Position numbers and translations under genes: made by a program. Of a stretch of DNA of 64,000 nucleotides, positions 1-64,000 are shown one piece after another. The first letter of the stretch is position 1, and the number at the start of each line of letters is the position of its first letter. This DNA is from Alphaproteobacteria bacterium (GTDB taxonomy: Bacteria; Pseudomonadota; Alphaproteobacteria; JAAEOK01), in NCBI GenBank assembly GCA_024244705.1, contig JAAEOK010000032.1, forward strand, positions 62,001-126,000. The letters are read 5' to 3'. Under the pieces are notes generated by a model. The model worked only from the letters and a program-made list of their open reading frames with translations, was not told the DNA's origin and ran no database searches.

Positions 1-1
1 C

Positions 2-310
2 CTGTACGCCGAATGCCGATCCCAAGACGAACAATCGGCGGCCGTACTGGCGGCATATCTTGACCGCCTTAACCCCGAGTGGCGCGAACGCACGACCGAC
101 GGCGGCCCCACGGCGAGCGCCGCCTCGGACGGCAAGATGACCTTGAATGAGGCCCGCAAGATTCTCGGACTCGGCGAGAATCCGACGGAGGCGGAAATCA
201 AAGCTGCCCATCGCCGCCTGATGAAGCAGTTTCATCCTGATCAGGGTGGGTCCTCCTATCTCGCGGCCAAAATCAACGAAGCCAAAGAACTGTTACTTGG
301 CAAGAATTAG
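2..310 (+). CDS. C-terminal J-domain protein (partial, 5' end outside window)
   Basis: Only the last 102 codons are present; the frame is open from base 2 to TAG at 308-310. The visible end is a DnaJ domain at the extreme C terminus, with helix II leading to the HPD tripeptide (FHPDQGG) that stimulates the ATPase of Hsp70. A C-terminal J domain followed by QGGS is the layout of Pam18/TIM14-like and DjlA-like alphaproteobacterial co-chaperones, many of which carry an N-terminal membrane segment; that part lies outside the window, so membrane anchoring cannot be checked. The protein ends about 150 bases before galU, with no terminator seen between them. J-domain assignment is firm; the exact subfamily is not. 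Confidence 0.85.
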   Translation: MYAECRSQDEQSAAVLAAYLDRLNPEWRERTTDGGPTASAASDGKMTLNEARKILGLGENPTEAEIKAAHRRLMKQFHPDQGGSSYLAAKINEAKELLLGKN

Positions 311-455
311 AGGTGCTCCGAGAGGCCGTCAAAAATCGATGTAGGCCCCGCTTGCGCGGCCCTGTCCCGGTGTGGCACAAACGCCTTGCTCCGCGACCGC
401 TTTATGGGGTTGGCAGCGGAGCTCCTGCGCTATTATTTGGCTAACACGGCCCTCC

Positions 456-1337
456 ATGAGCAAGAAAGTCAGGAAAGCGGTTTTTCCGGTGGCTGGTCTT
501 GGTACTCGGTTCTTGCCGGCGACCAAGGCGATCCCCAAGGAAATGTTGCCCGTGGTCGACAAACCATTGATCCAGTATGCGGTCGAAGAGGCCCGCAGCG
601 CTGGAATCGAGGACATTATCTTCGTCACCGGCCGCGGGAAATACGCCATAGAGGACCATTTTGACAAATCCGATCAGCTTGAGGATGTGCTGCGCGCTCG
701 CGGCAAGCACGATCTCTACAGCTCGGTTGCGGAAATGCTGCCCGGTCCCGGCCGTATCGCCTATACCCGGCAGCCCGAGCCTTTAGGCCTCGGTCATGCG
801 GTTTGGTGCGCCCGTTCGTTGGTGGGAGAGGAGCCATTTGCGGTATTGCTGGCCGATGATCTGATCATGGCTGAGCCGCCGTGCCTCAAGCAAATGGTCG
901 ATGTTCACGCCGAGACCGGCGGCAATGTTGTTGCCGTGATGGACGTTCCCCGGGAACAGACCGATCGCTACGGAATTCTCGATATCGATTCCGACGATGG
1001 ACGCCTGGTAACGGTCACGGGTTTGATCGAAAAGCCCGACCCGTCGGTCGCACCCTCGAACCTGTCGATCACCGGTCGCTACATTCTTGATCCCACTGTG
1101 CTTGATGAACTCGGCGCACAGCAAAAGGGGGCCGGCGGCGAAATTCAATTAACCGATGCCATGGCGGCAACGATCGGCCGCGTTCCTTTCCATGGGCTCC
1201 GTTTCGAGGGCCGGCGTTTCGATTGTGGTGACAAGGCGGGGTATGTCTTGGCCAACGTCGCCTTCGGCCTCGCCCGTGACGATTTGGCCGTTGATTTGCG
1301 AGCCGCGCTGGCGGCAGTCCTCGAGACCTACGAATAG
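456..1337 (+). CDS. galU: UTP--glucose-1-phosphate uridylyltransferase
   Basis: Makes UDP-glucose from UTP and glucose 1-phosphate in the cytoplasm, the entry point to exopolysaccharide and LPS sugars. The N terminus has the nucleotidyltransferase signature GLGTRFLPATKAIPKEMLP, with the conserved lysines of the GalU family, and the later LIEKP motif. An open frame continues upstream to ATG 372, but the 28 extra residues show no family similarity, so ATG 456 (294-aa product, normal GalU length of about 290-300) is chosen. The next gene, UDP-glucose dehydrogenase, starts 10 bases downstream and uses its product; the phosphohexomutase after it supplies glucose 1-phosphate. The three form a nucleotide-sugar operon. 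Confidence 0.93.
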   Translation: MSKKVRKAVFPVAGLGTRFLPATKAIPKEMLPVVDKPLIQYAVEEARSAGIEDIIFVTGRGKYAIEDHFDKSDQLEDVLRARGKHDLYSSVAEMLPGPGRIAYTRQPEPLGLGHAVWCARSLVGEEPFAVLLADDLIMAEPPCLKQMVDVHAETGGNVVAVMDVPREQTDRYGILDIDSDDGRLVTVTGLIEKPDPSVAPSNLSITGRYILDPTVLDELGAQQKGAGGEIQLTDAMAATIGRVPFHGLRFEGRRFDCGDKAGYVLANVAFGLARDDLAVDLRAALAAVLETYE

Positions 1338-1347
1338 GAGCGCCGCA

Positions 1348-2691
1348 ATGCGCATTGCAATGATAGGTTCGGGATATGTTGGCCTCGTTTCGGGGGCCTG
1401 TTTTTCCGAGTTCGGGGTCGAGGTCGTATGCGTCGACAACGACAAGGACAAGATCGCCGCGCTCGCCGCCGGACGCATCCCGATCTTCGAGCCGGGGCTG
1501 GACGGACTCGTCGAAACCAACCGCACGGCCGGGCGGCTGTCCTTCACCACCGATCTTGACGGTGCAGTTCGCGGTGCCGATGCGGTTTTTATCGCGGTTG
1601 GGACGCCGAGCAGACGCGGCGATGGCCATGCCGATCTCTCATACGTTTTCGAGGCCGCCAAAGCTATTGCCAAAGCCATCGACGGATACACCGTCGTGGT
1701 GACGAAATCGACGGTTCCGGTGGGAACCGGCCGTGACGTTGCGCGAATTATTCATGAGACGCGGCCAGAGGCGGATTTCGATGTGGTTTCGAATCCCGAA
1801 TTCCTACGCGAGGGGTCGGCCATCAACGATTTCATGCACCCTGACAGGGTCGTCATCGGAGCAGAGAGTGACCGCGCACGAGATCTGATGCGGGCGCTGT
1901 ATCGGCCGCTTTATCTGATTGAAACGCCGATCCTGCAGACCGATCTGGAGACAGCGGAACTCACGAAATATGCCGCCAACGCCTTTCTCGCTACCAAGAT
2001 TACTTTCATCAATGAGATCGCCGACCTCTGCGAAGCCATAGGAGCCGATGTCCATGGCGTGGCCAAGGGGATCGGGCTCGACAACCGTATCGGATCCAAG
2101 TTCCTCCACGCCGGTCCCGGCTATGGGGGCTCTTGCTTTCCGAAGGATACGCTTGCCCTTGTGCGGACCGCACAGGAGAAGAAAACACCGGTCCGTATCG
2201 TCGAGACCGTGGTCGAAGTCAATGACGTCCGGAAAAAACACATGGCCGATCGTATTATCGCGGCTTGCGACGGCAGCGTGGCCGGAAAGAGAATCGCGAT
2301 CCTTGGCGTTACGTTCAAACCCAACACCGACGATATGAGGGACAGCCCGAGCCTCGACATAATTCCGGCTCTCCAGCAGGCTGGTGCCTCCATTCTCGCC
2401 TTTGACCCCGAAGGCATGAACGAGGCGAGCACCCTCCTGCACGGTGTGGAGTGGCGGGATAGTGCATATCAAGCGATCGAGGGGGCCGATGCTCTGGTAA
2501 TCTTGACCGAATGGAATGAGTTTCGCGCCCTCGATCTTGACCGCATACGCGCGGCGCTAAGGGCGCCGATCGTTATCGATTTGCGCAATATCTATGAGCC
2601 CAGCGAGATGCTCGAAAAAGGCTTCCGCTACTCGAGCGTTGGCCGCGGGTCGCGGTCACCGGTAAGTGCCAATACGCGCAAAACCGCATGA
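1348..2691 (+). CDS. ugd: UDP-glucose 6-dehydrogenase
   Basis: Oxidises UDP-glucose twice with NAD+ to UDP-glucuronate for acidic polysaccharides. The 447-aa product begins with the Rossmann motif IGSGYVGLVSGACFSEFG, has the central helix with the catalytic PGYGGSCFPKD motif (nucleophilic Cys), and the C-terminal UDP-binding region around TFKPNTDDMRDSPS. ATG 1348 is chosen over longer in-frame starts back to 1156 because it is preceded by an AGGAG ribosome site at 1336-1340 and starts exactly at the Rossmann fold. Its TGA overlaps the ATG of the following phosphohexomutase (ATGA at 2688-2691), implying translational coupling. Confidence 0.95.
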   Translation: MRIAMIGSGYVGLVSGACFSEFGVEVVCVDNDKDKIAALAAGRIPIFEPGLDGLVETNRTAGRLSFTTDLDGAVRGADAVFIAVGTPSRRGDGHADLSYVFEAAKAIAKAIDGYTVVVTKSTVPVGTGRDVARIIHETRPEADFDVVSNPEFLREGSAINDFMHPDRVVIGAESDRARDLMRALYRPLYLIETPILQTDLETAELTKYAANAFLATKITFINEIADLCEAIGADVHGVAKGIGLDNRIGSKFLHAGPGYGGSCFPKDTLALVRTAQEKKTPVRIVETVVEVNDVRKKHMADRIIAACDGSVAGKRIAILGVTFKPNTDDMRDSPSLDIIPALQQAGASILAFDPEGMNEASTLLHGVEWRDSAYQAIEGADALVILTEWNEFRALDLDRIRAALRAPIVIDLRNIYEPSEMLEKGFRYSSVGRGSRSPVSANTRKTA

Positions 2692-4070
2692 GTGCCGGGC
2701 ACCGATTGGACCCGACGATTCTGCGGGAATACGACATCCGCGGAATCGTCGGGCAAGACCTTGATATTCCCGATGTCTACGCGGCCGCCCGGGCCTTTGG
2801 CACGGTGATCGCCCGTGCCGGCGGCAGTTCGGTCGCGGTCGGTTATGACGGGCGCAAGAGTTCTCCGGGATTCGCAGATGCTGCCGTGAAAGGCATCTGC
2901 GATTGTGGGCTTGAGGCACTGTCGATCGGTCTGGGCCCGACGCCGATGCTGTATTTCTCGGTCAAGTCGCTGCCGACCGATGCCGGCTTGATGATTACGG
3001 GGTCACACAATCCGGCGTCCTACAACGGCATCAAGCTAATGCGTCATGAGGGTGCCTTTTATGGCCCGGACATTCGCGACCTTGGTCGAATGGCGAAAGT
3101 GGCCGACTATGCGGAGGGTAACGGACGAGTCCGCAACGTCACCGTTTTCGACGGCTATGTCATGAAATTGGCAGAGGCCTATGGTACCGAACAGGGTCTC
3201 AAGGTTGCCTGGGATGCCGGCAACGGGGCCGCCGGGCCGGCAATGGCTGCGCTCACCAAACGGATTCCCGGCGACCACATTTTGCTCAATGAGGCGATCG
3301 ACAGCACCTTTCCCAACCACCATCCTGACCCCACGGTCGCGGCGAATCTGAACCAGCTTATTGAAGTCGTTCGGGCCGAGGGTTGCGACCTTGGCATAGC
3401 GTTCGATGGTGATGGAGATCGGATCGGAGCGGTCGACGGAGACGGAAGCATTGTCTGGGCGGATCAGTTGATGACCTTGTTCGCGGCCGATGTTCTCACC
3501 CGTCATCCCGGTGCGACGATCATTTCCGAAGTCAAAGCCAGCCAGGTTCTTTATGACGAAATCGAGCGACTCGGCGGCAAGTCCCTGATGTGGAAGACCG
3601 GCCATTCGCTACTGAAGGCCAAAATGGCGGAGACCGGCGCGCCATTGGCCGGGGAAATGAGTGGTCACATATTTTTCGCCGACACCTATTACGGGTTCGA
3701 CGACGGGCTATACGCAGCAGTGCGGCTACTCGACATCCTGGCGCGGGGCGGGGAAACGCTGGCGGTGCGCATGGCACGGTTGCCGTCGGTCGAGAACACG
3801 CCGGAATTAAGATTCCAAGTCGATGAGGCCCGGAAATTTACGATCGTTGAAACCGTTCGCGATCAGCTCCGACAAGCGGGAGCGGAGATGAACGACGTCG
3901 ACGGAGTTCGTGTAAAGACCGACGACGGGTGGTGGTTGTTGCGCGCCTCCAACACCCAAAATGTCCTTGTTGCCCGCTGCGAGGCGCTGGACGAGGCGGG
4001 CTTAGTGCGACTTAAGGCGGCGGTGGTGCAGGCCTTAACGGGGGCCGGTGTCGAGCTGCCGGATTTTTGA
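2688..4070 (+). CDS. Phosphomannomutase/phosphoglucomutase
   Basis: Alpha-D-phosphohexomutase of the AlgC/ManB type, interconverting hexose 6-phosphates and 1-phosphates. All four functional loops are visible in order: the phosphoserine loop TGSHNPASYNGIK, the Mg-binding loop FDGDGDRIG, the sugar-recognition loop GEMSGHIFF, and the phosphate-contact loop RASNTQN near the C terminus. The length (460 aa) is normal. It overlaps the ugd stop codon by four bases, so galU, ugd and this gene are probably one transcript supplying UDP-glucose, UDP-glucuronate and possibly GDP-mannose precursors. Whether glucose or mannose is the main substrate cannot be told from sequence, so no symbol is given. Confidence 0.92.
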   Translation: MSAGHRLDPTILREYDIRGIVGQDLDIPDVYAAARAFGTVIARAGGSSVAVGYDGRKSSPGFADAAVKGICDCGLEALSIGLGPTPMLYFSVKSLPTDAGLMITGSHNPASYNGIKLMRHEGAFYGPDIRDLGRMAKVADYAEGNGRVRNVTVFDGYVMKLAEAYGTEQGLKVAWDAGNGAAGPAMAALTKRIPGDHILLNEAIDSTFPNHHPDPTVAANLNQLIEVVRAEGCDLGIAFDGDGDRIGAVDGDGSIVWADQLMTLFAADVLTRHPGATIISEVKASQVLYDEIERLGGKSLMWKTGHSLLKAKMAETGAPLAGEMSGHIFFADTYYGFDDGLYAAVRLLDILARGGETLAVRMARLPSVENTPELRFQVDEARKFTIVETVRDQLRQAGAEMNDVDGVRVKTDDGWWLLRASNTQNVLVARCEALDEAGLVRLKAAVVQALTGAGVELPDF

Positions 4071-4379
4071 TCTCTCTCTCGGCGGCCTTTGCGGGGCCCT
4101 GAGGTTCGAGATTGATGTTCCAGAGCCGACTTTCACCATTTGCCATTGTGGAATGTGTCGAAAATGGTCGGCCGAGCCGTTCATGTCCGTCCATTGTCCC
4201 GGTGTGGCGACCTTCGCCATCGACGAAAGCCTCGCGTGGTACAAGGGGCCGGGATGGGCGGAACGGGGTCTCTGTGAGCACTGTGGCAGCAGCCTGTTTT
4301 GGCGTTTGGCCCGGGATCACAGGCAATGTCGATCATGGCTGCGGACGTCTTCGACGACGCCGAAGATCCCCACAACTAA
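4048..4379 (+). pseudogene. GFA/CENP-V-type zinc protein, frameshifted
   Basis: The frame opening at ATG 4048 (inside the end of the phosphohexomutase gene) gives a typical small GFA-family fold: a LCGA start, CHCGMCRKWS, and CEHCGSSLFW zinc motifs. Right after SSLFWRL, at about 4305-4312, family similarity leaves this frame and continues one base out of phase as MSIMAADVFDDAEDPHN, ending at TAA 4377-4379, which is the normal C terminus of these proteins. A single missing base explains this. The usual first motif GGCxCG also reads GGLCG, lacking one zinc cysteine. The original frame runs on to 4671 as meaningless sequence antisense to the next gene. A sequencing or assembly error remains possible. 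Confidence 0.7.
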
Positions 4380-4427
4380 AATCTCGGAGAAATCAATCTA
4401 TGCCCGGGATACGGATAGCAGGGAACG

Positions 4428-5828
4428 CTATTCGGCGGAGGCAAGGACGGCGTTTTTGGCCTGTTTGATTGCGATACAGGGCACGCGTTTCTTCTTCAAG
4501 GCCTTGCACGCCGCGCGCGCTTCCGGCTCCGAAAAGCCGACCAGCCGAGCCCGATATATCGGACGTTTGCGACCCTTGAGCAGGACGATCGCCTCTTCGG
4601 CATTCGTCGCCAAGCTCGGCATCTTGCTGGTGGCGACGTCGACGGCGTCGGCGGCCTTGTCTCGGTCGTAGTAGGCGCCTACTTGAATCGCCCAATCGCC
4701 CGTGATCGTCCGGTCTCCGAACGCCGGTTTTTCCGGCGGCCTCAGTACCGTGACGGTTGGCGCCGATACAAAACTAAAGGGCTTGGATTTGGGCAACACC
4801 AGCCCCGGGGTAACGGTCAGGCCGCCCGGCCGTAACTTCGGCAGGATGGAAGGGGAAGGCCCCGCCACTGCGACTTGTTTGGTAACCGGCTGCGGATCGG
4901 GTAGCTGCGATTCGATTACAGACTCCGGTCGTACCGCATTCACGGCAGTGACGACAGTTCCAGGCTTTGGCCGCGGTGTGATCACCTCTACGCTTTTTAC
5001 CATGGGCCATGATTTGTCGAGGATCCGCTTCATATGGGAATCGCGCGAGCGAGACGATTTGCCGCCAAAAACGACACCGATCAGCCGCCGCCCATTGCGC
5101 TCGACGGATGTCACGAGATTGTAGCCCGAGGCACGCGTATAACCGGTCTTGAGGCCATCGGCGCCGCGATAGGACTTCACGACCCGGTTGTGGGTCCGAT
5201 AGGTGCGGCCGCCCCAGCGAAACGAGTCCAGCGAGAAATAGTGGTAGTGATGTGGAAAGGTGAAATAAATCGCCTGGGCCAACCGCGCCATGTCTCGTGC
5301 GGTACTCAGTTGCTTCCGGTTGGGGAGGCCTGAGGCATTGGCGAAATTGGTTTTAGACATTCCGATATTGTGAGCCTTCGCGGTCATGAGACGCGCGAAT
5401 TTCGCCTCGGTACCGCCCAGAGCTTCAGCGACCACAACGGCGACATCATTCGCGGATCGAATGACCAGTGCCCGAATCGCTTGATCCACTGTAATCGTGC
5501 TACCGCGCCGCAGCCCCAATTTCGATGCCGGCTGACGGGCCGCGCGGGCGGAAACCTTGAGCTTGCTCGCCTTGGTAAAGCGCCCTTCATCGACCGCCTC
5601 GAACAGCAAGAAGAGTGTCATCATCTTGGTCAGGGAGGCGGGATAGTTCCGCGTATCCGCATTGCGCGAATACAAGACCTGGCCACTATGACCGTCGACG
5701 ACAATCGAAGCGTACTTGGCGGCCGCCGGTGCTATACCGAAAAACTGAATTGCCAGCACGGTGACGGCCACGACTGTCGCCAGCCGTCTCGCGCGGTTCT
5801 GGTTGATCTCAATCCCCAGTCGGAACAT
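4428..5828 (-). CDS. D-alanyl-D-alanine carboxypeptidase with SPOR domain
   Basis: Periplasmic low-molecular-weight penicillin-binding protein (peptidase S11, DacC/DacF type) trimming the terminal D-Ala of peptidoglycan stem peptides. The 466-aa product has a hydrophobic signal segment at residues about 16-37 ending AAAKYA, the SxxK motif SLTK (about residue 65), the SxN motif SAND (about 128), and KTGYT. After a proline-rich linker of about 100 residues it ends in a SPOR domain (WAIQVGAY onward), which binds denuded glycan strands at division sites. The SPOR tail is common in alphaproteobacterial DacC-like enzymes. It is separated from the upstream Anbu gene on the same strand by a weak terminator. 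Confidence 0.9.
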   Translation of the reverse strand: MFRLGIEINQNRARRLATVVAVTVLAIQFFGIAPAAAKYASIVVDGHSGQVLYSRNADTRNYPASLTKMMTLFLLFEAVDEGRFTKASKLKVSARAARQPASKLGLRRGSTITVDQAIRALVIRSANDVAVVVAEALGGTEAKFARLMTAKAHNIGMSKTNFANASGLPNRKQLSTARDMARLAQAIYFTFPHHYHYFSLDSFRWGGRTYRTHNRVVKSYRGADGLKTGYTRASGYNLVTSVERNGRRLIGVVFGGKSSRSRDSHMKRILDKSWPMVKSVEVITPRPKPGTVVTAVNAVRPESVIESQLPDPQPVTKQVAVAGPSPSILPKLRPGGLTVTPGLVLPKSKPFSFVSAPTVTVLRPPEKPAFGDRTITGDWAIQVGAYYDRDKAADAVDVATSKMPSLATNAEEAIVLLKGRKRPIYRARLVGFSEPEARAACKALKKKRVPCIAIKQAKNAVLASAE

Positions 5829-5924
5829 CGCGTTCTGTACGCCCTTTGTTGCGACCGCTACCCTTGCTTTAAGAGTCTAGAAAAATCAACGGCCTCTGTC
5901 CAGTTTACAATGCCGTACTTAAGG

Positions 5925-5950
5925 AAAAATTTCTACCGGCACCGCGGTAG
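5925..5950 (-). terminator. Weak intrinsic terminator after the Anbu gene
   Basis: On the minus strand a 6-bp stem CTACCG/CGGTAG with a six-base loop lies 10 bases past the Anbu stop codon and is followed by AAATTTTTCC. The stem is short, so termination may be partial. Confidence 0.45.
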
Positions 5951-5959
5951 GGATTGGCG

Positions 5960-6721
5960 CTATTTCTCACCGCCAACCAACGTCAGGCGGCCCGCGTTCT
6001 CAGGTAATAGATCTTCGCTCCAGGGACCAGGCGGCATTTCCTGAGCCAAGCTGGTCAAGCGCTCATTCCACCATTGGCGCTGCTGCTGTAGGTCCTCGTA
6101 ATCATAGTGGCCCTCGTACCACCGGTCGTTCGCCATGTAATAGACCAAGATGTCGATTGGAAATCCGACATCGGCCGAGCTGGTGCGTGTCGAATCGAAT
6201 GATAAATAGGCCAGCTTGATCGCCGTCAGCATAGGGGTTTCAAAGCGAAGTGCCCGATCGAGTATCGGTTTGCCGTAGGCCGTTGCGCCAATCGACAGAT
6301 ACGGCGTGCGTTCCGCAATTTCGACCCAATTTCCTTCCGGATAGATCAGGTAAACCGCGGGTTCCTTGTCGTCGCACAGCCTGCCGCAGAGCAACGTGTG
6401 GAGATCGAAACTGAGGTTCGAGTCTCGGATTGCGGTACGGTCCTCCTTGGCGACGCGGCGCAGGCAAGCGGCATACGCGCCGGCGGCGTCGAGCATCGCG
6501 GCAGGCCGGGGCAGGGTGCCGTCGGAAAATGCCTTGTCGAGGTAAGCCACCGTCTTATCGCGGACCGACCGCAGGCCGGAGGTCATGAGCAAGAAATCGC
6601 CTCCTTGCCCCTGAAAACGCGAAACTTTGCGGGCATTCGTGACCTGGCGTCCACTCGATATCCGGCTGTCGGACAGGGCCACGATGCCGTCTTTGATCTT
6701 GATGGCGAGGCAATACGTCAC
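5960..6721 (-). CDS. Anbu-type proteasome-like peptidase
   Basis: Bacterial beta-subunit-like Ntn hydrolase (Anbu, also called BPH), related to HslV and proteasome beta subunits. The N terminus MTYCLAIKIKDG with LSDSRISSG is the hallmark: after Met removal the Thr2 side chain would be the nucleophile, and the SDSR segment supplies the conserved Asp and Arg. The length (253 aa) fits Anbu (about 240-260) rather than HslV (about 175). In many proteobacteria Anbu sits beside genes for an ATP-grasp protein, an alpha-E protein and a transglutaminase-like peptidase; none of these is here, so this is an orphan copy. Its physiological substrate is unknown. It faces clpS across a 254-base divergent promoter region. 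Confidence 0.85.
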   Translation of the reverse strand: MTYCLAIKIKDGIVALSDSRISSGRQVTNARKVSRFQGQGGDFLLMTSGLRSVRDKTVAYLDKAFSDGTLPRPAAMLDAAGAYAACLRRVAKEDRTAIRDSNLSFDLHTLLCGRLCDDKEPAVYLIYPEGNWVEIAERTPYLSIGATAYGKPILDRALRFETPMLTAIKLAYLSFDSTRTSSADVGFPIDILVYYMANDRWYEGHYDYEDLQQQRQWWNERLTSLAQEMPPGPWSEDLLPENAGRLTLVGGEK

Positions 6722-6975
6722 GGCAGCTCCAGGGCAGGCTACGGCGCGGATATTGGCATGTCCCCGGTTCCAGTCAAGCCGCTATTTCCCGGTTTCCTGC
6801 GGGTCGTGGAGTGCCCTCGACCAAAAATCAACGGGCCGCAGCCAAATACGCATTTGTGTTGTGAACTTGCGTAGGGCCTTTTAACCGGTGCCGCAAATCC
6901 AATATCATAGGAGGCGACAAACTCGTGCAACGATATTGTTCAGAAATTAGCGATTATCGGTCATAGCGGACAATA

Positions 6976-7302
6976 ATGAGCGACAAGGATCGACAAGACG
7001 GTAATGGCACCGATACCGGGGTCGTCGTTCGGCCGAAGCCGAAGACAAAGAAGCCGGCTATGTACAAGGTCTTGTTGTTGAACGACGATTACACGCCGAT
7101 GGAGTTTGTCGTATATGTGCTCGAGCGCTTCTTCAGCAAGGGACGGGAGGAGGCGACGAGAATCATGCTCCATGTCCACCGCAGGGGTGTTGGCATCTGT
7201 GGGGTATATACTTATGAAGTTGCAGAGACCAAAGTGACACAGGTCATGGACTTCGCGCGCCGCCACCAGCATCCTTTGCAATGCACGATGGAAAAGGAAT
7301 AA
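6976..7302 (+). CDS. clpS: ATP-dependent Clp protease adaptor
   Basis: Adaptor that binds N-degron substrates (N-terminal Leu, Phe, Trp, Tyr) and hands them to ClpAP. The 108-aa product has a disordered, charged N-terminal 28 residues that would insert into the ClpA pore, then the ClpS fold: [12 protein letters not shown] (the NDD acids bind the substrate alpha-amino group), the MLHVHRRG helix and [11 protein letters not shown]. It lies 7 bases upstream of clpA, the standard arrangement. The same window encodes Aat (25.1 kb), which creates Leu/Phe N-degrons. Confidence 0.96.
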
Positions 7303-7309
7303 CGCCCCC

Positions 7310-9607
7310 ATGCTCTCCCGAAACCTGGAACAGAGTCTCCACCGCGCGCTCGACCTTGCCAACCAGCGTAGCCACGAATACGCAACGCTCGAGCACCTGC
7401 TTCTGGCGCTTGCCGACGACCAGGACGCGAAAGCAGTATTCCATGCCTGCGGTGTCGATATCGACCTGTTGCGGCAAAACCTGGAAGACTACTTGGATAG
7501 CGAACTCGACTCGCTCGTCAGTCATGCCAACGAAGAGGCCACTCCGACCGCCGGGTTCCAGCGCGCGTTGCAGCGGGCGGCGATCCATGTCCAATCGTCG
7601 GGGCGCGAAGAGGTAACCGGCGCCAATGTGCTGGTAGCAATTTTTGCCGAGCGCGAATCCCACGCCGTGTACTTCCTTCAAGAGCAAGAAATGACCCGCT
7701 ATGACGCGGTCAATTATATTTCTCACGGTATTGCCAAGGTCCCAGGACAGTCGGCGGCCGGCGGCGTCGACGGAGCGGATCCCGATGCCGCAGCGGAACA
7801 AGTCAACAAACAAGGTGACGAAGCGCTCCGCGCCTATTGCGTCAATCTCAACGAGAAGGCGAGCGACGGCCGAATCGATCCGCTTATCGGGCGCGAGGAC
7901 GAGGTCGAGCGCACGATTCAAATCCTGTGCCGCCGACAAAAGAACAATCCCCTCTATGTCGGCGACCCGGGAGTCGGAAAGACCGCCATCGCCGAGGGCT
8001 TGGCCCGCCGCATTGTCAATCGCGAGGTGCCCGAGGTTTTGCAGGATGCGACCATATACGCCCTCGACATGGGGGCGTTGTTGGCCGGCACCCGGTACCG
8101 CGGAGATTTCGAGGAACGCATCAAGGCGGTGCTCTCCGAACTCCAGGCCCGCGAGGGAGCGATATTGTTCATCGATGAGATCCACACCGTCATCGGCGCA
8201 GGCGCTACCAGCGGTGGCTCGATGGACGCCTCGAACATGCTCAAGCCGTCGCTTGCGAGCGGCCAGCTGCGCTGTATCGGTTCGACCACGTACAAGGAGT
8301 ACCGTAACTATTTCGAAAAGGACCGCGCCTTGGTGCGGCGTTTTCAGAAGATCGACATCTATGAGCCATCGGTCGAGGATACCGTCAAAATCATGCGTGG
8401 CCTAAAGCCTTACTACGAGGCGCACCACAGCGTGCGGTACACGGCGGAGGCTATTCGCGCCTCTGTTGAGTTGGCTGACCGCTATATCAACGACCGCAAG
8501 CTCCCGGATAAGGCGATCGACGTAATCGACGAGGTTGGTGCCGCACAATGGCTCAAGCCGGCGAAGAAGAGACGCAAGACGATCGGCGTCAAGGATGTCG
8601 AAGCGATCGTCGCCAAAATCGCACGCATTCCGCCGAAATCGGTATCGCGCGACGACAGCAAAGTGTTGCAGAATCTGGAGCGCGATCTTGGCCGGATGGT
8701 CTACGGCCAGCACCAGGCCATTCAATCTTTGGCCAGCGCGATCAAGCTGTCGCGTGCCGGCTTGCGTGAGCCGGAGAAGCCGATCGGCAGTTACCTTTTT
8801 TCCGGCCCGACCGGTGTCGGCAAAACCGAAGTGGCGCGGCAACTGGCGCTAACCTTGGGCATCGAGCTGATCCGATTCGATATGTCGGAATACATGGAGC
8901 GGCACAGCGTTTCGCGTCTCATTGGCGCACCGCCGGGCTATGTCGGTTTCGATCAAGGCGGATTGCTGACCGACGCCATCGATCAGCATCCCCATGCGGT
9001 GCTGCTACTCGACGAAATAGAGAAGGCGCATCACGACCTGTTCAATATCCTGCTTCAGGTCATGGATCACGGCAAGTTGACCGACCACAATGGTAAGACC
9101 ATCGATTTTCGGAATGTGATCCTGATCATGACGACGAACGCTGGTGCGGCTGACTTGGCCAAACCTGCGATCGGCTTTGAACGCCATAGCCGAGAGGGCG
9201 ATGATCAAGAGGCGATCGAGCGGCTGTTCACTCCCGAATTCCGCAATCGCCTGGACGCGATGATCGGATTCGCCGCGTTGAATCCGAAGGTCGTGCGACG
9301 CGTTGTCGATAAATTTATCATGCAGCTCGAGGAGCAATTGGCCGACCGCAGCGTGACTATCGCGTTGACCGATGCGGCCCGCGACTGGCTGGCAGAACGC
9401 GGTTACGATGATCGTTTTGGCGCTCGCCCGCTTGCACGATTGATCCAGGAGCAGATCAAGAAGGCACTGGCCGAAGAACTGCTGTTTGGCCGCTTGGTCA
9501 AGGGCGGAACCGTCTTGGTCGATTTGTCTGAGGGGGCGCTCACGTTTACCTATCCCGACGCAGATGAACCTTCGGGTGGTAAGAAGGAACCTGCCTACGT
9601 CGAATAG
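7310..9607 (+). CDS. clpA: ATP-dependent Clp protease ATP-binding subunit ClpA
   Basis: Hsp100 unfoldase that feeds substrates to ClpP. The 765-aa product has the N-terminal Clp-N repeat domain (residues about 1-145, ClpS docking), then AAA+ module 1 with Walker A GDPGVGKT and Walker B ILFIDE, no long middle coiled coil (which separates it from ClpB), AAA+ module 2 with Walker A GPTGVGKT and Walker B LLLDE, and the C-terminal ClpB-D2-small domain. It follows clpS by 7 bases and must be co-transcribed. ClpP is not in the window. A few residues after the AAA+ core (PSGGKKE) form the usual short polar tail. Confidence 0.97.
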   Translation: MLSRNLEQSLHRALDLANQRSHEYATLEHLLLALADDQDAKAVFHACGVDIDLLRQNLEDYLDSELDSLVSHANEEATPTAGFQRALQRAAIHVQSSGREEVTGANVLVAIFAERESHAVYFLQEQEMTRYDAVNYISHGIAKVPGQSAAGGVDGADPDAAAEQVNKQGDEALRAYCVNLNEKASDGRIDPLIGREDEVERTIQILCRRQKNNPLYVGDPGVGKTAIAEGLARRIVNREVPEVLQDATIYALDMGALLAGTRYRGDFEERIKAVLSELQAREGAILFIDEIHTVIGAGATSGGSMDASNMLKPSLASGQLRCIGSTTYKEYRNYFEKDRALVRRFQKIDIYEPSVEDTVKIMRGLKPYYEAHHSVRYTAEAIRASVELADRYINDRKLPDKAIDVIDEVGAAQWLKPAKKRRKTIGVKDVEAIVAKIARIPPKSVSRDDSKVLQNLERDLGRMVYGQHQAIQSLASAIKLSRAGLREPEKPIGSYLFSGPTGVGKTEVARQLALTLGIELIRFDMSEYMERHSVSRLIGAPPGYVGFDQGGLLTDAIDQHPHAVLLLDEIEKAHHDLFNILLQVMDHGKLTDHNGKTIDFRNVILIMTTNAGAADLAKPAIGFERHSREGDDQEAIERLFTPEFRNRLDAMIGFAALNPKVVRRVVDKFIMQLEEQLADRSVTIALTDAARDWLAERGYDDRFGARPLARLIQEQIKKALAEELLFGRLVKGGTVLVDLSEGALTFTYPDADEPSGGKKEPAYVE

Positions 9608-9674
9608 CGCGAGCGTTCGTCAAGATTTTCCGCTAAATCGAGCCCACCCCCGAAGCCAAGGCAGGTGATAGTCC

Positions 9675-10802
9675 ATGCTCGATTTTCTCGACGAAATTCG
9701 CGTCGTCGACATCAGCCAATATGTGCCAGGGCCTTATGCGTCTTTGCAGCTCGCCGACATGGGGGCCGACGTGGTCAAAGTCGAACCGCCGGCGGGCGAT
9801 CCGATGCGCACCTTCGGCGCGGTCGATTCCGACGGCATTTCGCCGCTTTACAAGGTCGTCAATGGCGGTAAGACCGTCGTCCGTGTCGACCTCAAGTCGG
9901 ACGAGGGCAAGACCGTCTTCGAAAACCTGATTGCTGCGGCTGACGTACTGGTCGAGTCGTTCCGCCCAGGGGTCCTGGAACGCCTTGGCTTTGGCAGAGA
10001 ACGCCTACGGGTGCTCAATCCCGCACTCGTCTACTGCGCCCTCTCCGGCTGGGGACAGACAGGTCCATACCGACATAAGGCCGGACACGATCTCAACTAT
10101 ATGGCCCTAGGCGGCGGCCTCGTGGCTTCTGGCACGCGCGAACGACCAGTCATGGCTTGGCCACCAACCGCAGACTACGCAAGCGGTGTGCAGGCTGCGG
10201 CGGCAATCTGCGGTGCGCTCGCGCGCCGCGCGCGGACTGGCGCCGGCGCGTTCATCGATACCAGTTTGGCCGACACCGTTTTGGCCTGGCAAAGCGGGGG
10301 CCTTACGGCGGCACAACGTCCGGAAATTGCGCCACGCCGAGCGGGTAACCCGATAAACGGCGGCGCCGCATGCTATCAGATCTACCGCACCCGGGATGGG
10401 CGCTTTCTGACGCTCGGTAATCTCGAGGAAAAGTTCTGGGTAAATTTTGCCATTGCGGCCGGCCGGCCCGAATGGGGTCCGCGGCAGTGGGAGCCGATGC
10501 CGCAGGAAGACCTTATTGCCGAGGTTCAGAGCGAGATCGAAAAGCGCTCGCTGGCGGAATGGGAGGCCATTCTGGACAAGGTCGATACTTGTTTTCAGGC
10601 GGCGCTCGAGTTTAGCGAAATCCCCGACCATCCTCACGTCCGTGCCCGCGCCTTGGCGCGAAACACCGGCAGCGAAACGGAACCGCGCGTCGAGGTGTCA
10701 TTTCCGGCGATCGTCGACGATCGGCCGCCGCCGGCGAGGCCGCCAGTCAGGGAACTTTCGGCCACGGCGGTCGTGGAGCGGTGGCGGAGCGGCAATCAAT
10801 AG
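9675..10802 (+). CDS. CaiB/BaiF family CoA-transferase
   Basis: Class III CoA-transferase, moving CoA between carboxylic acids through an aspartyl-CoA intermediate. The 375-aa product starts VVDISQYVPGPYASLQLADMGADVVKVEPP, the typical entry to the fold, and GAFIDTSLADT contains the candidate catalytic Asp. Start ATG 9675 is preceded by AGGTGAT at an acceptable distance. The best-known homologues include alpha-methylacyl-CoA racemase-like and formyl-CoA transferase-like enzymes; the overall look (GWGQTGPYRHKAGHDLNYMALGG) is closest to the racemase-like group, which is an inference. It stands alone between clpA and a convergent gene, so context does not identify the substrate. Confidence 0.85.
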   Translation: MLDFLDEIRVVDISQYVPGPYASLQLADMGADVVKVEPPAGDPMRTFGAVDSDGISPLYKVVNGGKTVVRVDLKSDEGKTVFENLIAAADVLVESFRPGVLERLGFGRERLRVLNPALVYCALSGWGQTGPYRHKAGHDLNYMALGGGLVASGTRERPVMAWPPTADYASGVQAAAAICGALARRARTGAGAFIDTSLADTVLAWQSGGLTAAQRPEIAPRRAGNPINGGAACYQIYRTRDGRFLTLGNLEEKFWVNFAIAAGRPEWGPRQWEPMPQEDLIAEVQSEIEKRSLAEWEAILDKVDTCFQAALEFSEIPDHPHVRARALARNTGSETEPRVEVSFPAIVDDRPPPARPPVRELSATAVVERWRSGNQ

Positions 10803-10840
10803 CCGTCGTTGTGTTTTCGATCCGTCCTACCAATCCACCG

Positions 10841-12022
10841 TTACCGGAATTCGAGAGTAGTTTCGACGATATAGCGGGCGAGAAGATCGTGAGCGCGCCC
10901 GTTGGGATGCGGATCCTCGGGGTGGACCCGAAACTCTGGCGCGTCAAACCCGGGCGCCGGAATAATGGCGTCGATTGGGTGCACGTTAATGCCGTCGGCC
11001 GCCAGACGCTGGGCCAGCCCGCTGCCCGGATAGGATTTGGTGTCGGCGCGAAGCACGACGTGGAATGCGGCATCGGGATAGCGATCCGAGACGACGCGGC
11101 GTGATTCCTTGATTATCGCTGCCATCAGGTCGAGGTCGGAATTCCAAATTCTCTCTTTGACCAGCCTCCTGTAGAGGAAGGATTTATCCAGCTGATTGCG
11201 AATTCGGCGGCTACCGAACGTGTCTTGCAAAGCCCCAGTGTCGTTGAAATTCCCCTGCCGCACGGCGCGCCCGGCACCATCGAGTACGTATCGCGGACCT
11301 CGCTTGTCCCATCTCGCACGGCCGCTCGCGCGAATCGCATGATGGGGAATTGCCTGGTAGAAAACGTACTCCGGCCGGCAGTCGACAACGTCCTCGACCA
11401 TGCCGCTTTCGAGCGCGGCCAGCATCTGGTGCGTACCATAGCCGTTGAGGCCGAAATTGTAGGTGCGGTACCGGCCCTCGGTCAGCACGCCAACCCTATA
11501 ATGGACGGCATTCTCGTCGTCGACACCGACTCCGAAAGTCATCGATCCGCCAAAGAAGAGGATACAGGGTATATCGCGTCCGCCGGCGTCGGGCGGCGAA
11601 ATACGCAGGCCGTTCTTACCGATCCGATACCGGGACTGGTAGAGCAATTCACCGTCTTGCCAGACAGCCAAACGGCCGTCGGCATTTGGCCGCGCGGCGT
11701 ACCCAAGGTCCGAATGAGGTCGTGAAAACCCCGTTCGGTTGCCTTGATCATCGACGGCGATTCCGCGATGGATATTCAATTCTGCGGCGGTCCCATACGC
11801 ATAGTAGAATTCGAACCCGCCAAGGACGGCAACCGCGGTGGCGCCGCAAATGGCTGCCGCCCTGATCGCCGGGGCCCTGGTCAGGAATGCCGCGGCGATA
11901 AATGCCAAGGCCCATGCAATGGAAATCCAGACATATGGAGTAGAAATAAATTTGAGCGCCGCGAGCGAAAATACGGCCGCCGCGACCATCGCGGAAAACG
12001 AAATCAACGAACGTCGTTTCAT
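10841..12022 (-). CDS. Membrane-anchored SGNH-hydrolase-like protein
   Basis: A 393-aa protein with three or so hydrophobic segments in the first 100 residues (LISFSAMVAAAVFSLAAL, WISIAWALAFIAAAFL, AAAICGATAVAVLGGF) followed by an extracytoplasmic SGNH-like domain. The SGNH blocks are recognisable: FFGGSMTFG (Ser block I), YNFGLNGYGT (blocks II/III) and HPEDPHPNGRAHD (block V Asp/His). This resembles proteins acting on esters or acetyl groups of envelope glycans, but the substrate is not known. I place the start at ATG 12022 (MKRRSL just before the first membrane segment); the frame stays open to 12073. It is convergent with the CoA-transferase gene. Confidence 0.65.
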   Translation of the reverse strand: MKRRSLISFSAMVAAAVFSLAALKFISTPYVWISIAWALAFIAAAFLTRAPAIRAAAICGATAVAVLGGFEFYYAYGTAAELNIHRGIAVDDQGNRTGFSRPHSDLGYAARPNADGRLAVWQDGELLYQSRYRIGKNGLRISPPDAGGRDIPCILFFGGSMTFGVGVDDENAVHYRVGVLTEGRYRTYNFGLNGYGTHQMLAALESGMVEDVVDCRPEYVFYQAIPHHAIRASGRARWDKRGPRYVLDGAGRAVRQGNFNDTGALQDTFGSRRIRNQLDKSFLYRRLVKERIWNSDLDLMAAIIKESRRVVSDRYPDAAFHVVLRADTKSYPGSGLAQRLAADGINVHPIDAIIPAPGFDAPEFRVHPEDPHPNGRAHDLLARYIVETTLEFR

Positions 12023-12160
12023 CAATTCGAATCGCGGGCTGCGTGCGCCCAGGATCGGCCCAGCCGGTCCCAAACCCTCGAGATGACATCGGATGGCGTC
12101 GATCCCCGCATCGCATCGGGCCTAGATCAAAGACAAAAACAATTTCGGTTGACGCTTGTT

Positions 12161-12961
12161 CTATTCGGCCAGATCACCGCGTAGTGCGCGATGGGCCCGC
12201 TTGGCCCATTCGTCAGCGAGCTCGTTATCGGGTGAGACGCCATAGCCGCCGTCGAGGTAAGTCTCCGCCAGCTTTTCCATAGCCGTAACATGGCCGGCGT
12301 CCGCCGCACGGTTGAGCCAAGCAAAGGCATTTTCTTGGCTGGCCTCGGTGCCATAGCCTAGGCGGTAGGATTCCGATAGTTCGAACATGGCCAGCTCCGA
12401 CCCCAGTTCAGCCGCCTTTTGGAGCGCGGCGAAGGCCTCGTCCTTGCGGCCGACCTGAGCGAATATGATGCTGGCGGCGAGCTGTGCCTCGCGGTAGTCG
12501 GGCTCGAGTTCGATCGCGCGCGACAATAAATCGGCGCCATGCCTATATTGATGAAGCGCGATAAGCGTGACGCCGTAGTCGTATTGGGCACGCGCGTCGA
12601 GGGGTCGTTCGATGGCCAGCACCTCATATGCTGCTAGCGACCCGGCTTCGTCGCCGAAGACCAACAGCCCGCCTGCCAGCTGACGGCGCAGTTCGACATT
12701 ATCCGGATCCGCCTCAAGAGCGCGCCGGCAATTGTCTACGATCCCGATTGGTGCCTCGGCTTCGCACAATGTGGCCAAAGGATTATCGGTCCCGAACGTG
12801 GTCGCCGGTGCGATCAGTGTCGTTCCCAATATGGCGGCTGCCCAAACCTTCCACATGTGCAACGGCTTGCCTGAAAACAATCCGGTACGTAGGGCTTTGG
12901 CGCGGTAGACCAGATTCATTCGGATGAGCCCCAATTCTTCAGTCTCTGTCATCACCGCCAT
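12161..12961 (-). CDS. TPR/Sel1-repeat protein, probably exported
   Basis: The protein has a hydrophobic segment (WKVWAAAILGTTLIAPATTFG) that looks like a signal peptide if translation starts at an internal ATG at about 12856. Two to three tetratricopeptide repeats follow (ALEADPDNVELRRQLAGGL, AIELEPDYREAQLAASII), then two Sel1-like repeats (AMFELSESYRLGYG with a following NAFAWLNRAADAGH). Such proteins act as periplasmic scaffolds; no catalytic motif is seen. The annotated start at 12961 lies 23 bases inside the end of the FemAB-like gene on the same strand, suggesting an operon. The true start is uncertain between 12961, 12952 and 12856. Confidence 0.7.
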   Translation of the reverse strand: MAVMTETEELGLIRMNLVYRAKALRTGLFSGKPLHMWKVWAAAILGTTLIAPATTFGTDNPLATLCEAEAPIGIVDNCRRALEADPDNVELRRQLAGGLLVFGDEAGSLAAYEVLAIERPLDARAQYDYGVTLIALHQYRHGADLLSRAIELEPDYREAQLAASIIFAQVGRKDEAFAALQKAAELGSELAMFELSESYRLGYGTEASQENAFAWLNRAADAGHVTAMEKLAETYLDGGYGVSPDNELADEWAKRAHRALRGDLAE

Positions 12962-14111
12962 TCCGGAATGGCATATGCTCGCTCAACGCTGCCATTTCAA
13001 AGGCGACGGCCTCACGTTCCTGCTCAAGGAAATTGCCTACCGCGCGTCGTAAGGCGGGATCGCCGATCCAGTGAGCGCTGAACGTCGCAACCGGCCGGTA
13101 GCCGCGGTGGACTTTGTGCGGTCCTTGCGCGCCGGCCTCGACATGGCGGAGGCCGTGTCGAATCGCATAGTCGATGGCTTGATAGTAGCAGGTCTCGAAA
13201 TGCAGGAACCGATGTTGGTGGTTGCAACCCCAATTGCGCCCATAGAGCGTATCATAGCCACGAAAGTTGAGCGCACCGGCCACCGGGCCACCGTCGTCTT
13301 CGGCCATGAACAAAACGACGCGGTCGGCGAGTTTCTCGCCGATCAGATCGAAGAACGAGCGTGTCAGATAGGGGTACCCCCATTTTCGGTCGCTGGTGTT
13401 GTGATAGAAGCGAAAGAACGCGTCCCAATGAGCAGGCTGCAACGCAGCGCCGGAAAGCGAGCGCACGGTTAGGTCGGATTCAAGGGCGCGCCGGCGCTCC
13501 TTTCGAATATCCTTTCGCCGGCGAGAATTTAGCGACGCCAGGAATTCCTCGAAGTCTTCGTATCCGTCGTTTACCCAATGGAATTGCTCGCCGATGCGCT
13601 GGAGCATTCCGATTTCCCCGCACCGGGCAAACTCGTCCCGGGTGGGGAACGTGATGTGAAGCGATGAGATCTCCAGTTGCTGGGCAACCTGGATCATGGC
13701 GGAAACCAGTCCGTCACGGATACGTGATGTGTCTGTTCCCGGACGCGCCAAGAGCCGGGGGCCGGTCACCGGCGTAAACGGAACCGCACACTGCAATTTC
13801 GGATAGTACCGGCCTCCAGCGCGCTCGTAGGCGTCGGCCCAGCCGTGATCGAAGACATACTCACCCTGGGAATGGGTCTTCAGGTAGAGTGGTGCGCAAC
13901 CCAGAACCTGGCCGTCGCCGCCTTCGATTGCGACATGATGCGGCAGCCACCCGGTTTCTGCAGCGACTGAGCCGCTGTCCTCGAGAGCCGAGAGAAAATC
14001 GAAGCTGACGAATGGGTTATCGTTGCCGGCGCAGGCGTCCCAGGAGTCTCGGCCGATCGCCGCAATGCGATTGACGGTACGAGCGGTGAGCGGTTCCAAT
14101 CCATCGGGCAT
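12939..14111 (-). CDS. FemAB-like / DUF482 GNAT-fold acyltransferase
   Basis: A 390-aa member of the peptidogalycan biosynthesis/recognition family (PF04339), a double GNAT-fold group related to FemABX aminoacyl transferases. Family landmarks are DACAGNDNPFVSFDFLSALEDSGSV at the N terminus, the KLQCAVPFTPVTGPRLL segment, the basic SRRRKDIRKERRR stretch, and the acceptor region RNWGCNHQHRFLHFETCYYQAI followed by GAQGPHKVHRGY. The biochemical reaction of this family is not settled; membership is clear. The gene ends inside the start of the TPR protein. About 70 bases upstream of its start lies a strong terminator hairpin that ends a possible structured RNA, so it may be transcribed through an attenuated leader. 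Confidence 0.85.
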   Translation of the reverse strand: MPDGLEPLTARTVNRIAAIGRDSWDACAGNDNPFVSFDFLSALEDSGSVAAETGWLPHHVAIEGGDGQVLGCAPLYLKTHSQGEYVFDHGWADAYERAGGRYYPKLQCAVPFTPVTGPRLLARPGTDTSRIRDGLVSAMIQVAQQLEISSLHITFPTRDEFARCGEIGMLQRIGEQFHWVNDGYEDFEEFLASLNSRRRKDIRKERRRALESDLTVRSLSGAALQPAHWDAFFRFYHNTSDRKWGYPYLTRSFFDLIGEKLADRVVLFMAEDDGGPVAGALNFRGYDTLYGRNWGCNHQHRFLHFETCYYQAIDYAIRHGLRHVEAGAQGPHKVHRGYRPVATFSAHWIGDPALRRAVGNFLEQEREAVAFEMAALSEHMPFRNGGDDRD

Positions 14112-14182
14112 GGCCGATTATATGCGGATTCGTGCGGACGAAGAAAAGGTTCCAATTTAAGCCGAGCAAGCGATTGGGAGAG

Positions 14183-14218
14183 AAAAAAGGCCGGAATCCG
14201 GTTGCCCGGACTCCGGCC
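14183..14218 (-). terminator. Strong intrinsic terminator
   Basis: Minus strand: a 13-bp stem (arms 14206-14218 and 14189-14201, one G-U pair, rich in GGCCGG) with a four-base loop, followed directly by six T residues (complement of 14183-14188). It lies about 190 bases beyond the stop of the cysteine hydrolase gene and about 70 bases before the FemAB-like start. Confidence 0.8.
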
Positions 14219-14402
14219 GCTCCGAACAGGGACAAGGAGGGGTAACCTCTCGCATCGATCGCTTGATCGACCCACCATGTGGCTTTCGCCACAAGGCAGG
14301 AGTTGGTGATGGCCGCGAGGCAACCTTTGCCCTGCTGGATTCCTGGCTTTATCTCCCCATGTCGGGGCTACGCCGAATCTCTGTGATCCCGACTTAGCCC
14401 GA
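14183..14402 (-). ncRNA. Candidate structured RNA or attenuated leader
   Basis: The 220 bases between the cysteine hydrolase stop and the terminator read, on the minus strand, as a row of hairpins: GGGCTA and GTCGGG near the 5' end can both pair with TAGCCCCGAC (mutually exclusive pairings); GGCAA/TTGCC with a three-base loop (14319-14331); TGTGGC-GAAA-GCCACA with a GNRA tetraloop (14278-14293); TCGATC-AAGC-GATCGA (14255-14270); and then the strong terminator. No open frame in this stretch has a ribosome site or family similarity. It could be an independent small RNA, a 3'-UTR-derived RNA, or a leader controlling the FemAB-like gene by attenuation. I do not recognise the family. Confidence 0.4.
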
Positions 14403-14410
14403 ATGACCCG

Positions 14411-15232
14411 TTACGCGCCGATCATCTCGACTGCCTCGTCCGTCCACCACACGCCGTTGGCGATGTAGCGGAAGTTGGTAATCGCAGCCAGGTAACCGTC
14501 GCCTTCAGGCAGCATCGCGGCGGCTGTGGCGTCTCGAATGACGGCAACTTCGAAACCCTGCTCGAGCAGTTCCCGCAGATGGGCTTCGACGCACAGATTC
14601 GCCGACATGCCGGCCAATATCACCTGATCAACGCGGTTCTTACGTAGCTGCAGCACCAGATCGTTGTTTTCGGGCCCGTAGACCTTATGAGGCGATGCGA
14701 CGATCGTTTGACCATCTTCGATATAGGGTTTGTACTGCGGCATGAAATCGGCCCCGGAATCGACAAAACCGTCGAGATCCAATGGGCCCTTGCGGTCGAA
14801 CATGCCGATCGCGTGCATAAGTTTCTCCAGCGGGCCGCCGAATTGCCAGCCGTGGTCGGTCGGATAGTAGTAATGCGGGGAAATCGCCACCGTCATGCCG
14901 GCGGCTTTGGCCGCTTTGAGAAGTTTTTCGATATTTTCGACCGTGCCGTGCTGCTGCACGCTTTTGCCCACTACGCCCCAGGTAACTCCATCCGGACTCA
15001 GAAAATCCACCTGTGGATCGGTGACAACCAACGCCGCGCGTTTCTGATCCAGAACCATGCCCGCATTGGGTAGGGCCGGTTCGCTGGGATCGGCATAGGG
15101 ATCTTCGGCGGCGGCGACAGAGCCGGTCAAAGCCGTTGCTGCCGTCGCTGCGGCCACGCCCGCAACGGCGGTCGTTGTCAGGAAAGAACGACGGTCGAGA
15201 CCGTGAACGTTGCTACACTTGCTTTCGCACAT
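14411..15232 (-). CDS. Tat-exported isochorismatase-family cysteine hydrolase
   Basis: A 273-aa cysteine hydrolase with a twin-arginine signal: DRRSFLTTTAVAG followed by an alanine-rich hydrophobic stretch and a likely cleavage after VAAAE (about residue 43). The isochorismatase catalytic triad is visible as Asp in LVVTDPQVDF, Lys in ASPHKVYG and Cys in MSANLCVEAHL. Members hydrolyse amides or enol ethers (nicotinamidase, ureidoacrylate hydrolase and others); most are cytoplasmic, so Tat export of a folded enzyme is unusual. A good GGGAG ribosome site precedes ATG 15232. It faces an AraC regulator across 135 bases, with a RidA gene convergent beyond it. The substrate is unknown. Confidence 0.85.
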   Translation of the reverse strand: MCESKCSNVHGLDRRSFLTTTAVAGVAAATAATALTGSVAAAEDPYADPSEPALPNAGMVLDQKRAALVVTDPQVDFLSPDGVTWGVVGKSVQQHGTVENIEKLLKAAKAAGMTVAISPHYYYPTDHGWQFGGPLEKLMHAIGMFDRKGPLDLDGFVDSGADFMPQYKPYIEDGQTIVASPHKVYGPENNDLVLQLRKNRVDQVILAGMSANLCVEAHLRELLEQGFEVAVIRDATAAAMLPEGDGYLAAITNFRYIANGVWWTDEAVEMIGA

Positions 15233-15367
15233 AAGAAAACTCCCTGGCGCTGCATTTGGGTTACGAATTCGCGGCTAAGTATGCGCAAAGTAGTGTGCTC
15301 TTGGGTCTGAATGACGTCGCTTTTCGTCCAATTGACCATTCATTCGATAGGTGGGAAAATTGCGCAT

Positions 15368-16309
15368 ATGATTCTGTTGGAAAAACTCCTCGCAGGCTTG
15401 GACGCTCGAATTGGAGCGTTTCAAGTTTGCTGCCTCGATGACGGCTGCGCGTTGCCCTTAGCGCCAAGTTTGGCGACAACCGTTCACTATGCGCTGAAGG
15501 GTTCCGGCACCCTCCGCCTCCAAAACGGTACCGCAGTCGAAATTCTTGCCGATACCTTTATTGTTGTTCCGCCGTCTTATGGGGTTTGCGTTGAAACGCG
15601 TGGCGACAGCAAAACCTATTTGAATCCGGCAACGGCGTGCTCGCCGATCTCCGCCGAGCCGGTCTACCCCAACGAAAGGCATCTCGCCGCCGGGTTGGTT
15701 ATCGCATGCGGCGGCATTCACGCGACCTACGGGCAAATTCGAGGGCTGTTCGATTATGTGGACGTCCCGTTAATCGAACGACTGGACGAGAATGAACCAA
15801 TTCGCCAAGCCTTCAAACAATTGTTGGTCGAACTGGCCGCGCCCAAGGTTGGCTCGGTCAAATTGGCCGAGTCGCTCCTCAACCAATGCCTGGTTCATCT
15901 GCTTCGGCGCTATTGCGAGAGTGGAGAATGTCGCCTTCCGTGGTTGGCCGCTTTGGAAGACATACGATTGAGCCGGGCCCTTGAGCACATGCTCGATCGT
16001 CCGGGCGATCATTATACGCTCAGTGGGCTCGCCGATCTCTCAGGCATGAGCCGGTCGGCGTTTGCCGCCGCGTTCGCCGACGCTTTTGGACGACCCCCCT
16101 TCGATCTGTTGAAAGAGATTCGCCTGCGCCGCGCCGCCGAACTACTGGTTCACTCATCCATGCCGGTCAAGGCGATCGCGGGACAGGTGGGGTTTGAAAG
16201 TCGAAGCGCTTTTTCAAGAGCATTCAAGGCGTTTTGTGGAGAGGGGCCGGAAGCGTACCGAACGCGCCTGCAACCCGAATGGAGTTACACCCGCGCCAGC
16301 GGTGCCTAA
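15368..16309 (+). CDS. AraC family transcriptional regulator
   Basis: A 313-aa regulator with an N-terminal cupin-type sensor (residues about 1-185, Cupin_6-like: FQVCCLDDGCALPLAPSLATTVHYALKGSGTL) and a C-terminal AraC double helix-turn-helix (from about residue 205), with MSRSAFAAAFADAFGRPPFDLLKEIRLRRA and VGFESRSAFSRAFKAFCGEGPEAYR. ATG 15368 is preceded by AGGTGGGAA and begins at the family-conserved LLEKLLAGLDARIG; a longer in-frame start at 15311 has no support. It is divergent from the Tat cysteine hydrolase, which it probably controls, and tail-to-tail with ridA (stop codons overlap by four bases). Confidence 0.88.
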   Translation: MILLEKLLAGLDARIGAFQVCCLDDGCALPLAPSLATTVHYALKGSGTLRLQNGTAVEILADTFIVVPPSYGVCVETRGDSKTYLNPATACSPISAEPVYPNERHLAAGLVIACGGIHATYGQIRGLFDYVDVPLIERLDENEPIRQAFKQLLVELAAPKVGSVKLAESLLNQCLVHLLRRYCESGECRLPWLAALEDIRLSRALEHMLDRPGDHYTLSGLADLSGMSRSAFAAAFADAFGRPPFDLLKEIRLRRAAELLVHSSMPVKAIAGQVGFESRSAFSRAFKAFCGEGPEAYRTRLQPEWSYTRASGA

Positions 16310-16773
16310 TCGATCTCCATCACGGCATCGACCTCAACTGCTAAATCGAGCGGCAACACGTTGACGCCGACGGCAAATCGAGCGTGCTTGCCGCGATCGC
16401 CGAAGACATCGACCATCAGGTCCGAAACCCCATTGGCGACTTGGGGCTGCTGGGTGAAATCGGAGGCCGAATTGACAAAAATGCCCAGCTTCACCACGCC
16501 TTTCACACGGTCGAGGTCGCCATCCAAGGCCGCTTTGGTTTGGGCGATAATGTTGAGCCCGCAAATACGCGCCGCGGCCTGACCTTCTTCGATCGTATAG
16601 GCCTCGCCGAGCTTTCCGACATATTGAAACTCTCCGTTCCACACCGTGACCTGGCCGGACACGAACAACAGATTGCCGGCGGCAACGGTCGGAACGTAGT
16701 TCGCCACGGGTGCCGCGGCGTCAGGAAGCTCAATGCCGAGTTCGGCCAAACGGGCGTCGATCTGTCCGGTCAT
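16306..16773 (-). CDS. RidA family protein (YjgF/YER057c/UK114)
   Basis: A 155-aa RidA-like protein. The longer N terminus (IDARLAELGIELPDAAAPVANYVPTV) and the motifs LLFVSGQV, AARICGLNIIAQTKAAL and HARFAVGVNVLPLDLAVEVD place it in the larger YjgF group that often lacks the catalytic Arg of true 2-aminoacrylate deaminases: in RidA the conserved segment reads PARxxxxV, whereas here it reads HARFAVGV, so the arginine is present. Enamine or imine deaminase activity is therefore plausible. Its context with an isochorismatase-family hydrolase recalls RutB/RutC pyrimidine degradation, but no other rut gene is present. Confidence 0.85.
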   Translation of the reverse strand: MTGQIDARLAELGIELPDAAAPVANYVPTVAAGNLLFVSGQVTVWNGEFQYVGKLGEAYTIEEGQAAARICGLNIIAQTKAALDGDLDRVKGVVKLGIFVNSASDFTQQPQVANGVSDLMVDVFGDRGKHARFAVGVNVLPLDLAVEVDAVMEID

Positions 16774-17037
16774 AACGGGATCTCCGATTTTGGATGCAAG
16801 GCCGGCCAGGATAGCGGCCGGTCTTCCCGACTTCTAGTGTTTGCGGTGAACAACGACATTGGATTACGCTTCTCTGTAGCGCGGTGATATCGATCGTGAC
16901 GGCAACGAATTGGGTTGCGCAGTCGCCGGCTATGCGAGTCGACCCGCCGGTCGAGCCGAGCCTATCGCGAGCGCCAAATATGCCGGTGAGCTGAAACTAC
17001 CGTCCCCAGGGCGTGAACCGCGCTTGGTTCAGGTAGC

Positions 17038-17072
17038 AAAGAAAGAAGGGGTGTCCGGCCACGGGACACCCC
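17038..17072 (-). terminator. Intrinsic terminator of nrdJ
   Basis: Minus strand: a perfect 9-bp stem GGGGTGTCC/GGACACCCC (17064-17072 with 17048-17056) and a seven-base loop, followed by CTTCTTTCTTT. It lies about 35 bases past the nrdJ stop codon. The rest of the 333-base space between ridA and nrdJ (16774-17106) shows no gene. Confidence 0.75.
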
Positions 17073-17106
17073 AGTTCCATCAGGGAGGAGTAGGTCTACA
17101 GGACCG

Positions 17107-20100
17107 TCAGCTGCATCCGCTCGTGGCACCGCAGGTATCACATTTGAGGCAAGTGCCATTGCGGACCAGCGTGAAATTGCCGCACTCACCGCAAGCGTCG
17201 CCCTCATAACCTTTCATCCGTGCCTCACGGATCTGGCCGAGGCGTTCATCGACGCTGTGGATTACTGCGGCATCAACGGAGACAGCTTCCATGGTGGAAG
17301 CGCCTCCGCTAACGGCCGGAGCGACTATTGCGCCTGTGGCCGCGGCGTTATGCGGCGCCGCGCCGGCCGTGACTGTAGAGACCGCGCCATCGCCTTGGCG
17401 ATTGCTATCGGCCCCTCCATTGAAAACGACGAACCGGTTGCGTAGAAATCCGGTACTCGCCACTTGTTTCATTTGTTCGATCGCAACTTCCTCCGGTCGC
17501 TCGGGAAGCGACCGTTCAAGCGCTCCGCCACCGACGCTATCGGGCTGCATGTCGTCAGGCTCGACATGGGCGAGGTCATTTCGTCCCAAATAGGAAATCG
17601 CCAGCTCGCGGAATATGTAGTCGAGCAAGGACGTCGCCATCTTGATCGTATCGTTGCCTTCGACCATGCCCGACGGCTCGAAACGGGTGAAGGTGAAGGC
17701 CTCGACGAATTCTTCCAGTGGGACGCCGTATTGAAGGCCAATCGATATTGCGATGGCGAAATTGTTCATCAGGCTGCGGAACGCGGCGCCTTCTTTGTGC
17801 ATGTCGATGAAAATTTCGCCGATGTGGCCATCCTGGAACTCGCCGGTACGCAGATAGACTTTGTGCCCGCCTACGATGGCCTTTTGAGTGTAACCTTTGC
17901 GGCGTTGCGGCAACCGGCGACGGTCCGCGCGGTGATGTTCGATCACCCGCTCGACGATACGCTCCGCTATCGCCGGTGCCTGCTGCGCGGCCGGCGATTC
18001 GATTATTTCGTCGAACAGGTCGATGTCGTCATCGTCAAGGAGTGCCGACGACAACGGCTGGGACAACTTGGATCCGTCGCGGTAGAGGGCATTGGCTTTC
18101 AGCCCCAGTTTCCACGATAACAAGTACGCTTCCTTGCATTCTTCGACAGTGGCGCTGTGGGGCATGTTGATGGTCTTCGAAATCGCGCCTGATATAAACG
18201 GCTGCGCGGCCGCCATCATCTGGATGTGGCTTTTGGCGGACAGGAACCGCTTGCCGATACGGCCGCATGGGTTGGCGCAATCGAAGACGGCCAGGTGCTC
18301 GTCTTTCAAATGCGGTGCGCCCTCCAACGTCATCGCTCCGCTGCAATAGACGTTGGCAGCGTCGACCGCATCGCGACTAAAGCCGAGTTCGCGCAACATG
18401 TCGAAACCGACGTCGTTGAGCTGCTCTTCGGAAAACTCAAGCACCTTCGTGCAGAACTCGTCGCCGAGCGTCCATTTGTTGAAGGCAAACTTGATATCGA
18501 ACGCGCTTTGCAGTGCGTCTTCGAGCGCCTGCAGCGTGCTTTCGTTGAATCCCTTTTCGCGCAATTTTTCATGGTTTACGCCCGGCGCATCCCTGAGCGT
18601 CCCACGACCGACGGCGTAATCGATGATGTCCTTGACCTGGTCTTCATCGTAGTCGAGCGTGCGCAGCGCCCGTGGCACTAGGCGGTTGATGATCTTGAAG
18701 TAGCCGCCGCCGGCCAGTTTCTTGAATTTGACCAGGGCGAAATCGGGTTCGATACCGGTTGTATCGCAATCCATGACGAGCCCGATGGTCCCGGTCGGCG
18801 CGATCACCGTTGCCTGGGCATTGCGAAATCCAAATCTGGATCCGCGCTCCAACGCCATGTCCCACGCCTTGCCGGCGGCCTTGGCGAGGACGGGGTCGGG
18901 GCAATTATCGAGGTCCAGGGAAACCGGTGCGACCGACAGTTCTTCGTAGCCAGCTTCTTCGCCACGCGCCGCCCTGCGGTGGTTTCTGATCACCCGCAGC
19001 ATGGACTTGCCATTTTTCTTGTAACCCGGGAAGGGGCCCAATTCCTCGGCCATCTCTGCACTTGTGGCATATGACATGCCGGTCATCAGGGCGCTGATCG
19101 CACCACACATGGCGCGACCGCCGTCGCTGTCATAGGGAATGCCGCTGGCCATCAGCAGGCCTCCGATATTGGCGTACCCGAGGCCCAGAGTGCGGAAATC
19201 GTAGGAGAGGCGGGCAATCTCGCGCGATGGGAATTGCGCCATCATGACCGCGATTTCCAAGGTCAGCGTCCATAGCCGTACGGCGTGGGCGAATGAAGCG
19301 ACGTTGAATGTGGCGTCTTCGGCGCGGAACTTGAGCAAGTTCAACGAGGCAAGATTGCACGCCGTATCGTCGAGGAACATGTACTCCGAGCACGGATTCG
19401 AAGCATTTATCCGACCACTGTTGGGGCAGGTGTGCCATTCGTTAATCGTCGTGTCATACTGCAATCCGGGATCGGCGCAGGCCCAGGCGGCGGTTGCAAT
19501 TTGATCCCACAACCCGCTGGCCCTAACGGTCTTTGCAGCTTTGCCATCGGTGCGGCGAATCAGCTCCCATTCGCCATCGGCCAGCACTGCTTCGAGGAAG
19601 CTATTGGTCAACCGCACGGAGTTGTTCGAATTTTGGCCCGAAACCGTGAGATAGGCATCGCTGTCCCAATCGGTGGTGTAGGTCTGGAACTCTATGTCGG
19701 CAAACCCTTGGCCGGCGAACTGGATGACCCGATTGATATAGCTCTCGGGAATCATCGCCCGGCGCGCATCGCGTACCGCTTTCTTGAGGGATGTGTTCTG
19801 CTTTGGGTCGAGGCGTTTGTCGGCGTCGGCGGACGCTTGTTCGTCGTGGCACGCCACCATCACGGCTTTGAGATGGGTGTTGGCGAGGCGGGATCCGGCA
19901 ACAAGCGCCGCCACCTTCTGCTCCTCGACGACTTTCCAATTGATGTATTGCTCGATATCGGGATGGTCGATATCGACGGTCACCATTTTGGCGGCGCGGC
20001 GTGTGGTGCCGCCGGATTTGATGGCGCCGGCCGCACGATCGCCGATCTTGAGAAAACTCATCAGGCCCGAAGACTTGCCGCCACCGGATAAGTGTTCGCC

Positions 20101-20823
20101 CTCACCACGCAGCTTGGAGAAGTTGCTGCCGGTACCCGATCCATACTTGAACAGACGCGCCTCGCGGACCCATAGGTCCATGATTCCGCCCTCATTGACC
20201 AAATCGTCGGCGACGCTTTGGATGAAACAGGCATGCGGTTGTGGGTGTTCGTAGGCAGATTCCGATGTCTTCAGTTCGCCGGTCTCATAGTCGACATAGC
20301 TATGCCCCTGGGACGGGCCGTCGATGCCATAGGCCCAGTGGAGGCCGGTATTGAACCACTGCGGTGAGTTCGGCGCGCCCATCTGGGTGCACAACATGAA
20401 GCGCATTTCGTCGTAGTAGGCGCGCGCATCCTCTTCGGCGTCGAAATAGCCGCCCTTCCAGCCCCAATATGCCCAGGTGCCGGCGAGACGATCGAAGACC
20501 TGCTTGGCGCTCGATTCGCCGCCATAGCGTTGATCCTTATGCACCTTCTTGAGTGAAGGGTCGTCGGCGGTTTTGCGCCATAGCCACGACGGAACCGTGT
20601 TTTCCTCGACCGCGGCAAGCCGCGCCGGCACACCGGCCTTACGGAAATACTTCTGAGCCAGGACATCACAAGCTACTTGCGACCAGTCGGCCGGCACCTC
20701 GATATCATTGCGCTGGAAGACCACCGAGCCGTCCGGATTGCGGATTTCGCTCGTCGCCTTGCGAAATTTGATTTTGTCGTAAGGTGATTTGCCGTTTTCG
20801 GTGAAAAAACGCTGGATCTTCAT
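17107..20823 (-). CDS. nrdJ: B12-dependent (class II) ribonucleoside-diphosphate reductase
   Basis: A single-polypeptide 1238-aa adenosylcobalamin-dependent ribonucleotide reductase, converting ribonucleotides to deoxyribonucleotides with or without oxygen. Visible landmarks are [22 protein letters not shown] (substrate cysteine and asparagine loop), the finger-loop region [45 protein letters not shown], and the C-terminal Zn/thiol tail CGECGNF...[14 protein letters not shown] that regenerates the active site. The N-terminal half matches the long alphaproteobacterial NrdJ. Two NrdR boxes lie 34-81 bases upstream and a terminator follows, so it is its own transcript. No nrdAB is in the window. 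Confidence 0.96.
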
Positions 20824-20856
20824 TCCCGCCGGTTCCCCCTCATTCGTGCAGCGTCA

Positions 20857-20904
20857 ACGCTACATATTGTGGCTTTGTAGTACTCCGATCACAATTTGTA
20901 GCGC
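20857..20904 (-). promoter_or_regulatory. Tandem NrdR boxes upstream of nrdJ
   Basis: Two imperfect palindromes match the NrdR consensus acaCwAtATaTwGtgt: box 1 at 20857-20872 (13 of 16 positions) and box 2 at 20889-20904 (11 of 16). Their starts are 32 bp apart, about three helical turns, which is the classic spacing for cooperative NrdR binding. They sit 34-81 bases upstream of the nrdJ ATG, over the expected promoter, so NrdR repression by dATP-bound regulator is predicted. nrdR itself is not in the window. Confidence 0.75.
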
Positions 20905-21180
20905 AAGGGGGTCGCGAGTGCAATCAATTTTTTAATGGTACATCTAAAATAAACATCGTAAACTATTGAAAAGAATTCAAAATACGTAACGAGCTCGTGA
21001 ATAGAGCGCGCTTCATGCCTCGCCGACAAATTCGAAGCCGCAGCACGGTACCCTCAATAAACATCCGGGAGCAGATCCCAGCTTCCGCGTGCGGGCCGAT
21101 CAGAATACTCCAAATGATCCCAAGCGCAACAATATTTTGTGGTCTTGGTGAAATGCCTTACAAAATATGGGATACACCGA
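20905..21180. other. AT-rich spacer between the EamA gene and nrdJ
   Basis: No coding region with a ribosome site or family similarity is visible. The part at 20918-20998 is AT-rich and may carry the nrdJ upstream promoter elements. A third, weaker NrdR-like palindrome (12 of 16 positions) occurs at 21127-21142, alone and about 300 bases from nrdJ; it may be chance. Confidence 0.4.
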
Positions 21181-22098
21181 TCAACGGCGGATCCAGGTCA
21201 TGAGGAATATCGCGCCCAGAATCAGCGCTGCGCCGACCCCTTGTACCGGCGTCAGCCAATCACCCAGGATGGCCAAGGCAAAGGCAATGGTTGTCACCGG
21301 TTCTAGGTTCATCAACATGGCGACGTCGACGGCGCGAATACGCCGCAGCCCGGCGAAGAAACACAGGTTGCCGAAAACGAAAAAGACCGGGACCGCAACC
21401 AACGCCCATTGACCGGCGCCCGATGTGGGAAAGGCCAGCGGTGCCGCAATGATCGCGACCAACCCCATCAACATCGAGCCGGCGAGCATCATGTAAAACG
21501 TCATGACGACGACGTTAGTGCCCTGCATGTATCGACCACCAAATAGTGTGACTGAACCGATGATTATGGCCGGCACGGTAGCCAGCAAAAGTCCGCGGAT
21601 GTCGTGGCTTGCCAAATCGACGTTAAGGGCCAGGGCGACGCCCGCGAAGGCGAGGCCGAGCGCAATGAACTTGCCCGCGGTGAATGGATCGCGTTCCGTG
21701 AAGCGAGCGGCAATCCCAACAAAAATCGGGTAGGTGTAGAAAATAAGCACGGCGATGCTGACCGGGATCAGGCTGAAGGCGGCGAAATAGGCCAGCGCCG
21801 AGGTCGTTACGGCGGTGCCAATCACCAGCGCAGCCAAGAGGTTGCGTGGTGCAACGCGGAAGCGGTTGCGGCCCAGAACGACCAGAATGCCGAGAACCAG
21901 CATACCGACCCAAACCCGAACGGAAATTACGGTGATCGGATTGCTCCCGGCATCGTAAGTCAGCCGCGCCATGACCACCGCCATGCTGAAGCAAGCGGCT
22001 CCCGCTACGATTAGCAGAGAGCCGACCAGGCGAGACTGGCCAAGTGGATTGATCAGGGCAATCGCCGGCTGCTGTCGGCGCAAGTTCTCATAGGCCAT
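21181..22098 (-). CDS. EamA/DMT family permease
   Basis: An inner-membrane protein with about ten hydrophobic helices in two homologous EamA halves (the first from SLLIVAGAACFSMAVVMARL, the second from LLLATVPAIIIGSVTLFGGRY), typical of drug/metabolite exporters of 280-320 residues. The C-terminal half has the common MLMNLEPVTTIAFALAILGDWLTPVQGVGAALILGA pattern in which the glutamate and proline are conserved. ATG 22098 (MAYENLRRQQ, 305 aa) is preferred; the open frame continues to 22194 but adds no family sequence. It is divergent from the NDUFA12 gene. The transported compound cannot be inferred. Confidence 0.85.
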   Translation of the reverse strand: MAYENLRRQQPAIALINPLGQSRLVGSLLIVAGAACFSMAVVMARLTYDAGSNPITVISVRVWVGMLVLGILVVLGRNRFRVAPRNLLAALVIGTAVTTSALAYFAAFSLIPVSIAVLIFYTYPIFVGIAARFTERDPFTAGKFIALGLAFAGVALALNVDLASHDIRGLLLATVPAIIIGSVTLFGGRYMQGTNVVVMTFYMMLAGSMLMGLVAIIAAPLAFPTSGAGQWALVAVPVFFVFGNLCFFAGLRRIRAVDVAMLMNLEPVTTIAFALAILGDWLTPVQGVGAALILGAIFLMTWIRR

Positions 22099-22244
22099 GG
22101 CGTGCAAAGTCCGTGGAATCCACTGGGCCCCATACCACTCGGGGATCGACATTACCAAGTTAATTTGGGGCGTTCGGCAGGCTGGACGACACAAGACACA
22201 AGTGCGATAGTCCGTCGCCGCTCACGCTTTGGACCTCGGGTGCG

Positions 22245-22604
22245 ATGGCCACGTTGGGAACGCGAATATTTACTTGGCTCAAAGGCGACTTTGTTGGCGA
22301 GGACGATTTCGGCAACAAGTACTACCGTGAACGCGGCAAAAAACATGATCGCTGGGAACGCCGTTGGGTCATCTACAATGGGCCCGACGAGGCCAGCAAG
22401 GTGCCACCCGTGTGGCATCAATGGCTGCACAAGACAATCGATACACCGCCGTCCGAGCTCGAGCTCCGCAAGAAGTCCTGGGAAAAAGAGCATATTCCCA
22501 ATCGGACGGGGACGGTCGACGCATATCGGCCATCCGGACACGAATACAAAGGTGCGACGCGTGCCCGCGCATCGGCGGACTACGAGCCGTGGCGTCCGTC
22601 ATGA
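22245..22604 (+). CDS. NADH:ubiquinone oxidoreductase subunit NDUFA12
   Basis: A 119-aa homologue of the mitochondrial complex I supernumerary subunit B17.2/NDUFA12, which alphaproteobacteria also carry. Signatures are FVGEDDFGNKYYRER, RRWVIYNG, and VPPVWHQWLHKTIDTPP, all conserved from bacteria to mammals. It binds the peripheral arm of complex I near the quinone-site junction. The gene is the first of a rightward run whose order (NDUFA12, mlaD, DUF2155, then aat/accC/accB/aroQ) is one I recall as recurrent in alphaproteobacteria. The core nuo genes are not in the window. Confidence 0.93.
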   Translation: MATLGTRIFTWLKGDFVGEDDFGNKYYRERGKKHDRWERRWVIYNGPDEASKVPPVWHQWLHKTIDTPPSELELRKKSWEKEHIPNRTGTVDAYRPSGHEYKGATRARASADYEPWRPS

Positions 22605-22644
22605 TCGTCCCTCTGCGGCACAAGCGATCGGCCGTCAAGCGGCG

Positions 22645-23121
22645 ATGAACCAAAGCTGGAGAGAGGTCTTTTCCGGGGTTATGACTCTGGTCGCGCTCGG
22701 CCTGGTCTTCAGCTACGCCACCTGGGGTCGCGCGCTAACCGAGCTTGGCGGATACAATATCAACGCGGGTTTCCATCGGATCGATGGCCTTGTCGGCGGC
22801 AGCAAAGTGCGCCTGGCAGGGATCGACGTTGGCGAGGTCGTTGCGATGAGCCTGAACACGGATACGGATCAGGCTGAAGTCGTAATGCGCATCCAGGACG
22901 GCATAAATATCCCCGCCGATAGCGTCGCGGCGATCGTCAGCGATGGCCTATTCGGCAGCAAATTCATCGAAGTCGATCCAGGCGGCGATACCCGCATGAT
23001 GACAAACGGGGACGGTTTCGGGTTCGTTCAGGATTCGATCGACCTGATCGGCATTTTCCAGAAATTGGTCGAAAGCGCTCAGCAGCGACTCGGCATTGAC
23101 CCGTCTCAAACGCTGCAATAG
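22645..23121 (+). CDS. MlaD-like MCE-domain protein, copy 1
   Basis: A 158-aa protein with an N-terminal membrane anchor (VFSGVMTLVALGLVFSYATWG) and one MCE domain (INAGFHRIDGLVGGSKVRLAGIDVGEV onward, ending FVQDSIDLIGIFQKL), the layout of MlaD, the periplasmic lipid-binding ring of the Mla phospholipid transporter. ATG 22645 begins at the conserved start; the frame is open much further upstream but overlaps NDUFA12 and the divergent promoter. It is followed after 28 bases by a second MlaD-like gene of almost the same size. No mlaE or mlaF gene is present here. A single MlaD is more usual at this locus, so this copy may be a divergent paralogue. Confidence 0.85.
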   Translation: MNQSWREVFSGVMTLVALGLVFSYATWGRALTELGGYNINAGFHRIDGLVGGSKVRLAGIDVGEVVAMSLNTDTDQAEVVMRIQDGINIPADSVAAIVSDGLFGSKFIEVDPGGDTRMMTNGDGFGFVQDSIDLIGIFQKLVESAQQRLGIDPSQTLQ

Positions 23122-23149
23122 CCGCAAGACCGGAAGTAGGAGGAAGACC

Positions 23150-23623
23150 GTGAGAAGAAGCTTTATCGAGACCATCATCGGCGGGCTGGTCATCGCGGTT
23201 GCTGGCATCTTTCTGTTTTATGCCTATCAGAACAGTTCCTTCGCCAATAAAGGCGGCTATGAGGTAAAAGCGCAATTCCTGTCGATCGGCGGTCTCACCG
23301 TTGGCAGCGATATCCGCGTCGGCGGGGTCAAGGTCGGATCGGTCAGTAGACTGATGCTGGATCAGGAGGACTATTTGGCCATTGTGACATTGTCGATCGA
23401 TGACAAAGTGAAACTACCGGATGACACCGAGGTAACGATCGTAAGCGATGGATTGTTGGGTGGGCGCTACGTCAGCCTTGCTCCGGGCGCTAGTAAGACA
23501 TTCGTCGCCGCTGGCGGTGATCTGAAAAACACCAAGGACGTTCGAACGGTGGAGCAGATTCTGGGCGAAGCGATTTATGTCATTGCCAATCAAGCCAGCG
23601 CAACGGATGAACAGAAGAAATAG
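23150..23623 (+). CDS. MlaD-like MCE-domain protein, copy 2
   Basis: A 157-aa single-MCE-domain lipid-binding protein: membrane anchor IETIIGGLVIAVAGIFLFYAY, then YEVKAQFLSIGGLTVGSDIRVGGVKVG and IVSDGLLGGRYVSLAPG, ending with VRTVEQILGEAIYVIAN. This matches canonical MlaD better than copy 1, including the hydrophobic C-terminal helix that lines the hexamer pore. The start is GTG 23150, chosen because a near-perfect AGGAGGAAG ribosome site lies at 23138-23146; the upstream open frame overlaps copy 1. Both copies could form mixed hexamers or serve different substrates. Its stop overlaps the start of the methyltransferase gene. Confidence 0.88.
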   Translation: MRRSFIETIIGGLVIAVAGIFLFYAYQNSSFANKGGYEVKAQFLSIGGLTVGSDIRVGGVKVGSVSRLMLDQEDYLAIVTLSIDDKVKLPDDTEVTIVSDGLLGGRYVSLAPGASKTFVAAGGDLKNTKDVRTVEQILGEAIYVIANQASATDEQKK

Positions 23624-24401
23624 GTCGGGGGACGCCTACGGCTGCCCGAAATCCGGGCAAAGTTGGGATCCCGAGCGATACGCCAGACATGCACGGTTTG
23701 TCTCCGACCTCGGCACGCCGCTGATCGAGTTACTCGGCCCTCAATCTCACGAACGGATACTCGACCTTGGCTGCGGCGACGGCGTATTGAGCGTAATCCT
23801 GAGCGAACGTGCCGGTGAGGTGGTCTGCATCGACAGCAGTCCCGAGCAAGTTGCCGCAGCGCAGCAGCGCGGTCTGGCGGCGTCGGTCGCCGATGCCCAT
23901 CACCTCGCATTCCAGAGCGAATTCGATGCCGTATGGTCAAACGCGGCGTTGCACTGGATGACCCGGCCGGCGGAGGTTCTCGATGGTGTGTGGCGGGCGT
24001 TAAAACCGGGTGGCCGATTCGTTGCGGAAATGGGTGGCGCGGGCAATGTCGAACAGATCAAGGCCGCCCTTGTCGCTGCCCTCGAACGTCGCGGCATCGA
24101 CGGCAACGCCCATGTTCCGTGGTATTTCCCTACAGTCGGGGAATACCGGACCCTGCTTGAGCAGCACGGTTTTGAGGTCCGTCAGATTGACCTTATCCCG
24201 CGCCCGACGCCGCTGCCCGGCGATATCGCGGGCTGGTTCGAGACTTTTGCCGAGCCGTTTCTCGCCTCTCTCGATCCCGATCACCATGTCGCCTACATCG
24301 CCGAAGTCCGCAGCGAGCTGCGTTCCGCTCTGTGCGACGCGGCCGGCAATTGGACCGCCGATTATGTGCGCTTGCGATTTGCCGCCATCAAGCCCCACTA
24401 G
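23607..24401 (+). CDS. Class I SAM-dependent methyltransferase
   Basis: A 264-aa soluble methyltransferase with the Rossmann motif I ILDLGCGDGVLS, the acidic end of strand 2 in VVCIDSSPEQ, motif II WSNAALHWM and the post-motif LKPGGRFVAEMGG. The ALHW sequence is typical of trans-aconitate methyltransferase-like and BioC-like enzymes; the rest does not let me choose a substrate. ATG 23607 overlaps the end of mlaD copy 2 by 17 bases in another frame, so it belongs to the same transcript. Its insertion between mlaD and DUF2155 departs from the gene order I would expect. Confidence 0.82.
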   Translation: MNRRNRSGDAYGCPKSGQSWDPERYARHARFVSDLGTPLIELLGPQSHERILDLGCGDGVLSVILSERAGEVVCIDSSPEQVAAAQQRGLAASVADAHHLAFQSEFDAVWSNAALHWMTRPAEVLDGVWRALKPGGRFVAEMGGAGNVEQIKAALVAALERRGIDGNAHVPWYFPTVGEYRTLLEQHGFEVRQIDLIPRPTPLPGDIAGWFETFAEPFLASLDPDHHVAYIAEVRSELRSALCDAAGNWTADYVRLRFAAIKPH

Positions 24402-24491
24402 CGAAAGCCGTTGGGTCTTGAGGCCCTTGGATTGGCGCGCTATTGAACCCATATCCTATTTCGATTTCGCGCGCCAACGACGGCTGAGAAG

Positions 24492-24734
24492 ATGATTACC
24501 AAAACCAAGGACGCAGAATTGCCAATCTGGCTGACCAAGGACGGCGAGCCGGTATCGTGCCTCGAAAAGATCAAAGTTCTAAATGAGAATCTCGAGGAGA
24601 TATTCCAGTCCTGCCAGGATGCGTTTGAAGATGCGATTCTCATGGGGTGTGACGAGGACCAATTTCGCGAGGTTCTTCGCGGCATGGTCGAGGCTCTCGA
24701 AAATCCCTATGCCAGCGGCAATCGCGATGCATGA
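24492..24734 (+). CDS. Small acidic protein of unknown function
   Basis: An 80-aa acidic, largely helical protein with four to five cysteine-free turns between three cysteines (VSCLEK, QSCQDAF, LMGCDED). The middle (IKVLNENLEEIFQSCQDAFEDAILMGCDEDQFREVLRGMVEAL) looks like an amphipathic helical hairpin. I do not recognise a named family. Evidence that it is real: coding-like composition, start just after the methyltransferase, and an eight-base overlap of its stop with the ATG of the DUF2155 gene, as expected inside an operon. No signal peptide or membrane segment, so it is probably cytoplasmic. Confidence 0.65.
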   Translation: MITKTKDAELPIWLTKDGEPVSCLEKIKVLNENLEEIFQSCQDAFEDAILMGCDEDQFREVLRGMVEALENPYASGNRDA

Positions 24735-25140
24735 AAACGGCCGATTGTTTTTCTGGGCGCTCGGATTTGTCGCCGCCGCGACCCTAGTGTGGCCGCGTAT
24801 AGCCGTAGCGGATCGCTACGACGTCACCATTCTTCAGGGGCTGGACAAGATAACGGCGCGGGTTTCGACGATCGAAGCACCGGTCAACGAGACGACCGAA
24901 TTCGGTTCGCTCCACATTACGCCACGCGCCTGTGACAAGCGCCCGCCGGAGGAGCCTCCGGAAAGCGCGGCATTCGTTGAAATCAGCGATACCAAACCCG
25001 GCCAGGAACGGGTCGACCTCTTCAGCGGCTGGATGTTCGCCTCCAGTCCCGGGCTTTCCGCGCTCGAGCACCCGGTCTATGTCGTCTGGGTGCTTGACTG
25101 CAAGAATGCTGAAAATTCGGCGTCCGATAGCTCGGAATGA
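24727..25140 (+). CDS. DUF2155 periplasmic protein
   Basis: A 137-aa secreted protein: signal peptide [22 protein letters not shown] (cleavage near residue 28), then the DUF2155 domain with [34 protein letters not shown] and [28 protein letters not shown]. The two conserved cysteines (RAC and LDC) probably form a disulfide. The function is unknown, but the family is strongly alphaproteobacterial and linked to aat and acc genes, as here. Its 3' end overlaps the convergent aat gene by 64 bases. Confidence 0.85.
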
Positions 25141-25727
25141 AAGGTTGCATCGCGACCCAGAGCGGAATGCAGGATCGCTTGATATTTTGTTCGCGCCACC
25201 TCGACCGCTCCAAACTGCCTCAAATGGTCGGTAATGAACTGACTGTCGAGTAGTTCATACTCTCCCTTGCGCAGTCGCGCGACGAGGTGAATCAGGGCGA
25301 CCTTTGACGCGTCCGTGGCACGCGAAAACATGCTTTCGCCGAAGAATGCGGCGCGGATTGAGACCCCATAGAGCCCGCCGACCAATTTCGATCCCTGCCA
25401 ACACTCGACGCTGTGCGCATGGCCCAGCTCGAACAGCCGTTTGTAAAGGTGAAGGATCTCGTCGTTGATCCAGGTGTCGGGCCGTTTCATGGTCGGCTCC
25501 GCACACATCTCGATGACTTGATCGAAGGCGGTATCGCAAGTCACCGCAAAGCCGCCGCGGCGTAAGGTGCGTCGAAGCTTGTGGGGAATATGAACGCCGT
25601 CGAGCGGCAAAATTCCGCGGCGTTCGGGGTCGATCCAATAGAGAAATGACGCATGACGGCTTTCCGCCATCGGAAATACGCCGACGCTGTAGGCCTGCAA
25701 CAGCAATTCCGGTGTAAGTCCGGTCAT
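25077..25727 (-). CDS. aat: Leucyl/phenylalanyl-tRNA--protein transferase
   Basis: Transfers Leu or Phe from tRNA to proteins with N-terminal Arg or Lys, creating N-degrons read by ClpS. The 216-aa product has the family core: [60 protein letters not shown] and [20 protein letters not shown]. Length is normal (about 210-240 aa). It is the last gene of the aroQ-accB-accC-aat run on the minus strand, six bases after accC, and its 3' end overlaps DUF2155. With clpS-clpA at 7 kb the window holds both the writer and the reader of the bacterial Leu/N-degron pathway. Confidence 0.95.
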
Positions 25728-25733
25728 ATCATT

Positions 25734-27077
25734 TTATCTCTTCAGCCCGACCAGTTTCTCCAACCAGTGAACATCATAATCCCCGTTTAGAAAATCTTGC
25801 TCTGAAATGATTTGTCGCAGCAACGGCAGCGTCGTCTCAATGCCGCCAATAACATACTCGTCGAGCGCGCGCCGCATTCGCATCAGGCATTCATTGCGCG
25901 TTCTGCCGTGGACGATCAGCTTGGCGACCATACTGTCATAATAGGGTGGTACGGTGTAGCCGGAATAGAGGGCCGAATCGATGCGCACGCCGAGACCGCC
26001 GGGCGGATGGTATTCGTTGATGCGGCCCGGCGATGGAGCGAAGGTTTCAGGATTCTCGGCGTTGATACGGCACTCTATCGAATGCCCGTCGAAGACGATT
26101 TCCTGTTGGGTAAGGTTGAGATCAAGCCCGGCCGCGATCCGGATCTGTTCACGGACGATATCGATACCGGTAATCATCTCCGTTATGCCGTGCTCGACCT
26201 GGAGACGTGTGTTCATCTCAATGAAATAGAATTCATTGTTTTGGTAGACGAATTCAAGCGTGCCGGCGTTGCGATAGCCAAGGTTTTCGATGGCGGCGCA
26301 CGCAATTCGTCCGACTTCCGCGCGCACAGAGGCGTTCAGCGCCGGTGACGGCGTCTCTTCGATCACCTTTTGGTGGCGGCGCTGTACGGAGCAATCGCGT
26401 TCGCCGAGGTGGACCACCCTGCCGCTTTGATCGGCCAGGATCTGCACTTCGATATGGCGCGGCCGGTCGAGATATTTTTCGACATAGACGGTGTCGTCGC
26501 CAAAAGCCGCGCGGGCCTCGCTGCGGGCCAAATCAAATGCGCTCTCGATTTCGTCTTCCGTCCACGCGACCTTCATACCGCGGCCGCCGCCGCCCGCGGC
26601 GGCCTTGATAAGGATTGGACAGCCCATTTCGCCAGCCAGTGCGGCGACGTCCTCGGCTGAGGCGACCGCGCCGTCCGAGCCTGGGACGACCGGTACGCCC
26701 GATTCTGCCATCATTTGCTTGGCCGCCACCTTGTCGCCCATCACTCGAATGTGTTCGGCGGTGGGGCCAATGAACCTAAACCCGTGTTCCTCAACGATAC
26801 CCGCGAAATTGGCGTTTTCCGACAGAAAGCCATATCCCGGATGGATGGCGTCGGCGCCGGTAATCGTCGCGGCGGAAAGAATCGCGGGCACGTTCAAATA
26901 GCTGTCGCGCGCGGCTGGTGGCCCGATACACACGCTTTCATCAGCCAAGCGTACGTGCATGGCATCGGAATCGGCTGTCGAATGAACGACAACCGTCTGG
27001 ATACCCATCTCCTTGCAGGCCCGATGAATGCGCAGCGCCGTTTCGCCGCGATTGGCGATCAGCACCTTCTCGAACAT
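25734..27077 (-). CDS. accC: Acetyl-CoA carboxylase, biotin carboxylase subunit
   Basis: ATP-grasp enzyme carboxylating the biotin of AccB in the first committed step of fatty-acid synthesis. The 447-aa product (normal) has the N-terminal FEKVLIANRGE, the ATP-binding GDKVAAKQMM and glycine-rich AAGGGGRGMKV loops, the EKYLDRPRHIEVQ segment and the catalytic region EMNTRLQVEHGITEMITGID. One point: most AccC proteins read QVEHPVTE; here the Pro-Val is Gly-Ile, an unusual but local substitution near the active-site Glu. It follows accB by 10 bases. Confidence 0.96.
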   Translation of the reverse strand: MFEKVLIANRGETALRIHRACKEMGIQTVVVHSTADSDAMHVRLADESVCIGPPAARDSYLNVPAILSAATITGADAIHPGYGFLSENANFAGIVEEHGFRFIGPTAEHIRVMGDKVAAKQMMAESGVPVVPGSDGAVASAEDVAALAGEMGCPILIKAAAGGGGRGMKVAWTEDEIESAFDLARSEARAAFGDDTVYVEKYLDRPRHIEVQILADQSGRVVHLGERDCSVQRRHQKVIEETPSPALNASVRAEVGRIACAAIENLGYRNAGTLEFVYQNNEFYFIEMNTRLQVEHGITEMITGIDIVREQIRIAAGLDLNLTQQEIVFDGHSIECRINAENPETFAPSPGRINEYHPPGGLGVRIDSALYSGYTVPPYYDSMVAKLIVHGRTRNECLMRMRRALDEYVIGGIETTLPLLRQIISEQDFLNGDYDVHWLEKLVGLKR

Positions 27078-27087
27078 TCGTACACCG

Positions 27088-27546
27088 TCATGACAAGATC
27101 AGCAGTGGGTCGCCGAATTCGACCGGACTGCCATCTTCGACCAGGATTTTGCTTATCCGGCCTGATCGTGGCGCCCTAATTTCGTTGAACGTTTTCATCG
27201 CCTCGATAAGCAGCAACGTCTGACCCTCTCGGACCTCATCCCCGACGTCAATAAAGGCAGCCTCGTCGGGATCCGGTCGGAGGTACACGGTCCCGACCAT
27301 CGGTGATGTCAGGGCACCGGCCGGTATGCCTTCCGTATCGCCGGCCGCACCACTTTCAGGTAAGGCCACAGAGGCGGAGGCCGCGGCGGTCGGGGTTAGA
27401 TGCGTCATCGTCGTCGCCGCTATGCCGCCCTTGGCGATTCGAATGTGCCAATCTTCCCGGCCGTACTCGATTTCGTTCAAGCCGGTTTCGTCGAGAAGCG
27501 CGGCAAGTTCGCGAACGATCAGCGCAATGTCTTTGGTGTTGGTCAT
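27088..27546 (-). CDS. accB: Acetyl-CoA carboxylase, biotin carboxyl carrier protein
   Basis: Carries the biotin between AccC and the carboxyltransferase. The 152-aa product has the typical N-terminal helix (IALIVRELAALLDETGLNEIEY), an Ala/Pro-rich linker and the C-terminal biotinyl domain (SPMVGTVYL ... EGQTLLLIEAMKTFNEI), where the Lys of EAMK is biotinylated. Its ATG overlaps the aroQ stop (ATGA, 27543-27546), so aroQ, accB, accC and aat form one operon. Confidence 0.96.
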   Translation of the reverse strand: MTNTKDIALIVRELAALLDETGLNEIEYGREDWHIRIAKGGIAATTMTHLTPTAAASASVALPESGAAGDTEGIPAGALTSPMVGTVYLRPDPDEAAFIDVGDEVREGQTLLLIEAMKTFNEIRAPRSGRISKILVEDGSPVEFGDPLLILS

Positions 27547-28004
27547 CCGGTGTCTTCCCCCGACCTCAGCTGATCGGCAAGCGCGTCCAATGCCATGACA
27601 TAGCCATACGGACCAAATCCGCAGATCGTCCCGGTCGCCGCCGGCGATATGTATGAGCGGTGGCGAAAGGTTTCCCGGCTGTAAACATTCGAGAGATGGA
27701 CTTCGATAATTGGTCGATTGATGGTTTTGAGTGCATCGAGCAGGGCGATCGAAGTGTGGGTATAAGCGCCCGCGTTGATGATTAGTCCGGCGACCTGAAT
27801 GTCGATGTCCTGAATCCAGCTGATTAGGTCCGATTCGGCATTGCTTTGTCGAAAGTCGACATCAAATCCCAGCGTTTTGCCGTGGTTTTGGCACATCGAC
27901 TCGATATCCGGCAGCGTCACCGTGCCATAGATCTCCGGCTCGCGAGCCCCGAGCATGTTGAGATTTGGGCCATTGATAATGAGAACAGTGTTTGTGGCTG
28001 TCAC
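27543..28004 (-). CDS. aroQ: 3-dehydroquinate dehydratase type II
   Basis: Third step of the shikimate pathway. The type II signature is clear: VLIINGPNLNMLGAREPEIYG with the catalytic Tyr, the SNAESDLISWIQ segment, LIINAGAYTHTSIALLDAL, EVHLSNVYSRETFRHRSYISPAATG with the catalytic His, and GFGPYGY. Start choice: GTG 28004 gives 153 aa, the normal length, and begins just before the first strand; the in-frame ATG 28046 would add 14 residues with no similarity and lacks a ribosome site. First gene of the aroQ-accB-accC-aat operon. Confidence 0.92.
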   Translation of the reverse strand: MTATNTVLIINGPNLNMLGAREPEIYGTVTLPDIESMCQNHGKTLGFDVDFRQSNAESDLISWIQDIDIQVAGLIINAGAYTHTSIALLDALKTINRPIIEVHLSNVYSRETFRHRSYISPAATGTICGFGPYGYVMALDALADQLRSGEDTG

Positions 28005-28136
28005 GGCGTCGCGCCCACGGAATTCCCCTGACCACAGCGTTAGCATGAACAGCGGCGCGAACGCAATGAACGTCGGAATTTCGCCCAGTTTCCATGGACG
28101 ATTACGAAAATGCTTTTCCTCGGCAGTCGAAAAGGG

Positions 28137-28151
28137 TTAACACAGTGTTAA
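28137..28151. promoter_or_regulatory. TTAA-N7-TTAA site (CtrA-like) upstream of REC-PAS kinase
   Basis: TTAACACAGTGTTAA at 28137-28151 is an exact TTAA-N7-TTAA match to the CtrA consensus and is itself a palindrome (TTAACACAGTGTTAA has symmetric arms around the centre). It lies 93 bases upstream of the REC-PAS kinase ATG (28244), inside an AT-rich promoter-like stretch that is also upstream of aroQ on the other strand. The same motif is clustered upstream of the rpfF-like gene. Confidence 0.5.
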
Positions 28152-28243
28152 TAATTGCAGCCTTTAATGTGGCTGATTTGTGAGAAAGATAACGATAATT
28201 TAAATCATATGTCGAACGGGGGAACGGGGGTCAGTTCTCGGCG

Positions 28244-29833
28244 ATGCCGACAATAGTTATCATCGACGACCGGGCAACGAACCGGAACATTTTGACGCGC
28301 TTGGCGAAGGTGGTCGAGCCAGGCGGGCGCGTGGAGGCGTTCGCGTCGCCGGAAGCCGCGCTCGAGTGGGTCGAGGACAACATTCCGGACCTCGTGGTTA
28401 CCGATTTCAAAATGGGTGCCATGAACGGCGCCGAATTCGTCCGGGCGTTCCGCAAATTGCCTATGTGCTATGACGTCCCGGCTATCGTCGTCACAATCTA
28501 CGAGGATCGAAATTTCCGCTATGAGGCGCTGGAGGCGGGGGCCACGGACTTCCTGCTGAGTCCGATCGACCACAATGAGTTTCAAGCGCGAGCGAAGAAT
28601 CTGCTGACGCTTCGCCGCCAGCAACAAATCATCAAGAACCGTGCCGTGTCGTTGGAACAGCGCTTGATGACCAACGAGCGCGAGCACAAGGTCGCGCTGC
28701 GGGAAAGTCAGGAAACGCTGCGGCGCGTCATAAACGCTGTACCGGCGATGATCAGCGCCTGCGATAGCAAGTCGAACTACATATTCATGAACAGCTTCCA
28801 AGCGGAGCAGCTGGGCATCACCCCGGCGGAGGCGGTGGACCGTACGGCCATAGACCTGTTCGGCAAGGAATATGGTCTTCGCAACATGGAACTCGACCGC
28901 GAAGTTTTCAAAACCGGCGAGACAGTGCCCCGGATCGAGGAAACCTATACCGCCCGTGATGGGTCGTCGCGGGTCCTTCTGACGACCAAATCGCCATTGA
29001 AAGATGCCGCCGGACAGGTCACCAACGTGGTGACTGTGTCGCTCGATATTACCGAACGCAAAGCAGCGGAAGAGGAACTCAAGGAAGCCAAGGATGCCGC
29101 GGTGGCGGCCAATAGGTCGAAGACGGAATTCCTCGCCAACATGAGCCACGAACTGCGAACCCCGTTGAACGCAATCATCGGCTTTGCGGAAATCATGACG
29201 ACAGAAACGCTTGGTCCGATCGGCAGTCCGCGATATCGCGAATATGCGCGTGACATCGGCGACAGCGCGACCCACCTGCTGGATATCATCAACGATATTC
29301 TCGACGTCTCGAAGATCGAGGCCGGCAAGCTCGACGTTTTTGAGGAAGAAGTCGGAATCGCCGAGGCGATAGACAGCGTCGTTCGCCTTGTCAAACCGCG
29401 GTCACAGGAGGCGGGCATCGAAATCGCGATCACGGTCGCCAATGCGCTGCCGACTCTGCGTATCGATGCGCGCCATCTCAAGCAGGTCCTCCTGAACATC
29501 CTTTCGAATGCTCTCAAGTTTACCGAAAAGGGCGGCGAAGTCGGCATAGGCGCCAGTCTCGAACGCGGCGGTGAGCTTTGTATCGATGTCTCGGATAGCG
29601 GCATCGGAATGACCGATGAGGAAATCAAGATCGCGACCTCGCGCTTCGGTCAAGTCGAGAGTTCGATGGCGCGAAAATTCCATGGCACCGGCCTCGGACT
29701 CCCGCTCGCCATCGGTTTGCTGGAACTTCACGACGGCCGGCTGGATATATCCAGTTCGAAGGGGAAGGGGACGACCGTCACCATCGCATTCCCTGCGGCC
29801 CGGCTGATGCGTCGGTCGAAGAACACACAATAG
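28244..29833 (+). CDS. REC-PAS-histidine kinase of the DSF cluster
   Basis: A soluble 529-aa signalling protein: N-terminal receiver domain (1-125; acidic Asp8/Asp9, phospho-acceptor Asp54 in VVTDFKM, Thr84), a coiled connector (125-160), a PAS domain (about 160-275; AVPAMISACDSKSNYIFMN), then HisKA with His302 in [19 protein letters not shown] and HATPase_c with the N, G1 (DSGIGM) and G2 (GTGLGLPLA) boxes. The receiver Lys that closes the switch is replaced by Ser106 (FLLSPID instead of FLxKPxD). The HisKA segment with LGPIGSPRYREYARDIGDSA is of the PleC/DivJ type. It precedes the RpfC-like gene by 147 bases on the same strand, where Xanthomonas would have RpfG. Confidence 0.9.
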   Translation: MPTIVIIDDRATNRNILTRLAKVVEPGGRVEAFASPEAALEWVEDNIPDLVVTDFKMGAMNGAEFVRAFRKLPMCYDVPAIVVTIYEDRNFRYEALEAGATDFLLSPIDHNEFQARAKNLLTLRRQQQIIKNRAVSLEQRLMTNEREHKVALRESQETLRRVINAVPAMISACDSKSNYIFMNSFQAEQLGITPAEAVDRTAIDLFGKEYGLRNMELDREVFKTGETVPRIEETYTARDGSSRVLLTTKSPLKDAAGQVTNVVTVSLDITERKAAEEELKEAKDAAVAANRSKTEFLANMSHELRTPLNAIIGFAEIMTTETLGPIGSPRYREYARDIGDSATHLLDIINDILDVSKIEAGKLDVFEEEVGIAEAIDSVVRLVKPRSQEAGIEIAITVANALPTLRIDARHLKQVLLNILSNALKFTEKGGEVGIGASLERGGELCIDVSDSGIGMTDEEIKIATSRFGQVESSMARKFHGTGLGLPLAIGLLELHDGRLDISSSKGKGTTVTIAFPAARLMRRSKNTQ

Positions 29834-29980
29834 ATTGTGTGTGGGACTAGCATTACCCACAAGACTTATTGTAGATAGGCAAGTGTGGTAATGTCGAATC
29901 GCGGAAGGGGTTAAGCCTTTTGCAAGCCGATGTGTCGATATTGGCTCCGGGTTGCAACGACCTAGTGCAAAGTCGCGTTC

Positions 29981-32785
29981 ATGGGCAAACTGGCCTTTAA
30001 AAGCAAGGCGTCACGCTCCGCCAAAAGCGAAGCCGGCCAACGGCGTTCGGACCGCCGATTGATCGTTATCACCTTATTGCTCGCGTTTTCTTCGATTTTT
30101 TCCATATCCGTATTGGTCTATTTCGTACTCGTTAGGGACGATTGGAGCTGGCCGATGTGGCCGCCTCTGGTCTTATTGGCGGGCCTGGTCGCCGCGCCAT
30201 TGGCGGTGGTCTACCGTGTATCCCGACTCGGACTGCGCCGTATTGGCGAACAATTTCAGAAACGCCCCGATTCCGAACACGAACAGATCCTGATTCGCGT
30301 CGGCATGGTGGTGGTCATCCTGATCTACCTGATCGCGCTATTGGGCGCCGGCCACATGACGCCCGACGCGGTCCGCTCGCTCGACGCGGTCATGGGGGCA
30401 GGCCTTTGCCTCCAGCTGCTGGCCTGGCTCCTGTTTCTCCACCTGCTTTACCGCCCTGAAAAATCGGCGTTACGCCGCGGCATAGGAATCGCCGCCGATA
30501 ATACCGTGCTTTCGGCAGTGCTTTTTGCCGGTGGCGACGTGATGGCGCCGTGGTATGGGGTCTATTTGTGGGTCACGTTCGGTAACGGTTTCCGATATGG
30601 CCGAAGCTATCTACTAGCCTCTGCGATCCTCAGCCTTGTCGGATTCACATTCGTCGTAATCGAGACGCCGTTTTGGTCGGCGAACATGACGGTATCGGTC
30701 GGATTGCTCGTCGCTCTTGTCGCACTGCCCGCCTATGTCTCGACATTGATCAAGAAGCTCAGCGATGCGAAGGCGCAGGCGGAAGAAGCCAATCGCGCCA
30801 AGAGCCGGTTCCTCGCGACGATGAGCCATGAACTTCGCACGCCGCTCAATGCGGTAATAGGCATGAGCGATGTGTTGCGTGACACCCATCTCGATCGCGA
30901 ACAAAGCGAAATGGCGGCGACGATCAAGACGTCCGCACGTTCGCTGCTGTCTTTGATCAACGACATTCTCGATTTTTCCAAGATCGAAGCCGGCAAAATG
31001 ACAACCGAGAATGTCGACTTCGATCTTCACGAAATGATGGCTGGCGTGCGCAACATGCTGGCTCAGCAAACGCAGGGCAAGGATATCAGACTCGGCGTTC
31101 ACGTCACCGCGAAGACCCCCTATTTGCTGTGCGGGGATGCCCAGCACCTCCACGAAATTCTCGTCAACTTGGTCGCCAACGCGTTGAAGTTCACCGAAAC
31201 CGGCGCGGTCGACATTGTTGCCAATGCGGTTGAAGAGAGTTTCGAAAAAGTTCGTGTGCGTATCGAGGTGCGGGATACGGGAATTGGAATTGCATCGGAC
31301 AAGCTCGAGCACATTTTTGACAGCTTCACCCAGGCCGATGAATCCGTAAATCGCAGGTTCGGCGGAACCGGATTAGGATTGGCGATATCCAAGCAACTCA
31401 TCGAAACGATGGATGGACGTATCGGTGTTGAAAGCGACGAGGGACAGGGCAGCATCTTTTGGTTCACCATTGATGTCACCAAACAACCGCTGAAGGCGGC
31501 CGATCATCAATCACTGAAGTTCAATGAAGATCGGGTCGTTATAGTCTCGACCGATCATATCGCCGCACGCCGCATGGCGGAGGCGGTCTATAGGCTTGGT
31601 CTTCACGCGGTCGTTTCCGACAATCCTTATGATCCCCTGGCCAGCTCCCGCCAAAATATCGGCGGCCAATCTGGACGTACTATCGTAATAGCCGACGAGG
31701 TGGGGTTGGGGCTGGGTCTGTCTCAATTTACCACTATCCTCCGTGACAAGGCGGGCGCGAACCGCGTCGCGACAATTATCGTGGCGCCTCTCGAACGCGA
31801 TTTCATACGTAATGATTGGATTACCGGTGACGCCATCGCGTTGATCGAAGATGCGCTTGATCCGCAGCAGCTATTCAATGCCCTGCATGCGGCACAGGCC
31901 GGCGGTTTGGCCGCCAGCCCGTTTGGCGAACGTGCAAACGCGCTGGCGGCCCAAACGAGCCGTAAGCTCAATGTGATGGTAGCGGAGGACAATCGAACAA
32001 ACCGCCGCGTTTTGTCGAAAATCCTCGAGCGTGCGGGTCACGACTGTATGGTTGCCGCGAATGGAGAAGAGGCGTTGGACCTGCTCGAGGCGCATACCTT
32101 CGATATCGTGTTCATGGACGTAAACATGCCGACAATGAATGGTATCGAAGCGGCAAAGATGTTCAGATTCACAAATCTTGGCGCGCCCCATGTACCGATC
32201 GTTGCGCTCAGCGCGGATGCCACCCCGGAAACGCAAGAGGCTTGTGAGGAAGCGGGCATGGACGCATTCCAGACCAAGCCGGTCGAGGCCGCACAACTAC
32301 TTGCTCTCATCGACAGATTGGTGCCCGAGGAACCCGTGCCCGAACCGGAAACCGATTCGCCGGTTTCGTCCGTGGAAAAGGTCACGACTCACCCCAGGTT
32401 CCATGCCGGAAGTGAGCCTGCGATAGAGATCGGCACCATCGAAAACCTTCGACAGCTCGCAGGTGACGACAAGTTTGTTGCCGAAGTCGTTCAGGATTTT
32501 ATCGAAGACGCCGAATTCGCTCTCGAAGAGATGGAGCGGGCATATGAAAAGCTGGATGTGCGCGGGTTTCGCGATCACGTACACGCGCTGCGTAGCAGTA
32601 GCGCCAATATCGGCGCCATGCGTATATTCAATCTATGTATGGAGATTAGCGGTATCAGTCCCCAGGATATGCGCGCCCGAGGGTCGGAGTACGTTGCCCA
32701 GTTCAAAGAAGAGTTTCGTCGCGCGCGGCAGGAACTCATCGTCGTCGCCAACGGGGTCGCGAAAAAGGAATTCAAACCGCACTAA
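29981..32785 (+). CDS. rpfC: RpfC-like DSF sensor hybrid histidine kinase
   Basis: A 934-aa membrane kinase with about seven hydrophobic segments (residues about 26-260) including the RpfC-type [20 protein letters not shown] motif, a HisKA domain with His283 ([15 protein letters not shown]), HATPase_c ([16 protein letters not shown]), a degenerate pseudo-receiver, a receiver with phospho-acceptor Asp713 ([11 protein letters not shown]) and a C-terminal Hpt domain with His868 ([12 protein letters not shown]). This order and the motifs match RpfC, the receptor for cis-2-unsaturated fatty acid signals. It is convergent with the RpfF-like synthase, 171 bases apart. Start ATG 29981. That the ligand is a DSF-type acid is inferred from family and neighbour. 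Confidence 0.88.
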
Positions 32786-32790
32786 AAAGA

Positions 32791-32902
32791 ACCCGCTGGC
32801 GACAACACGGCGAGATCGGGGTTGTCGCTCGGCCCAGCGCCCGTCCCCAGAAATCGAACGTGCGCCAAGCCGTACGGCAATGTCGTGTCGTCACCAGCGG
32901 GT
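32791..32902. repeat. Long imperfect inverted repeat between rpfC and rpfF
   Basis: Arms 32791-32808 and 32885-32902 are complementary at 16 of 18 positions (ACCCGCTGGCGACAACAC on the left), and pairing extends four more bases inward with two G-U pairs. The loop of about 70 bases contains a perfect 10-bp palindrome, GCCGTACGGC. It fills the space between two convergent genes; no T-tract is present, so it may act as a factor-dependent bidirectional terminator, a structured RNA, or a small non-autonomous element. Confidence 0.5.
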
Positions 32903-32956
32903 CGTGTCAGCCTCCTAGAGCGGCGTCGCCGCTCGGGTGGCCATATTGCTTCTGGC

Positions 32957-33934
32957 TCAACGGTGCAATTTCTGCCAGCGGCGATCCTGTGCGTTAACCA
33001 GACGCTCCATCCGCCGCAGATCTTGCTCTTCTAGGTTCATCGCGGCATCGACCCAAATCGTGGCGATGTCCATTAATTCACCCCTCGTGACTGGGTTGAC
33101 GCGATGGCGAACCTTGTAAATTGCGCGATGCGCATTGAGCATTCGACCGTTTTTGTCGATATGCTCGTAGACCGCCATATCGCCTTCTCCGTCCTCGACG
33201 AGGATGTCGATGACACCCAGCTGGTAGAGCTCTTCAGCGCTGTAGACGCGGCCCGAGAAGATCATCCGCTCTGCTTGTACCGGATCGATTTTGCGGGCCA
33301 GCAAACTATATGCGCCCATACCCGGGAACAGATTGAACATCACTTCGGGCAGGCCAAACTTTGCACTACGTTCGGCGATCAGCAGATTGCAGGATAGAGC
33401 CGCTTCGAACCCGCCGCCGAGCGCGTCGCCCTTGATCAGTGCGACGGTCACCAATGGCAACCCCATACTGGTCGTATTTTGATAGACGCGTTCCGTCGTA
33501 TGCTGCGCATAGCGCTCGACGGCCTCTCGATCGCCGGCGCGGATCAATTCGACCAAGAGTTTCAGGTCGCCGCCAAGATTCCAAATGCCGGGCGTCTCCG
33601 TGGTCCACACCGCGAATCGAACCGGTGGGTCTCGCTCCACATCGGGCGCCTTGAACACTTTCTTGAGTTCGTTTTGAACTTCTGCGATGTCATCCAGAAG
33701 TTGAAAGGTGAAGCTCGGCCGGTGCCGTTGTTTGAAATAGCACCACAGGATTCGCTCTTGGCTGTCGAAGCGGGTTTCCAGCTCGGTGTATGTGCGGTTC
33801 AGAGGGTGGACGGAACCGTCGTCGTGGACGGGTAGGGCTTCGACAACGGTGGGGTCGTTTACCCGTTCGTTTCGTTCGATCTCTCGCAGTGCGCCGCGAA
33901 ATTCTTCGTAGGCTGGTTTGCGTATTACGGTCAT
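32957..33934 (-). CDS. rpfF: RpfF-like DSF synthase (crotonase fold)
   Basis: Enoyl-CoA hydratase/thioesterase of the RpfF family, which makes cis-2-unsaturated fatty acid signals from acyl-ACP. The 325-aa product has GIWNLGGDLKLL, the oxyanion-hole and catalytic segment GDALGGGFEAALSC with Glu177, and FGLPEVMFNLFPGMGAYSLLAR with Glu197; the spacing of 20 residues equals that of Glu141 and Glu161 in Xanthomonas RpfF. The SGRVYSAEELYQLGVID motif is also RpfF-like. ATG 33934 is chosen because GGGAGA precedes it; the frame stays open to 34096. The N-terminal extension of about 35 residues is unlike Xanthomonas RpfF (289 aa). It faces a promoter region with five CtrA-like sites. Confidence 0.87.
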   Translation of the reverse strand: MTVIRKPAYEEFRGALREIERNERVNDPTVVEALPVHDDGSVHPLNRTYTELETRFDSQERILWCYFKQRHRPSFTFQLLDDIAEVQNELKKVFKAPDVERDPPVRFAVWTTETPGIWNLGGDLKLLVELIRAGDREAVERYAQHTTERVYQNTTSMGLPLVTVALIKGDALGGGFEAALSCNLLIAERSAKFGLPEVMFNLFPGMGAYSLLARKIDPVQAERMIFSGRVYSAEELYQLGVIDILVEDGEGDMAVYEHIDKNGRMLNAHRAIYKVRHRVNPVTRGELMDIATIWVDAAMNLEEQDLRRMERLVNAQDRRWQKLHR

Positions 33935-34125
33935 GGATTGATTCTCCCGATCTCGTCGATACAAGTCGTCGGATGAACCGGATCCGGCCTGCCGACGACG
34001 CTCTTTAGGGGAGCTCAAGCTGTCCGCGCGGCGAGCGATTTCTTCGTTCTCGTTGGAATTCAATTCCGTAAAGCGTTCCGACCCTTCAGCCTTCACCGTT
34101 CGGACGTCCCCTGGTAGGCATGATT

Positions 34126-34190
34126 ATTGTTAACCAATTAAACCTTCGTTAACACTACTATTGTTAACCAATTAAACCTTCGTTAACACT
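34126..34190. repeat. Perfect 31-bp tandem duplication in the rpfF promoter region
   Basis: Two identical 31-base copies at 34126-34156 and 34160-34190, separated by three bases (period 34). Each copy carries three TTAA tetramers, the last two spaced as TTAA-N7-TTAA. The exact identity points to a recent duplication. Confidence 0.9.
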
Positions 34191-34240
34191 TTTTTAAGGA
34201 TTCAACTGAAATAGTTAACGAAGCGTTAACAATTAGTTAA
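34130..34240 (-). promoter_or_regulatory. Cluster of CtrA-like TTAA-N7-TTAA sites upstream of rpfF
   Basis: Ten TTAA tetramers start at 34130, 34138, 34149, 34164, 34172, 34183, 34194, 34215, 34226 and 34237. Five pairs have the exact CtrA spacing of 11 bases between starts: 34138/34149, 34172/34183, 34183/34194, 34215/34226 and 34226/34237. Most are flanked as GTTAAC. The cluster lies 196-306 bases upstream of the rpfF ATG and 50 bases past the marR stop, so it belongs to the 355-base rpfF control region (33935-34289), which has no coding capacity that I can support. CtrA binding is inferred from consensus only. Confidence 0.6.
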
Positions 34241-34289
34241 CGTTGCCAAGTGGGGCCGGGTTCAGGTGTGGGGTAAAGCATTGAGCGGG

Positions 34290-34751
34290 CTAGGTTACCC
34301 GGCCGAGCTCGCCGGCGCGCCGCTGCAGCTTGTTAAGGATGCCGTCGAGTTGGCTGGTCTCCGACTCGGTCAACACGGTCAACAACTGCGTCTCGATGTA
34401 TCGTGCGAACGGAACGATTTCCGCATAAATGCGGCGACCTTTCTTCGAAAGGCGAAGTTTCGAACGGCGCCGGTCTCGATCGTCGATGCGACGCTCGATC
34501 AGTTGGCGCGACAGCATTCGACCGACGGCCCGGCTGACGCGAACTTTATCCATGGCGGTCCGCCGGCATATCTCGTTGGCAGCCAAATCGCTGGTCATAC
34601 CCAGGACTGCCATTACCCGCCACTCCGCGACGGTGACACCAAACCGTTCTGCATAAATCTTGGCGATCGCGCCACTGACCGTGTTGGTCAGCACCGACAA
34701 GCGGTAGGGCAGGAAATCGTCGAGATGGAGATCCGAGTTTGTCATCGTCAT
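34290..34751 (-). CDS. MarR family transcriptional regulator of the homogentisate operon
   Basis: A 153-aa winged-helix regulator: dimerisation helices at both ends, recognition helix region LAANEICRRTAMDKVRVSRAVGRMLSRQLIERRIDDRDRRRSKLRLSKKG, where the wing has the MarR-typical DxRxxxLxLT pattern. It is divergent from hmgA, and a perfect 18-bp palindrome lies in the intergenic promoter, so it very likely represses hmgA and itself and is released by an aromatic ligand such as homogentisate. Start ATG 34751; a second in-frame ATG six bases later is possible. The gene is upstream of, and on the same strand as, rpfF, but 355 bases separate them. Confidence 0.88.
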   Translation of the reverse strand: MTMTNSDLHLDDFLPYRLSVLTNTVSGAIAKIYAERFGVTVAEWRVMAVLGMTSDLAANEICRRTAMDKVRVSRAVGRMLSRQLIERRIDDRDRRRSKLRLSKKGRRIYAEIVPFARYIETQLLTVLTESETSQLDGILNKLQRRAGELGRVT

Positions 34752-34757
34752 TGATAC

Positions 34758-34786
34758 TTGGAATTAGTTTCAATTGAAACTATATT
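34758..34786 (+). promoter_or_regulatory. hmgA promoter with MarR operator palindrome
   Basis: A -35-like TTGGAA (34758-34763) and a -10-like TATATT (34781-34786) are 17 bases apart, pointing to hmgA 55 bases downstream. The spacer is filled by a perfect 18-bp palindrome, TAGTTTCAATTGAAACTA (34765-34782), which overlaps the -10 box. This is the expected place and size for a MarR dimer to block RNA polymerase; it would also cover the marR promoter on the other strand. Confidence 0.7.
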
Positions 34787-34840
34787 ACGATTCATTCGTA
34801 TGAGCGGCAACCCTGTGTTTTGGATGAGTGGGAGTGCGAT

Positions 34841-35974
34841 ATGAAGCAGTGGATTACGCTACCGCGTGTCGAAGGTACGGCGTCGCGCCAGGCTCATGCG
34901 GACCTGCCCGAGGGAACCTACGAAAGGGAACTCGGCAAGGAAGGCTTTTTCGGACCCGCCACGCACATGCACCACACCCATCCGCCGACCGCCTGGGTGG
35001 ACTGGGAAGGTCCGCTTCGGCCCCGCGCCTTCGACCTTTCGAAGCTTAGCGCGGTGTCGAATTCACCCTGGGACGCCTGCGAAATCCTGCACAACGCCCA
35101 CGTCCGAATGCGCCTGTGGCGGATCGCCGGCGCGATGAATCATTTGGTTCGAAACGCGGATGGTGACGATTTGATATTCGTACATGAGGGCGCGGGGGAT
35201 CTGTTTTGCGACTATGGACATCTCGAAATCGGCGAGGGCGATTATGTCATGCTGCCGCGTGGCACGATGTGGCGAGTCGATGCCCGCGAGCCGATGGTGG
35301 CGCTGTTGATCGAAGCGACCAATGACAGTTACCGGCTGCCGGACAAGGGCATGGTCGGGCGCCATGCGATTTTCGACCCCGCGATCCTCGATCTGCCCGC
35401 AATCGACGACCCATTTCGCGCTCAGCAAGGTGAGCAGGAATGGAAGGTCGTGATCAAACGGCGCAACGCGCTGAGTACCGTCACCTTTCCCTTCAATCCT
35501 CTGGACGCCGTCGGTTGGCATGGCGATTTGGTGCCGGTACGAATCAATTGGCGTCATATTCGCCCGCTGATGAGCCATCGCTATCATGTGCCGCCATCCG
35601 CACATACGACGTTCCTTGCCGGACGTTTCGTCGTTTGTACGTTTTGCCCGCGCCCGATTGAAAGCGATCCGGGTGCGCTGAAGGTTCCCTTCTTCCATAA
35701 CAATGACGACTACGACGAGATCATTTTCTACCACCGTGGCGAGTTCTTCAGTCGCGACAACATTCATCCCGGGATGATGACGGTGCATCCCTGCGGATTC
35801 GCGCACGGGCCGCATCCAAAGGCGTTCCAGGCCGGCGCCAAGCACGCCAGGAAAGAAACCGACGAGGTGGCAGTCATGATCGATACCCGCGACGAGGTGG
35901 TTATCGATCCGGCCGCAACGACCGTCGAATGGAGCGGCTATGTCGATTCGTGGAAGACGGGGAACGAGGGATGA
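34841..35974 (+). CDS. hmgA: Homogentisate 1,2-dioxygenase family protein
   Basis: Opens the homogentisate ring to maleylacetoacetate with Fe(II) and oxygen, the key step of Tyr/Phe catabolism. The 377-aa product belongs to the shorter bacterial branch. Iron ligands are visible in the C-terminal half: VPFFHNNDDYDEIIFYHRGEF (His and Glu) and VHPCGFAHGPHP (His). The N-terminal half has the second cupin with MNHLVRNADGDDLIFVHEGAGDLFCDYGHLEIGEGDYVMLPRG. ATG 34841 follows GGGAG at a good distance; the frame starts upstream at 34820. It heads a four-gene operon controlled by the divergent MarR protein. Confidence 0.88.
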   Translation: MKQWITLPRVEGTASRQAHADLPEGTYERELGKEGFFGPATHMHHTHPPTAWVDWEGPLRPRAFDLSKLSAVSNSPWDACEILHNAHVRMRLWRIAGAMNHLVRNADGDDLIFVHEGAGDLFCDYGHLEIGEGDYVMLPRGTMWRVDAREPMVALLIEATNDSYRLPDKGMVGRHAIFDPAILDLPAIDDPFRAQQGEQEWKVVIKRRNALSTVTFPFNPLDAVGWHGDLVPVRINWRHIRPLMSHRYHVPPSAHTTFLAGRFVVCTFCPRPIESDPGALKVPFFHNNDDYDEIIFYHRGEFFSRDNIHPGMMTVHPCGFAHGPHPKAFQAGAKHARKETDEVAVMIDTRDEVVIDPAATTVEWSGYVDSWKTGNEG

Positions 35975-36963
35975 AACTTGGTTCGCGCAAAACCGATAGC
36001 CGCGACGGCGAACTTGTCGTGGTCGCCGGTGATCTTTCGCGGTGCGTCCCCGTTCCTCAAGTCGCCCCGACCTTGCAGTCCGCGATCGAGGATTGGAAAG
36101 AGGCCGCGCCCGAGCTCGCGGCGCTCTATCGATCACTTAATGACGGCAAAGTATCGAATGCCGAGATTTTCGATCGATCCGCAATGGCCTCGCCGTTGCC
36201 ACGCGCCTATCAATGGGCCGACGGCAGCGCCTATGTGAACCATGTCGAATTGGTGCGAAAGGCTCGAGGCGCCGAAATGCCGGCCGATTTTTGGATCAAC
36301 CCACTCATGTACCAGGGCGGCTCGGACGGGTTTCTCGGGCCGACCGATGATATCGTTGCGGGCAGCGAGGAACACGGCATCGATTTCGAATCCGAAGTCG
36401 CGGTGGTTACCGACGATGTGCCGATGGCGGTCGATGCCGATGCAGCAGCAGATCATATCAAGCTGATCATGTTAGCCAACGATGTCAGCCTTAGAAATTT
36501 GATCCCCGGCGAATTGGCCAAGGGTTTCGGCTTCTTTCAAGGCAAGCCGGCAAGCGCGTTTTCACCGGTGGCGGTGACACCGAACGAATTGGGGTCCGCT
36601 TGGGATGGACGCAAGGTCAACCTGCCGCTGGTTACCCACTTCAACGGCCGACTCTTTGGGCAGCCGAATGCCGGCCTCGATATGACCTTTGACTTCCCGA
36701 CCTTGGTGGCGCACGCCGCGGCGACTCGCCGACTTTCGGCGGGTACGATTGTCGGTTCCGGGACCGTTTCGAACGTCGACCGCAGCGCCGGTTCGTCATG
36801 CCTCGCCGAGCGCCGCATGCAGGAGCAAATCGAAAGTGGGGCACCCAAGACACCGTTCATGTCGTTTGGCGATACTGTGCGAATCGAAATGTTCGATCAG
36901 TCGGGTCAATCGATATTTGGTGCAATCGATCAACGGGTGGCAAAGCTGAACCCTGCGGCGTAA
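35971..36963 (+). CDS. Fumarylacetoacetate hydrolase family protein
   Basis: Last step of homogentisate breakdown: fumarylacetoacetate to fumarate and acetoacetate. The 330-aa product has the FAH fold with the metal-binding acids in GIDFESEVAVVTDDVP (two Glu) and the following NDVSLR, FGFFQGKPASAFSPVAVTP, and GSGTVSN. Its ATG overlaps the hmgA stop (ATGA at 35971-35974), so expression is coupled. The protein is shorter than mammalian FAH (about 420 aa), as is normal for bacterial FAH-like enzymes. Confidence 0.88.
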   Translation: MKLGSRKTDSRDGELVVVAGDLSRCVPVPQVAPTLQSAIEDWKEAAPELAALYRSLNDGKVSNAEIFDRSAMASPLPRAYQWADGSAYVNHVELVRKARGAEMPADFWINPLMYQGGSDGFLGPTDDIVAGSEEHGIDFESEVAVVTDDVPMAVDADAAADHIKLIMLANDVSLRNLIPGELAKGFGFFQGKPASAFSPVAVTPNELGSAWDGRKVNLPLVTHFNGRLFGQPNAGLDMTFDFPTLVAHAAATRRLSAGTIVGSGTVSNVDRSAGSSCLAERRMQEQIESGAPKTPFMSFGDTVRIEMFDQSGQSIFGAIDQRVAKLNPAA

Positions 36964-36997
36964 ATTGCGCGGGCTGCCTTGGCGTTGGGAGCCAGCG

Positions 36998-37840
36998 ATG
37001 TCGGTATCGATTTCATCGGTCGTCAGTGAAGAATTGATCTCGGAATTTGAAACGCGAGGCGCGGTTTGCCTGCGCGGCGTCTTTGATTCCAAGTGGGTCG
37101 ATTTGGTTGCGCAAGGTGTCGAATGCGAACTCGCCAATCCTGGCCCATTGGCGAAAGACTACTCCGCCGATGATGCGCCGGGCAGGTTCTTCGGCGATCT
37201 CGTCATGTGGCAGCGGGTTCCCCAATTTCGTGCTTTCGCCTTCGATTCTCCCGCTGCCGAAATCGCCGGCCGGGTGATGCGATCGGCGAAAGTCAATTTC
37301 TATCACGATCACCTATTGATCAAGGAGCCCGGCACGCGTGAGAAGACGCCGTGGCATCACGACCAGCCCTATTACTTTGTCAACGGCCGCCAGGTGTGCA
37401 GCATTTGGATGCCGCTTGATCCCGTGGACCGCGACACCTGTGTGCGTTTCGTTTCAGGGTCCCACAATTGGGGCCGATGGTTCGCGCCACGCTACTTTGT
37501 CGACGGCGAAGATTACTACGCTGACGAGGAGGAGGGGATCGAATCGATGCCGGATTTCGATTCCGCGCGCGATACGCACGATTTTCTGTTTTGGGATTTG
37601 GAACCTGGCGACTGCATCGTCTTTCATGCCTTGACCATCCATGGCGCACCGGGCAACGCCGCCACGCATCGCCGCCGGCGCGCCTACGCAACACGATGGA
37701 TGGGCGATGACGCCCGATTTGCCGAACGGCCGGGATTGGTTTCGCCGCAGATCGAAGGCCATGGATTGAAGCCCGGCGATGCCATGGATTGCGCGCACTT
37801 CCCAGTCATTTGGCGAGCACGACCGGAGTCCAATTTATGA
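36998..37840 (+). CDS. Phytanoyl-CoA dioxygenase (PhyH) family protein
   Basis: A 280-aa non-haem Fe(II)/2-oxoglutarate dioxygenase. The facial triad is visible as HHDQ (His-x-Asp in TPWHHDQPYYF) and the distal His in VFHALTIHGAPGN, with the 2-oxoglutarate-binding Arg in the RRRRAYATRWMGDD region. The reaction is unknown: PhyH proteins hydroxylate lipids, small acids, opines or sugars. It sits between the fumarylacetoacetase-type gene and maiA; its stop overlaps the maiA ATG, so it is a true operon member, which is not part of the textbook homogentisate pathway. ATG 36998 is preferred over 36965. Confidence 0.85.
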   Translation: MSVSISSVVSEELISEFETRGAVCLRGVFDSKWVDLVAQGVECELANPGPLAKDYSADDAPGRFFGDLVMWQRVPQFRAFAFDSPAAEIAGRVMRSAKVNFYHDHLLIKEPGTREKTPWHHDQPYYFVNGRQVCSIWMPLDPVDRDTCVRFVSGSHNWGRWFAPRYFVDGEDYYADEEEGIESMPDFDSARDTHDFLFWDLEPGDCIVFHALTIHGAPGNAATHRRRRAYATRWMGDDARFAERPGLVSPQIEGHGLKPGDAMDCAHFPVIWRARPESNL

Positions 37841-38484
37841 AGCTCTACACGTTTTATTTTTCCTCGGCGTCGTTTCGCGTTCGAATCGCCCTCCGACTCA
37901 AAGGGCTTGAAGACGACCCAATCTTTGTCAATCTTCGCGACGGCGACCAGTTCGAGCCCGGATACCTTCCCCTCAATCCACAGCAACAAGTGCCGACGCT
38001 CGATGATGGCGGTGTCGTGATCACGCAATCGCTGGCAATTCTCGAATATCTCGAGGAGGCCTATCCAGAACCGGCGCTCTTGCCTGCTACGCCCGATGAG
38101 CGCGCTCGGGTAAGGTCACTGGCGTTGGCGATAGCCTGCGACATTCATCCGCTCAACAATCTACGAGTGCTCAAATACCTGACCGGCGAAATGGGTCATG
38201 ATGAGACCGAACGGGACCAATGGTACCATCACTGGATTGCACTGGGACTTTCGGGTGTTGAGCGAATCTTGACGTTGACCGCGGGGACCGGCCGATTCTG
38301 CCATGGCGATAGCCCGACAATGGCCGATGTCTGTCTCGTGCCTCAGATATTCAACGCCAAGCGCTACGATTGTCCGTTGCAGGACTATCCCACGGTCATG
38401 TCAATATTCGATGCTTGCATGGCGCTCGAAGCGTTTGATGCCGCGCAACCGTTGAAGCAGTCCGACGCCCCAAAGGACCGTTAA
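37837..38484 (+). CDS. maiA: Maleylacetoacetate isomerase (zeta-class GST)
   Basis: Isomerises maleylacetoacetate to fumarylacetoacetate using glutathione, bridging hmgA and the fumarylacetoacetase-type hydrolase. The 215-aa product has the zeta-GST motif SSASFRVRIALRLKG with the catalytic Ser pair, LNPQQQVPTLDDG, TQSLAILEYLEEAYPEPALLP, and CDIHPLNNLRVLKYL typical of MaiA. Its ATG is inside the PhyH stop (ATGA 37837-37840). Its own stop overlaps the convergent dsbA-like gene by four bases. The expected QYPN-type residues are present in variant form (LPLNPQQQ), so identity as MaiA rests partly on context. Confidence 0.9.
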   Translation: MKLYTFYFSSASFRVRIALRLKGLEDDPIFVNLRDGDQFEPGYLPLNPQQQVPTLDDGGVVITQSLAILEYLEEAYPEPALLPATPDERARVRSLALAIACDIHPLNNLRVLKYLTGEMGHDETERDQWYHHWIALGLSGVERILTLTAGTGRFCHGDSPTMADVCLVPQIFNAKRYDCPLQDYPTVMSIFDACMALEAFDAAQPLKQSDAPKDR

Positions 38485-39239
38485 CTTTTGCTGCGCGCCG
38501 CGGCGATATACCGTTTCATGTCGTCGACGCCGATTGCGCCGGGGACAATCTCACGGCCGACTACGAATGCCGGCGTTCCGCCAATTCCGAGTGAGTTGGC
38601 CAAGCCATAGGTCGAATTGATCGTGGCTTCCACATCGCTCGACTTCATGTCTTCCTTGAGTTGATCCGTATCGAGCCCGACCGATTCGGCGATCTCAAAC
38701 ACGTTGTCCTCGCTGAGGCGGGTTTCCGATTTCATCAGGGCGACATGGAAATCGAAATATTTGTCCTGCATGCGAGCGGCCAATGCGGCGCGTGCCGCCA
38801 GCGCCGACTCCGGACCAAGAATGGGAAATTCTTTGAACACCAAGCGAACGTTGCCATCATCCTCGACGGCTTCGATCAGCGAATCAACGACACGTTTGCA
38901 ATACGGACAACGATAGTCGAAAAACTCGACAATTACGACGTCACCGTCCGGGTTGCCGGCGATCGGATCGCCGTCGGAGTAGGCGATCGCATCGTAGTTG
39001 TCTTCGATCGCCGCACGCTTTTGTACGGCCTCGGCTTGGCTTTCGCGGGCGCGAAGCACTTCCATCGCTTCGACGATGATTTCCGGATTGGTCAACAGAT
39101 AGTCGCGAACAATCTGTTCGATTGATTCCTTCGACTGCGCCTCCTGGGCAAGAGCGGCAGGCGTCGCCGAAATGCCCAACAAGGCCGTGGCCGCAATTAT
39201 CCTAAGCATTCTCATCGAACGATTCTCCATGATCGTCAT
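38481..39239 (-). CDS. DsbA-family thiol:disulfide oxidoreductase
   Basis: A periplasmic thioredoxin-fold protein of 252 aa: signal peptide (MLRIIAATALLGISATPAALA), an N-terminal helical extension (ESIEQIVRDYLLTNPEIIVEAMEVL), the active site CPYCKR in VEFFDYRCPYCKR, and the cis-Pro loop GGTPAFVVG. The N-terminal extension places it in the DsbA/Com1-like group of alphaproteobacteria. It follows the M48 peptidase gene with a four-base overlap (39236-39239), so the two envelope quality-control proteins are co-expressed. Confidence 0.9.
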   Translation of the reverse strand: MTIMENRSMRMLRIIAATALLGISATPAALAQEAQSKESIEQIVRDYLLTNPEIIVEAMEVLRARESQAEAVQKRAAIEDNYDAIAYSDGDPIAGNPDGDVVIVEFFDYRCPYCKRVVDSLIEAVEDDGNVRLVFKEFPILGPESALAARAALAARMQDKYFDFHVALMKSETRLSEDNVFEIAESVGLDTDQLKEDMKSSDVEATINSTYGLANSLGIGGTPAFVVGREIVPGAIGVDDMKRYIAAARSKS

Positions 39240-40585
39240 GTCCGGTCCAGGTCTTCGGCATCATTCATCACCCGTTCCGCTCGCAGCCAATTCAGCGAGC
39301 CATTGTCAAGCAGGTGCATCGCGCGTTGGGCCTGGCTGATAGCCGTGTCCCTGTCGCCTTCCAACAGCGCCTTCTCGGCAATGGATAAGGCGGCCATGCC
39401 GATGTTCCCTTCGCGGCCGTAGGCAATCGACAGCAGATGGTAGGTGAGGCCATTGCTGTGGTCGTATCGTGCCGCTTCCTTGAGGTTGGAAAGTGCCTCC
39501 AGATTTTGCTTCGGATCGCCGGATTCGAGCAAGACTTGGGCCAATTGCGTTCGCAGTAGCGGCGAATGCGGCAGCAGCGCAACCGCTTCCTTGTAAGGTC
39601 CAACGGCCTCGCCACCGCGACCGTTTTCGAACAGCATCTGACCCTTCAACTCATGAAAATAGGGATTGTTCGGATGCTCGGCGATGAGTTCGTCTATGCG
39701 CGGCAAGGCTTCCTTGAGGTTGGGCACCCTGTAATAGGCGATCGCACGGGCATATCGGGCCGGCAGGGAATTATCGGTTTCCGGATAGACTTGAAGGACC
39801 CGTCCCGGCGACTCGAGAAACGCCGTTAGTTTGGCCCGCATGATTTCGTGCCAAAGGTAGAATTTTTGCGGCAGACGCGCATTGGAAGTCGGCGAGTTTC
39901 TCACGTGCTCGCCGACGAAATTGATTCGTTCGCGTGTGACGGGATGGGTCCGGTAATACGGCGATTGACGGCCGACGGCGAGATATTCCTCGTTCTCGAG
40001 CACCTTCAAGAAATCGTAGAGTCCGGTCGCCGACACGCCGATATCGTCCATATAAGTGAGCCCGGCCGAATCGGCTGCCGATTCCTGCGCGCGCGAATGG
40101 GCGAGAAGCGCGTTGGTCGACAATCCGGCGCCACCGAGCGTGGCGGCTCCGGCCGCGCCACTTTGCCCCGATGCGGCCGCCAACGCGAATCCGAGGATCA
40201 TCGTGATAAAGCCTTGAATTTGCAAATCACTCATCAGGTCGCGGGTACGGGTTCCGTGAGATCCCGCGATATGCCCTACCTCGTGCGCGATCACACCCAT
40301 CGTTTGTTCCGGACTGTCGGAGCGCCGTAAAAGACCGGTGAACAGATATATATTCGGCCCGCCGGCGACGAATGCATTGAGCGAATCGTCGGCTACGATG
40401 TTGATCGTTGCAGCATTTGGATCGATCCCCGCTACGCGCAAGATCGGTGCCGTGTAGGCCCACAGGATATTCTCGATCTCGGCGTCACGGATCAGCGATA
40501 GGCCCTGCGCACGCGCCAATGGTACCCACACCAGGTTCAGGGTGAGGGCTGCGCAGGAAAGATAGATGGCAAAGCGCTTTATCAC
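39236..40585 (-). CDS. M48 family metallopeptidase with TPR domain (BepA-like)
   Basis: A periplasmic zinc protease of 449 aa resembling BepA/YfgC, which helps assemble or degrade outer-membrane proteins. Signal peptide up to VPLARAQG; peptidase M48 domain with the zinc motif HEVGH (IAHEVGHIAGSHGTR) and the third ligand Glu in AQESAADSAGLTYMD; C-terminal tetratricopeptide repeats (from about residue 300: HPNNPYFHELKGQMLFENGRGGEA and repeats). Coupled to the DsbA-like gene, fitting the known need for correct disulfides in BepA clients such as LptD. Divergent from the aminotransferase gene across 107 bases. Confidence 0.88.
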   Translation of the reverse strand: MIKRFAIYLSCAALTLNLVWVPLARAQGLSLIRDAEIENILWAYTAPILRVAGIDPNAATINIVADDSLNAFVAGGPNIYLFTGLLRRSDSPEQTMGVIAHEVGHIAGSHGTRTRDLMSDLQIQGFITMILGFALAAASGQSGAAGAATLGGAGLSTNALLAHSRAQESAADSAGLTYMDDIGVSATGLYDFLKVLENEEYLAVGRQSPYYRTHPVTRERINFVGEHVRNSPTSNARLPQKFYLWHEIMRAKLTAFLESPGRVLQVYPETDNSLPARYARAIAYYRVPNLKEALPRIDELIAEHPNNPYFHELKGQMLFENGRGGEAVGPYKEAVALLPHSPLLRTQLAQVLLESGDPKQNLEALSNLKEAARYDHSNGLTYHLLSIAYGREGNIGMAALSIAEKALLEGDRDTAISQAQRAMHLLDNGSLNWLRAERVMNDAEDLDRT

Positions 40586-40692
40586 GGCGTGACACTAGGC
40601 ATCGCGATTATGGGCGTCAACGCATTGTCGACAGCGGTCAACACATTGTGTAAACCGGCGGTCGGATATTCACCGCAGTTCATGGCAATTCA

Positions 40693-41844
40693 ATGGCACT
40701 CAAGGTCGCCGCGCGGGGGCTGATCCCGCCCTTTATCGTGATGGACGTGATGCGTGCGGCCAATGAGCGCGAGGCCGCCGGCGGCGACGTTATTCACCTC
40801 GAGGTCGGCCAACCTTCCACGGGGGCGCCGGCTGGTGTGATCGCCGCCGCCCAAGCGGCGTTGAGCGGGGACCGCCTCGGCTATACCGATGCCTGCGGCG
40901 TGCCTTCGCTTCGCGCGGCCATTGTCCAGTACTACCGCGATTTCTACGGTATCGACGTGCCCCAGGAGCAAGTCTTTGTCACAACCGGGTCCTCTGGTGG
41001 CTTCGTCCTGTCGTTCCTCGCCGCGTTCGACCGCGGTGATAGGGTGGCGCTCGCGGATCCGGGGTATCCCGCATATCGCAATATTCTCAACGCGCTCGGT
41101 ATGGAAGTTGTCAATATCCCGACCGGCCCGGATAGCCGGTTCCAACCGCATGTCGAACATCTGCGTCGGATCGAAGGCGGCCTCGACGGGCTCATTATCG
41201 CCAGCCCATCCAATCCCACCGGGACAATGTTGCGGCCGGAGGAGCTTCGTGACATCAGCCGTTATTGCGACGACCAGGGTATTCGGCTGGTCTCGGACGA
41301 AATCTATCACGGCATCACGTTCGGTGTCGTCGATCAGGCGACCGCCCGGACATACAGCGACAACGCCATCATCGTAAATAGTTTTTCCAAGTATTTCTCG
41401 ATGACCGGATGGCGCCTTGGTTGGATGGTTGTGCCTTCCGACCTCCAACGTGCCGTTGAATGTCTGGCGCAAAACCTGTTCATTTCGCCGCCGACGCTAT
41501 CGCAAATCGCGGCAGTGGCGGCATTCGATTGCCATTCGGAACTTGGCCACAACGTCGAAAAGTATGCGGCCAACCGGGCTTTGTTGCTTGAGGAACTGCC
41601 AAAGGCGGGATTCGACGACTTGGCCTCGGCGGATGGCGCTTTTTACATCTATGCGAATGTGTCGCGGCTGACCAATGATAGCGAAGCCTTTTGCCGCCAA
41701 ATGCTAGCTCAAACCGGAATAGCGGCAACGCCCGGAACCGATTTTGATCCCCATCGTGGCCATGCCTACGTGCGGTTCTCCTTTGCACGTTCGACCGCCG
41801 ATATGGCCGAAGCTGCTCGCCGCCTCCAGGACTGGATGGCCTGA
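40693..41844 (+). CDS. Class I/II pyridoxal-phosphate aminotransferase
   Basis: A fold-type I aminotransferase of 383 aa. The PLP lysine is in NSFSKYFSMTGWRLGW; SNPTG and SDEIYHGITFG (Asp and Tyr contacting PLP) and the C-terminal YVRFSFARS with the carboxylate-binding Arg are present. The subgroup is the aspartate/alanine aminotransferase-like one (AspC/PatA/AAT-I gamma). Substrates cannot be assigned. A monocistronic unit, convergent with rne. Confidence 0.87.
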   Translation: MALKVAARGLIPPFIVMDVMRAANEREAAGGDVIHLEVGQPSTGAPAGVIAAAQAALSGDRLGYTDACGVPSLRAAIVQYYRDFYGIDVPQEQVFVTTGSSGGFVLSFLAAFDRGDRVALADPGYPAYRNILNALGMEVVNIPTGPDSRFQPHVEHLRRIEGGLDGLIIASPSNPTGTMLRPEELRDISRYCDDQGIRLVSDEIYHGITFGVVDQATARTYSDNAIIVNSFSKYFSMTGWRLGWMVVPSDLQRAVECLAQNLFISPPTLSQIAAVAAFDCHSELGHNVEKYAANRALLLEELPKAGFDDLASADGAFYIYANVSRLTNDSEAFCRQMLAQTGIAATPGTDFDPHRGHAYVRFSFARSTADMAEAARRLQDWMA

Positions 41845-41882
41845 CGCGGACCGGAACCAAATGCGATCAGCGCGACCGAATG

Positions 41883-44249
41883 TTAGTCATCGGTGAGGCG
41901 GCGCCACCAACCCCGTTTGGGCGCAGCCGTCATGGGCTCCTCGCTCACGTCTTGAATCGGCTGAGCCGCCGGCGCTGAAATATCCCAGGACGGTCCCGAT
42001 GGTTGTTCGAAGCTCCCGCGCCCCGCGGTTGTCGGTGAATCCGATTCGCCGTCATTGGATTTTGTCGGAACAGCCGGTGGCTTCGCTGCCGGATCTTTGT
42101 CATCGGAGCCAGCATCGGTATTATCGACGCGTTTTGTCGCTGGCTTGGCGGCGCGCCGGCGTCGGCGCCTCTCCTTCGGCTTGCCATTGTCGGAAGTCGT
42201 CGATTCTACGGCGTCGACCGGGGCTTCATCCGATCCGGATGTCGGAGTCGATTCACTCGCCGGCGCAGCGGCCTTGTCCGATTCGGAGCTTTCCGAGGGG
42301 GCCGCATCATCGGCCTTTTGCCGGCCGCGACGGCGTCCGCCTCGGCGGCCCCGCCGTCGTTTGCGGCGCAGCGATTCCTCGGACTCGTCACTCGTGCGAT
42401 CCTCTTCCGAGGACGCCTCGACATCCCCTGGCGCGTCTTCGGTGTCAGCCTGGGATTCTGTCTGCTCGTCGGCACCGTCCCGTTTACGGCGTCGAGGCCG
42501 CCGCCGCCGCCGCTCTTTGCCATCACTGTCGCGCTCGGGTTCGGCGGTTGCCGGCGCTGGGGCCGGCTCGTCAGTCGATTGACCGTCGTCGCCCATCAAT
42601 TGCGAACGCTCAATCCGCAATTCCGGCGGGATGAGGCTGTCATCGGCCGAAACAAAAACGCGAAAGCCGTATCGCTGCTCGATGTCGGCCAATATCTGCC
42701 GTTTTTGATTGAGAATATAGAGCGTGACATTGGTCGGGACGTAAATCGAAATTTCTTTGCACCGTTGCCGAATCCCTTCCTCTTCGATCGCCCGCAGGGC
42801 GTGAAGAGCCATCGATTCGGTCGAACGGACGAAGCCGAGGCCATTGCAATGCGCACATGGCCGAGTGCTGGTCTCGATAAGGCTGGGACGGAGTCGCTGG
42901 CGGGACATTTCGAGCAGCCCGAACGGGCTGATCCGGCCAACCTGGATCCGCGCGCGATCCACCCTTAGTGCATCCTTTAGGCGGCGTTCAACGCCGGTCT
43001 GATTGCGCGAGTCTTCCATGTCGATAAAATCGATAACGATCAAACCGGCGAGATCACGCAGCCGAAGTTGCCGAGCAATTTCCTCGGCCGCCTCCAAGTT
43101 GGTCTTGTAGGCGGTCTCCTCGATATGCCGTTCCTTTGTTGCCTTGCCCGAATTGACATCGATCGAAACCAAAGCCTCTGTCGGATTCATGACAATGTAA
43201 CCACCCGACTTGAGCTGAATAACCGGGCTGTGAATGCTGTCGATTTGGCTTTCGACCTGGTAGCGGTGGAACAATGGAATGGTTTCGTCGCGGTAAGGCT
43301 GAACGCGTTTGGCGTGGCTCGGAGTCAATTTCCGCATGAAATCCTTGGCCACACGGTACCCTTCCGTACCTTCGACCAAAATTTCATCGATATCTCGGCT
43401 GTAAAGATCGCGGATCGATCGCTTGATGAGGTTTGCCTCCTCATGGATCATCGCGGGTGCCGTCGACTGTAAGGTCGTGCTACGGATTTCCTCCCAGGTG
43501 CGAGCCAAATATTCATAGTCGCGCCGGATTTCGGCCTTGCTGCGTTCAGCACCCGCGGTGCGAACGATCACGGCCATCCCTTCGGGTATTTCCAGATCCT
43601 CGACGAACCCCTTTAGCTGCCGGCGGTCGGAAGGGCTCGTGATCTTCCGCGACACACCGCCGCCACGCGCGGTGTTGGGCATCAAAACACAATACCGTCC
43701 GGCCAGGGAGATGTAGGTGGTGAGTGCGGCCCCTTTGTTGCCGCGCTCCTCCTTGACCACTTGAACCAGGAGAATTTGCCTTCGTTTGATGACCTCTTGG
43801 ATCTTGTAGCGGTCGATGCGACGTCGTCGGCGTCCGCCCATGTCGTCGATTTCATCGCCACCGACGAGCTCGACCGAAACGCCGCTACCCGGGTCATCGC
43901 TGCCTTCGGAATCCTGCTCGGGCCGCGCGACAGAGTCGTCCTCCGCATGGTCACTGTGATCGATGGCGGCTTCCTCGGCCAACAATCGTTCGCGGTCCGC
44001 AATCGGCAGTTTGTAATAGTCAGGATGGATTTCGCTGAAGGCCAGAAAGCCGTGTCGATTGCCGCCGTAATCTACGAAAGCAGCTTGCAATGACGGTTCT
44101 ACACGGGTGACCTTGGCGAGATAGATATTGCCTTTTAGCTGTGCTTTGTTGGTGGTTTCAAAGTCGAGTTCTTCAAGTCGATTTCCGCTAACGATCGCGA
44201 CCCGGGTCTCCTCCGGGTGCGAGGCGTCAACCAACATTCTCTTCGCCAT
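41883..44249 (-). CDS. rne: Ribonuclease E
   Basis: Central endoribonuclease of RNA decay and rRNA/tRNA processing. The 788-aa product has an N-terminal S1 domain with an acidic insertion of about 50 residues, the 5'-sensor and DNase I-like catalytic domain (LIVIDFIDMEDSRN with the Mg-binding Asp residues), the Zn-link CAHCNG (CxxC) that joins dimers, and a C-terminal basic/acidic disordered scaffold (repeated RRRRR blocks, DADAP-type stretches) ending in a conserved GWWRRLTDD tail. ATG 44249 with AGGACA upstream begins at MAKRMLVDAS, the conserved start; the frame extends back to 44348. The 5' untranslated region is long, as usual for rne autoregulation. Confidence 0.95.
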   Translation of the reverse strand: MAKRMLVDASHPEETRVAIVSGNRLEELDFETTNKAQLKGNIYLAKVTRVEPSLQAAFVDYGGNRHGFLAFSEIHPDYYKLPIADRERLLAEEAAIDHSDHAEDDSVARPEQDSEGSDDPGSGVSVELVGGDEIDDMGGRRRRRIDRYKIQEVIKRRQILLVQVVKEERGNKGAALTTYISLAGRYCVLMPNTARGGGVSRKITSPSDRRQLKGFVEDLEIPEGMAVIVRTAGAERSKAEIRRDYEYLARTWEEIRSTTLQSTAPAMIHEEANLIKRSIRDLYSRDIDEILVEGTEGYRVAKDFMRKLTPSHAKRVQPYRDETIPLFHRYQVESQIDSIHSPVIQLKSGGYIVMNPTEALVSIDVNSGKATKERHIEETAYKTNLEAAEEIARQLRLRDLAGLIVIDFIDMEDSRNQTGVERRLKDALRVDRARIQVGRISPFGLLEMSRQRLRPSLIETSTRPCAHCNGLGFVRSTESMALHALRAIEEEGIRQRCKEISIYVPTNVTLYILNQKRQILADIEQRYGFRVFVSADDSLIPPELRIERSQLMGDDGQSTDEPAPAPATAEPERDSDGKERRRRRPRRRKRDGADEQTESQADTEDAPGDVEASSEEDRTSDESEESLRRKRRRGRRGGRRRGRQKADDAAPSESSESDKAAAPASESTPTSGSDEAPVDAVESTTSDNGKPKERRRRRRAAKPATKRVDNTDAGSDDKDPAAKPPAVPTKSNDGESDSPTTAGRGSFEQPSGPSWDISAPAAQPIQDVSEEPMTAAPKRGWWRRLTDD

Positions 44250-44658
44250 AAAGTTGTCCTCGCGGCGCTCGGTGTCGTTTGGGCGAACGACAGCCTTTCG
44301 CCTTAATCTTGGACGAAGCGGAATGGAAGATGCCTCCACCGCCTTCAAGCATGTAACGACGGTTCAATGGGGGCGAAGACCAGTTGTCAACGAGGCCGTA
44401 CCAGCCAGCCCGCTTCGTGATTCAATCTCATTGTCACGCTGTCCCTAGCGCCATCAGCGACAGGATCTAACCAACCTCATGGGCTGGTGGTAATTGTCCG
44501 TCTGCCGCGGCGCCGCCTCCCCAATGCCCACTGGATCGGCCGACTGTGACTCTCATGTATGTACAATACTCCAGTCGATATACAAGACCCATCGTTGATT
44601 TGTAAACCGCAAACGGGCAAATTTATGAAGCGGTTCATTAAGTTTTCGATATTACGTA
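44250..44658. other. rne 5' leader and divergent promoter region
   Basis: No protein-coding region is supported here. The AT-rich part at 44545-44658 carries promoter-like elements; on the minus strand TTGTAT and TACATA, 16 bases apart (-10 at 44557-44562), would give an rne leader of about 300 bases. Such long leaders mediate RNase E autoregulation in other bacteria; here that is inference from length. Confidence 0.4.
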
Positions 44659-44688
44659 TTGATATTCTTGGCTAAAACAGCATATAAG
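44659..44688 (+). promoter_or_regulatory. Predicted sigma-70-type promoter of the amidase gene
   Basis: TTGATA (44659-44664) and TATAAG (44683-44688) are 18 bases apart in an AT-rich stretch, 40 bases upstream of the amidase ATG. Confidence 0.45.
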
Positions 44689-44727
44689 ACAAGCTTGGAA
44701 TGCGCGACGAGCACGACTTGGGGCGAC

Positions 44728-45939
44728 ATGAAAGCTTTTGCGCTGGCTCTAATTGCAGTGGTCGTGATGACAATGTTACGACCCGCCGCGGCAGCGGAAC
44801 CGCCATCCGCGATGGCCCTTCGAATCGGGCAGCACGGTTTGGAGACCCGTTTCGTCCTTGATATTTCCACCTCCGTTGAATTTGATATTTTTCGCCTGTC
44901 CAGTCCCTACCGGGTCGTTATCGACCTGACCGAGGTGGACTGGCACCTCGCCGCGCAACCAGCGCCTGCTAGAAGCCTCATCGCGGGGGTGAAATTCGGC
45001 CAATTAAGACGCGGTACGTCGCGTATCATTTTGGATTTGAATGGGCCATACCGCATAAAGGATTCGTTTCTGCTGCCGCCGCTTAGCGGATTTCCGCATC
45101 GACTGGTCGTCGATCTGGCGCCTTTGGACGCGACGAAATTTGCCGAACCTAACCTCGCCAATCCAGCGGCCACGAAACCGAATCCACAGCAGCGGGCCTC
45201 GGCGACATCGATACCGGTACCGAAGATCAAGCCGCGGCGTTTCGTACCCAAGGTAATCGTGATCGATGCTGGCCATGGCGGCGCGGATCCTGGCACGATC
45301 GGCAAGTCCGGAGCCCGCGAAAAGGAAATCGTACTCGCCACCGCGCGTCAGATCGGCAAGCGATTGAAGGCGACGGGGCGATATCGAGTCGTGATGACTC
45401 GGAACAGCGATATCTATCTTAAGCTACGCGATAGAGTTGCCGTGGCGCGGAAATCGGGCGCTGACCTTTTTATTTCGGTCCACGCCGATTCGCACCCACG
45501 GCGAAATACCCGGGGTGTTTCGGTTTATACGTTGTCGGAAACGGCCTCCGACGCCGAGGCGGCGGCCTTGGCCGAGAAGGAAAATAAATCCGACATAATT
45601 GCCGGGTTCGATTTGAGCTCCGAGAACCACGAGGTGACCAATATCCTGATCGAACTGGCTCAACGGGAGACCATGAATCGATCGGCGGTATTTGCCAACT
45701 TGCTGATCGGCGAGCTCGGCCGCAGGGTTGCCCTTTTGCGACGAACCCACCGATTCGCGGGATTTGCCGTGCTCAAGGCTCCCGATATACCGTCGGTATT
45801 GGTCGAATTGGGCTACCTGTCAAATCGAGGCGACGAGAAATTGCTGCGGACCGAATCCCATCGCGACAAAATCGCCGAGGCCATAGTTGCCGCGGTAGAG
45901 GGTTATTTTGCCGAGAAACTCCGCCTCGCGCGTTCATAA
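44728..45939 (+). CDS. amiC: N-acetylmuramoyl-L-alanine amidase (AmiC-like)
   Basis: Periplasmic zinc amidase splitting septal peptidoglycan. The 403-aa product has a signal peptide (LALIAVVVMTMLRPAAAA), an N-terminal AMIN domain (about residues 30-130; FDIFRLSSPYRVVIDL), a linker, and Amidase_3 from about residue 170 with VIDAGHGGADPG (His), REKEIVLA (Glu), SVHADSH (His) and VLVELGYLSN (catalytic Glu). The presence of an autoinhibitory helix (SDIIAGFDLSSENHEV region) suggests activation by an EnvC-like factor. ATG 44728 is chosen as it starts the signal peptide. Followed by the PBP1A gene, 79 bases on. Confidence 0.92.
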   Translation: MKAFALALIAVVVMTMLRPAAAAEPPSAMALRIGQHGLETRFVLDISTSVEFDIFRLSSPYRVVIDLTEVDWHLAAQPAPARSLIAGVKFGQLRRGTSRIILDLNGPYRIKDSFLLPPLSGFPHRLVVDLAPLDATKFAEPNLANPAATKPNPQQRASATSIPVPKIKPRRFVPKVIVIDAGHGGADPGTIGKSGAREKEIVLATARQIGKRLKATGRYRVVMTRNSDIYLKLRDRVAVARKSGADLFISVHADSHPRRNTRGVSVYTLSETASDAEAAALAEKENKSDIIAGFDLSSENHEVTNILIELAQRETMNRSAVFANLLIGELGRRVALLRRTHRFAGFAVLKAPDIPSVLVELGYLSNRGDEKLLRTESHRDKIAEAIVAAVEGYFAEKLRLARS

Positions 45940-46018
45940 CTACGCCATATTTGTTCCGCAAAAATTCCGCTAGATTAGCCGACAGGTTTGGTCTGACCGG
46001 GAGCGCAGATAAGCGGCC

Positions 46019-48472
46019 ATGCGATTTTTAATCTGGTTCATGAGTTTTTGTTTCTTCGCCGTGGCGGTCGCCGCTATCGGACTTGTCATCGCGTATTCCT
46101 ATTTCGGCGACGGCCTCCCTGAACATAATCAATTGGCGAGCTATGACCCCCCGACGATGACGCGGGTGCACGCCGGCAATGGCCAAATCCTTGCGGAATT
46201 TGCCACGGAAAAGCGAGTCTACGTTCCGATTAATGCCATTCCGCAAAGGGTCATCAATGCATTCCTCGCGGCCGAGGACAAAAATTTCTACCAGCACTCG
46301 GGCATCGACGCGCTCGGCATCGTTCGTGCGGTTTTCCAAAATGTACAAAATTACATGAAAGGACGGCGTTTGGTCGGGGCGTCGACGATCACCCAGCAGG
46401 TCGCCAAGAACTTCCTGTTATCCAATGAGGTCTCGATCGATCGCAAGATTCGGGAGGCGATCCTCGCCTTTCGTATTGAGCAGACCTATGCCAAGGATCG
46501 AATTCTGGAGCTTTACCTCAACGCTATCTATCTTGGCTCCGGCTCATATGGTGTGGCGGCCGCGGCGCTCAATTACTTTAACAAATCGCTCGACGAGCTG
46601 ACTATCGCCGAGGCCGCCTATCTCGCGGCCTTGCCCAAGGCGCCGAGCAATTATCATCCGATACGAAAACTCGAACAGGCGATCGAACGCCGCAACTGGG
46701 TCATAGATCGCATGCTCGACGAAGGCTTCGTTACCGAGGAAGAGGCGTCGGCGGCGGCCCAGGACTCGCTCGAAGTCACCTCGCGTGAGGATTCGGTTTT
46801 CGTCAAAGCAAACTATTTTGCCGAGGAAGTAAGGCGGGATTTATACGACCGCTATGGTGAAGACGTTCTCTATGGAGGGGGTCTTTCCGTGCACACCACT
46901 CTTAGCCCACGCCTACAGAAAATAGCCGAATCCGCACTACGAAACGGATTGGTCACCTATGATCGACGACACGGGTGGCGCGGGCCGGAGACGCAGATCG
47001 AGATCGACGAACACTGGTCGGAAACCCTCGCGGCGATCGAGGTCGCGCCGGGGGTCGACCCTTGGCAGCTTGCGGTCGTACTGGAAGCGAGCGCCGAATC
47101 AGCTCGTATCGGCTTTGCCGATGGCAGCGAGTCGGGTATCCCTTTGGCCGAGGTCAAATGGGCGAGAGCGGCCTTGGACGACCAGAAAGTCGGCGCCGCG
47201 GTAAAACGCGTCAGCGACGTGTTGAACCCAGGTGACGTGGTAGCGGTCGAGCCCGTGGCCGAAGACTCTGACGGGAACGCCTACCCGGAAGGTACTTTTG
47301 CGCTCAGGCAGGTGCCCAATGTCAATGGGGCAATTGTCGCCATTGATCCGCATACGGGGCGCGTGCTCGCGATGTCTGGCGGCGTCAGCTTCGAGGAAAG
47401 CGAATTCAATAGAGCGACCCAGGCGCAACGCCAACCCGGTTCCGCGTTCAAGCCGTTTGTCTACTTTACCGCCCTCGATAACGGGTTCACGCCGGCGCAC
47501 ATTATCCTCGACGCGCCGATCGTTATCGACCAGGGCGAAGAATTGGGAAAATGGAAGCCGGCCAACTACACCGATCGCTTCTACGGTCCCAGCCCGCTGC
47601 GTCTTGGCATCGAAAAGTCTCGGAATTTAATGACCGTGCGGCTCGCTCAGTATGTGGGTATGGACAAGATTAGCCAGACCGCGTCGACTTTTGGCATCAA
47701 GAACGACATGGAGCCGGTGCTCGCCATGGCGCTCGGGTCCGGCGAGACCACATTGATGAAACTGACGACCGCCTATGCGATGCTGGTCAACGGCGGCAAA
47801 CGCATTCAACCGACGCTTATCGACCGTATCCAGGACAACAGCGGCGCCACCATACACAAGTACGATCAAAGGCCCTGCGAAGGGTGCCGTGATGTGGTCT
47901 GGAGCGACCAGCCGGTGCCGGCGATCATGGATGATCGCGAGCAGGTCGCCGATCCTGCCACCGCGTATCAGGTCGTGTCGATGCTGGAAGGGGTCGTCCA
48001 GCGTGGCACCGGCGTCCGCGCAAGGGCGGTAGGAAAACCGATTGGCGGAAAAACGGGGACGACGAACGACAGTCTCGACACCTGGTTTATCGGTTTTTCG
48101 CCAGACCTTGTTGCCGGCGTTTTCGTCGGATTCGATGAACCAAAATCCCTCGGCGCGAAGGAAACCGGCTCGAGCGTCTCGGCGCCGATCTTTACAGAAT
48201 TCATGAAGGCGGCACTGGCCGACCAGCCAGGAATCCCGTTCCGCATTCCTCCCGGTATTCGACTCGTGAATGTCAGCCGCTCAACCGGTGAGGTAGTGCG
48301 CGCGGGCTCGTCGGATTCGATTCTTGAGGCTTTCAAGCCGGGTACGGAACCGGTTCCCGGATCCCCGGCCGCCATCCTGCAAACCTCCGATCCAGCGACC
48401 GGCGTATCCTCCGCCCGACCGGTCCCACTCGCCGCGCCCTCGGGGCAAGCCGGTACAGGCGGTCTTTACTAA
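46019..48472 (+). CDS. mrcA: Penicillin-binding protein 1A
   Basis: Bifunctional peptidoglycan synthase, 817 aa: N-terminal membrane anchor (FLIWFMSFCFFAVAVAAIGLVIAYSYF), GT51 glycosyltransferase with catalytic AAEDKNFYQHSGID and GASTITQQVAKNFLL, an OB-like linker, and the transpeptidase with SxxK in GSAFKP, SxN in SRN and KTG in GGKTGTTND. The C terminus is a Pro/Ala-rich tail. It follows the amidase gene, giving a cell-wall remodelling pair. Length and motifs are those of alphaproteobacterial PBP1A. Confidence 0.95.
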   Translation: MRFLIWFMSFCFFAVAVAAIGLVIAYSYFGDGLPEHNQLASYDPPTMTRVHAGNGQILAEFATEKRVYVPINAIPQRVINAFLAAEDKNFYQHSGIDALGIVRAVFQNVQNYMKGRRLVGASTITQQVAKNFLLSNEVSIDRKIREAILAFRIEQTYAKDRILELYLNAIYLGSGSYGVAAAALNYFNKSLDELTIAEAAYLAALPKAPSNYHPIRKLEQAIERRNWVIDRMLDEGFVTEEEASAAAQDSLEVTSREDSVFVKANYFAEEVRRDLYDRYGEDVLYGGGLSVHTTLSPRLQKIAESALRNGLVTYDRRHGWRGPETQIEIDEHWSETLAAIEVAPGVDPWQLAVVLEASAESARIGFADGSESGIPLAEVKWARAALDDQKVGAAVKRVSDVLNPGDVVAVEPVAEDSDGNAYPEGTFALRQVPNVNGAIVAIDPHTGRVLAMSGGVSFEESEFNRATQAQRQPGSAFKPFVYFTALDNGFTPAHIILDAPIVIDQGEELGKWKPANYTDRFYGPSPLRLGIEKSRNLMTVRLAQYVGMDKISQTASTFGIKNDMEPVLAMALGSGETTLMKLTTAYAMLVNGGKRIQPTLIDRIQDNSGATIHKYDQRPCEGCRDVVWSDQPVPAIMDDREQVADPATAYQVVSMLEGVVQRGTGVRARAVGKPIGGKTGTTNDSLDTWFIGFSPDLVAGVFVGFDEPKSLGAKETGSSVSAPIFTEFMKAALADQPGIPFRIPPGIRLVNVSRSTGEVVRAGSSDSILEAFKPGTEPVPGSPAAILQTSDPATGVSSARPVPLAAPSGQAGTGGLY

Positions 48473-48502
48473 TTCCCCGGCATGGGTTATGCCGCGATCG
48501 CC

Positions 48503-49637
48503 ATGCGCGCGGAACTCCAGAGCCTTATCGATGAGATCAAGCAGTCGTTGGAACTGCTAAGGAGGCATCTTTGACCCCGAGGGGTCGAAAACGCGCCTCG
48601 AAGAACTGAACCGCCTCGCCGAAGATCCCGACCTGTGGAACGATACGGAAGCCGCGCAGCGCGTCATGCGCGAGCGGACTCGCGTGGAGAAAGATCTGGG
48701 TGTTTTCTCTGATCTTGAACGGGAGTTCACGGACAATTGCGAGCTCATCGAGCTGGCCGAGGCTGAGGAGGACGACTCTATCATCGCCGAGGCCGAAACT
48801 GCCCTGCGCAAGCTCCATCAAAGGGCCTCAAAGCACGAGCTCGAAAGCCTTCTGTCAGGCGAGGCGGATGCCAATGATTGCTATCTCGAGGTTCATGCCG
48901 GTGCCGGCGGCACAGAATCTCAGGATTGGGCAGAAATGTTGCTTCGCATGTATCTGCGATGGGCCGAGACGCGGGGTTTCAAAGTCGAGGCTGTTGACGA
49001 AAGCCCAGGCGAGGAGGCGGGGATCAAGTCGGCAACTCTGCAAATTGGCGGCCACAATGCGTATGGTTGGCTGAAAACGGAGACCGGCGTCCATCGTCTG
49101 GTCCGGATTTCACCGTTCGACTCGCAGTCGCGTCGGCATACGAGTTTTGCATCGGTTGGGGTCTATCCGGCGATCGATGACGACATTGAAGTCGAGGTTC
49201 AAGACAAGGATTTGCGCATCGACACCTACCGAGCTTCCGGCGCCGGTGGCCAGCACGTGAATCGGACCGACAGTGCGGTACGAATTACGCATCTGCCGAC
49301 CGGGATCGTCGTCCAGTGTCAAAACGATCGATCACAGCATCGCAACCGCGCCGAAGCAATGAAGATGCTTAGGGCGCGGCTTTACGAGATGGAACTGAAA
49401 CAGCGAGAGGAAGCAGCCCAAGCGGAGCATTCAGCCAAAACTGATATCGGCTGGGGCCACCAGATACGCTCCTATGTCCTGCACCCCTATCAAATGGTTA
49501 AGGATTTGCGGACAGACGTGGAAACGGGCAACACCCAGGCGGTGCTAAACGGGGAACTCGATGCTTTTCTCGAGGCGGCTTTGGCGCAGCGGGTCGGTGC
49601 AGGCGCTCAGTCGGGCGCCGCGGCAACCGGCTCGTAG
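48503..49637 (+). CDS. prfB: Peptide chain release factor 2 (programmed +1 frameshift)
   Basis: RF2 terminates at UGA and UAA. Translation starts at ATG 48503 ([23 protein letters not shown]), hits an in-frame TGA at 48572-48574 and must shift +1, skipping base 48572, to continue from GAC 48573 through 49637, giving 377 aa. The long frame alone (from 48666) would lack the N-terminal domain. Functional motifs are the stop-codon-reading SPF ([15 protein letters not shown]) and the catalytic GGQ ([15 protein letters not shown]). It starts 30 bases after mrcA; its 3' end overlaps the convergent DUF455 gene by 31 bases. Confidence 0.94.
48560..48575 (+). promoter_or_regulatory. prfB +1 recoding site
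   Basis: AGGAGG (48560-48565), a three-base spacer CAT, then CTT TGA C (48569-48575). The internal Shine-Dalgarno, the exact three-base spacing and the slippery CUU-UGA-C are those of the classic RF2 autoregulatory frameshift: low RF2 lets the ribosome slip and make more RF2. Confidence 0.93.
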
Positions 49638-50413
49638 AACGTAGGTGGCAACCCTGCGAGGTCCCGCGCCTCGCGATTGAACGGTGGCTTTATCTGTCCC
49701 TGAAAGTGACTGCGAACCAATCTTTGCCAGGTCGGAATTGGATCCAGCATGCGTTTTTCGCAGAGACGGACAAACCATTTCCGGCCAACGGCGACATGAC
49801 GGATTTCGTCGCCGTAGATGGTTTCGAGTATCGCTGCCGTCTTGTCATCGCCGAACTTTTTCATGCGCGAAATCATTGCCGGTGTGACATCCAGCCCGCG
49901 TGCCTCGAGCACCATCGGCACCACAGAAAGGCGGGCCAGAAGGTCATGGGCGGTATCTTGGGCCGCCTGCCATAGACCATCGTGCGCGGGAAGGTCGCCG
50001 TAGTCACAGCCGAAATCGGCCAAACGTTGGCATAAAAGCTGAAAATGACGGGCCTCGTCGTCGGCCACGGCGACCCAATCGTCAAAGAATTCTCGCGGCA
50101 AGCCCTCGTCACCAAACCGGGCGATCAGATCCCAGGCCAGATCGATAGCGTTGAGTTCGATATGGGCCAGCGCATGAAGCAGGGCCGTTCGACCCTCGAC
50201 GGTGCTTCCGGTTCGTCGCCTCGGCATATCCCTGGGGGCGCGTAGTTCGGGCCGTCCCGGACGGGCGGGTCGCTCACTCGGAGAAGCGGCGCCGGTCATA
50301 TCGAGGCCTCCGGCCCGCCAAACTTTGGCGGTGCGGCGGCTCAACCACGCCTTTTGTGAAGCTATAGCGGTTTCAAGAATGCGAAGGGCGGCTTTGGATA
50401 GGGGTTCGCTCAA
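49607..50413 (-). CDS. DUF455 ferritin-like protein
   Basis: A 268-aa member of PF04305, a ferritin-like helical family of unknown function. Conserved stretches: [57 protein letters not shown] and [12 protein letters not shown] ... [12 protein letters not shown]; the Glu/His pairs (HIELN, DDEARHF, GDEIRHV) fit a di-metal site. The start is taken as TTG 50413, which overlaps the bcp stop as TTGA; an ATG at 50473 in the same frame lies inside bcp and would add 20 residues of no similarity. With glnE and bcp it forms a leftward operon. Confidence 0.85.
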
Positions 50414-50874
50414 AGCGTCTGGGCCGCCTTCAGTACCTCCTCCACATGGCCGGTTACCTTGACTTTGCGCCATTCCCGCTGAATGACGCCTTTGCCGTCG
50501 ATGAGAAACGTGGAGCGTTCGATTCCCATGTATTTCCGTCCGTACATGCTCTTTTCGACCCAGACACCAAATGCTTCACATACGGCCCCGCTTTCATCGG
50601 AGGCCAGTGTGAAGGGCAAATCGTACTTTTGCTTGAACTTGTCGTGGCGTGCGACGCTGTCTTTCGAGACGCCGACTATTTCTGCGTTGATCTTGGAGAA
50701 GTCGGGCAGTGCCTCGGCAAAGGCACAGGCCTCCTTGGTACATCCCGAAGTATCGTCCTTGGGGTAGAAATAGAGAATGATATTTCGTCCCCTGAGCTTC
50801 GAAAGACTAATCTTACCGTTTCCGTCCGCGGGGAGGGTGAAATCGGGAGCACGGTTGCCGACTTTGGCGGTCAT
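50410..50874 (-). CDS. bcp: Thioredoxin-dependent thiol peroxidase
   Basis: Peroxiredoxin of the BCP/PrxQ type, 154 aa, reducing hydrogen and organic peroxides. The active site is DTSGCTKEACAF, with the peroxidatic Cys and the resolving Cys five residues on, as in atypical two-Cys BCP; FYPKDDT precedes it and the conserved Arg is in the C-terminal ERSTFLID region. Its ATG overlaps the glnE stop (50871-50874) and its stop overlaps the DUF455 start. Confidence 0.95.
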   Translation of the reverse strand: MTAKVGNRAPDFTLPADGNGKISLSKLRGRNIILYFYPKDDTSGCTKEACAFAEALPDFSKINAEIVGVSKDSVARHDKFKQKYDLPFTLASDESGAVCEAFGVWVEKSMYGRKYMGIERSTFLIDGKGVIQREWRKVKVTGHVEEVLKAAQTL

Positions 50875-53858
50875 TGGTGTTCTTCCTCCGTGGGTTTGGT
50901 TTCGAGCATGGCCGCCGGGCGTTGAATAATATCGTCAAAAATAGCCCGAACGCGTGTCGCCGTGTTCTGCAATTTGACCTCCAGGTCCGCGAAGTCAACG
51001 GCGTTCGCCGCCTTGGCCAGGGTATCCTTGAGACCCTGGGGTGCCACCTCCGGATCAAAACCGAGATCAAGGGTCAGCCGCAACAACCCCTGCATCTGGT
51101 GCCACAGATGGGACGCTTCGCGGAGCGTATCGGCGTCGCCGGCGTCGATTAGCCCGGCGTCACCTATTTTTTGCAAGGCTGCGATCGTGTTCGTAGCCAA
51201 TATCTCTGGTTGGTTGGCGGCGTGGCGCAATTGCATATATTGAGCAACGAACTCGATATCGACGAGACCACCGCGAACATGCTTGCTATCCCAGACCGAA
51301 TCTGCCGGATGTTCCCCTTCGATCCGTACCCGCATCTCGGCTACGTCATGGAGCAACGCATCGGGCGGTCGCGGTCGCGTCAGCGTGGCTCCAATTATTT
51401 TCTCTATCGCGGCGCGAAGCGCTGGCGGCCCCGATACCACCCGCGCGCGCGTCAATGCCATATGCTCCCAAGTCCAAGCCGTGTCACTCTGATAGGTTCG
51501 AAAGGCGTCGAGGCTGGATGCGATCGGCCCCTGGTTGCCTGATGGCCGCAACCGCATATCGACTTCGTAAAGCGTTCCTTCCGCTGTCGGCGCGGTTAGG
51601 CAACTGAGAAATCTTTGACTCAAGCGCGCGTAATAGTGGCTTGGCGCGAGCGGCTTCGGTCCACCGATCGATTCCGCCTCGCTCCCCACGTCGTAAACGA
51701 AGATGAGGTCGAGGTCCGATGTAACAGTCATTTCTCTACCGCCGAGGCGGCCGAGCGCGATCACCGCCATACCGCCTTGCCCGAATGAGCCATGCTGGAG
51801 GGCAAATTCCTTTTCGACATAACCCTGGAGCGCTTCAATATTTAGATCGGCGATATCGGCGAGTGTGTATCCAACGACCTCCGCATCGCACCGATTGCGC
51901 AGCATTTGAACGCCGAGACGGAAGACATAGTCTTTGGTCCAGCGGCGTGTAAGGTCGAGGACATCCTCAAAATCGCGGGCCCGCCACAGCACCGCGTGAA
52001 GTTGATCGGAAAGTCCGTCGCGTGGCGGTGGGGGGTCGAAAAAATCCGCCGACAAGACAGCGTCAAGGAGCCCGGCGTTGCGGCTCAGATGATCGGCGAG
52101 CCGGGGGGCGCTGCCCATTATCTCGGCAAGCAAATCGATCAAACCGGGATTGGAGTGAAACAACGAGAAGACCTGTATGCCGGCGGGGAGGCGGGCGAGA
52201 AACTCGTCGAATTTCATCAACGCCGCGAGTGGATTTGCCGTTTTTGAGAATGCCGACAACAGAGCCGGCATCAAGGCGGTCAAAATCTGGCGTGTCCGGT
52301 TGTTGCGGGTCGCCCGATAACGGCCGTGGTGCCAGCCACGAATGACCGCTGCGACCGAGCGCGGATCGGCATAGCCCATTTCGGTAAGGGTCGCGAGTGT
52401 GCCGGGATCGTCTTCGGAGCCGGTAAAAACGAGATTGCCCGGCCCACTTAGCGATGGTGCCTCTTCGAACAGCTGCGCATATTGCTCCTCGACGGCACGC
52501 ATGTTTTGGAGCAGTGCCGTCTCAAGCGCCTCGCCGTCGGGATAGCCGAGGAAGACCGCCAATGCGGTCAAACCGGCATCATCGGATGGCAAGGTCTGGG
52601 TCTGGCGATCGTCGATCATTTGAAGGCGGTGTTCTACTCGGCGCAAGAAACGGTAACTGTCGATCAAGATATCGGCTGCCGACTCGTTGATATGACCGGC
52701 CCTGGCCAAAGCGCGCAGCGCGTCGCAGGTCGCGGGCAGCCGAACATCGGGATTGCGACCACCCCAAACCAATTGCTGTGTTTGCGCAAAAAACTCGATC
52801 TCCCGGATACCTCCTCTTCCGAGCTTGATATTGTGGCCGTGAAGCGCGACGTCGGCGCCTCCTCGGTGAGCGTGAATCTGGCGCTTGATGGAATGAATGT
52901 CCTCGATGGCGGCGAAATCCAGGTTCTTGCGCCACACGAATGGGGTCAGATAATCGATAAAGGCACTGCCCGCCCGGAAATCGCCGGCGATCGGACGGGC
53001 CTTTATCATCGCTGCTCGTTCCCAGTTTTGTCCGGTACTTTCGTAATAGGTTTCCGCGGCTCGGACCGAAACCGCCAATGGGGTCGAAGCCGGATCCGGC
53101 CTCAGTCTCAGGTCGGTTCGAAAGACATATCCATCCTTTGTTTGTTCGTCGAGGGTCCGCATCAAGTTTCGGGTCAAACGAACCATGGTTTTCTGAAGGG
53201 AGATGGGCTCGTCCGTCGCCACGATTTCGTCGTCGAACAGGACGATCAGGTCGATGTCGCTCGAATAGTTGAGCTCCTGTGCACCGAGTTTTCCCACTGC
53301 CAGGACGATAAAGCCGGAACCGGTTTGCGGATCATTCGGGTCGGCCAGCCTAAGGCCGCCTGCCTTTGCGGTCTCTCTAAGGTGGAACGCGACGGCCTCG
53401 CCGACCGCAGCGTCCGCGAAGGCGGAGAGATGTGAAACGACTTGTTCCAACGTCCATCGCCCGGTGATATCGCAGATACCGGTGAGCAATGCCATTCGCC
53501 GCCTCGCGGTTCGTAGCAAGCGATCGATTTCGGAGGAACTCTGTACCGTAGAGCCACGCTTGCGAAGATCGTCGGCAAGTGCTGCAAAGGCCAGGCGCGG
53601 GTCGGCTTCGGTAAAGCGTACCAAAAACGGTAGTTCTTGAACCGCGCAACGGCCCAGAAACGGACTGTTGCCGAATATGGCGTCGAGAATTTTGCCGCCC
53701 AGCGGATCGCCGTCAAAATCCATCGCCAAACCGCCGATTTGGGCGTCTGAGCACCCTGTCGCGGCTTCCCGCCAACGCTCCCGTCCCAGCGCGGCCCGTT
53801 CCGGATCGGCCGGGAGGGGTAGAATGGCGGGGTCAGGCAGCAGATTCGAAATGTCCAT
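50871..53858 (-). CDS. glnE: Glutamine synthetase adenylyltransferase/deadenylase
   Basis: Bifunctional enzyme switching glutamine synthetase off (adenylylation) and on (phosphorolysis) according to PII signals. The 995-aa product has two nucleotidyltransferase halves: the N-terminal deadenylase with GKLGAQELNYSSDIDLIVLFD and the C-terminal adenylylase with GRLGGREMTVTSDLDLIFVYD, both with paired Asp residues, separated by the regulatory helical region. ATG 53858 with GGAAGCC upstream is preferred to 53885. It heads the glnE-bcp-DUF455 operon and is divergent from the YhdP-like gene. Confidence 0.95.
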   Translation of the reverse strand: MDISNLLPDPAILPLPADPERAALGRERWREAATGCSDAQIGGLAMDFDGDPLGGKILDAIFGNSPFLGRCAVQELPFLVRFTEADPRLAFAALADDLRKRGSTVQSSSEIDRLLRTARRRMALLTGICDITGRWTLEQVVSHLSAFADAAVGEAVAFHLRETAKAGGLRLADPNDPQTGSGFIVLAVGKLGAQELNYSSDIDLIVLFDDEIVATDEPISLQKTMVRLTRNLMRTLDEQTKDGYVFRTDLRLRPDPASTPLAVSVRAAETYYESTGQNWERAAMIKARPIAGDFRAGSAFIDYLTPFVWRKNLDFAAIEDIHSIKRQIHAHRGGADVALHGHNIKLGRGGIREIEFFAQTQQLVWGGRNPDVRLPATCDALRALARAGHINESAADILIDSYRFLRRVEHRLQMIDDRQTQTLPSDDAGLTALAVFLGYPDGEALETALLQNMRAVEEQYAQLFEEAPSLSGPGNLVFTGSEDDPGTLATLTEMGYADPRSVAAVIRGWHHGRYRATRNNRTRQILTALMPALLSAFSKTANPLAALMKFDEFLARLPAGIQVFSLFHSNPGLIDLLAEIMGSAPRLADHLSRNAGLLDAVLSADFFDPPPPRDGLSDQLHAVLWRARDFEDVLDLTRRWTKDYVFRLGVQMLRNRCDAEVVGYTLADIADLNIEALQGYVEKEFALQHGSFGQGGMAVIALGRLGGREMTVTSDLDLIFVYDVGSEAESIGGPKPLAPSHYYARLSQRFLSCLTAPTAEGTLYEVDMRLRPSGNQGPIASSLDAFRTYQSDTAWTWEHMALTRARVVSGPPALRAAIEKIIGATLTRPRPPDALLHDVAEMRVRIEGEHPADSVWDSKHVRGGLVDIEFVAQYMQLRHAANQPEILATNTIAALQKIGDAGLIDAGDADTLREASHLWHQMQGLLRLTLDLGFDPEVAPQGLKDTLAKAANAVDFADLEVKLQNTATRVRAIFDDIIQRPAAMLETKPTEEEHQ

Positions 53859-53891
53859 TCCAGCCGGCTTCCTTTTGCGGCACACTCGCCG

Positions 53892-56800
53892 ATGCTAGTG
53901 AACCGGTCAAGAGCACGCGGGGACTGCTCGATTGTGATTCGTCGTACGACAAAAATCGCCCTGGAAGTATTGGGAATCATCCTTGCCGGCGTCGCGGTTC
54001 TGGCGGGCTTGGCCGCATGGCGATTGTCCACCGGCCCGATCTCCATCGATTTTCTTGCTCCATATCTGGAGGAAGACCTCGCATCGCCCGACAACTCATA
54101 TTTCCTAAAACTCGGTGACCTCGAAGTGATTTGGGGCGGGTGGTCGAGGGCCCTGACGCTCCAAGCCGACAACGTCAAGTTATTCCGGCAAGACGGCACA
54201 TTGATTACAAGTATCCCGTTGATCGAAATCGGGTTGAGCGCAAGCGCCCTGCTGTACGGTGATCTCGCCCCGACAAGCCTGTTTCTGATCGATCCGAAGC
54301 TTCGCTTGCGGCGCAGCGCGGACGGACAAATCTCCTTCGGTCTTGGCGGGGCGGAACGTGAAAACGAACCGATAAATGAAGGGGCTAGTGAGGCCGTTAA
54401 GAATTTTATTCTTGGCCTAGCTGCAAAGCCCAACCGCGATCAGCCGAGCGGCTATTTGACCGACCTGAGAATCATCAATGGTGATGTCAATGTTGTCGAC
54501 GAACGATTCGCTATGGTGTGGGATGTTCCCGACGCCACGATCGATCTACAGCGCGACAAGATTGGACTTCGCCTAGACGCCGATTTCAATCTCAATTTCC
54601 TCGGCGAAATCACCACGGTTCACGCATCCGGTATCTACAATCGCGAATTGGCGACACTGGTCCTCGGCGTAGGATTCGCCAATCTTGTTCCGCCCAGCTT
54701 CGCCGACCGAATAGACGCCTTGGACTATTTGACGGCGTTTGATTTCGCGTTCGACGGCGATTTGTCGTTCGCGGTCGACATAACCGGGGAGGTGGTGGAT
54801 ATCGAGGTCAACTTGTCGTCCGGACCCGGTCGCTTCATCAGCCCGGATCTATACCCCGACGGATTGGGCGTCGAGGCGGTGCAATTGAGCGGTCGCCTAG
54901 GCGAGAACCTCGACAGCGTGGCAATCGATAACCTTCTGGTGGATCTCGGCGGACCCGCGCTGGTCATCGCCGGCGAGGTCAACGGCCTTCGGTCGGCGCC
55001 CATTATCGATGCAGACATCGCGTTAAGCGATCTCCCGGTCGATGATTTTGGTCGCATTTGGCCGCTCGGCGTCGGCGAGGGCGCCCGAGACTGGATCACG
55101 GAGAATTTGAGCGATGGCGTCGTTCATGAGGTCCGGGCGACGGGAAAGCTGACAGCGTTGGACCCGGACCTCGATAATTTCAGGGTGGACGGGCTCGACG
55201 GCACGATGAAATATAGCGGCGTAACGGTTGAGTATCTCCGCCCTATGCCGCCGGTGCGAAACGTCGAAGGAACGACACGGTTCAACGACCAGCGTTTCGA
55301 CATCTTTATCGACAGCGGCGGTATTGACGATCTCGTGGTCGCGGGTGGCCGGGTCGGAATAACCAGATTCGATAATCCGCCTGAACACGCGGCCATAGAT
55401 CTGACGGTTGCCGGCCCGGTCGCACAGGCGCTAGCCCTGATCGACAATCCGCCGCTTCGCTATGCATCAAAAATGGACATCGACCCGGCCACAATTGGCG
55501 GCGATTCGAATATTCATTTGCGACTCGCCTTTCCGTTGCTGAACGCGATTAGCGTCGATGAATTGAATCCCAAAGCGGCGGCGAAGATCTCGGCGCTAAA
55601 GTGGGCGGACGTGGTCGATACTGTGGATGTCGAGGACGGCAATCTATCCCTCGACGTCGATGAGAAACGGATGATCGCGGACGGCACCGTGACCGCCGCG
55701 GGAAAACCGATCGATGTCAACTGGACAGAAAACTTTACCGACACGGAAACCGTCAGCGAGGTAAGGATCTCCGGTTTTGTCGACGATGCAACCCTGCAAG
55801 AGGTCGCGTCGGAATTGTCGCCATTTCTGGCTGGGTCGGCAAAGGTCGATTTGCACTACACTTCCTATCATGGAGGTGGAGCGACTTTGGCGGCTGTCTG
55901 TGACTTCTCAGATTCGAGTATGGCCTTTCCAGTCCTCGCTTGGACCAAAGGGGAGGGCGAGCCCGGACACGCGGAGTTTACGCTCAAACTCGAGGATTCC
56001 AAACCAGTCGAAATCGAGCGTTTCGAATTCACGTCAGGGGGCATGATTGCCCGCGGCGGCGCAACATTTACGCCTTCTTCGGATGGCGTGCAGTCGGTGA
56101 CAATCGATGAGTTATCGACCGGGGAGACTCAGATTGCCGGCACGATCAATTTCGAATCCGGAAACCTTAGCGGTTTCAAGGTCACGGGCAAAAGCCTCGA
56201 CCTCACGCACATCATGGATGAGTGGTTCAATAAGACCGACGAAACCGACGCAGACGTCAAAGAAGAGACGAAAGGCAACCTCGACATTCAGGCCGAGGTT
56301 GGCAGGCTATATTTCAATTTTGAGGAACAGCGCTTCGTCGACGATTTTCGGCTATCGGTCCAACGGCGCGGCACGTTTATTCAATCGGCGAATGTCGAAA
56401 TGAAATTGCCCAAACGGGGCGAGATTTTTGGCATGTCGATCGAACCAACCGGAAATATCCGCTTCCTGTCGGCCTCGACCGAGGATGCGGGCGATTTGTT
56501 TCGGGTACTCGGAATTGTCGATACGTTGGAAGGCGGTAAACTAAGCCTGAGCGGACAGTTCAATGACAGCAAGGACGAGCAAGTTCTGTCCGCCAAACTC
56601 AAAATTATCGATTTTTATGCCGTCGATGCGCCGATTCTGGCGCAGATTCTCACGGTGGCGTCGTTCACCGGTATTGTCGATGTTCTCAATGGACGCGGAA
56701 TCTACTTCGATGTCCTCGAGGGCGACATCGATGCCGTCGGCGACCTCTACACAATTTCGAACGGGCGCGCGCATGGTTCTGCATTGGGCCTAACGATGAA

Positions 56801-57110
56801 CGGAACCTACGACGACGAAAAGGATCGGATAGCGTTCCAAGGGACAATTGTTCCGGCCTATTTCTTCAACAGCCTGCTCGGCAATATCCCTCTCATCGGA
56901 AATATTCTGGTTGGCGAAAAGGGCAGCGGCATTTTCGCCGTTTCCTATTCGGTCTCGGGGCCGCAGGAAACTCCCGAGGTTTCGGTTAACCCGCTTTCCG
57001 CCCTCTTGCCGGGGGTCATGCGCGATATTTTGACTGGCGCGGGCCCCTCGGACTCGGATGAGAAACCGCTCTATCCTTATGACGGGGCGAACGAACCTCG
57101 CAACAAATAG
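53892..57110 (+). CDS. YhdP/AsmA-like envelope protein (DUF3971 + AsmA_2)
   Basis: A 1072-aa protein with one N-terminal transmembrane helix (LEVLGIILAGVAVLAGLAAW) and a very long periplasmic beta-rich part. DUF3971 spans roughly residues 200-480 and the AsmA_2-like C-terminal part (LRIAGRVGITR-type repeats; FDVLEGDIDAVGDLYTISNGRAHGSALGLTMNG) the last 300. Such proteins form bridge-like grooves thought to carry phospholipids between membranes (YhdP, TamB and AsmA in E. coli). The annotated start is ATG 53892; a GTG a little downstream (VIRRTTKIAL) is an alternative. The region beyond about residue 480 has only weak recognisable motifs. Confidence 0.8.
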   Translation: MLVNRSRARGDCSIVIRRTTKIALEVLGIILAGVAVLAGLAAWRLSTGPISIDFLAPYLEEDLASPDNSYFLKLGDLEVIWGGWSRALTLQADNVKLFRQDGTLITSIPLIEIGLSASALLYGDLAPTSLFLIDPKLRLRRSADGQISFGLGGAERENEPINEGASEAVKNFILGLAAKPNRDQPSGYLTDLRIINGDVNVVDERFAMVWDVPDATIDLQRDKIGLRLDADFNLNFLGEITTVHASGIYNRELATLVLGVGFANLVPPSFADRIDALDYLTAFDFAFDGDLSFAVDITGEVVDIEVNLSSGPGRFISPDLYPDGLGVEAVQLSGRLGENLDSVAIDNLLVDLGGPALVIAGEVNGLRSAPIIDADIALSDLPVDDFGRIWPLGVGEGARDWITENLSDGVVHEVRATGKLTALDPDLDNFRVDGLDGTMKYSGVTVEYLRPMPPVRNVEGTTRFNDQRFDIFIDSGGIDDLVVAGGRVGITRFDNPPEHAAIDLTVAGPVAQALALIDNPPLRYASKMDIDPATIGGDSNIHLRLAFPLLNAISVDELNPKAAAKISALKWADVVDTVDVEDGNLSLDVDEKRMIADGTVTAAGKPIDVNWTENFTDTETVSEVRISGFVDDATLQEVASELSPFLAGSAKVDLHYTSYHGGGATLAAVCDFSDSSMAFPVLAWTKGEGEPGHAEFTLKLEDSKPVEIERFEFTSGGMIARGGATFTPSSDGVQSVTIDELSTGETQIAGTINFESGNLSGFKVTGKSLDLTHIMDEWFNKTDETDADVKEETKGNLDIQAEVGRLYFNFEEQRFVDDFRLSVQRRGTFIQSANVEMKLPKRGEIFGMSIEPTGNIRFLSASTEDAGDLFRVLGIVDTLEGGKLSLSGQFNDSKDEQVLSAKLKIIDFYAVDAPILAQILTVASFTGIVDVLNGRGIYFDVLEGDIDAVGDLYTISNGRAHGSALGLTMNGTYDDEKDRIAFQGTIVPAYFFNSLLGNIPLIGNILVGEKGSGIFAVSYSVSGPQETPEVSVNPLSALLPGVMRDILTGAGPSDSDEKPLYPYDGANEPRNK

Positions 57111-57123
57111 ATCTCTTGAGTGG

Positions 57124-58377
57124 TCAGGTCGTGCCGACGAGGGCATGACGCTTGCGGCCCGCCGAGAGCTTCAATACCCCATCGGGCCCGAGATCGGACG
57201 TCGTTACCATCCGGTTTGAATCGGAAATCTTCTGATCGTTCAGCCGCCCGCCCCCGCCGGCGATCAGGCGGCGCGCCTCGCCGTTGCTGCTGGCCAGGCC
57301 GGCTTTGCAGAACAGAGCGAATGCAGGAATCCCCGTCTCCAGTTCCGCGCCAGGTACGTCGATTTTTGGCAATGCGTCGCCTGACGTCCCTTCTTCGAAT
57401 GTCAGGCGTGCGGTCTCCGCCGCTTCGAGGGCCACAGCGTCGCCATGCGCCAAGCGCGTTGCTTCCGTTGCGAGAATCTTTTTTGCCTCGTTTATTTCGT
57501 TCCCGCCCAAATGTTCGAGGCGACCGATCTCATCGATCGTGAGGTCGGTGAAGAGGCGAAGGAAACGACCGACATCCGCGTCCTCGGTATTGCGCCAATA
57601 CTGCCAGTAGTCATATGTGCTCAAACGATCGGCATTGAGCCAAACCGCACCCTGCGCCGTCTTGCCCATTTTTGCGCCGGACGCCGTGGTAATCAGTGGT
57701 GACGTAAGGCCGAACAAAGACCGCTGGTCGATCCGTCGTCCAAGTTCGACACCGCTGATGATATTTCCCCATTGGTCCGAACCGCCCATTTGCAAAACGC
57801 AATCGTAGCGGCGTGAAAGCTCAAGGAAATCGTAAGCCTGGAGGACCATGTAGTTAAACTCGAGGAAGGTGAGGGGCTGCTCTCGGTCAAGCCGGAGCCT
57901 GACGCTATCGAAAGTCAACATCCGGTTGATTGTGAAATAGCCGCCAATTTCGCGCAGGAACGAAACATATCCTAGTCGATCGAGCCATTCCGCATTGTTG
58001 ACCATGATGGCATCGGTCGGGCCGTCGCCAAACTCCAAGAAGCGCTCGAATATCCGCTTGATGCCGGTCATGTTTCGCGCGATCTCGGTTTCGCTGAGAA
58101 GCTTTCGGCTTTCATCCTTTCCCGACGGGTCGCCGATCTTAGTCGTGCCGCCGCCCATAAGGACGATGGGCTTGTGCCCCGAGCGTTGCAGCAGTCGGAG
58201 AAGCATGATCGGCACCAGGGAGCCGACATGAAGACTGTCGGCCGTGCAGTCGAAGCCGATATAGGCGGGCAGAGGGCCCTGGTATGCCAGTGAGTCGAGT
58301 TCCGCTTCATCCGTGCACTGGTGGATGAACCCACGCTCTTTGACGGCCTGCATGAACTCGGAGCGGAGTTTGGTCAT
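57124..58377 (-). CDS. tyrS: Tyrosyl-tRNA synthetase
   Basis: Charges tRNA-Tyr. The 417-aa class I synthetase shows the HIGH variant in [12 protein letters not shown], the tyrosine site ([12 protein letters not shown] and [10 protein letters not shown]), the KMSKS variant [14 protein letters not shown], and a C-terminal S4 RNA-binding domain ([21 protein letters not shown]). The ATG at 58377 is preceded by GGTGGGG and starts at MTKLRSEF; a GTG at 58392 is the other option. It is convergent with the YhdP-like gene (13 bases apart). Confidence 0.96.
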
Positions 58378-58489
58378 ATCAAAGGGCCCCACCTATCAGA
58401 TCGGTGCCCCAAGGCGGATTCGCATTGGCCATATCGCGTGAGCGGATTCAATCGTCACAAACACCGCCAACCGGCCCGTCGCCGAGACC

Positions 58490-59143
58490 TCAGGCGGCCG
58501 CCGACTTGAGATTGGCGTCAAGGTATTTTTCGACACTTCTGATCAGTTTAGGCATACCGTCGTTGTGAAAGAAGTGGTTCGCTCCCTTGATGGTTTGGTA
58601 GTCGATCGTGATTCCCTTTTGAAGCGAAAGCTTGTCGACCAGTTTCTGCACCGATTCCTGGGGCACCAATTCGTCCTGATCGCCTTGCACAATAAGCCCC
58701 GACGACGGACACGGGGCGAGAAAGGTGAAATCATAGGTGTGAGCGGGCGGCGCGACCGAAATGAACCCCTCGATCTCGGGACGGCGCATGAGCAGCTGCA
58801 TGCCGATCCATGCACCGAATGAGAATCCGGTAATCCAACATCCGGCCGCGTTGGCATTTTGGCTTTGTAACCAATCGAGTGCGGAGGCGGCGTCGCTAAG
58901 TTCGCCCTCACCACGGTCGAAAACGCCCTGCGAACGGCCGACCCCGCGAAAATTAAAGCGCAAGACCGAAAAGCCGCGGCGCACGAACACGTGATGCAGG
59001 TGATAAACCACCTTGTTGTTCATCGTTCCCCCGTGCTCGGGGTGGGGATGGAGCAGCAAGGCGACAGGCGCGCCCGGCTGACGGGCATGGTGATAGCGGC
59101 CTTCGATCCGCCCTTCCGGGCCGTTGATGATCACTTCCGGCAT
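58490..59143 (-). CDS. Alpha/beta hydrolase of the serine-esterase type
   Basis: A 217-aa alpha/beta hydrolase. The nucleophile elbow is GFSFGAW (Ser), the acid is Asp in VQGDQDELVP, the His is in GANHFFHND, and the oxyanion segment is LLLHPHPEHGGTMNN. The pattern HPHPxxGGTMxN is typical of a family found widely in proteobacteria (PF02129/BAAT-like dienelactone hydrolases) next to cysteine-desulfurase/Suf genes, as here. ATG 59143 follows GAGGAA; the frame goes on to 59194. No substrate is known. Confidence 0.88.
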   Translation of the reverse strand: MPEVIINGPEGRIEGRYHHARQPGAPVALLLHPHPEHGGTMNNKVVYHLHHVFVRRGFSVLRFNFRGVGRSQGVFDRGEGELSDAASALDWLQSQNANAAGCWITGFSFGAWIGMQLLMRRPEIEGFISVAPPAHTYDFTFLAPCPSSGLIVQGDQDELVPQESVQKLVDKLSLQKGITIDYQTIKGANHFFHNDGMPKLIRSVEKYLDANLKSAAA

Positions 59144-59358
59144 AGGTTCCTCGTTGCCCTGATACAGGCGTGTGCCGCGCAGGTTGATCCCCACATGGCG
59201 TACGGGAATGGTCGGACGCAGCTCGAATTCCCGGCACCGCCAATCTTGACCGGCGTAGTCGTGCTATCTATATCACGACTCGAAAACGCGGCTGCCAGAG
59301 CCGCGTTTATGTCGGTTTCAAAGCTCGGTGCAGCGCTAATATCTCTACGAGAGCCAAT

Positions 59359-60096
59359 TTGTTCAAGCAAATTCGGGACGAGATCGATGGTATGATGAGC
59401 CGCGACCCGGCCGCCCGCTCCTGGGTCGAGGTCGTGCTGTGCTATCCCGGATTTCACGCCCTAGTATTGCACCGTGTTGCCCATGCCGCATGGCGTCGTG
59501 GGTGGCGGCTGGCGGGACGGTTTATCTCGCAAATTGGCCGTTTTTTCACTGGTATCGAAATTCATCCGGGCGCGCGCATCGGAAAAGGCCTGTTCATTGA
59601 TCATGGCATGGGCGTCGTCATTGGCGAGACCTCGCAGATCGGGAACAACGTGACCTTGTACCATGGAGTGACGCTCGGCGGCATTGCGCCGTCGGTGGAT
59701 TCCGATACCCAGCGCGATCGAAAACGGCACCCGACGCTTTGCGACGGGGTTATTGTCGGTTCTGGGGCGCAAATTCTTGGCCCGATCGAGATTGGGGAGG
59801 ATGCGCGCATTGGCGCCAATTCAGTGGTCGTCAAGGAGGTGCCGGCCGGTGTCACGGTGACCGGAATACCGTCCCGGGTAGTTATGCGGCGCGACAAAAG
59901 AGGACAACACCGTTTCGTCGCCTATGGCACCCCGCTCAGCGATTTGCCCGATCCTATGGTTCGCGCCATCGAGGACCTGCGGCACGAAATAAGCGTTCTC
60001 CAGGCGCGTCTTGACGCAGCCGAGGCAACCAGTGCCGCCGGCGACAAAGCGGCCGCCAAAGATGCGCAGGTCGGAGGCGAAAAAGCGGCGAGTTGA
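59359..60096 (+). CDS. cysE: Serine O-acetyltransferase
   Basis: Makes O-acetylserine, the carbon acceptor for cysteine synthesis. The 245-aa product has the N-terminal helical bundle ([38 protein letters not shown]) and the left-handed parallel beta-helix of hexapeptide repeats with [13 protein letters not shown], where the catalytic His is in the FIDHGMG segment. The start is TTG at 59359; no ATG fits the conserved [10 protein letters not shown] start. It begins the cysE-desulfurase-ferredoxin block. The C terminus has a low-complexity tail of about 40 residues ([15 protein letters not shown]). Confidence 0.93.
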
Positions 60097-60351
60097 TGCG
60101 CCGCCGAGATGGCCCTGATGTGAAGACCGGCCGAACGGTGTCTGTGGCGGTCATCGACCTCGCCCGTGAGGGCGAGAACCGAATCGTGTGCCGCGGCGAC
60201 ACGCCTTCGGGGCGCCGTTCACGGAGAATTTGGGACCAACCTGGCGGTCGAGGTTTTCGTTTCCCAGGTTGGTTATTCATGGCAGATGTTTGCCAGCGGC
60301 GCACGGCAGGCAGCCGAATCCAATGCGTCGCCGTAGCCTCGGAGTGAAATC
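60097..60351 (+). other. Intergenic stretch between cysE and the first desulfurase
   Basis: The ATG at 60096 overlaps the cysE stop and heads an open frame of 84 codons, but it shows no family similarity, is rich in Arg and Gly, and has no ribosome site. Another short frame ends at about 60336. I see no recognisable gene; a decayed gene or leader is possible. A GGAG ribosome site at 60341-60344 belongs to the next gene. Confidence 0.4.
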
Positions 60352-61482
60352 GTGCCGATGCGCGAAAAGCCCATCTATATGGACCACAATGCGACGGTCC
60401 CGGTACGGCCGGCGGTTGCTGAGGCGGTTGCGGCCGCGTTTTGCATCGCTGGCAACGCTTCATCGGTGCACAGTTTCGGGCGCGGCGCGCGCAATGCCAT
60501 AGAGACGGCGCGCGAGCAGGTTGCAAGACTTGTCGGGCTTGCTTCGGCGGACCAGATAGTCTTCACCAGCGGCGGAACCGAGGCGAATAATCTCGCGCTC
60601 AAGGGCAGTGGGCGCGATCAGATTCTGGTTTCTGCCATTGAACACGATTCGGTGTTGTCCGCCGCATCGCCGGAACATCATCTGCCGGTCGATGAGTTGG
60701 GGAGATGCGAGCTCGATCGGCTTGCGGATAAGGTGGTGCAAGCAGAATCGCCCACTATCGTATCAATCATGCTCGCCAATAATGAGACCGGCGTCGTACA
60801 ACCCGTGTCGCGGGTCGCCGAAATAGCACACCGCGCCGGCGCCTTGGTGCACAGCGACGCCGTCCAGGCCGCGGGGAAAATGCACATCGATTTCGAAGCC
60901 CTCGGGGTCGACATGTTGTCGCTTTCCGCACACAAGATCGGCGGACCCCAGGGGATCGGCGCCCTGGTGGTTCGAGACGATGTCGACCTCAGCCCAACTT
61001 CTTTCGGCGGCGGTCAGGAGCGCCGCCGCCGCGCGGGAACGGAGAATTTGCCCGGAATTGTGGGCTTTGGCGTGGCCGCCGAGATCGCCGCTGCGGAGAT
61101 CCAGGCGTCGCGGCAGCAGGCCAATTGGCGCGATGCGTTGGAAGCGGAGGTGATGAGCTTGGTGCCGGCTGCGCGTATCGCGGGCGACGGCGCCGAACGG
61201 CTGCCGAACACGACTTGTCTGATCACCCCGGGCATGTCCGCGGAAACCCAGGTAATGGCGCTCGATCTCGCCGGGATCGCGGTCAGTGCGGGCGCCGCCT
61301 GCTCGTCAGGGAAAGTTGCTCCGTCGCATGTTTTGCGTGCCATGGGGTATGACGAGTCCTCTGCCGCAAGCGCCATCCGGATCAGCCTCGGCTGGACATC
61401 CAAGCGCAGCGATATCGATCGTTTTGTGAGCGCGTGGCGGGAGCTGGTCGCGCGGACCGGCGGTCTACCGTCGGCGGCATGA
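60352..61482 (+). CDS. Cysteine desulfurase family protein, first copy
   Basis: PLP enzyme of the NifS/IscS family, 376 aa. PLP lysine in SLSAHKIGGPQGIGALV; VFTSGGTEANNLAL; the active-site Cys in the extended loop GAACSSGKVAPSHVLRAMG. This loop type (ACSSGxxxxSHVL) is nearer to NifS-like enzymes than to IscS. Start GTG 60352 with GGAGTG upstream; ATG 60358 is the alternative. Followed 9 bases later by a second desulfurase. Confidence 0.92.
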   Translation: MPMREKPIYMDHNATVPVRPAVAEAVAAAFCIAGNASSVHSFGRGARNAIETAREQVARLVGLASADQIVFTSGGTEANNLALKGSGRDQILVSAIEHDSVLSAASPEHHLPVDELGRCELDRLADKVVQAESPTIVSIMLANNETGVVQPVSRVAEIAHRAGALVHSDAVQAAGKMHIDFEALGVDMLSLSAHKIGGPQGIGALVVRDDVDLSPTSFGGGQERRRRAGTENLPGIVGFGVAAEIAAAEIQASRQQANWRDALEAEVMSLVPAARIAGDGAERLPNTTCLITPGMSAETQVMALDLAGIAVSAGAACSSGKVAPSHVLRAMGYDESSAASAIRISLGWTSKRSDIDRFVSAWRELVARTGGLPSAA

Positions 61483-61491
61483 GTGGCGGCG

Positions 61492-62676
61492 ATGGAATCC
61501 ACTAGCGACCGGCCGGTTATCTATCTGGATTATCAGGCGACGACTCCCACCGACCCACGGGTGGTGGCGGCGATGGAGCCGTTTTTCACCAGCCGTTTTG
61601 GCAATCCTCATTCGCGCACCCACCGCTTTGGCTGGGAGGCCGAAGAGGCGGTCGAGAATGCACGCGGCCAAGTTGCCGCATTGATTGGAGCGGAACCTCG
61701 GGAGATCGTCTTCACGTCCGGTGCCACCGAATCCAACAATTTGGCGATCAAAGGGGTGGCGCGGTTCCATCAGGCGCGCGGCAAATCCCATATCGTCACG
61801 ATTGCCACCGAGCACAAATGCGTATTGGAGAGCTGCCGCGATCTGGTGAGCGAAGGCATTCGAACCACCTTTCTCCCGGTGCGATCGGATGGTCTGGTCG
61901 AGCTGGACGCCTTGGCCGCTGCAATCACGGATGATACGGCATTGGTCTCGATCATGGCTGCCAACAACGAGATCGGGATCGTGCAGCCGGTCGCCCAGAT
62001 CGGCGAACTTTGTCACGATCGCGGCGTTCTCTTTCATAGCGATGCGGCCCAAGCGGTCGGGAAAATCCCGATCGACGTCGAGGCGATGAAGATCGACCTG
62101 CTCAGTATTTCCGGCCATAAGATTTATGGTCCGATGGGGGTCGGCGCCCTTTATGTACGGCGGCGGCCGAGGACCCGTCTAAACCCATTGTTCAGCGGCG
62201 GCCGGCAGGAACGCGGGCTTCGTTCCGGAACCTTGCCGACGCCGCTGTGTGTCGGCCTTGGAATGGCGTGCGCGATCGCCGGCGAGGATATGGAAGCCGA
62301 GGCAGTCCGGTTGCTGGCTTTGCGTCAGAAACTCTTGCGCGGCCTGGAGGAGATTGGCGGCGTAAGCCTGAACGGTGCGCTAGAGCCAAGACTACCAGGC
62401 AATCTGAACGTCAATTTTAGCGGCGTGGCGGCGGAGAGCCTGATGATCGAAGCGGCTTCCATCGCGGTGTCCTCGGGTTCCGCCTGCACGTCGGCGGCCG
62501 TCGAGCCGTCGTACGTCTTGTGCGCCCTCGGAATCCCGGACGAACAGGCCCATAGTTCAATTCGGTTTGGAATCGGTCGATTCACCACTGAATCCGAGAT
62601 CGATGACGCGATCGAGGCGATTTCGATGGCGGTGAAGAAATTGCGCGAAGGCGGCGGTGACGTCGCCGCCGAATGA
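61492..62676 (+). CDS. iscS: Cysteine desulfurase (IscS-like)
   Basis: Takes sulfur from cysteine for Fe-S clusters and thionucleotides. The 394-aa product is close to Isc[20 protein letters not shown] at the N terminus, [18 protein letters not shown] lysine in [31 protein letters not shown], and the active-site loop [21 protein letters not shown] with Cys. It follows the first desulfurase and precedes the ferredoxin gene. No IscU, IscA, HscA/B or SufB gene is visible; they may lie elsewhere. Confidence 0.93.
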
Positions 62677-62756
62677 TCCGATCGATTACCGCGTTGAAAA
62701 TCCACAAACTAGATTCATGGGGCTATCCGGCGGCGGAACAGAAATCGAGCTGATTG

Positions 62757-63086
62757 ATGCCGAAGGTCATTTTCATAAACCGAGACGGGAGCCGCATCGA
62801 AGTCGAGGCGGCGGTCGGGTCATCGCTGCTAGACGTCGCCCACCGTCATAGTATCGATATCGAGGGTGCCTGTGAGGGTTCGATGGCCTGCGCGACCTGC
62901 CACTTGATCGTCGATCCCAAGGATTTCGATCGGCTTGAGGCGGTATCTGAAGACGAGGAAGATATGCTTGATCTCGCCTTCGGCGTGACCCGGACGTCAC
63001 GACTCGGTTGTCAGGTGATTGTCACGGAAGCGCTCGATGGGCTTACTGTCAGCTTGCCCAAGGAAATCCGAAACCTCATGGGCTGA
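62757..63086 (+). CDS. fdx: 2Fe-2S ferredoxin (adrenodoxin/Fdx type)
   Basis: A 109-aa electron carrier of the ISC type. The 2Fe-2S cysteines are in CEGSMACATCH (C-x5-C-x2-C) and the fourth in SRLGCQVIV, with the adrenodoxin-like acidic helix SEDEEDMLDLAFG. It ends 1 base before the start of the broken tenA gene. It fits as the reductase partner of IscS in Fe-S assembly. Confidence 0.95.
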   Translation: MPKVIFINRDGSRIEVEAAVGSSLLDVAHRHSIDIEGACEGSMACATCHLIVDPKDFDRLEAVSEDEEDMLDLAFGVTRTSRLGCQVIVTEALDGLTVSLPKEIRNLMG

Positions 63087-63087
63087 C

Positions 63088-63815
63088 ATGCCAAAGAACG
63101 ATGAAGCGTCAAGAGGCGAGGAAATCGTTACCACGACAAATTCGCGTGCGAATTCGCTCTTTTTTCAGCTGCGCGACGCCAACCGGGCGGGCTGGAAAGC
63201 GTACGTCGACCATCCATTCTTGCGGCAACTCGCACAGGGAAACCTGCCCGGGTCCGCCTTTCGACACTATCTTGGGCAGGATTATCTATTTCTAGTCCAT
63301 TTCGCACGGGCCTACGGGCTCGCGATTTAAGAAGCAGCCACTTGGACGACATGCGAAATGCGGCCCAGTCAATGTCGGCCATTCTCGATGTCGAGATGGG
63401 TCTGCACATAGAATACTGCGCCAGATGGGGAATAAAGGAAGCCGACCTTCGGGAGCTTGCCGAGGATTCGGCGACGATCGCCTATACCCGATATGTCCTT
63501 GAAGTGGGCCTCTCGGGGGACGTTCTCGATCTTCATACCGCCCTGGCCCCGTGCATAGTCGGCTATACGGAAATTGGCGCGTCTCTGGTCGCCGACCCCG
63601 CAACGGTCCGCGACGGCAATCCCTATCGCGAGTGGATCGACATGTATGCCGGTGCCGATTAACAAGAGATCGCGGCCGGCCAGATCGCGACGCTCGAGCG
63701 CCTGAACGGCAGGCGCGGCGGGCCGGCGCGGCGCCCCGCCTCGATCAAGGTTTTCGGCGAAGCGACGCGGTTGGAAGCCGCGTTTTGGCAGATGGGACTC
63801 GACGCCGTGAATTGA
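63088..63815 (+). pseudogene. tenA: TenA-type thiaminase II, disrupted by frameshift and stop
   Basis: ATG 63088 opens a TenA-like N-terminal part (WKAYVDHPFLRQLAQGNLPGSAFRHYLGQDYLFLVHFARAYGLA) that ends at TAA 63328-63330. Similarity resumes one base out of phase as RSSHLDDMRNAAQS through NPYREWIDMYAGAD, then meets an in-frame TAA at 63660-63662 where TenA has an aromatic residue, and continues in the same frame as QEIAAGQIATLERL to EAAFWQMGLDAVN, ending TGA 63813-63815. So a frameshift near 63325 and a nonsense codon both disrupt it. TenA recycles thiamine pyrimidines or degrades thiamine. The gene is dead unless both lesions are artefacts. Confidence 0.85.
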
Positions 63816-63822
63816 TGCGGAC

Positions 63823-64000
63823 CTACAACGGATTCCAGCTGTGATCGGGGCCGAAGTGCAAATAGCCGACATTGACGCCCAGTCGCAGGCCGACGCCAGT
63901 GGTGATCGGCGCCAAGACCAGATTCCCGGTCTGCAGATAAGAGACACTCACGCCGCCGATCAAATAGGCGCTGCCGTCGGCGCCGGGGATGCGTTGATAT
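63823..64000 (-). CDS. DUF1134 (EipA-like) protein, C-terminal part
   Basis: The last 58 codons of a minus-strand gene that runs out of the window. The end reads RIPGADGSAYLIGGVSVSYLQTG, then LVLAPITTGVGLRLGVNVGYLHFGP and SWNPL, matching the C terminus of DUF1134 proteins; in Brucella this family (EipA) is a periplasmic envelope-integrity factor. Only the C-terminal part is visible, so signal peptide and length cannot be judged. The stop is TAG 63823-63825; it is convergent with the broken tenA. Confidence 0.8.
   Translation of the reverse strand, partial: YQRIPGADGSAYLIGGVSVSYLQTGNLVLAPITTGVGLRLGVNVGYLHFGPDHSWNPL

Follow-up and report, generated by a model that had tools for sequence, protein, structure and literature searches.

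The question raised by this locus is whether the promoter of a DSF-type signal synthase gene can be under the control of CtrA. In the window (the whole stretch of 64,000 nucleotides that was analysed) a gene homologous to rpfF is preceded by five exact TTAA-N7-TTAA pairs within 103 bp, which start at 34138, 34172, 34183, 34215 and 34226 and span 34138-34240, about 200-310 bp from the rpfF ATG (Table 1). An earlier note on this DNA, made from the letters alone, had counted these five pairs, had estimated that well under one would be expected by chance and had proposed that they are CtrA sites. The count is exact and the estimate holds, as shuffling the whole 64 kb window 100 times gave a mean of 0.22 TTAA-N7-TTAA per window. 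The window itself (58% GC) contains six exact matches in total, five of them in the array. If a full site or a TTAACCAT half-site upstream of a gene is taken as the mark of a CtrA-regulated promoter, five exact full sites are found in front of this rpfF.

The array is placed in a 125-bp patch that is 71% AT and contains ten TTAA and seven GTTAAC. When this patch was shuffled, with its AT richness kept, the mean was 0.077 pairs and five pairs were never reached in 20,000 trials. Given the ten TTAAs, the probability of at least five pairs at exactly 11-bp spacing is P = 2.5e-4. Owing to the 32-nt direct repeat at 34-bp spacing, the pairs at 34138 and 34172 represent a single site, present twice by duplication. 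With the tandem copy deleted from the patch, four pairs are left against 0.06 expected in composition-matched shuffles, and the 11-bp spacing test with the duplicate removed gives P = 3.5e-4; the array minus its duplication is still far beyond chance. Upstream of site 1 there are four more full sites, forming two pairs that overlap in an 11-bp register (one helical turn). A consensus scan of 33900-34320 for sigma70-like promoters returned a single match, against 0.2 expected in shuffles. This putative promoter, on the minus strand, consists of TTAACG (34152-34147), 18 nt and AATAAT (34128-34123), with its -35 inside site 1. Activating CtrA sites usually lie over the -35. The earlier note had anticipated neither the tandem duplication, nor the CtrA site in front of the sensor operon, nor the putative -35 within site 1. 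Crude simple-pattern scans of 34100-34260 for IHF, FNR, PhoB, LexA, Fur and CRP gave no match. A GANTC site (GATTC, 34199-34203) is found in the middle of the array, GANTC being the target of CcrM methylation.

Table 1. Features of the rpf locus in the window, with the predicted CtrA sites
Feature	Position	Strand	Remarks
Predicted CtrA full site TTAACACAGTGTTAA	28137..28151	+	107 bp before the start codon of the REC-PAS-HisKA-HATPase gene; sixth site of the window
REC-PAS-HisKA-HATPase protein	28244..29833	+	First gene of the sensor operon; kinase nearest to PdhS-type cell-cycle kinases
RpfC-like hybrid sensor	29981..32785	+	N-terminal membrane segments, HisKA, HATPase, REC, Hpt; convergent to rpfF
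rpfF homologue (DSF synthase, crotonase fold)	32957..33934	-	325 aa, ATG at 33934
34-bp tandem duplication	34125..34190		Perfect 32-nt copies 34125-34156 and 34159-34190
Predicted CtrA full site 1	34138..34152	-	Minus-strand TTAACGAAGGTTTAA; promoter-proximal, holds the putative rpfF -35
Predicted CtrA full site 2	34172..34186	-	Identical to site 1 through the tandem duplication
Predicted CtrA full site 3	34183..34197	-	Minus-strand TTAAAAAAGTGTTAA; one TTAA in common with site 2
Predicted CtrA full site 4	34215..34229	-	GTTAACGCTTCGTTAAC including flanks
Predicted CtrA full site 5	34226..34240	-	GTTAACTAATTGTTAAC including flanks; one TTAA in common with site 4
MarR-family regulator	34290..34751	-	Gene end is 50 bp from the array, on its upstream side

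The RpfF homologue matches the solved RpfF structures 6dgn (5e-55) and 3m6m (5e-53), its two conserved glutamate motifs, GGGFEAAL and LPEVMFNLFPGMG, align with 6dgn, and the position of its ATG agrees with the start of several orthologues. It passes the broader NCBIfam model NF006452 (357 vs 177 bits); the cut-off of the RpfF equivalog NF053515 is missed (229 vs 550 bits), and for this reason the gene is called an RpfF homologue here and its signal product is a predicted one. The adjoining sensor has the membrane input and the HisKA, HATPase, REC and Hpt domains of an RpfC-type protein. The rpf systems of Xanthomonas (RpfF-RpfC-RpfG) and Burkholderia (RpfF/RpfR) likewise have a crotonase of the RpfF family beside a convergent sensor (PMC4504480), and the domain order of the sensor is like that of Xanthomonas RpfC. 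The REC partner, however, is not of the RpfG type (REC plus HD-GYP), since it carries PAS and histidine kinase domains and no HD-GYP, and a further difference from these systems is that the promoter here carries predicted CtrA sites. The convergent three-gene order is common to most of the other alphaproteobacterial rpfF loci examined. The best NCBIfam match of the REC-PAS-HisKA-HATPase protein is PdhS (242 bits, far under the cut-off of a model set for a protein of >1000 residues), and the region after its phospho-acceptor histidine resembles that of the PdhS/DivJ group. Across the alphaproteobacteria (28244-29833 here and loci L010-L015, L037 and L078-L096) the REC domain of this rpf gene is retained while the output is swapped. 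The output is a HisKA kinase in this window, L078, L084 and L092, HisKA_2 in L010 and L011, and GGDEF-EAL in L012, L013, L037 and L093.

The MarR-family gene is probably a neighbour and not part of the rpf system. A perfect 18-bp palindrome, TAGTTTCAATTGAAACTA (34765-34782), separates marR from the divergent gene for a homogentisate-dioxygenase-like protein and is a probable MarR operator for the aromatic-catabolism operon 34841-38484. MarR was considered as the protein binding the array and was rejected, as the palindrome in front of marR itself is more likely to be its operator and the array does not contain it.

The absence of ctrA from the genome would have spoken against control by CtrA. 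CtrA is encoded (NCBIfam NF045991, 414 bits vs cut-off 350) and so is SciP (114 bits vs NCBIfam cut-off 100), while ChpT and CckA were identified as best matches, both below their NCBIfam cut-offs. The four genes are all inside a 20-kb stretch of contig C85. The full site TTAACCTTTCATTAACCAT, one of the seven TTAAC-N6-TTAAC loci of this genome, lies about 64 bp upstream of the first cckA start codon, and ctrA and sciP are each preceded by GTTAACC(AT) half-sites. As the same motif stands at cckA, ctrA and sciP, these core targets make the CtrA code of the genome readable. The overlapping full-plus-half site arrangement at cckA is the same as that of Ruegeria KLH11, where a CtrA site was predicted at cckA, yet CtrA was without effect on cckA expression (PMC3692519); control by CtrA is thus not proven by a predicted site. 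No flagellin was detectable in the genome, so the link here would be to the CtrA phosphorelay in general and not to motility.

Pattern searches of the draft genome (4.5 Mb) gave 51 TTAA-N7-TTAA matches, of which 34 are on contig C103. Outside this contig about 17 occur in about 4.43 Mb, five of them in the rpfF array, and among the matches listed there was no other case of two sites less than 500 bp apart. Clusters at random places, which the earlier note had named as evidence against its proposal, are not scattered through the genome. The first 20 kb of contig C103 (L053 of this genome, G000) have 25% GC, vs 58-67% in the other stretches examined, and the contig is probably of foreign origin and entered the draft genome by binning. 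By the same type of search, TTAAC-N6-TTAAC was found at seven loci outside the array and contig C103, with 14 other spacings sharing about eight (P about 2e-6); pairs of TTAAC are enriched at the CtrA spacing (N6) only. Other candidate CtrA targets, each with TTAA-N7-TTAA just 5' of the gene, encode a transglutaminase-like cysteine protease (L044, 9580), a BTAD-type regulator (L046, 8794) and a TadG-like protein (L047, 4366). In addition, GTTAACTTTTTGTTAACCAT is located about 84 bp 5' of uvrC (L048, around 8490; G000:C81:38491) and the DnaA-box-like TATCCACG and TGTGGGTAA follow within about 100 bp, so that possible DnaA boxes accompany a CtrA site here.

Conservation in relatives, the check that the earlier note had proposed, was followed at the level of the class. 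No other genomes of the same family were found, and the nearest relatives available belong to the same class only; the comparison is class-wide and bears on the recurrence of sites, not on the conservation of this particular array. The sample comprised 22 other genomes with rpfF homologues from 385, plus named loci, giving 31 other alphaproteobacterial loci. Exact full sites that include a TTAAC half lie at most 400 bp before rpfF in 4 of these 31, against 0.1 expected from shuffles, and CtrA-like sites thus recur at rpfF across the alphaproteobacteria. The four relatives bearing such sites are G297, with 10 full sites in a 3.8 Mb genome, G195, G015, with 15 in 4.8 Mb (two of these upstream of rpfF), and G232, with 6 in 2.9 Mb. 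In the order of G297 the site at about -48 of rpfF is kept in three species of one genus and TTAACCAT is kept at -46 or -47 in two further genera. A full site at -103 to -105 is shared by three species of one genus in the order of G232, where species of another genus have retained ATTAACC(A). The rpfF site of several relatives is at about -45 to -105, unlike the array described here. Sensor-operon promoters had exact sites in 3 of 23 cases (0.14 expected), and full sites at rpfF or the sensor operon are recurrent in several other genera. Many alphaproteobacterial rpfF promoters are without any CtrA-like site, and the predicted CtrA-rpfF link is recurrent, not universal.

The same motif emerged when all hexamers in the 150 bp before each rpfF were ranked, with this window excluded: in 30 dereplicated alphaproteobacterial promoters GTTAAC was first and TTAACC second. 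In comparison with 97 neighbouring genes TTAACC ranked first (8/30 against 3/97, OR 11, p = 4e-4, uncorrected for the number of hexamers), and before rpfF it occurs mainly in one orientation (8 against 2 of 30). In a further 30 loci (27 new, not dereplicated) GTTAAC and TTAACC tie for the highest raw count. Betaproteobacterial and gammaproteobacterial rpfF loci, used as controls, had one exact N7 site, in an upstream region of 39% GC, and the N9 spacing was over-represented in three AT-rich loci. This N9 excess indicates that shuffles understate chance in AT-rich DNA, which is why the rpfF promoters were also compared with neighbouring genes. For the relatives the shuffle-based figures were preferred, as a Poisson estimate on whole-genome density, which is mostly coding, overstates significance.

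The phosphorelay genes, the sites at core targets, the spacing enrichment and the class-wide recurrence support the CtrA reading of the array, and the region 34123-34240 is quite likely a CtrA-controlled promoter region for rpfF. Points that count against it are the greater distance of the array from the ATG than in several relatives and the many alphaproteobacterial rpfF promoters that have no CtrA-like site. A functionless AT-rich patch that arose by chance and was amplified by a recent tandem duplication could account for two of the five pairs being copies of one, but four pairs stay when the copy is removed and rpfF carries such sites in other genera too, so that this explanation is very unlikely. 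It is barely credible that the array is a replication origin or partition element. The Caulobacter origin also has five CtrA sites; here, however, the DnaA-box patterns scanned had no match anywhere in the window and the GC skew does not change at the array, and the origin reading was rejected for these reasons, while no rep or par genes adjoin the array either. Use of the array by another AT-preferring regulator (e.g. of MucR/Ros type), and not by CtrA, is improbable. The AT content of the patch would suit such a protein, and MucR-type proteins bind AT-rich promoters, some of which are also bound by CtrA, but AT richness explains neither the strict 11-bp spacing nor the C after TTAA, and the occurrence of the same motif at cckA, ctrA and sciP and the prevailing orientation of TTAACC before rpfF also argue against it.

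Binding of CtrA to the array could also have the opposite outcome, with repression or delay of rpfF as the net effect and DSF made at low CtrA activity. This alternative is a serious one, though rather doubtful. Dense arrays give RNA polymerase little room, in some relatives a half-site is close to the start codon, and the upstream CtrA sites of Caulobacter pilA lower and delay expression (PMC11264516). On the other hand the sole promoter-like match has its -35 within site 1, an activating position, and luxI2 and luxI3 are activated by CtrA in Dinoroseobacter (PMC4046655).

If the array acts as an activating CtrA promoter, phosphorylated CtrA would bind it cooperatively, the promoter-proximal copy, overlapping the -35, would drive rpfF, and the upstream copies would tune its threshold and timing in the manner of the Caulobacter pilA promoter with its four sites. 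In Caulobacter crescentus the -35 site of pilA drives expression, the other sites act on its level and timing, and the promoter is unusually sensitive to the CtrA level (PMC11264516). By this logic CtrA~P may switch rpfF with a steep threshold. The two promoters are alike in having one CtrA site over the -35 (putative here) and several more upstream. They differ in that the four pilA sites are degenerate and unevenly spaced, whereas here five exact sites overlap in the 11-bp register and include a tandem duplication, and in that the target here is a signal synthase. Since CtrA would drive rpfF, DSF-type signal output would follow CtrA activity, and in these bacteria signalling between cells is probably coupled to the cell cycle. 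The REC-PAS-HisKA-HATPase protein may return the perceived signal to DivK-CckA-CtrA and close the loop; this feedback is plausible and is the least certain step. More tentatively, in many alphaproteobacteria the rpf module (DSF synthase, RpfC-like sensor and PdhS/DivJ-like REC kinase) might be joined to the cell-cycle circuit both ways, with CtrA setting the production of DSF and the supply of the sensor, and perception of DSF acting back on DivK-CckA-CtrA.

A link between CtrA and AHL quorum sensing is already known. In Dinoroseobacter shibae the AHL synthase genes luxI2 and luxI3 are under CtrA control (Wang et al. 2014, PMC4046655). The same study describes luxI/luxR genes with predicted CtrA sites, though not universally, for Roseobacters and Rhizobia. 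Both cases have CtrA full sites, predicted here, in the promoter of a quorum-signal synthase and an occurrence scattered over the class. They differ in the signal, which would belong here to the DSF family (RpfF crotonase, cis-2-unsaturated fatty acids) and there is an AHL, and in the sensor, an RpfC-like kinase in place of LuxR; moreover, the sensor operon here also carries predicted CtrA sites. No published CtrA-RpfF link was found in the full-text literature, where a single paper names both CtrA and RpfF and draws no connection between them; this source leaves out most subscription journals, so that the absence is not proof. What appears to be added by the present locus is the DSF family, an unusually dense array and the involvement of several lineages. 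The principle of placing a signal synthase under CtrA would extend from AHL to the chemically unrelated DSF family. Predicted CtrA sites recur in front of rpfF and of sensor operons in several lineages of alphaproteobacteria. This suggests that the class generally couples signalling between cells to the CtrA phosphorelay, and it gives a simple testable prediction in cultured genera, that rpfF is dependent on CtrA. Two minor observations were made among the relatives. One rpfF match region (L061, G007:C54) has an in-frame TAG, perhaps upstream of the real start, and one genome of the order of G232 (G440) has three rpfF homologues (L130, L135 and L137).
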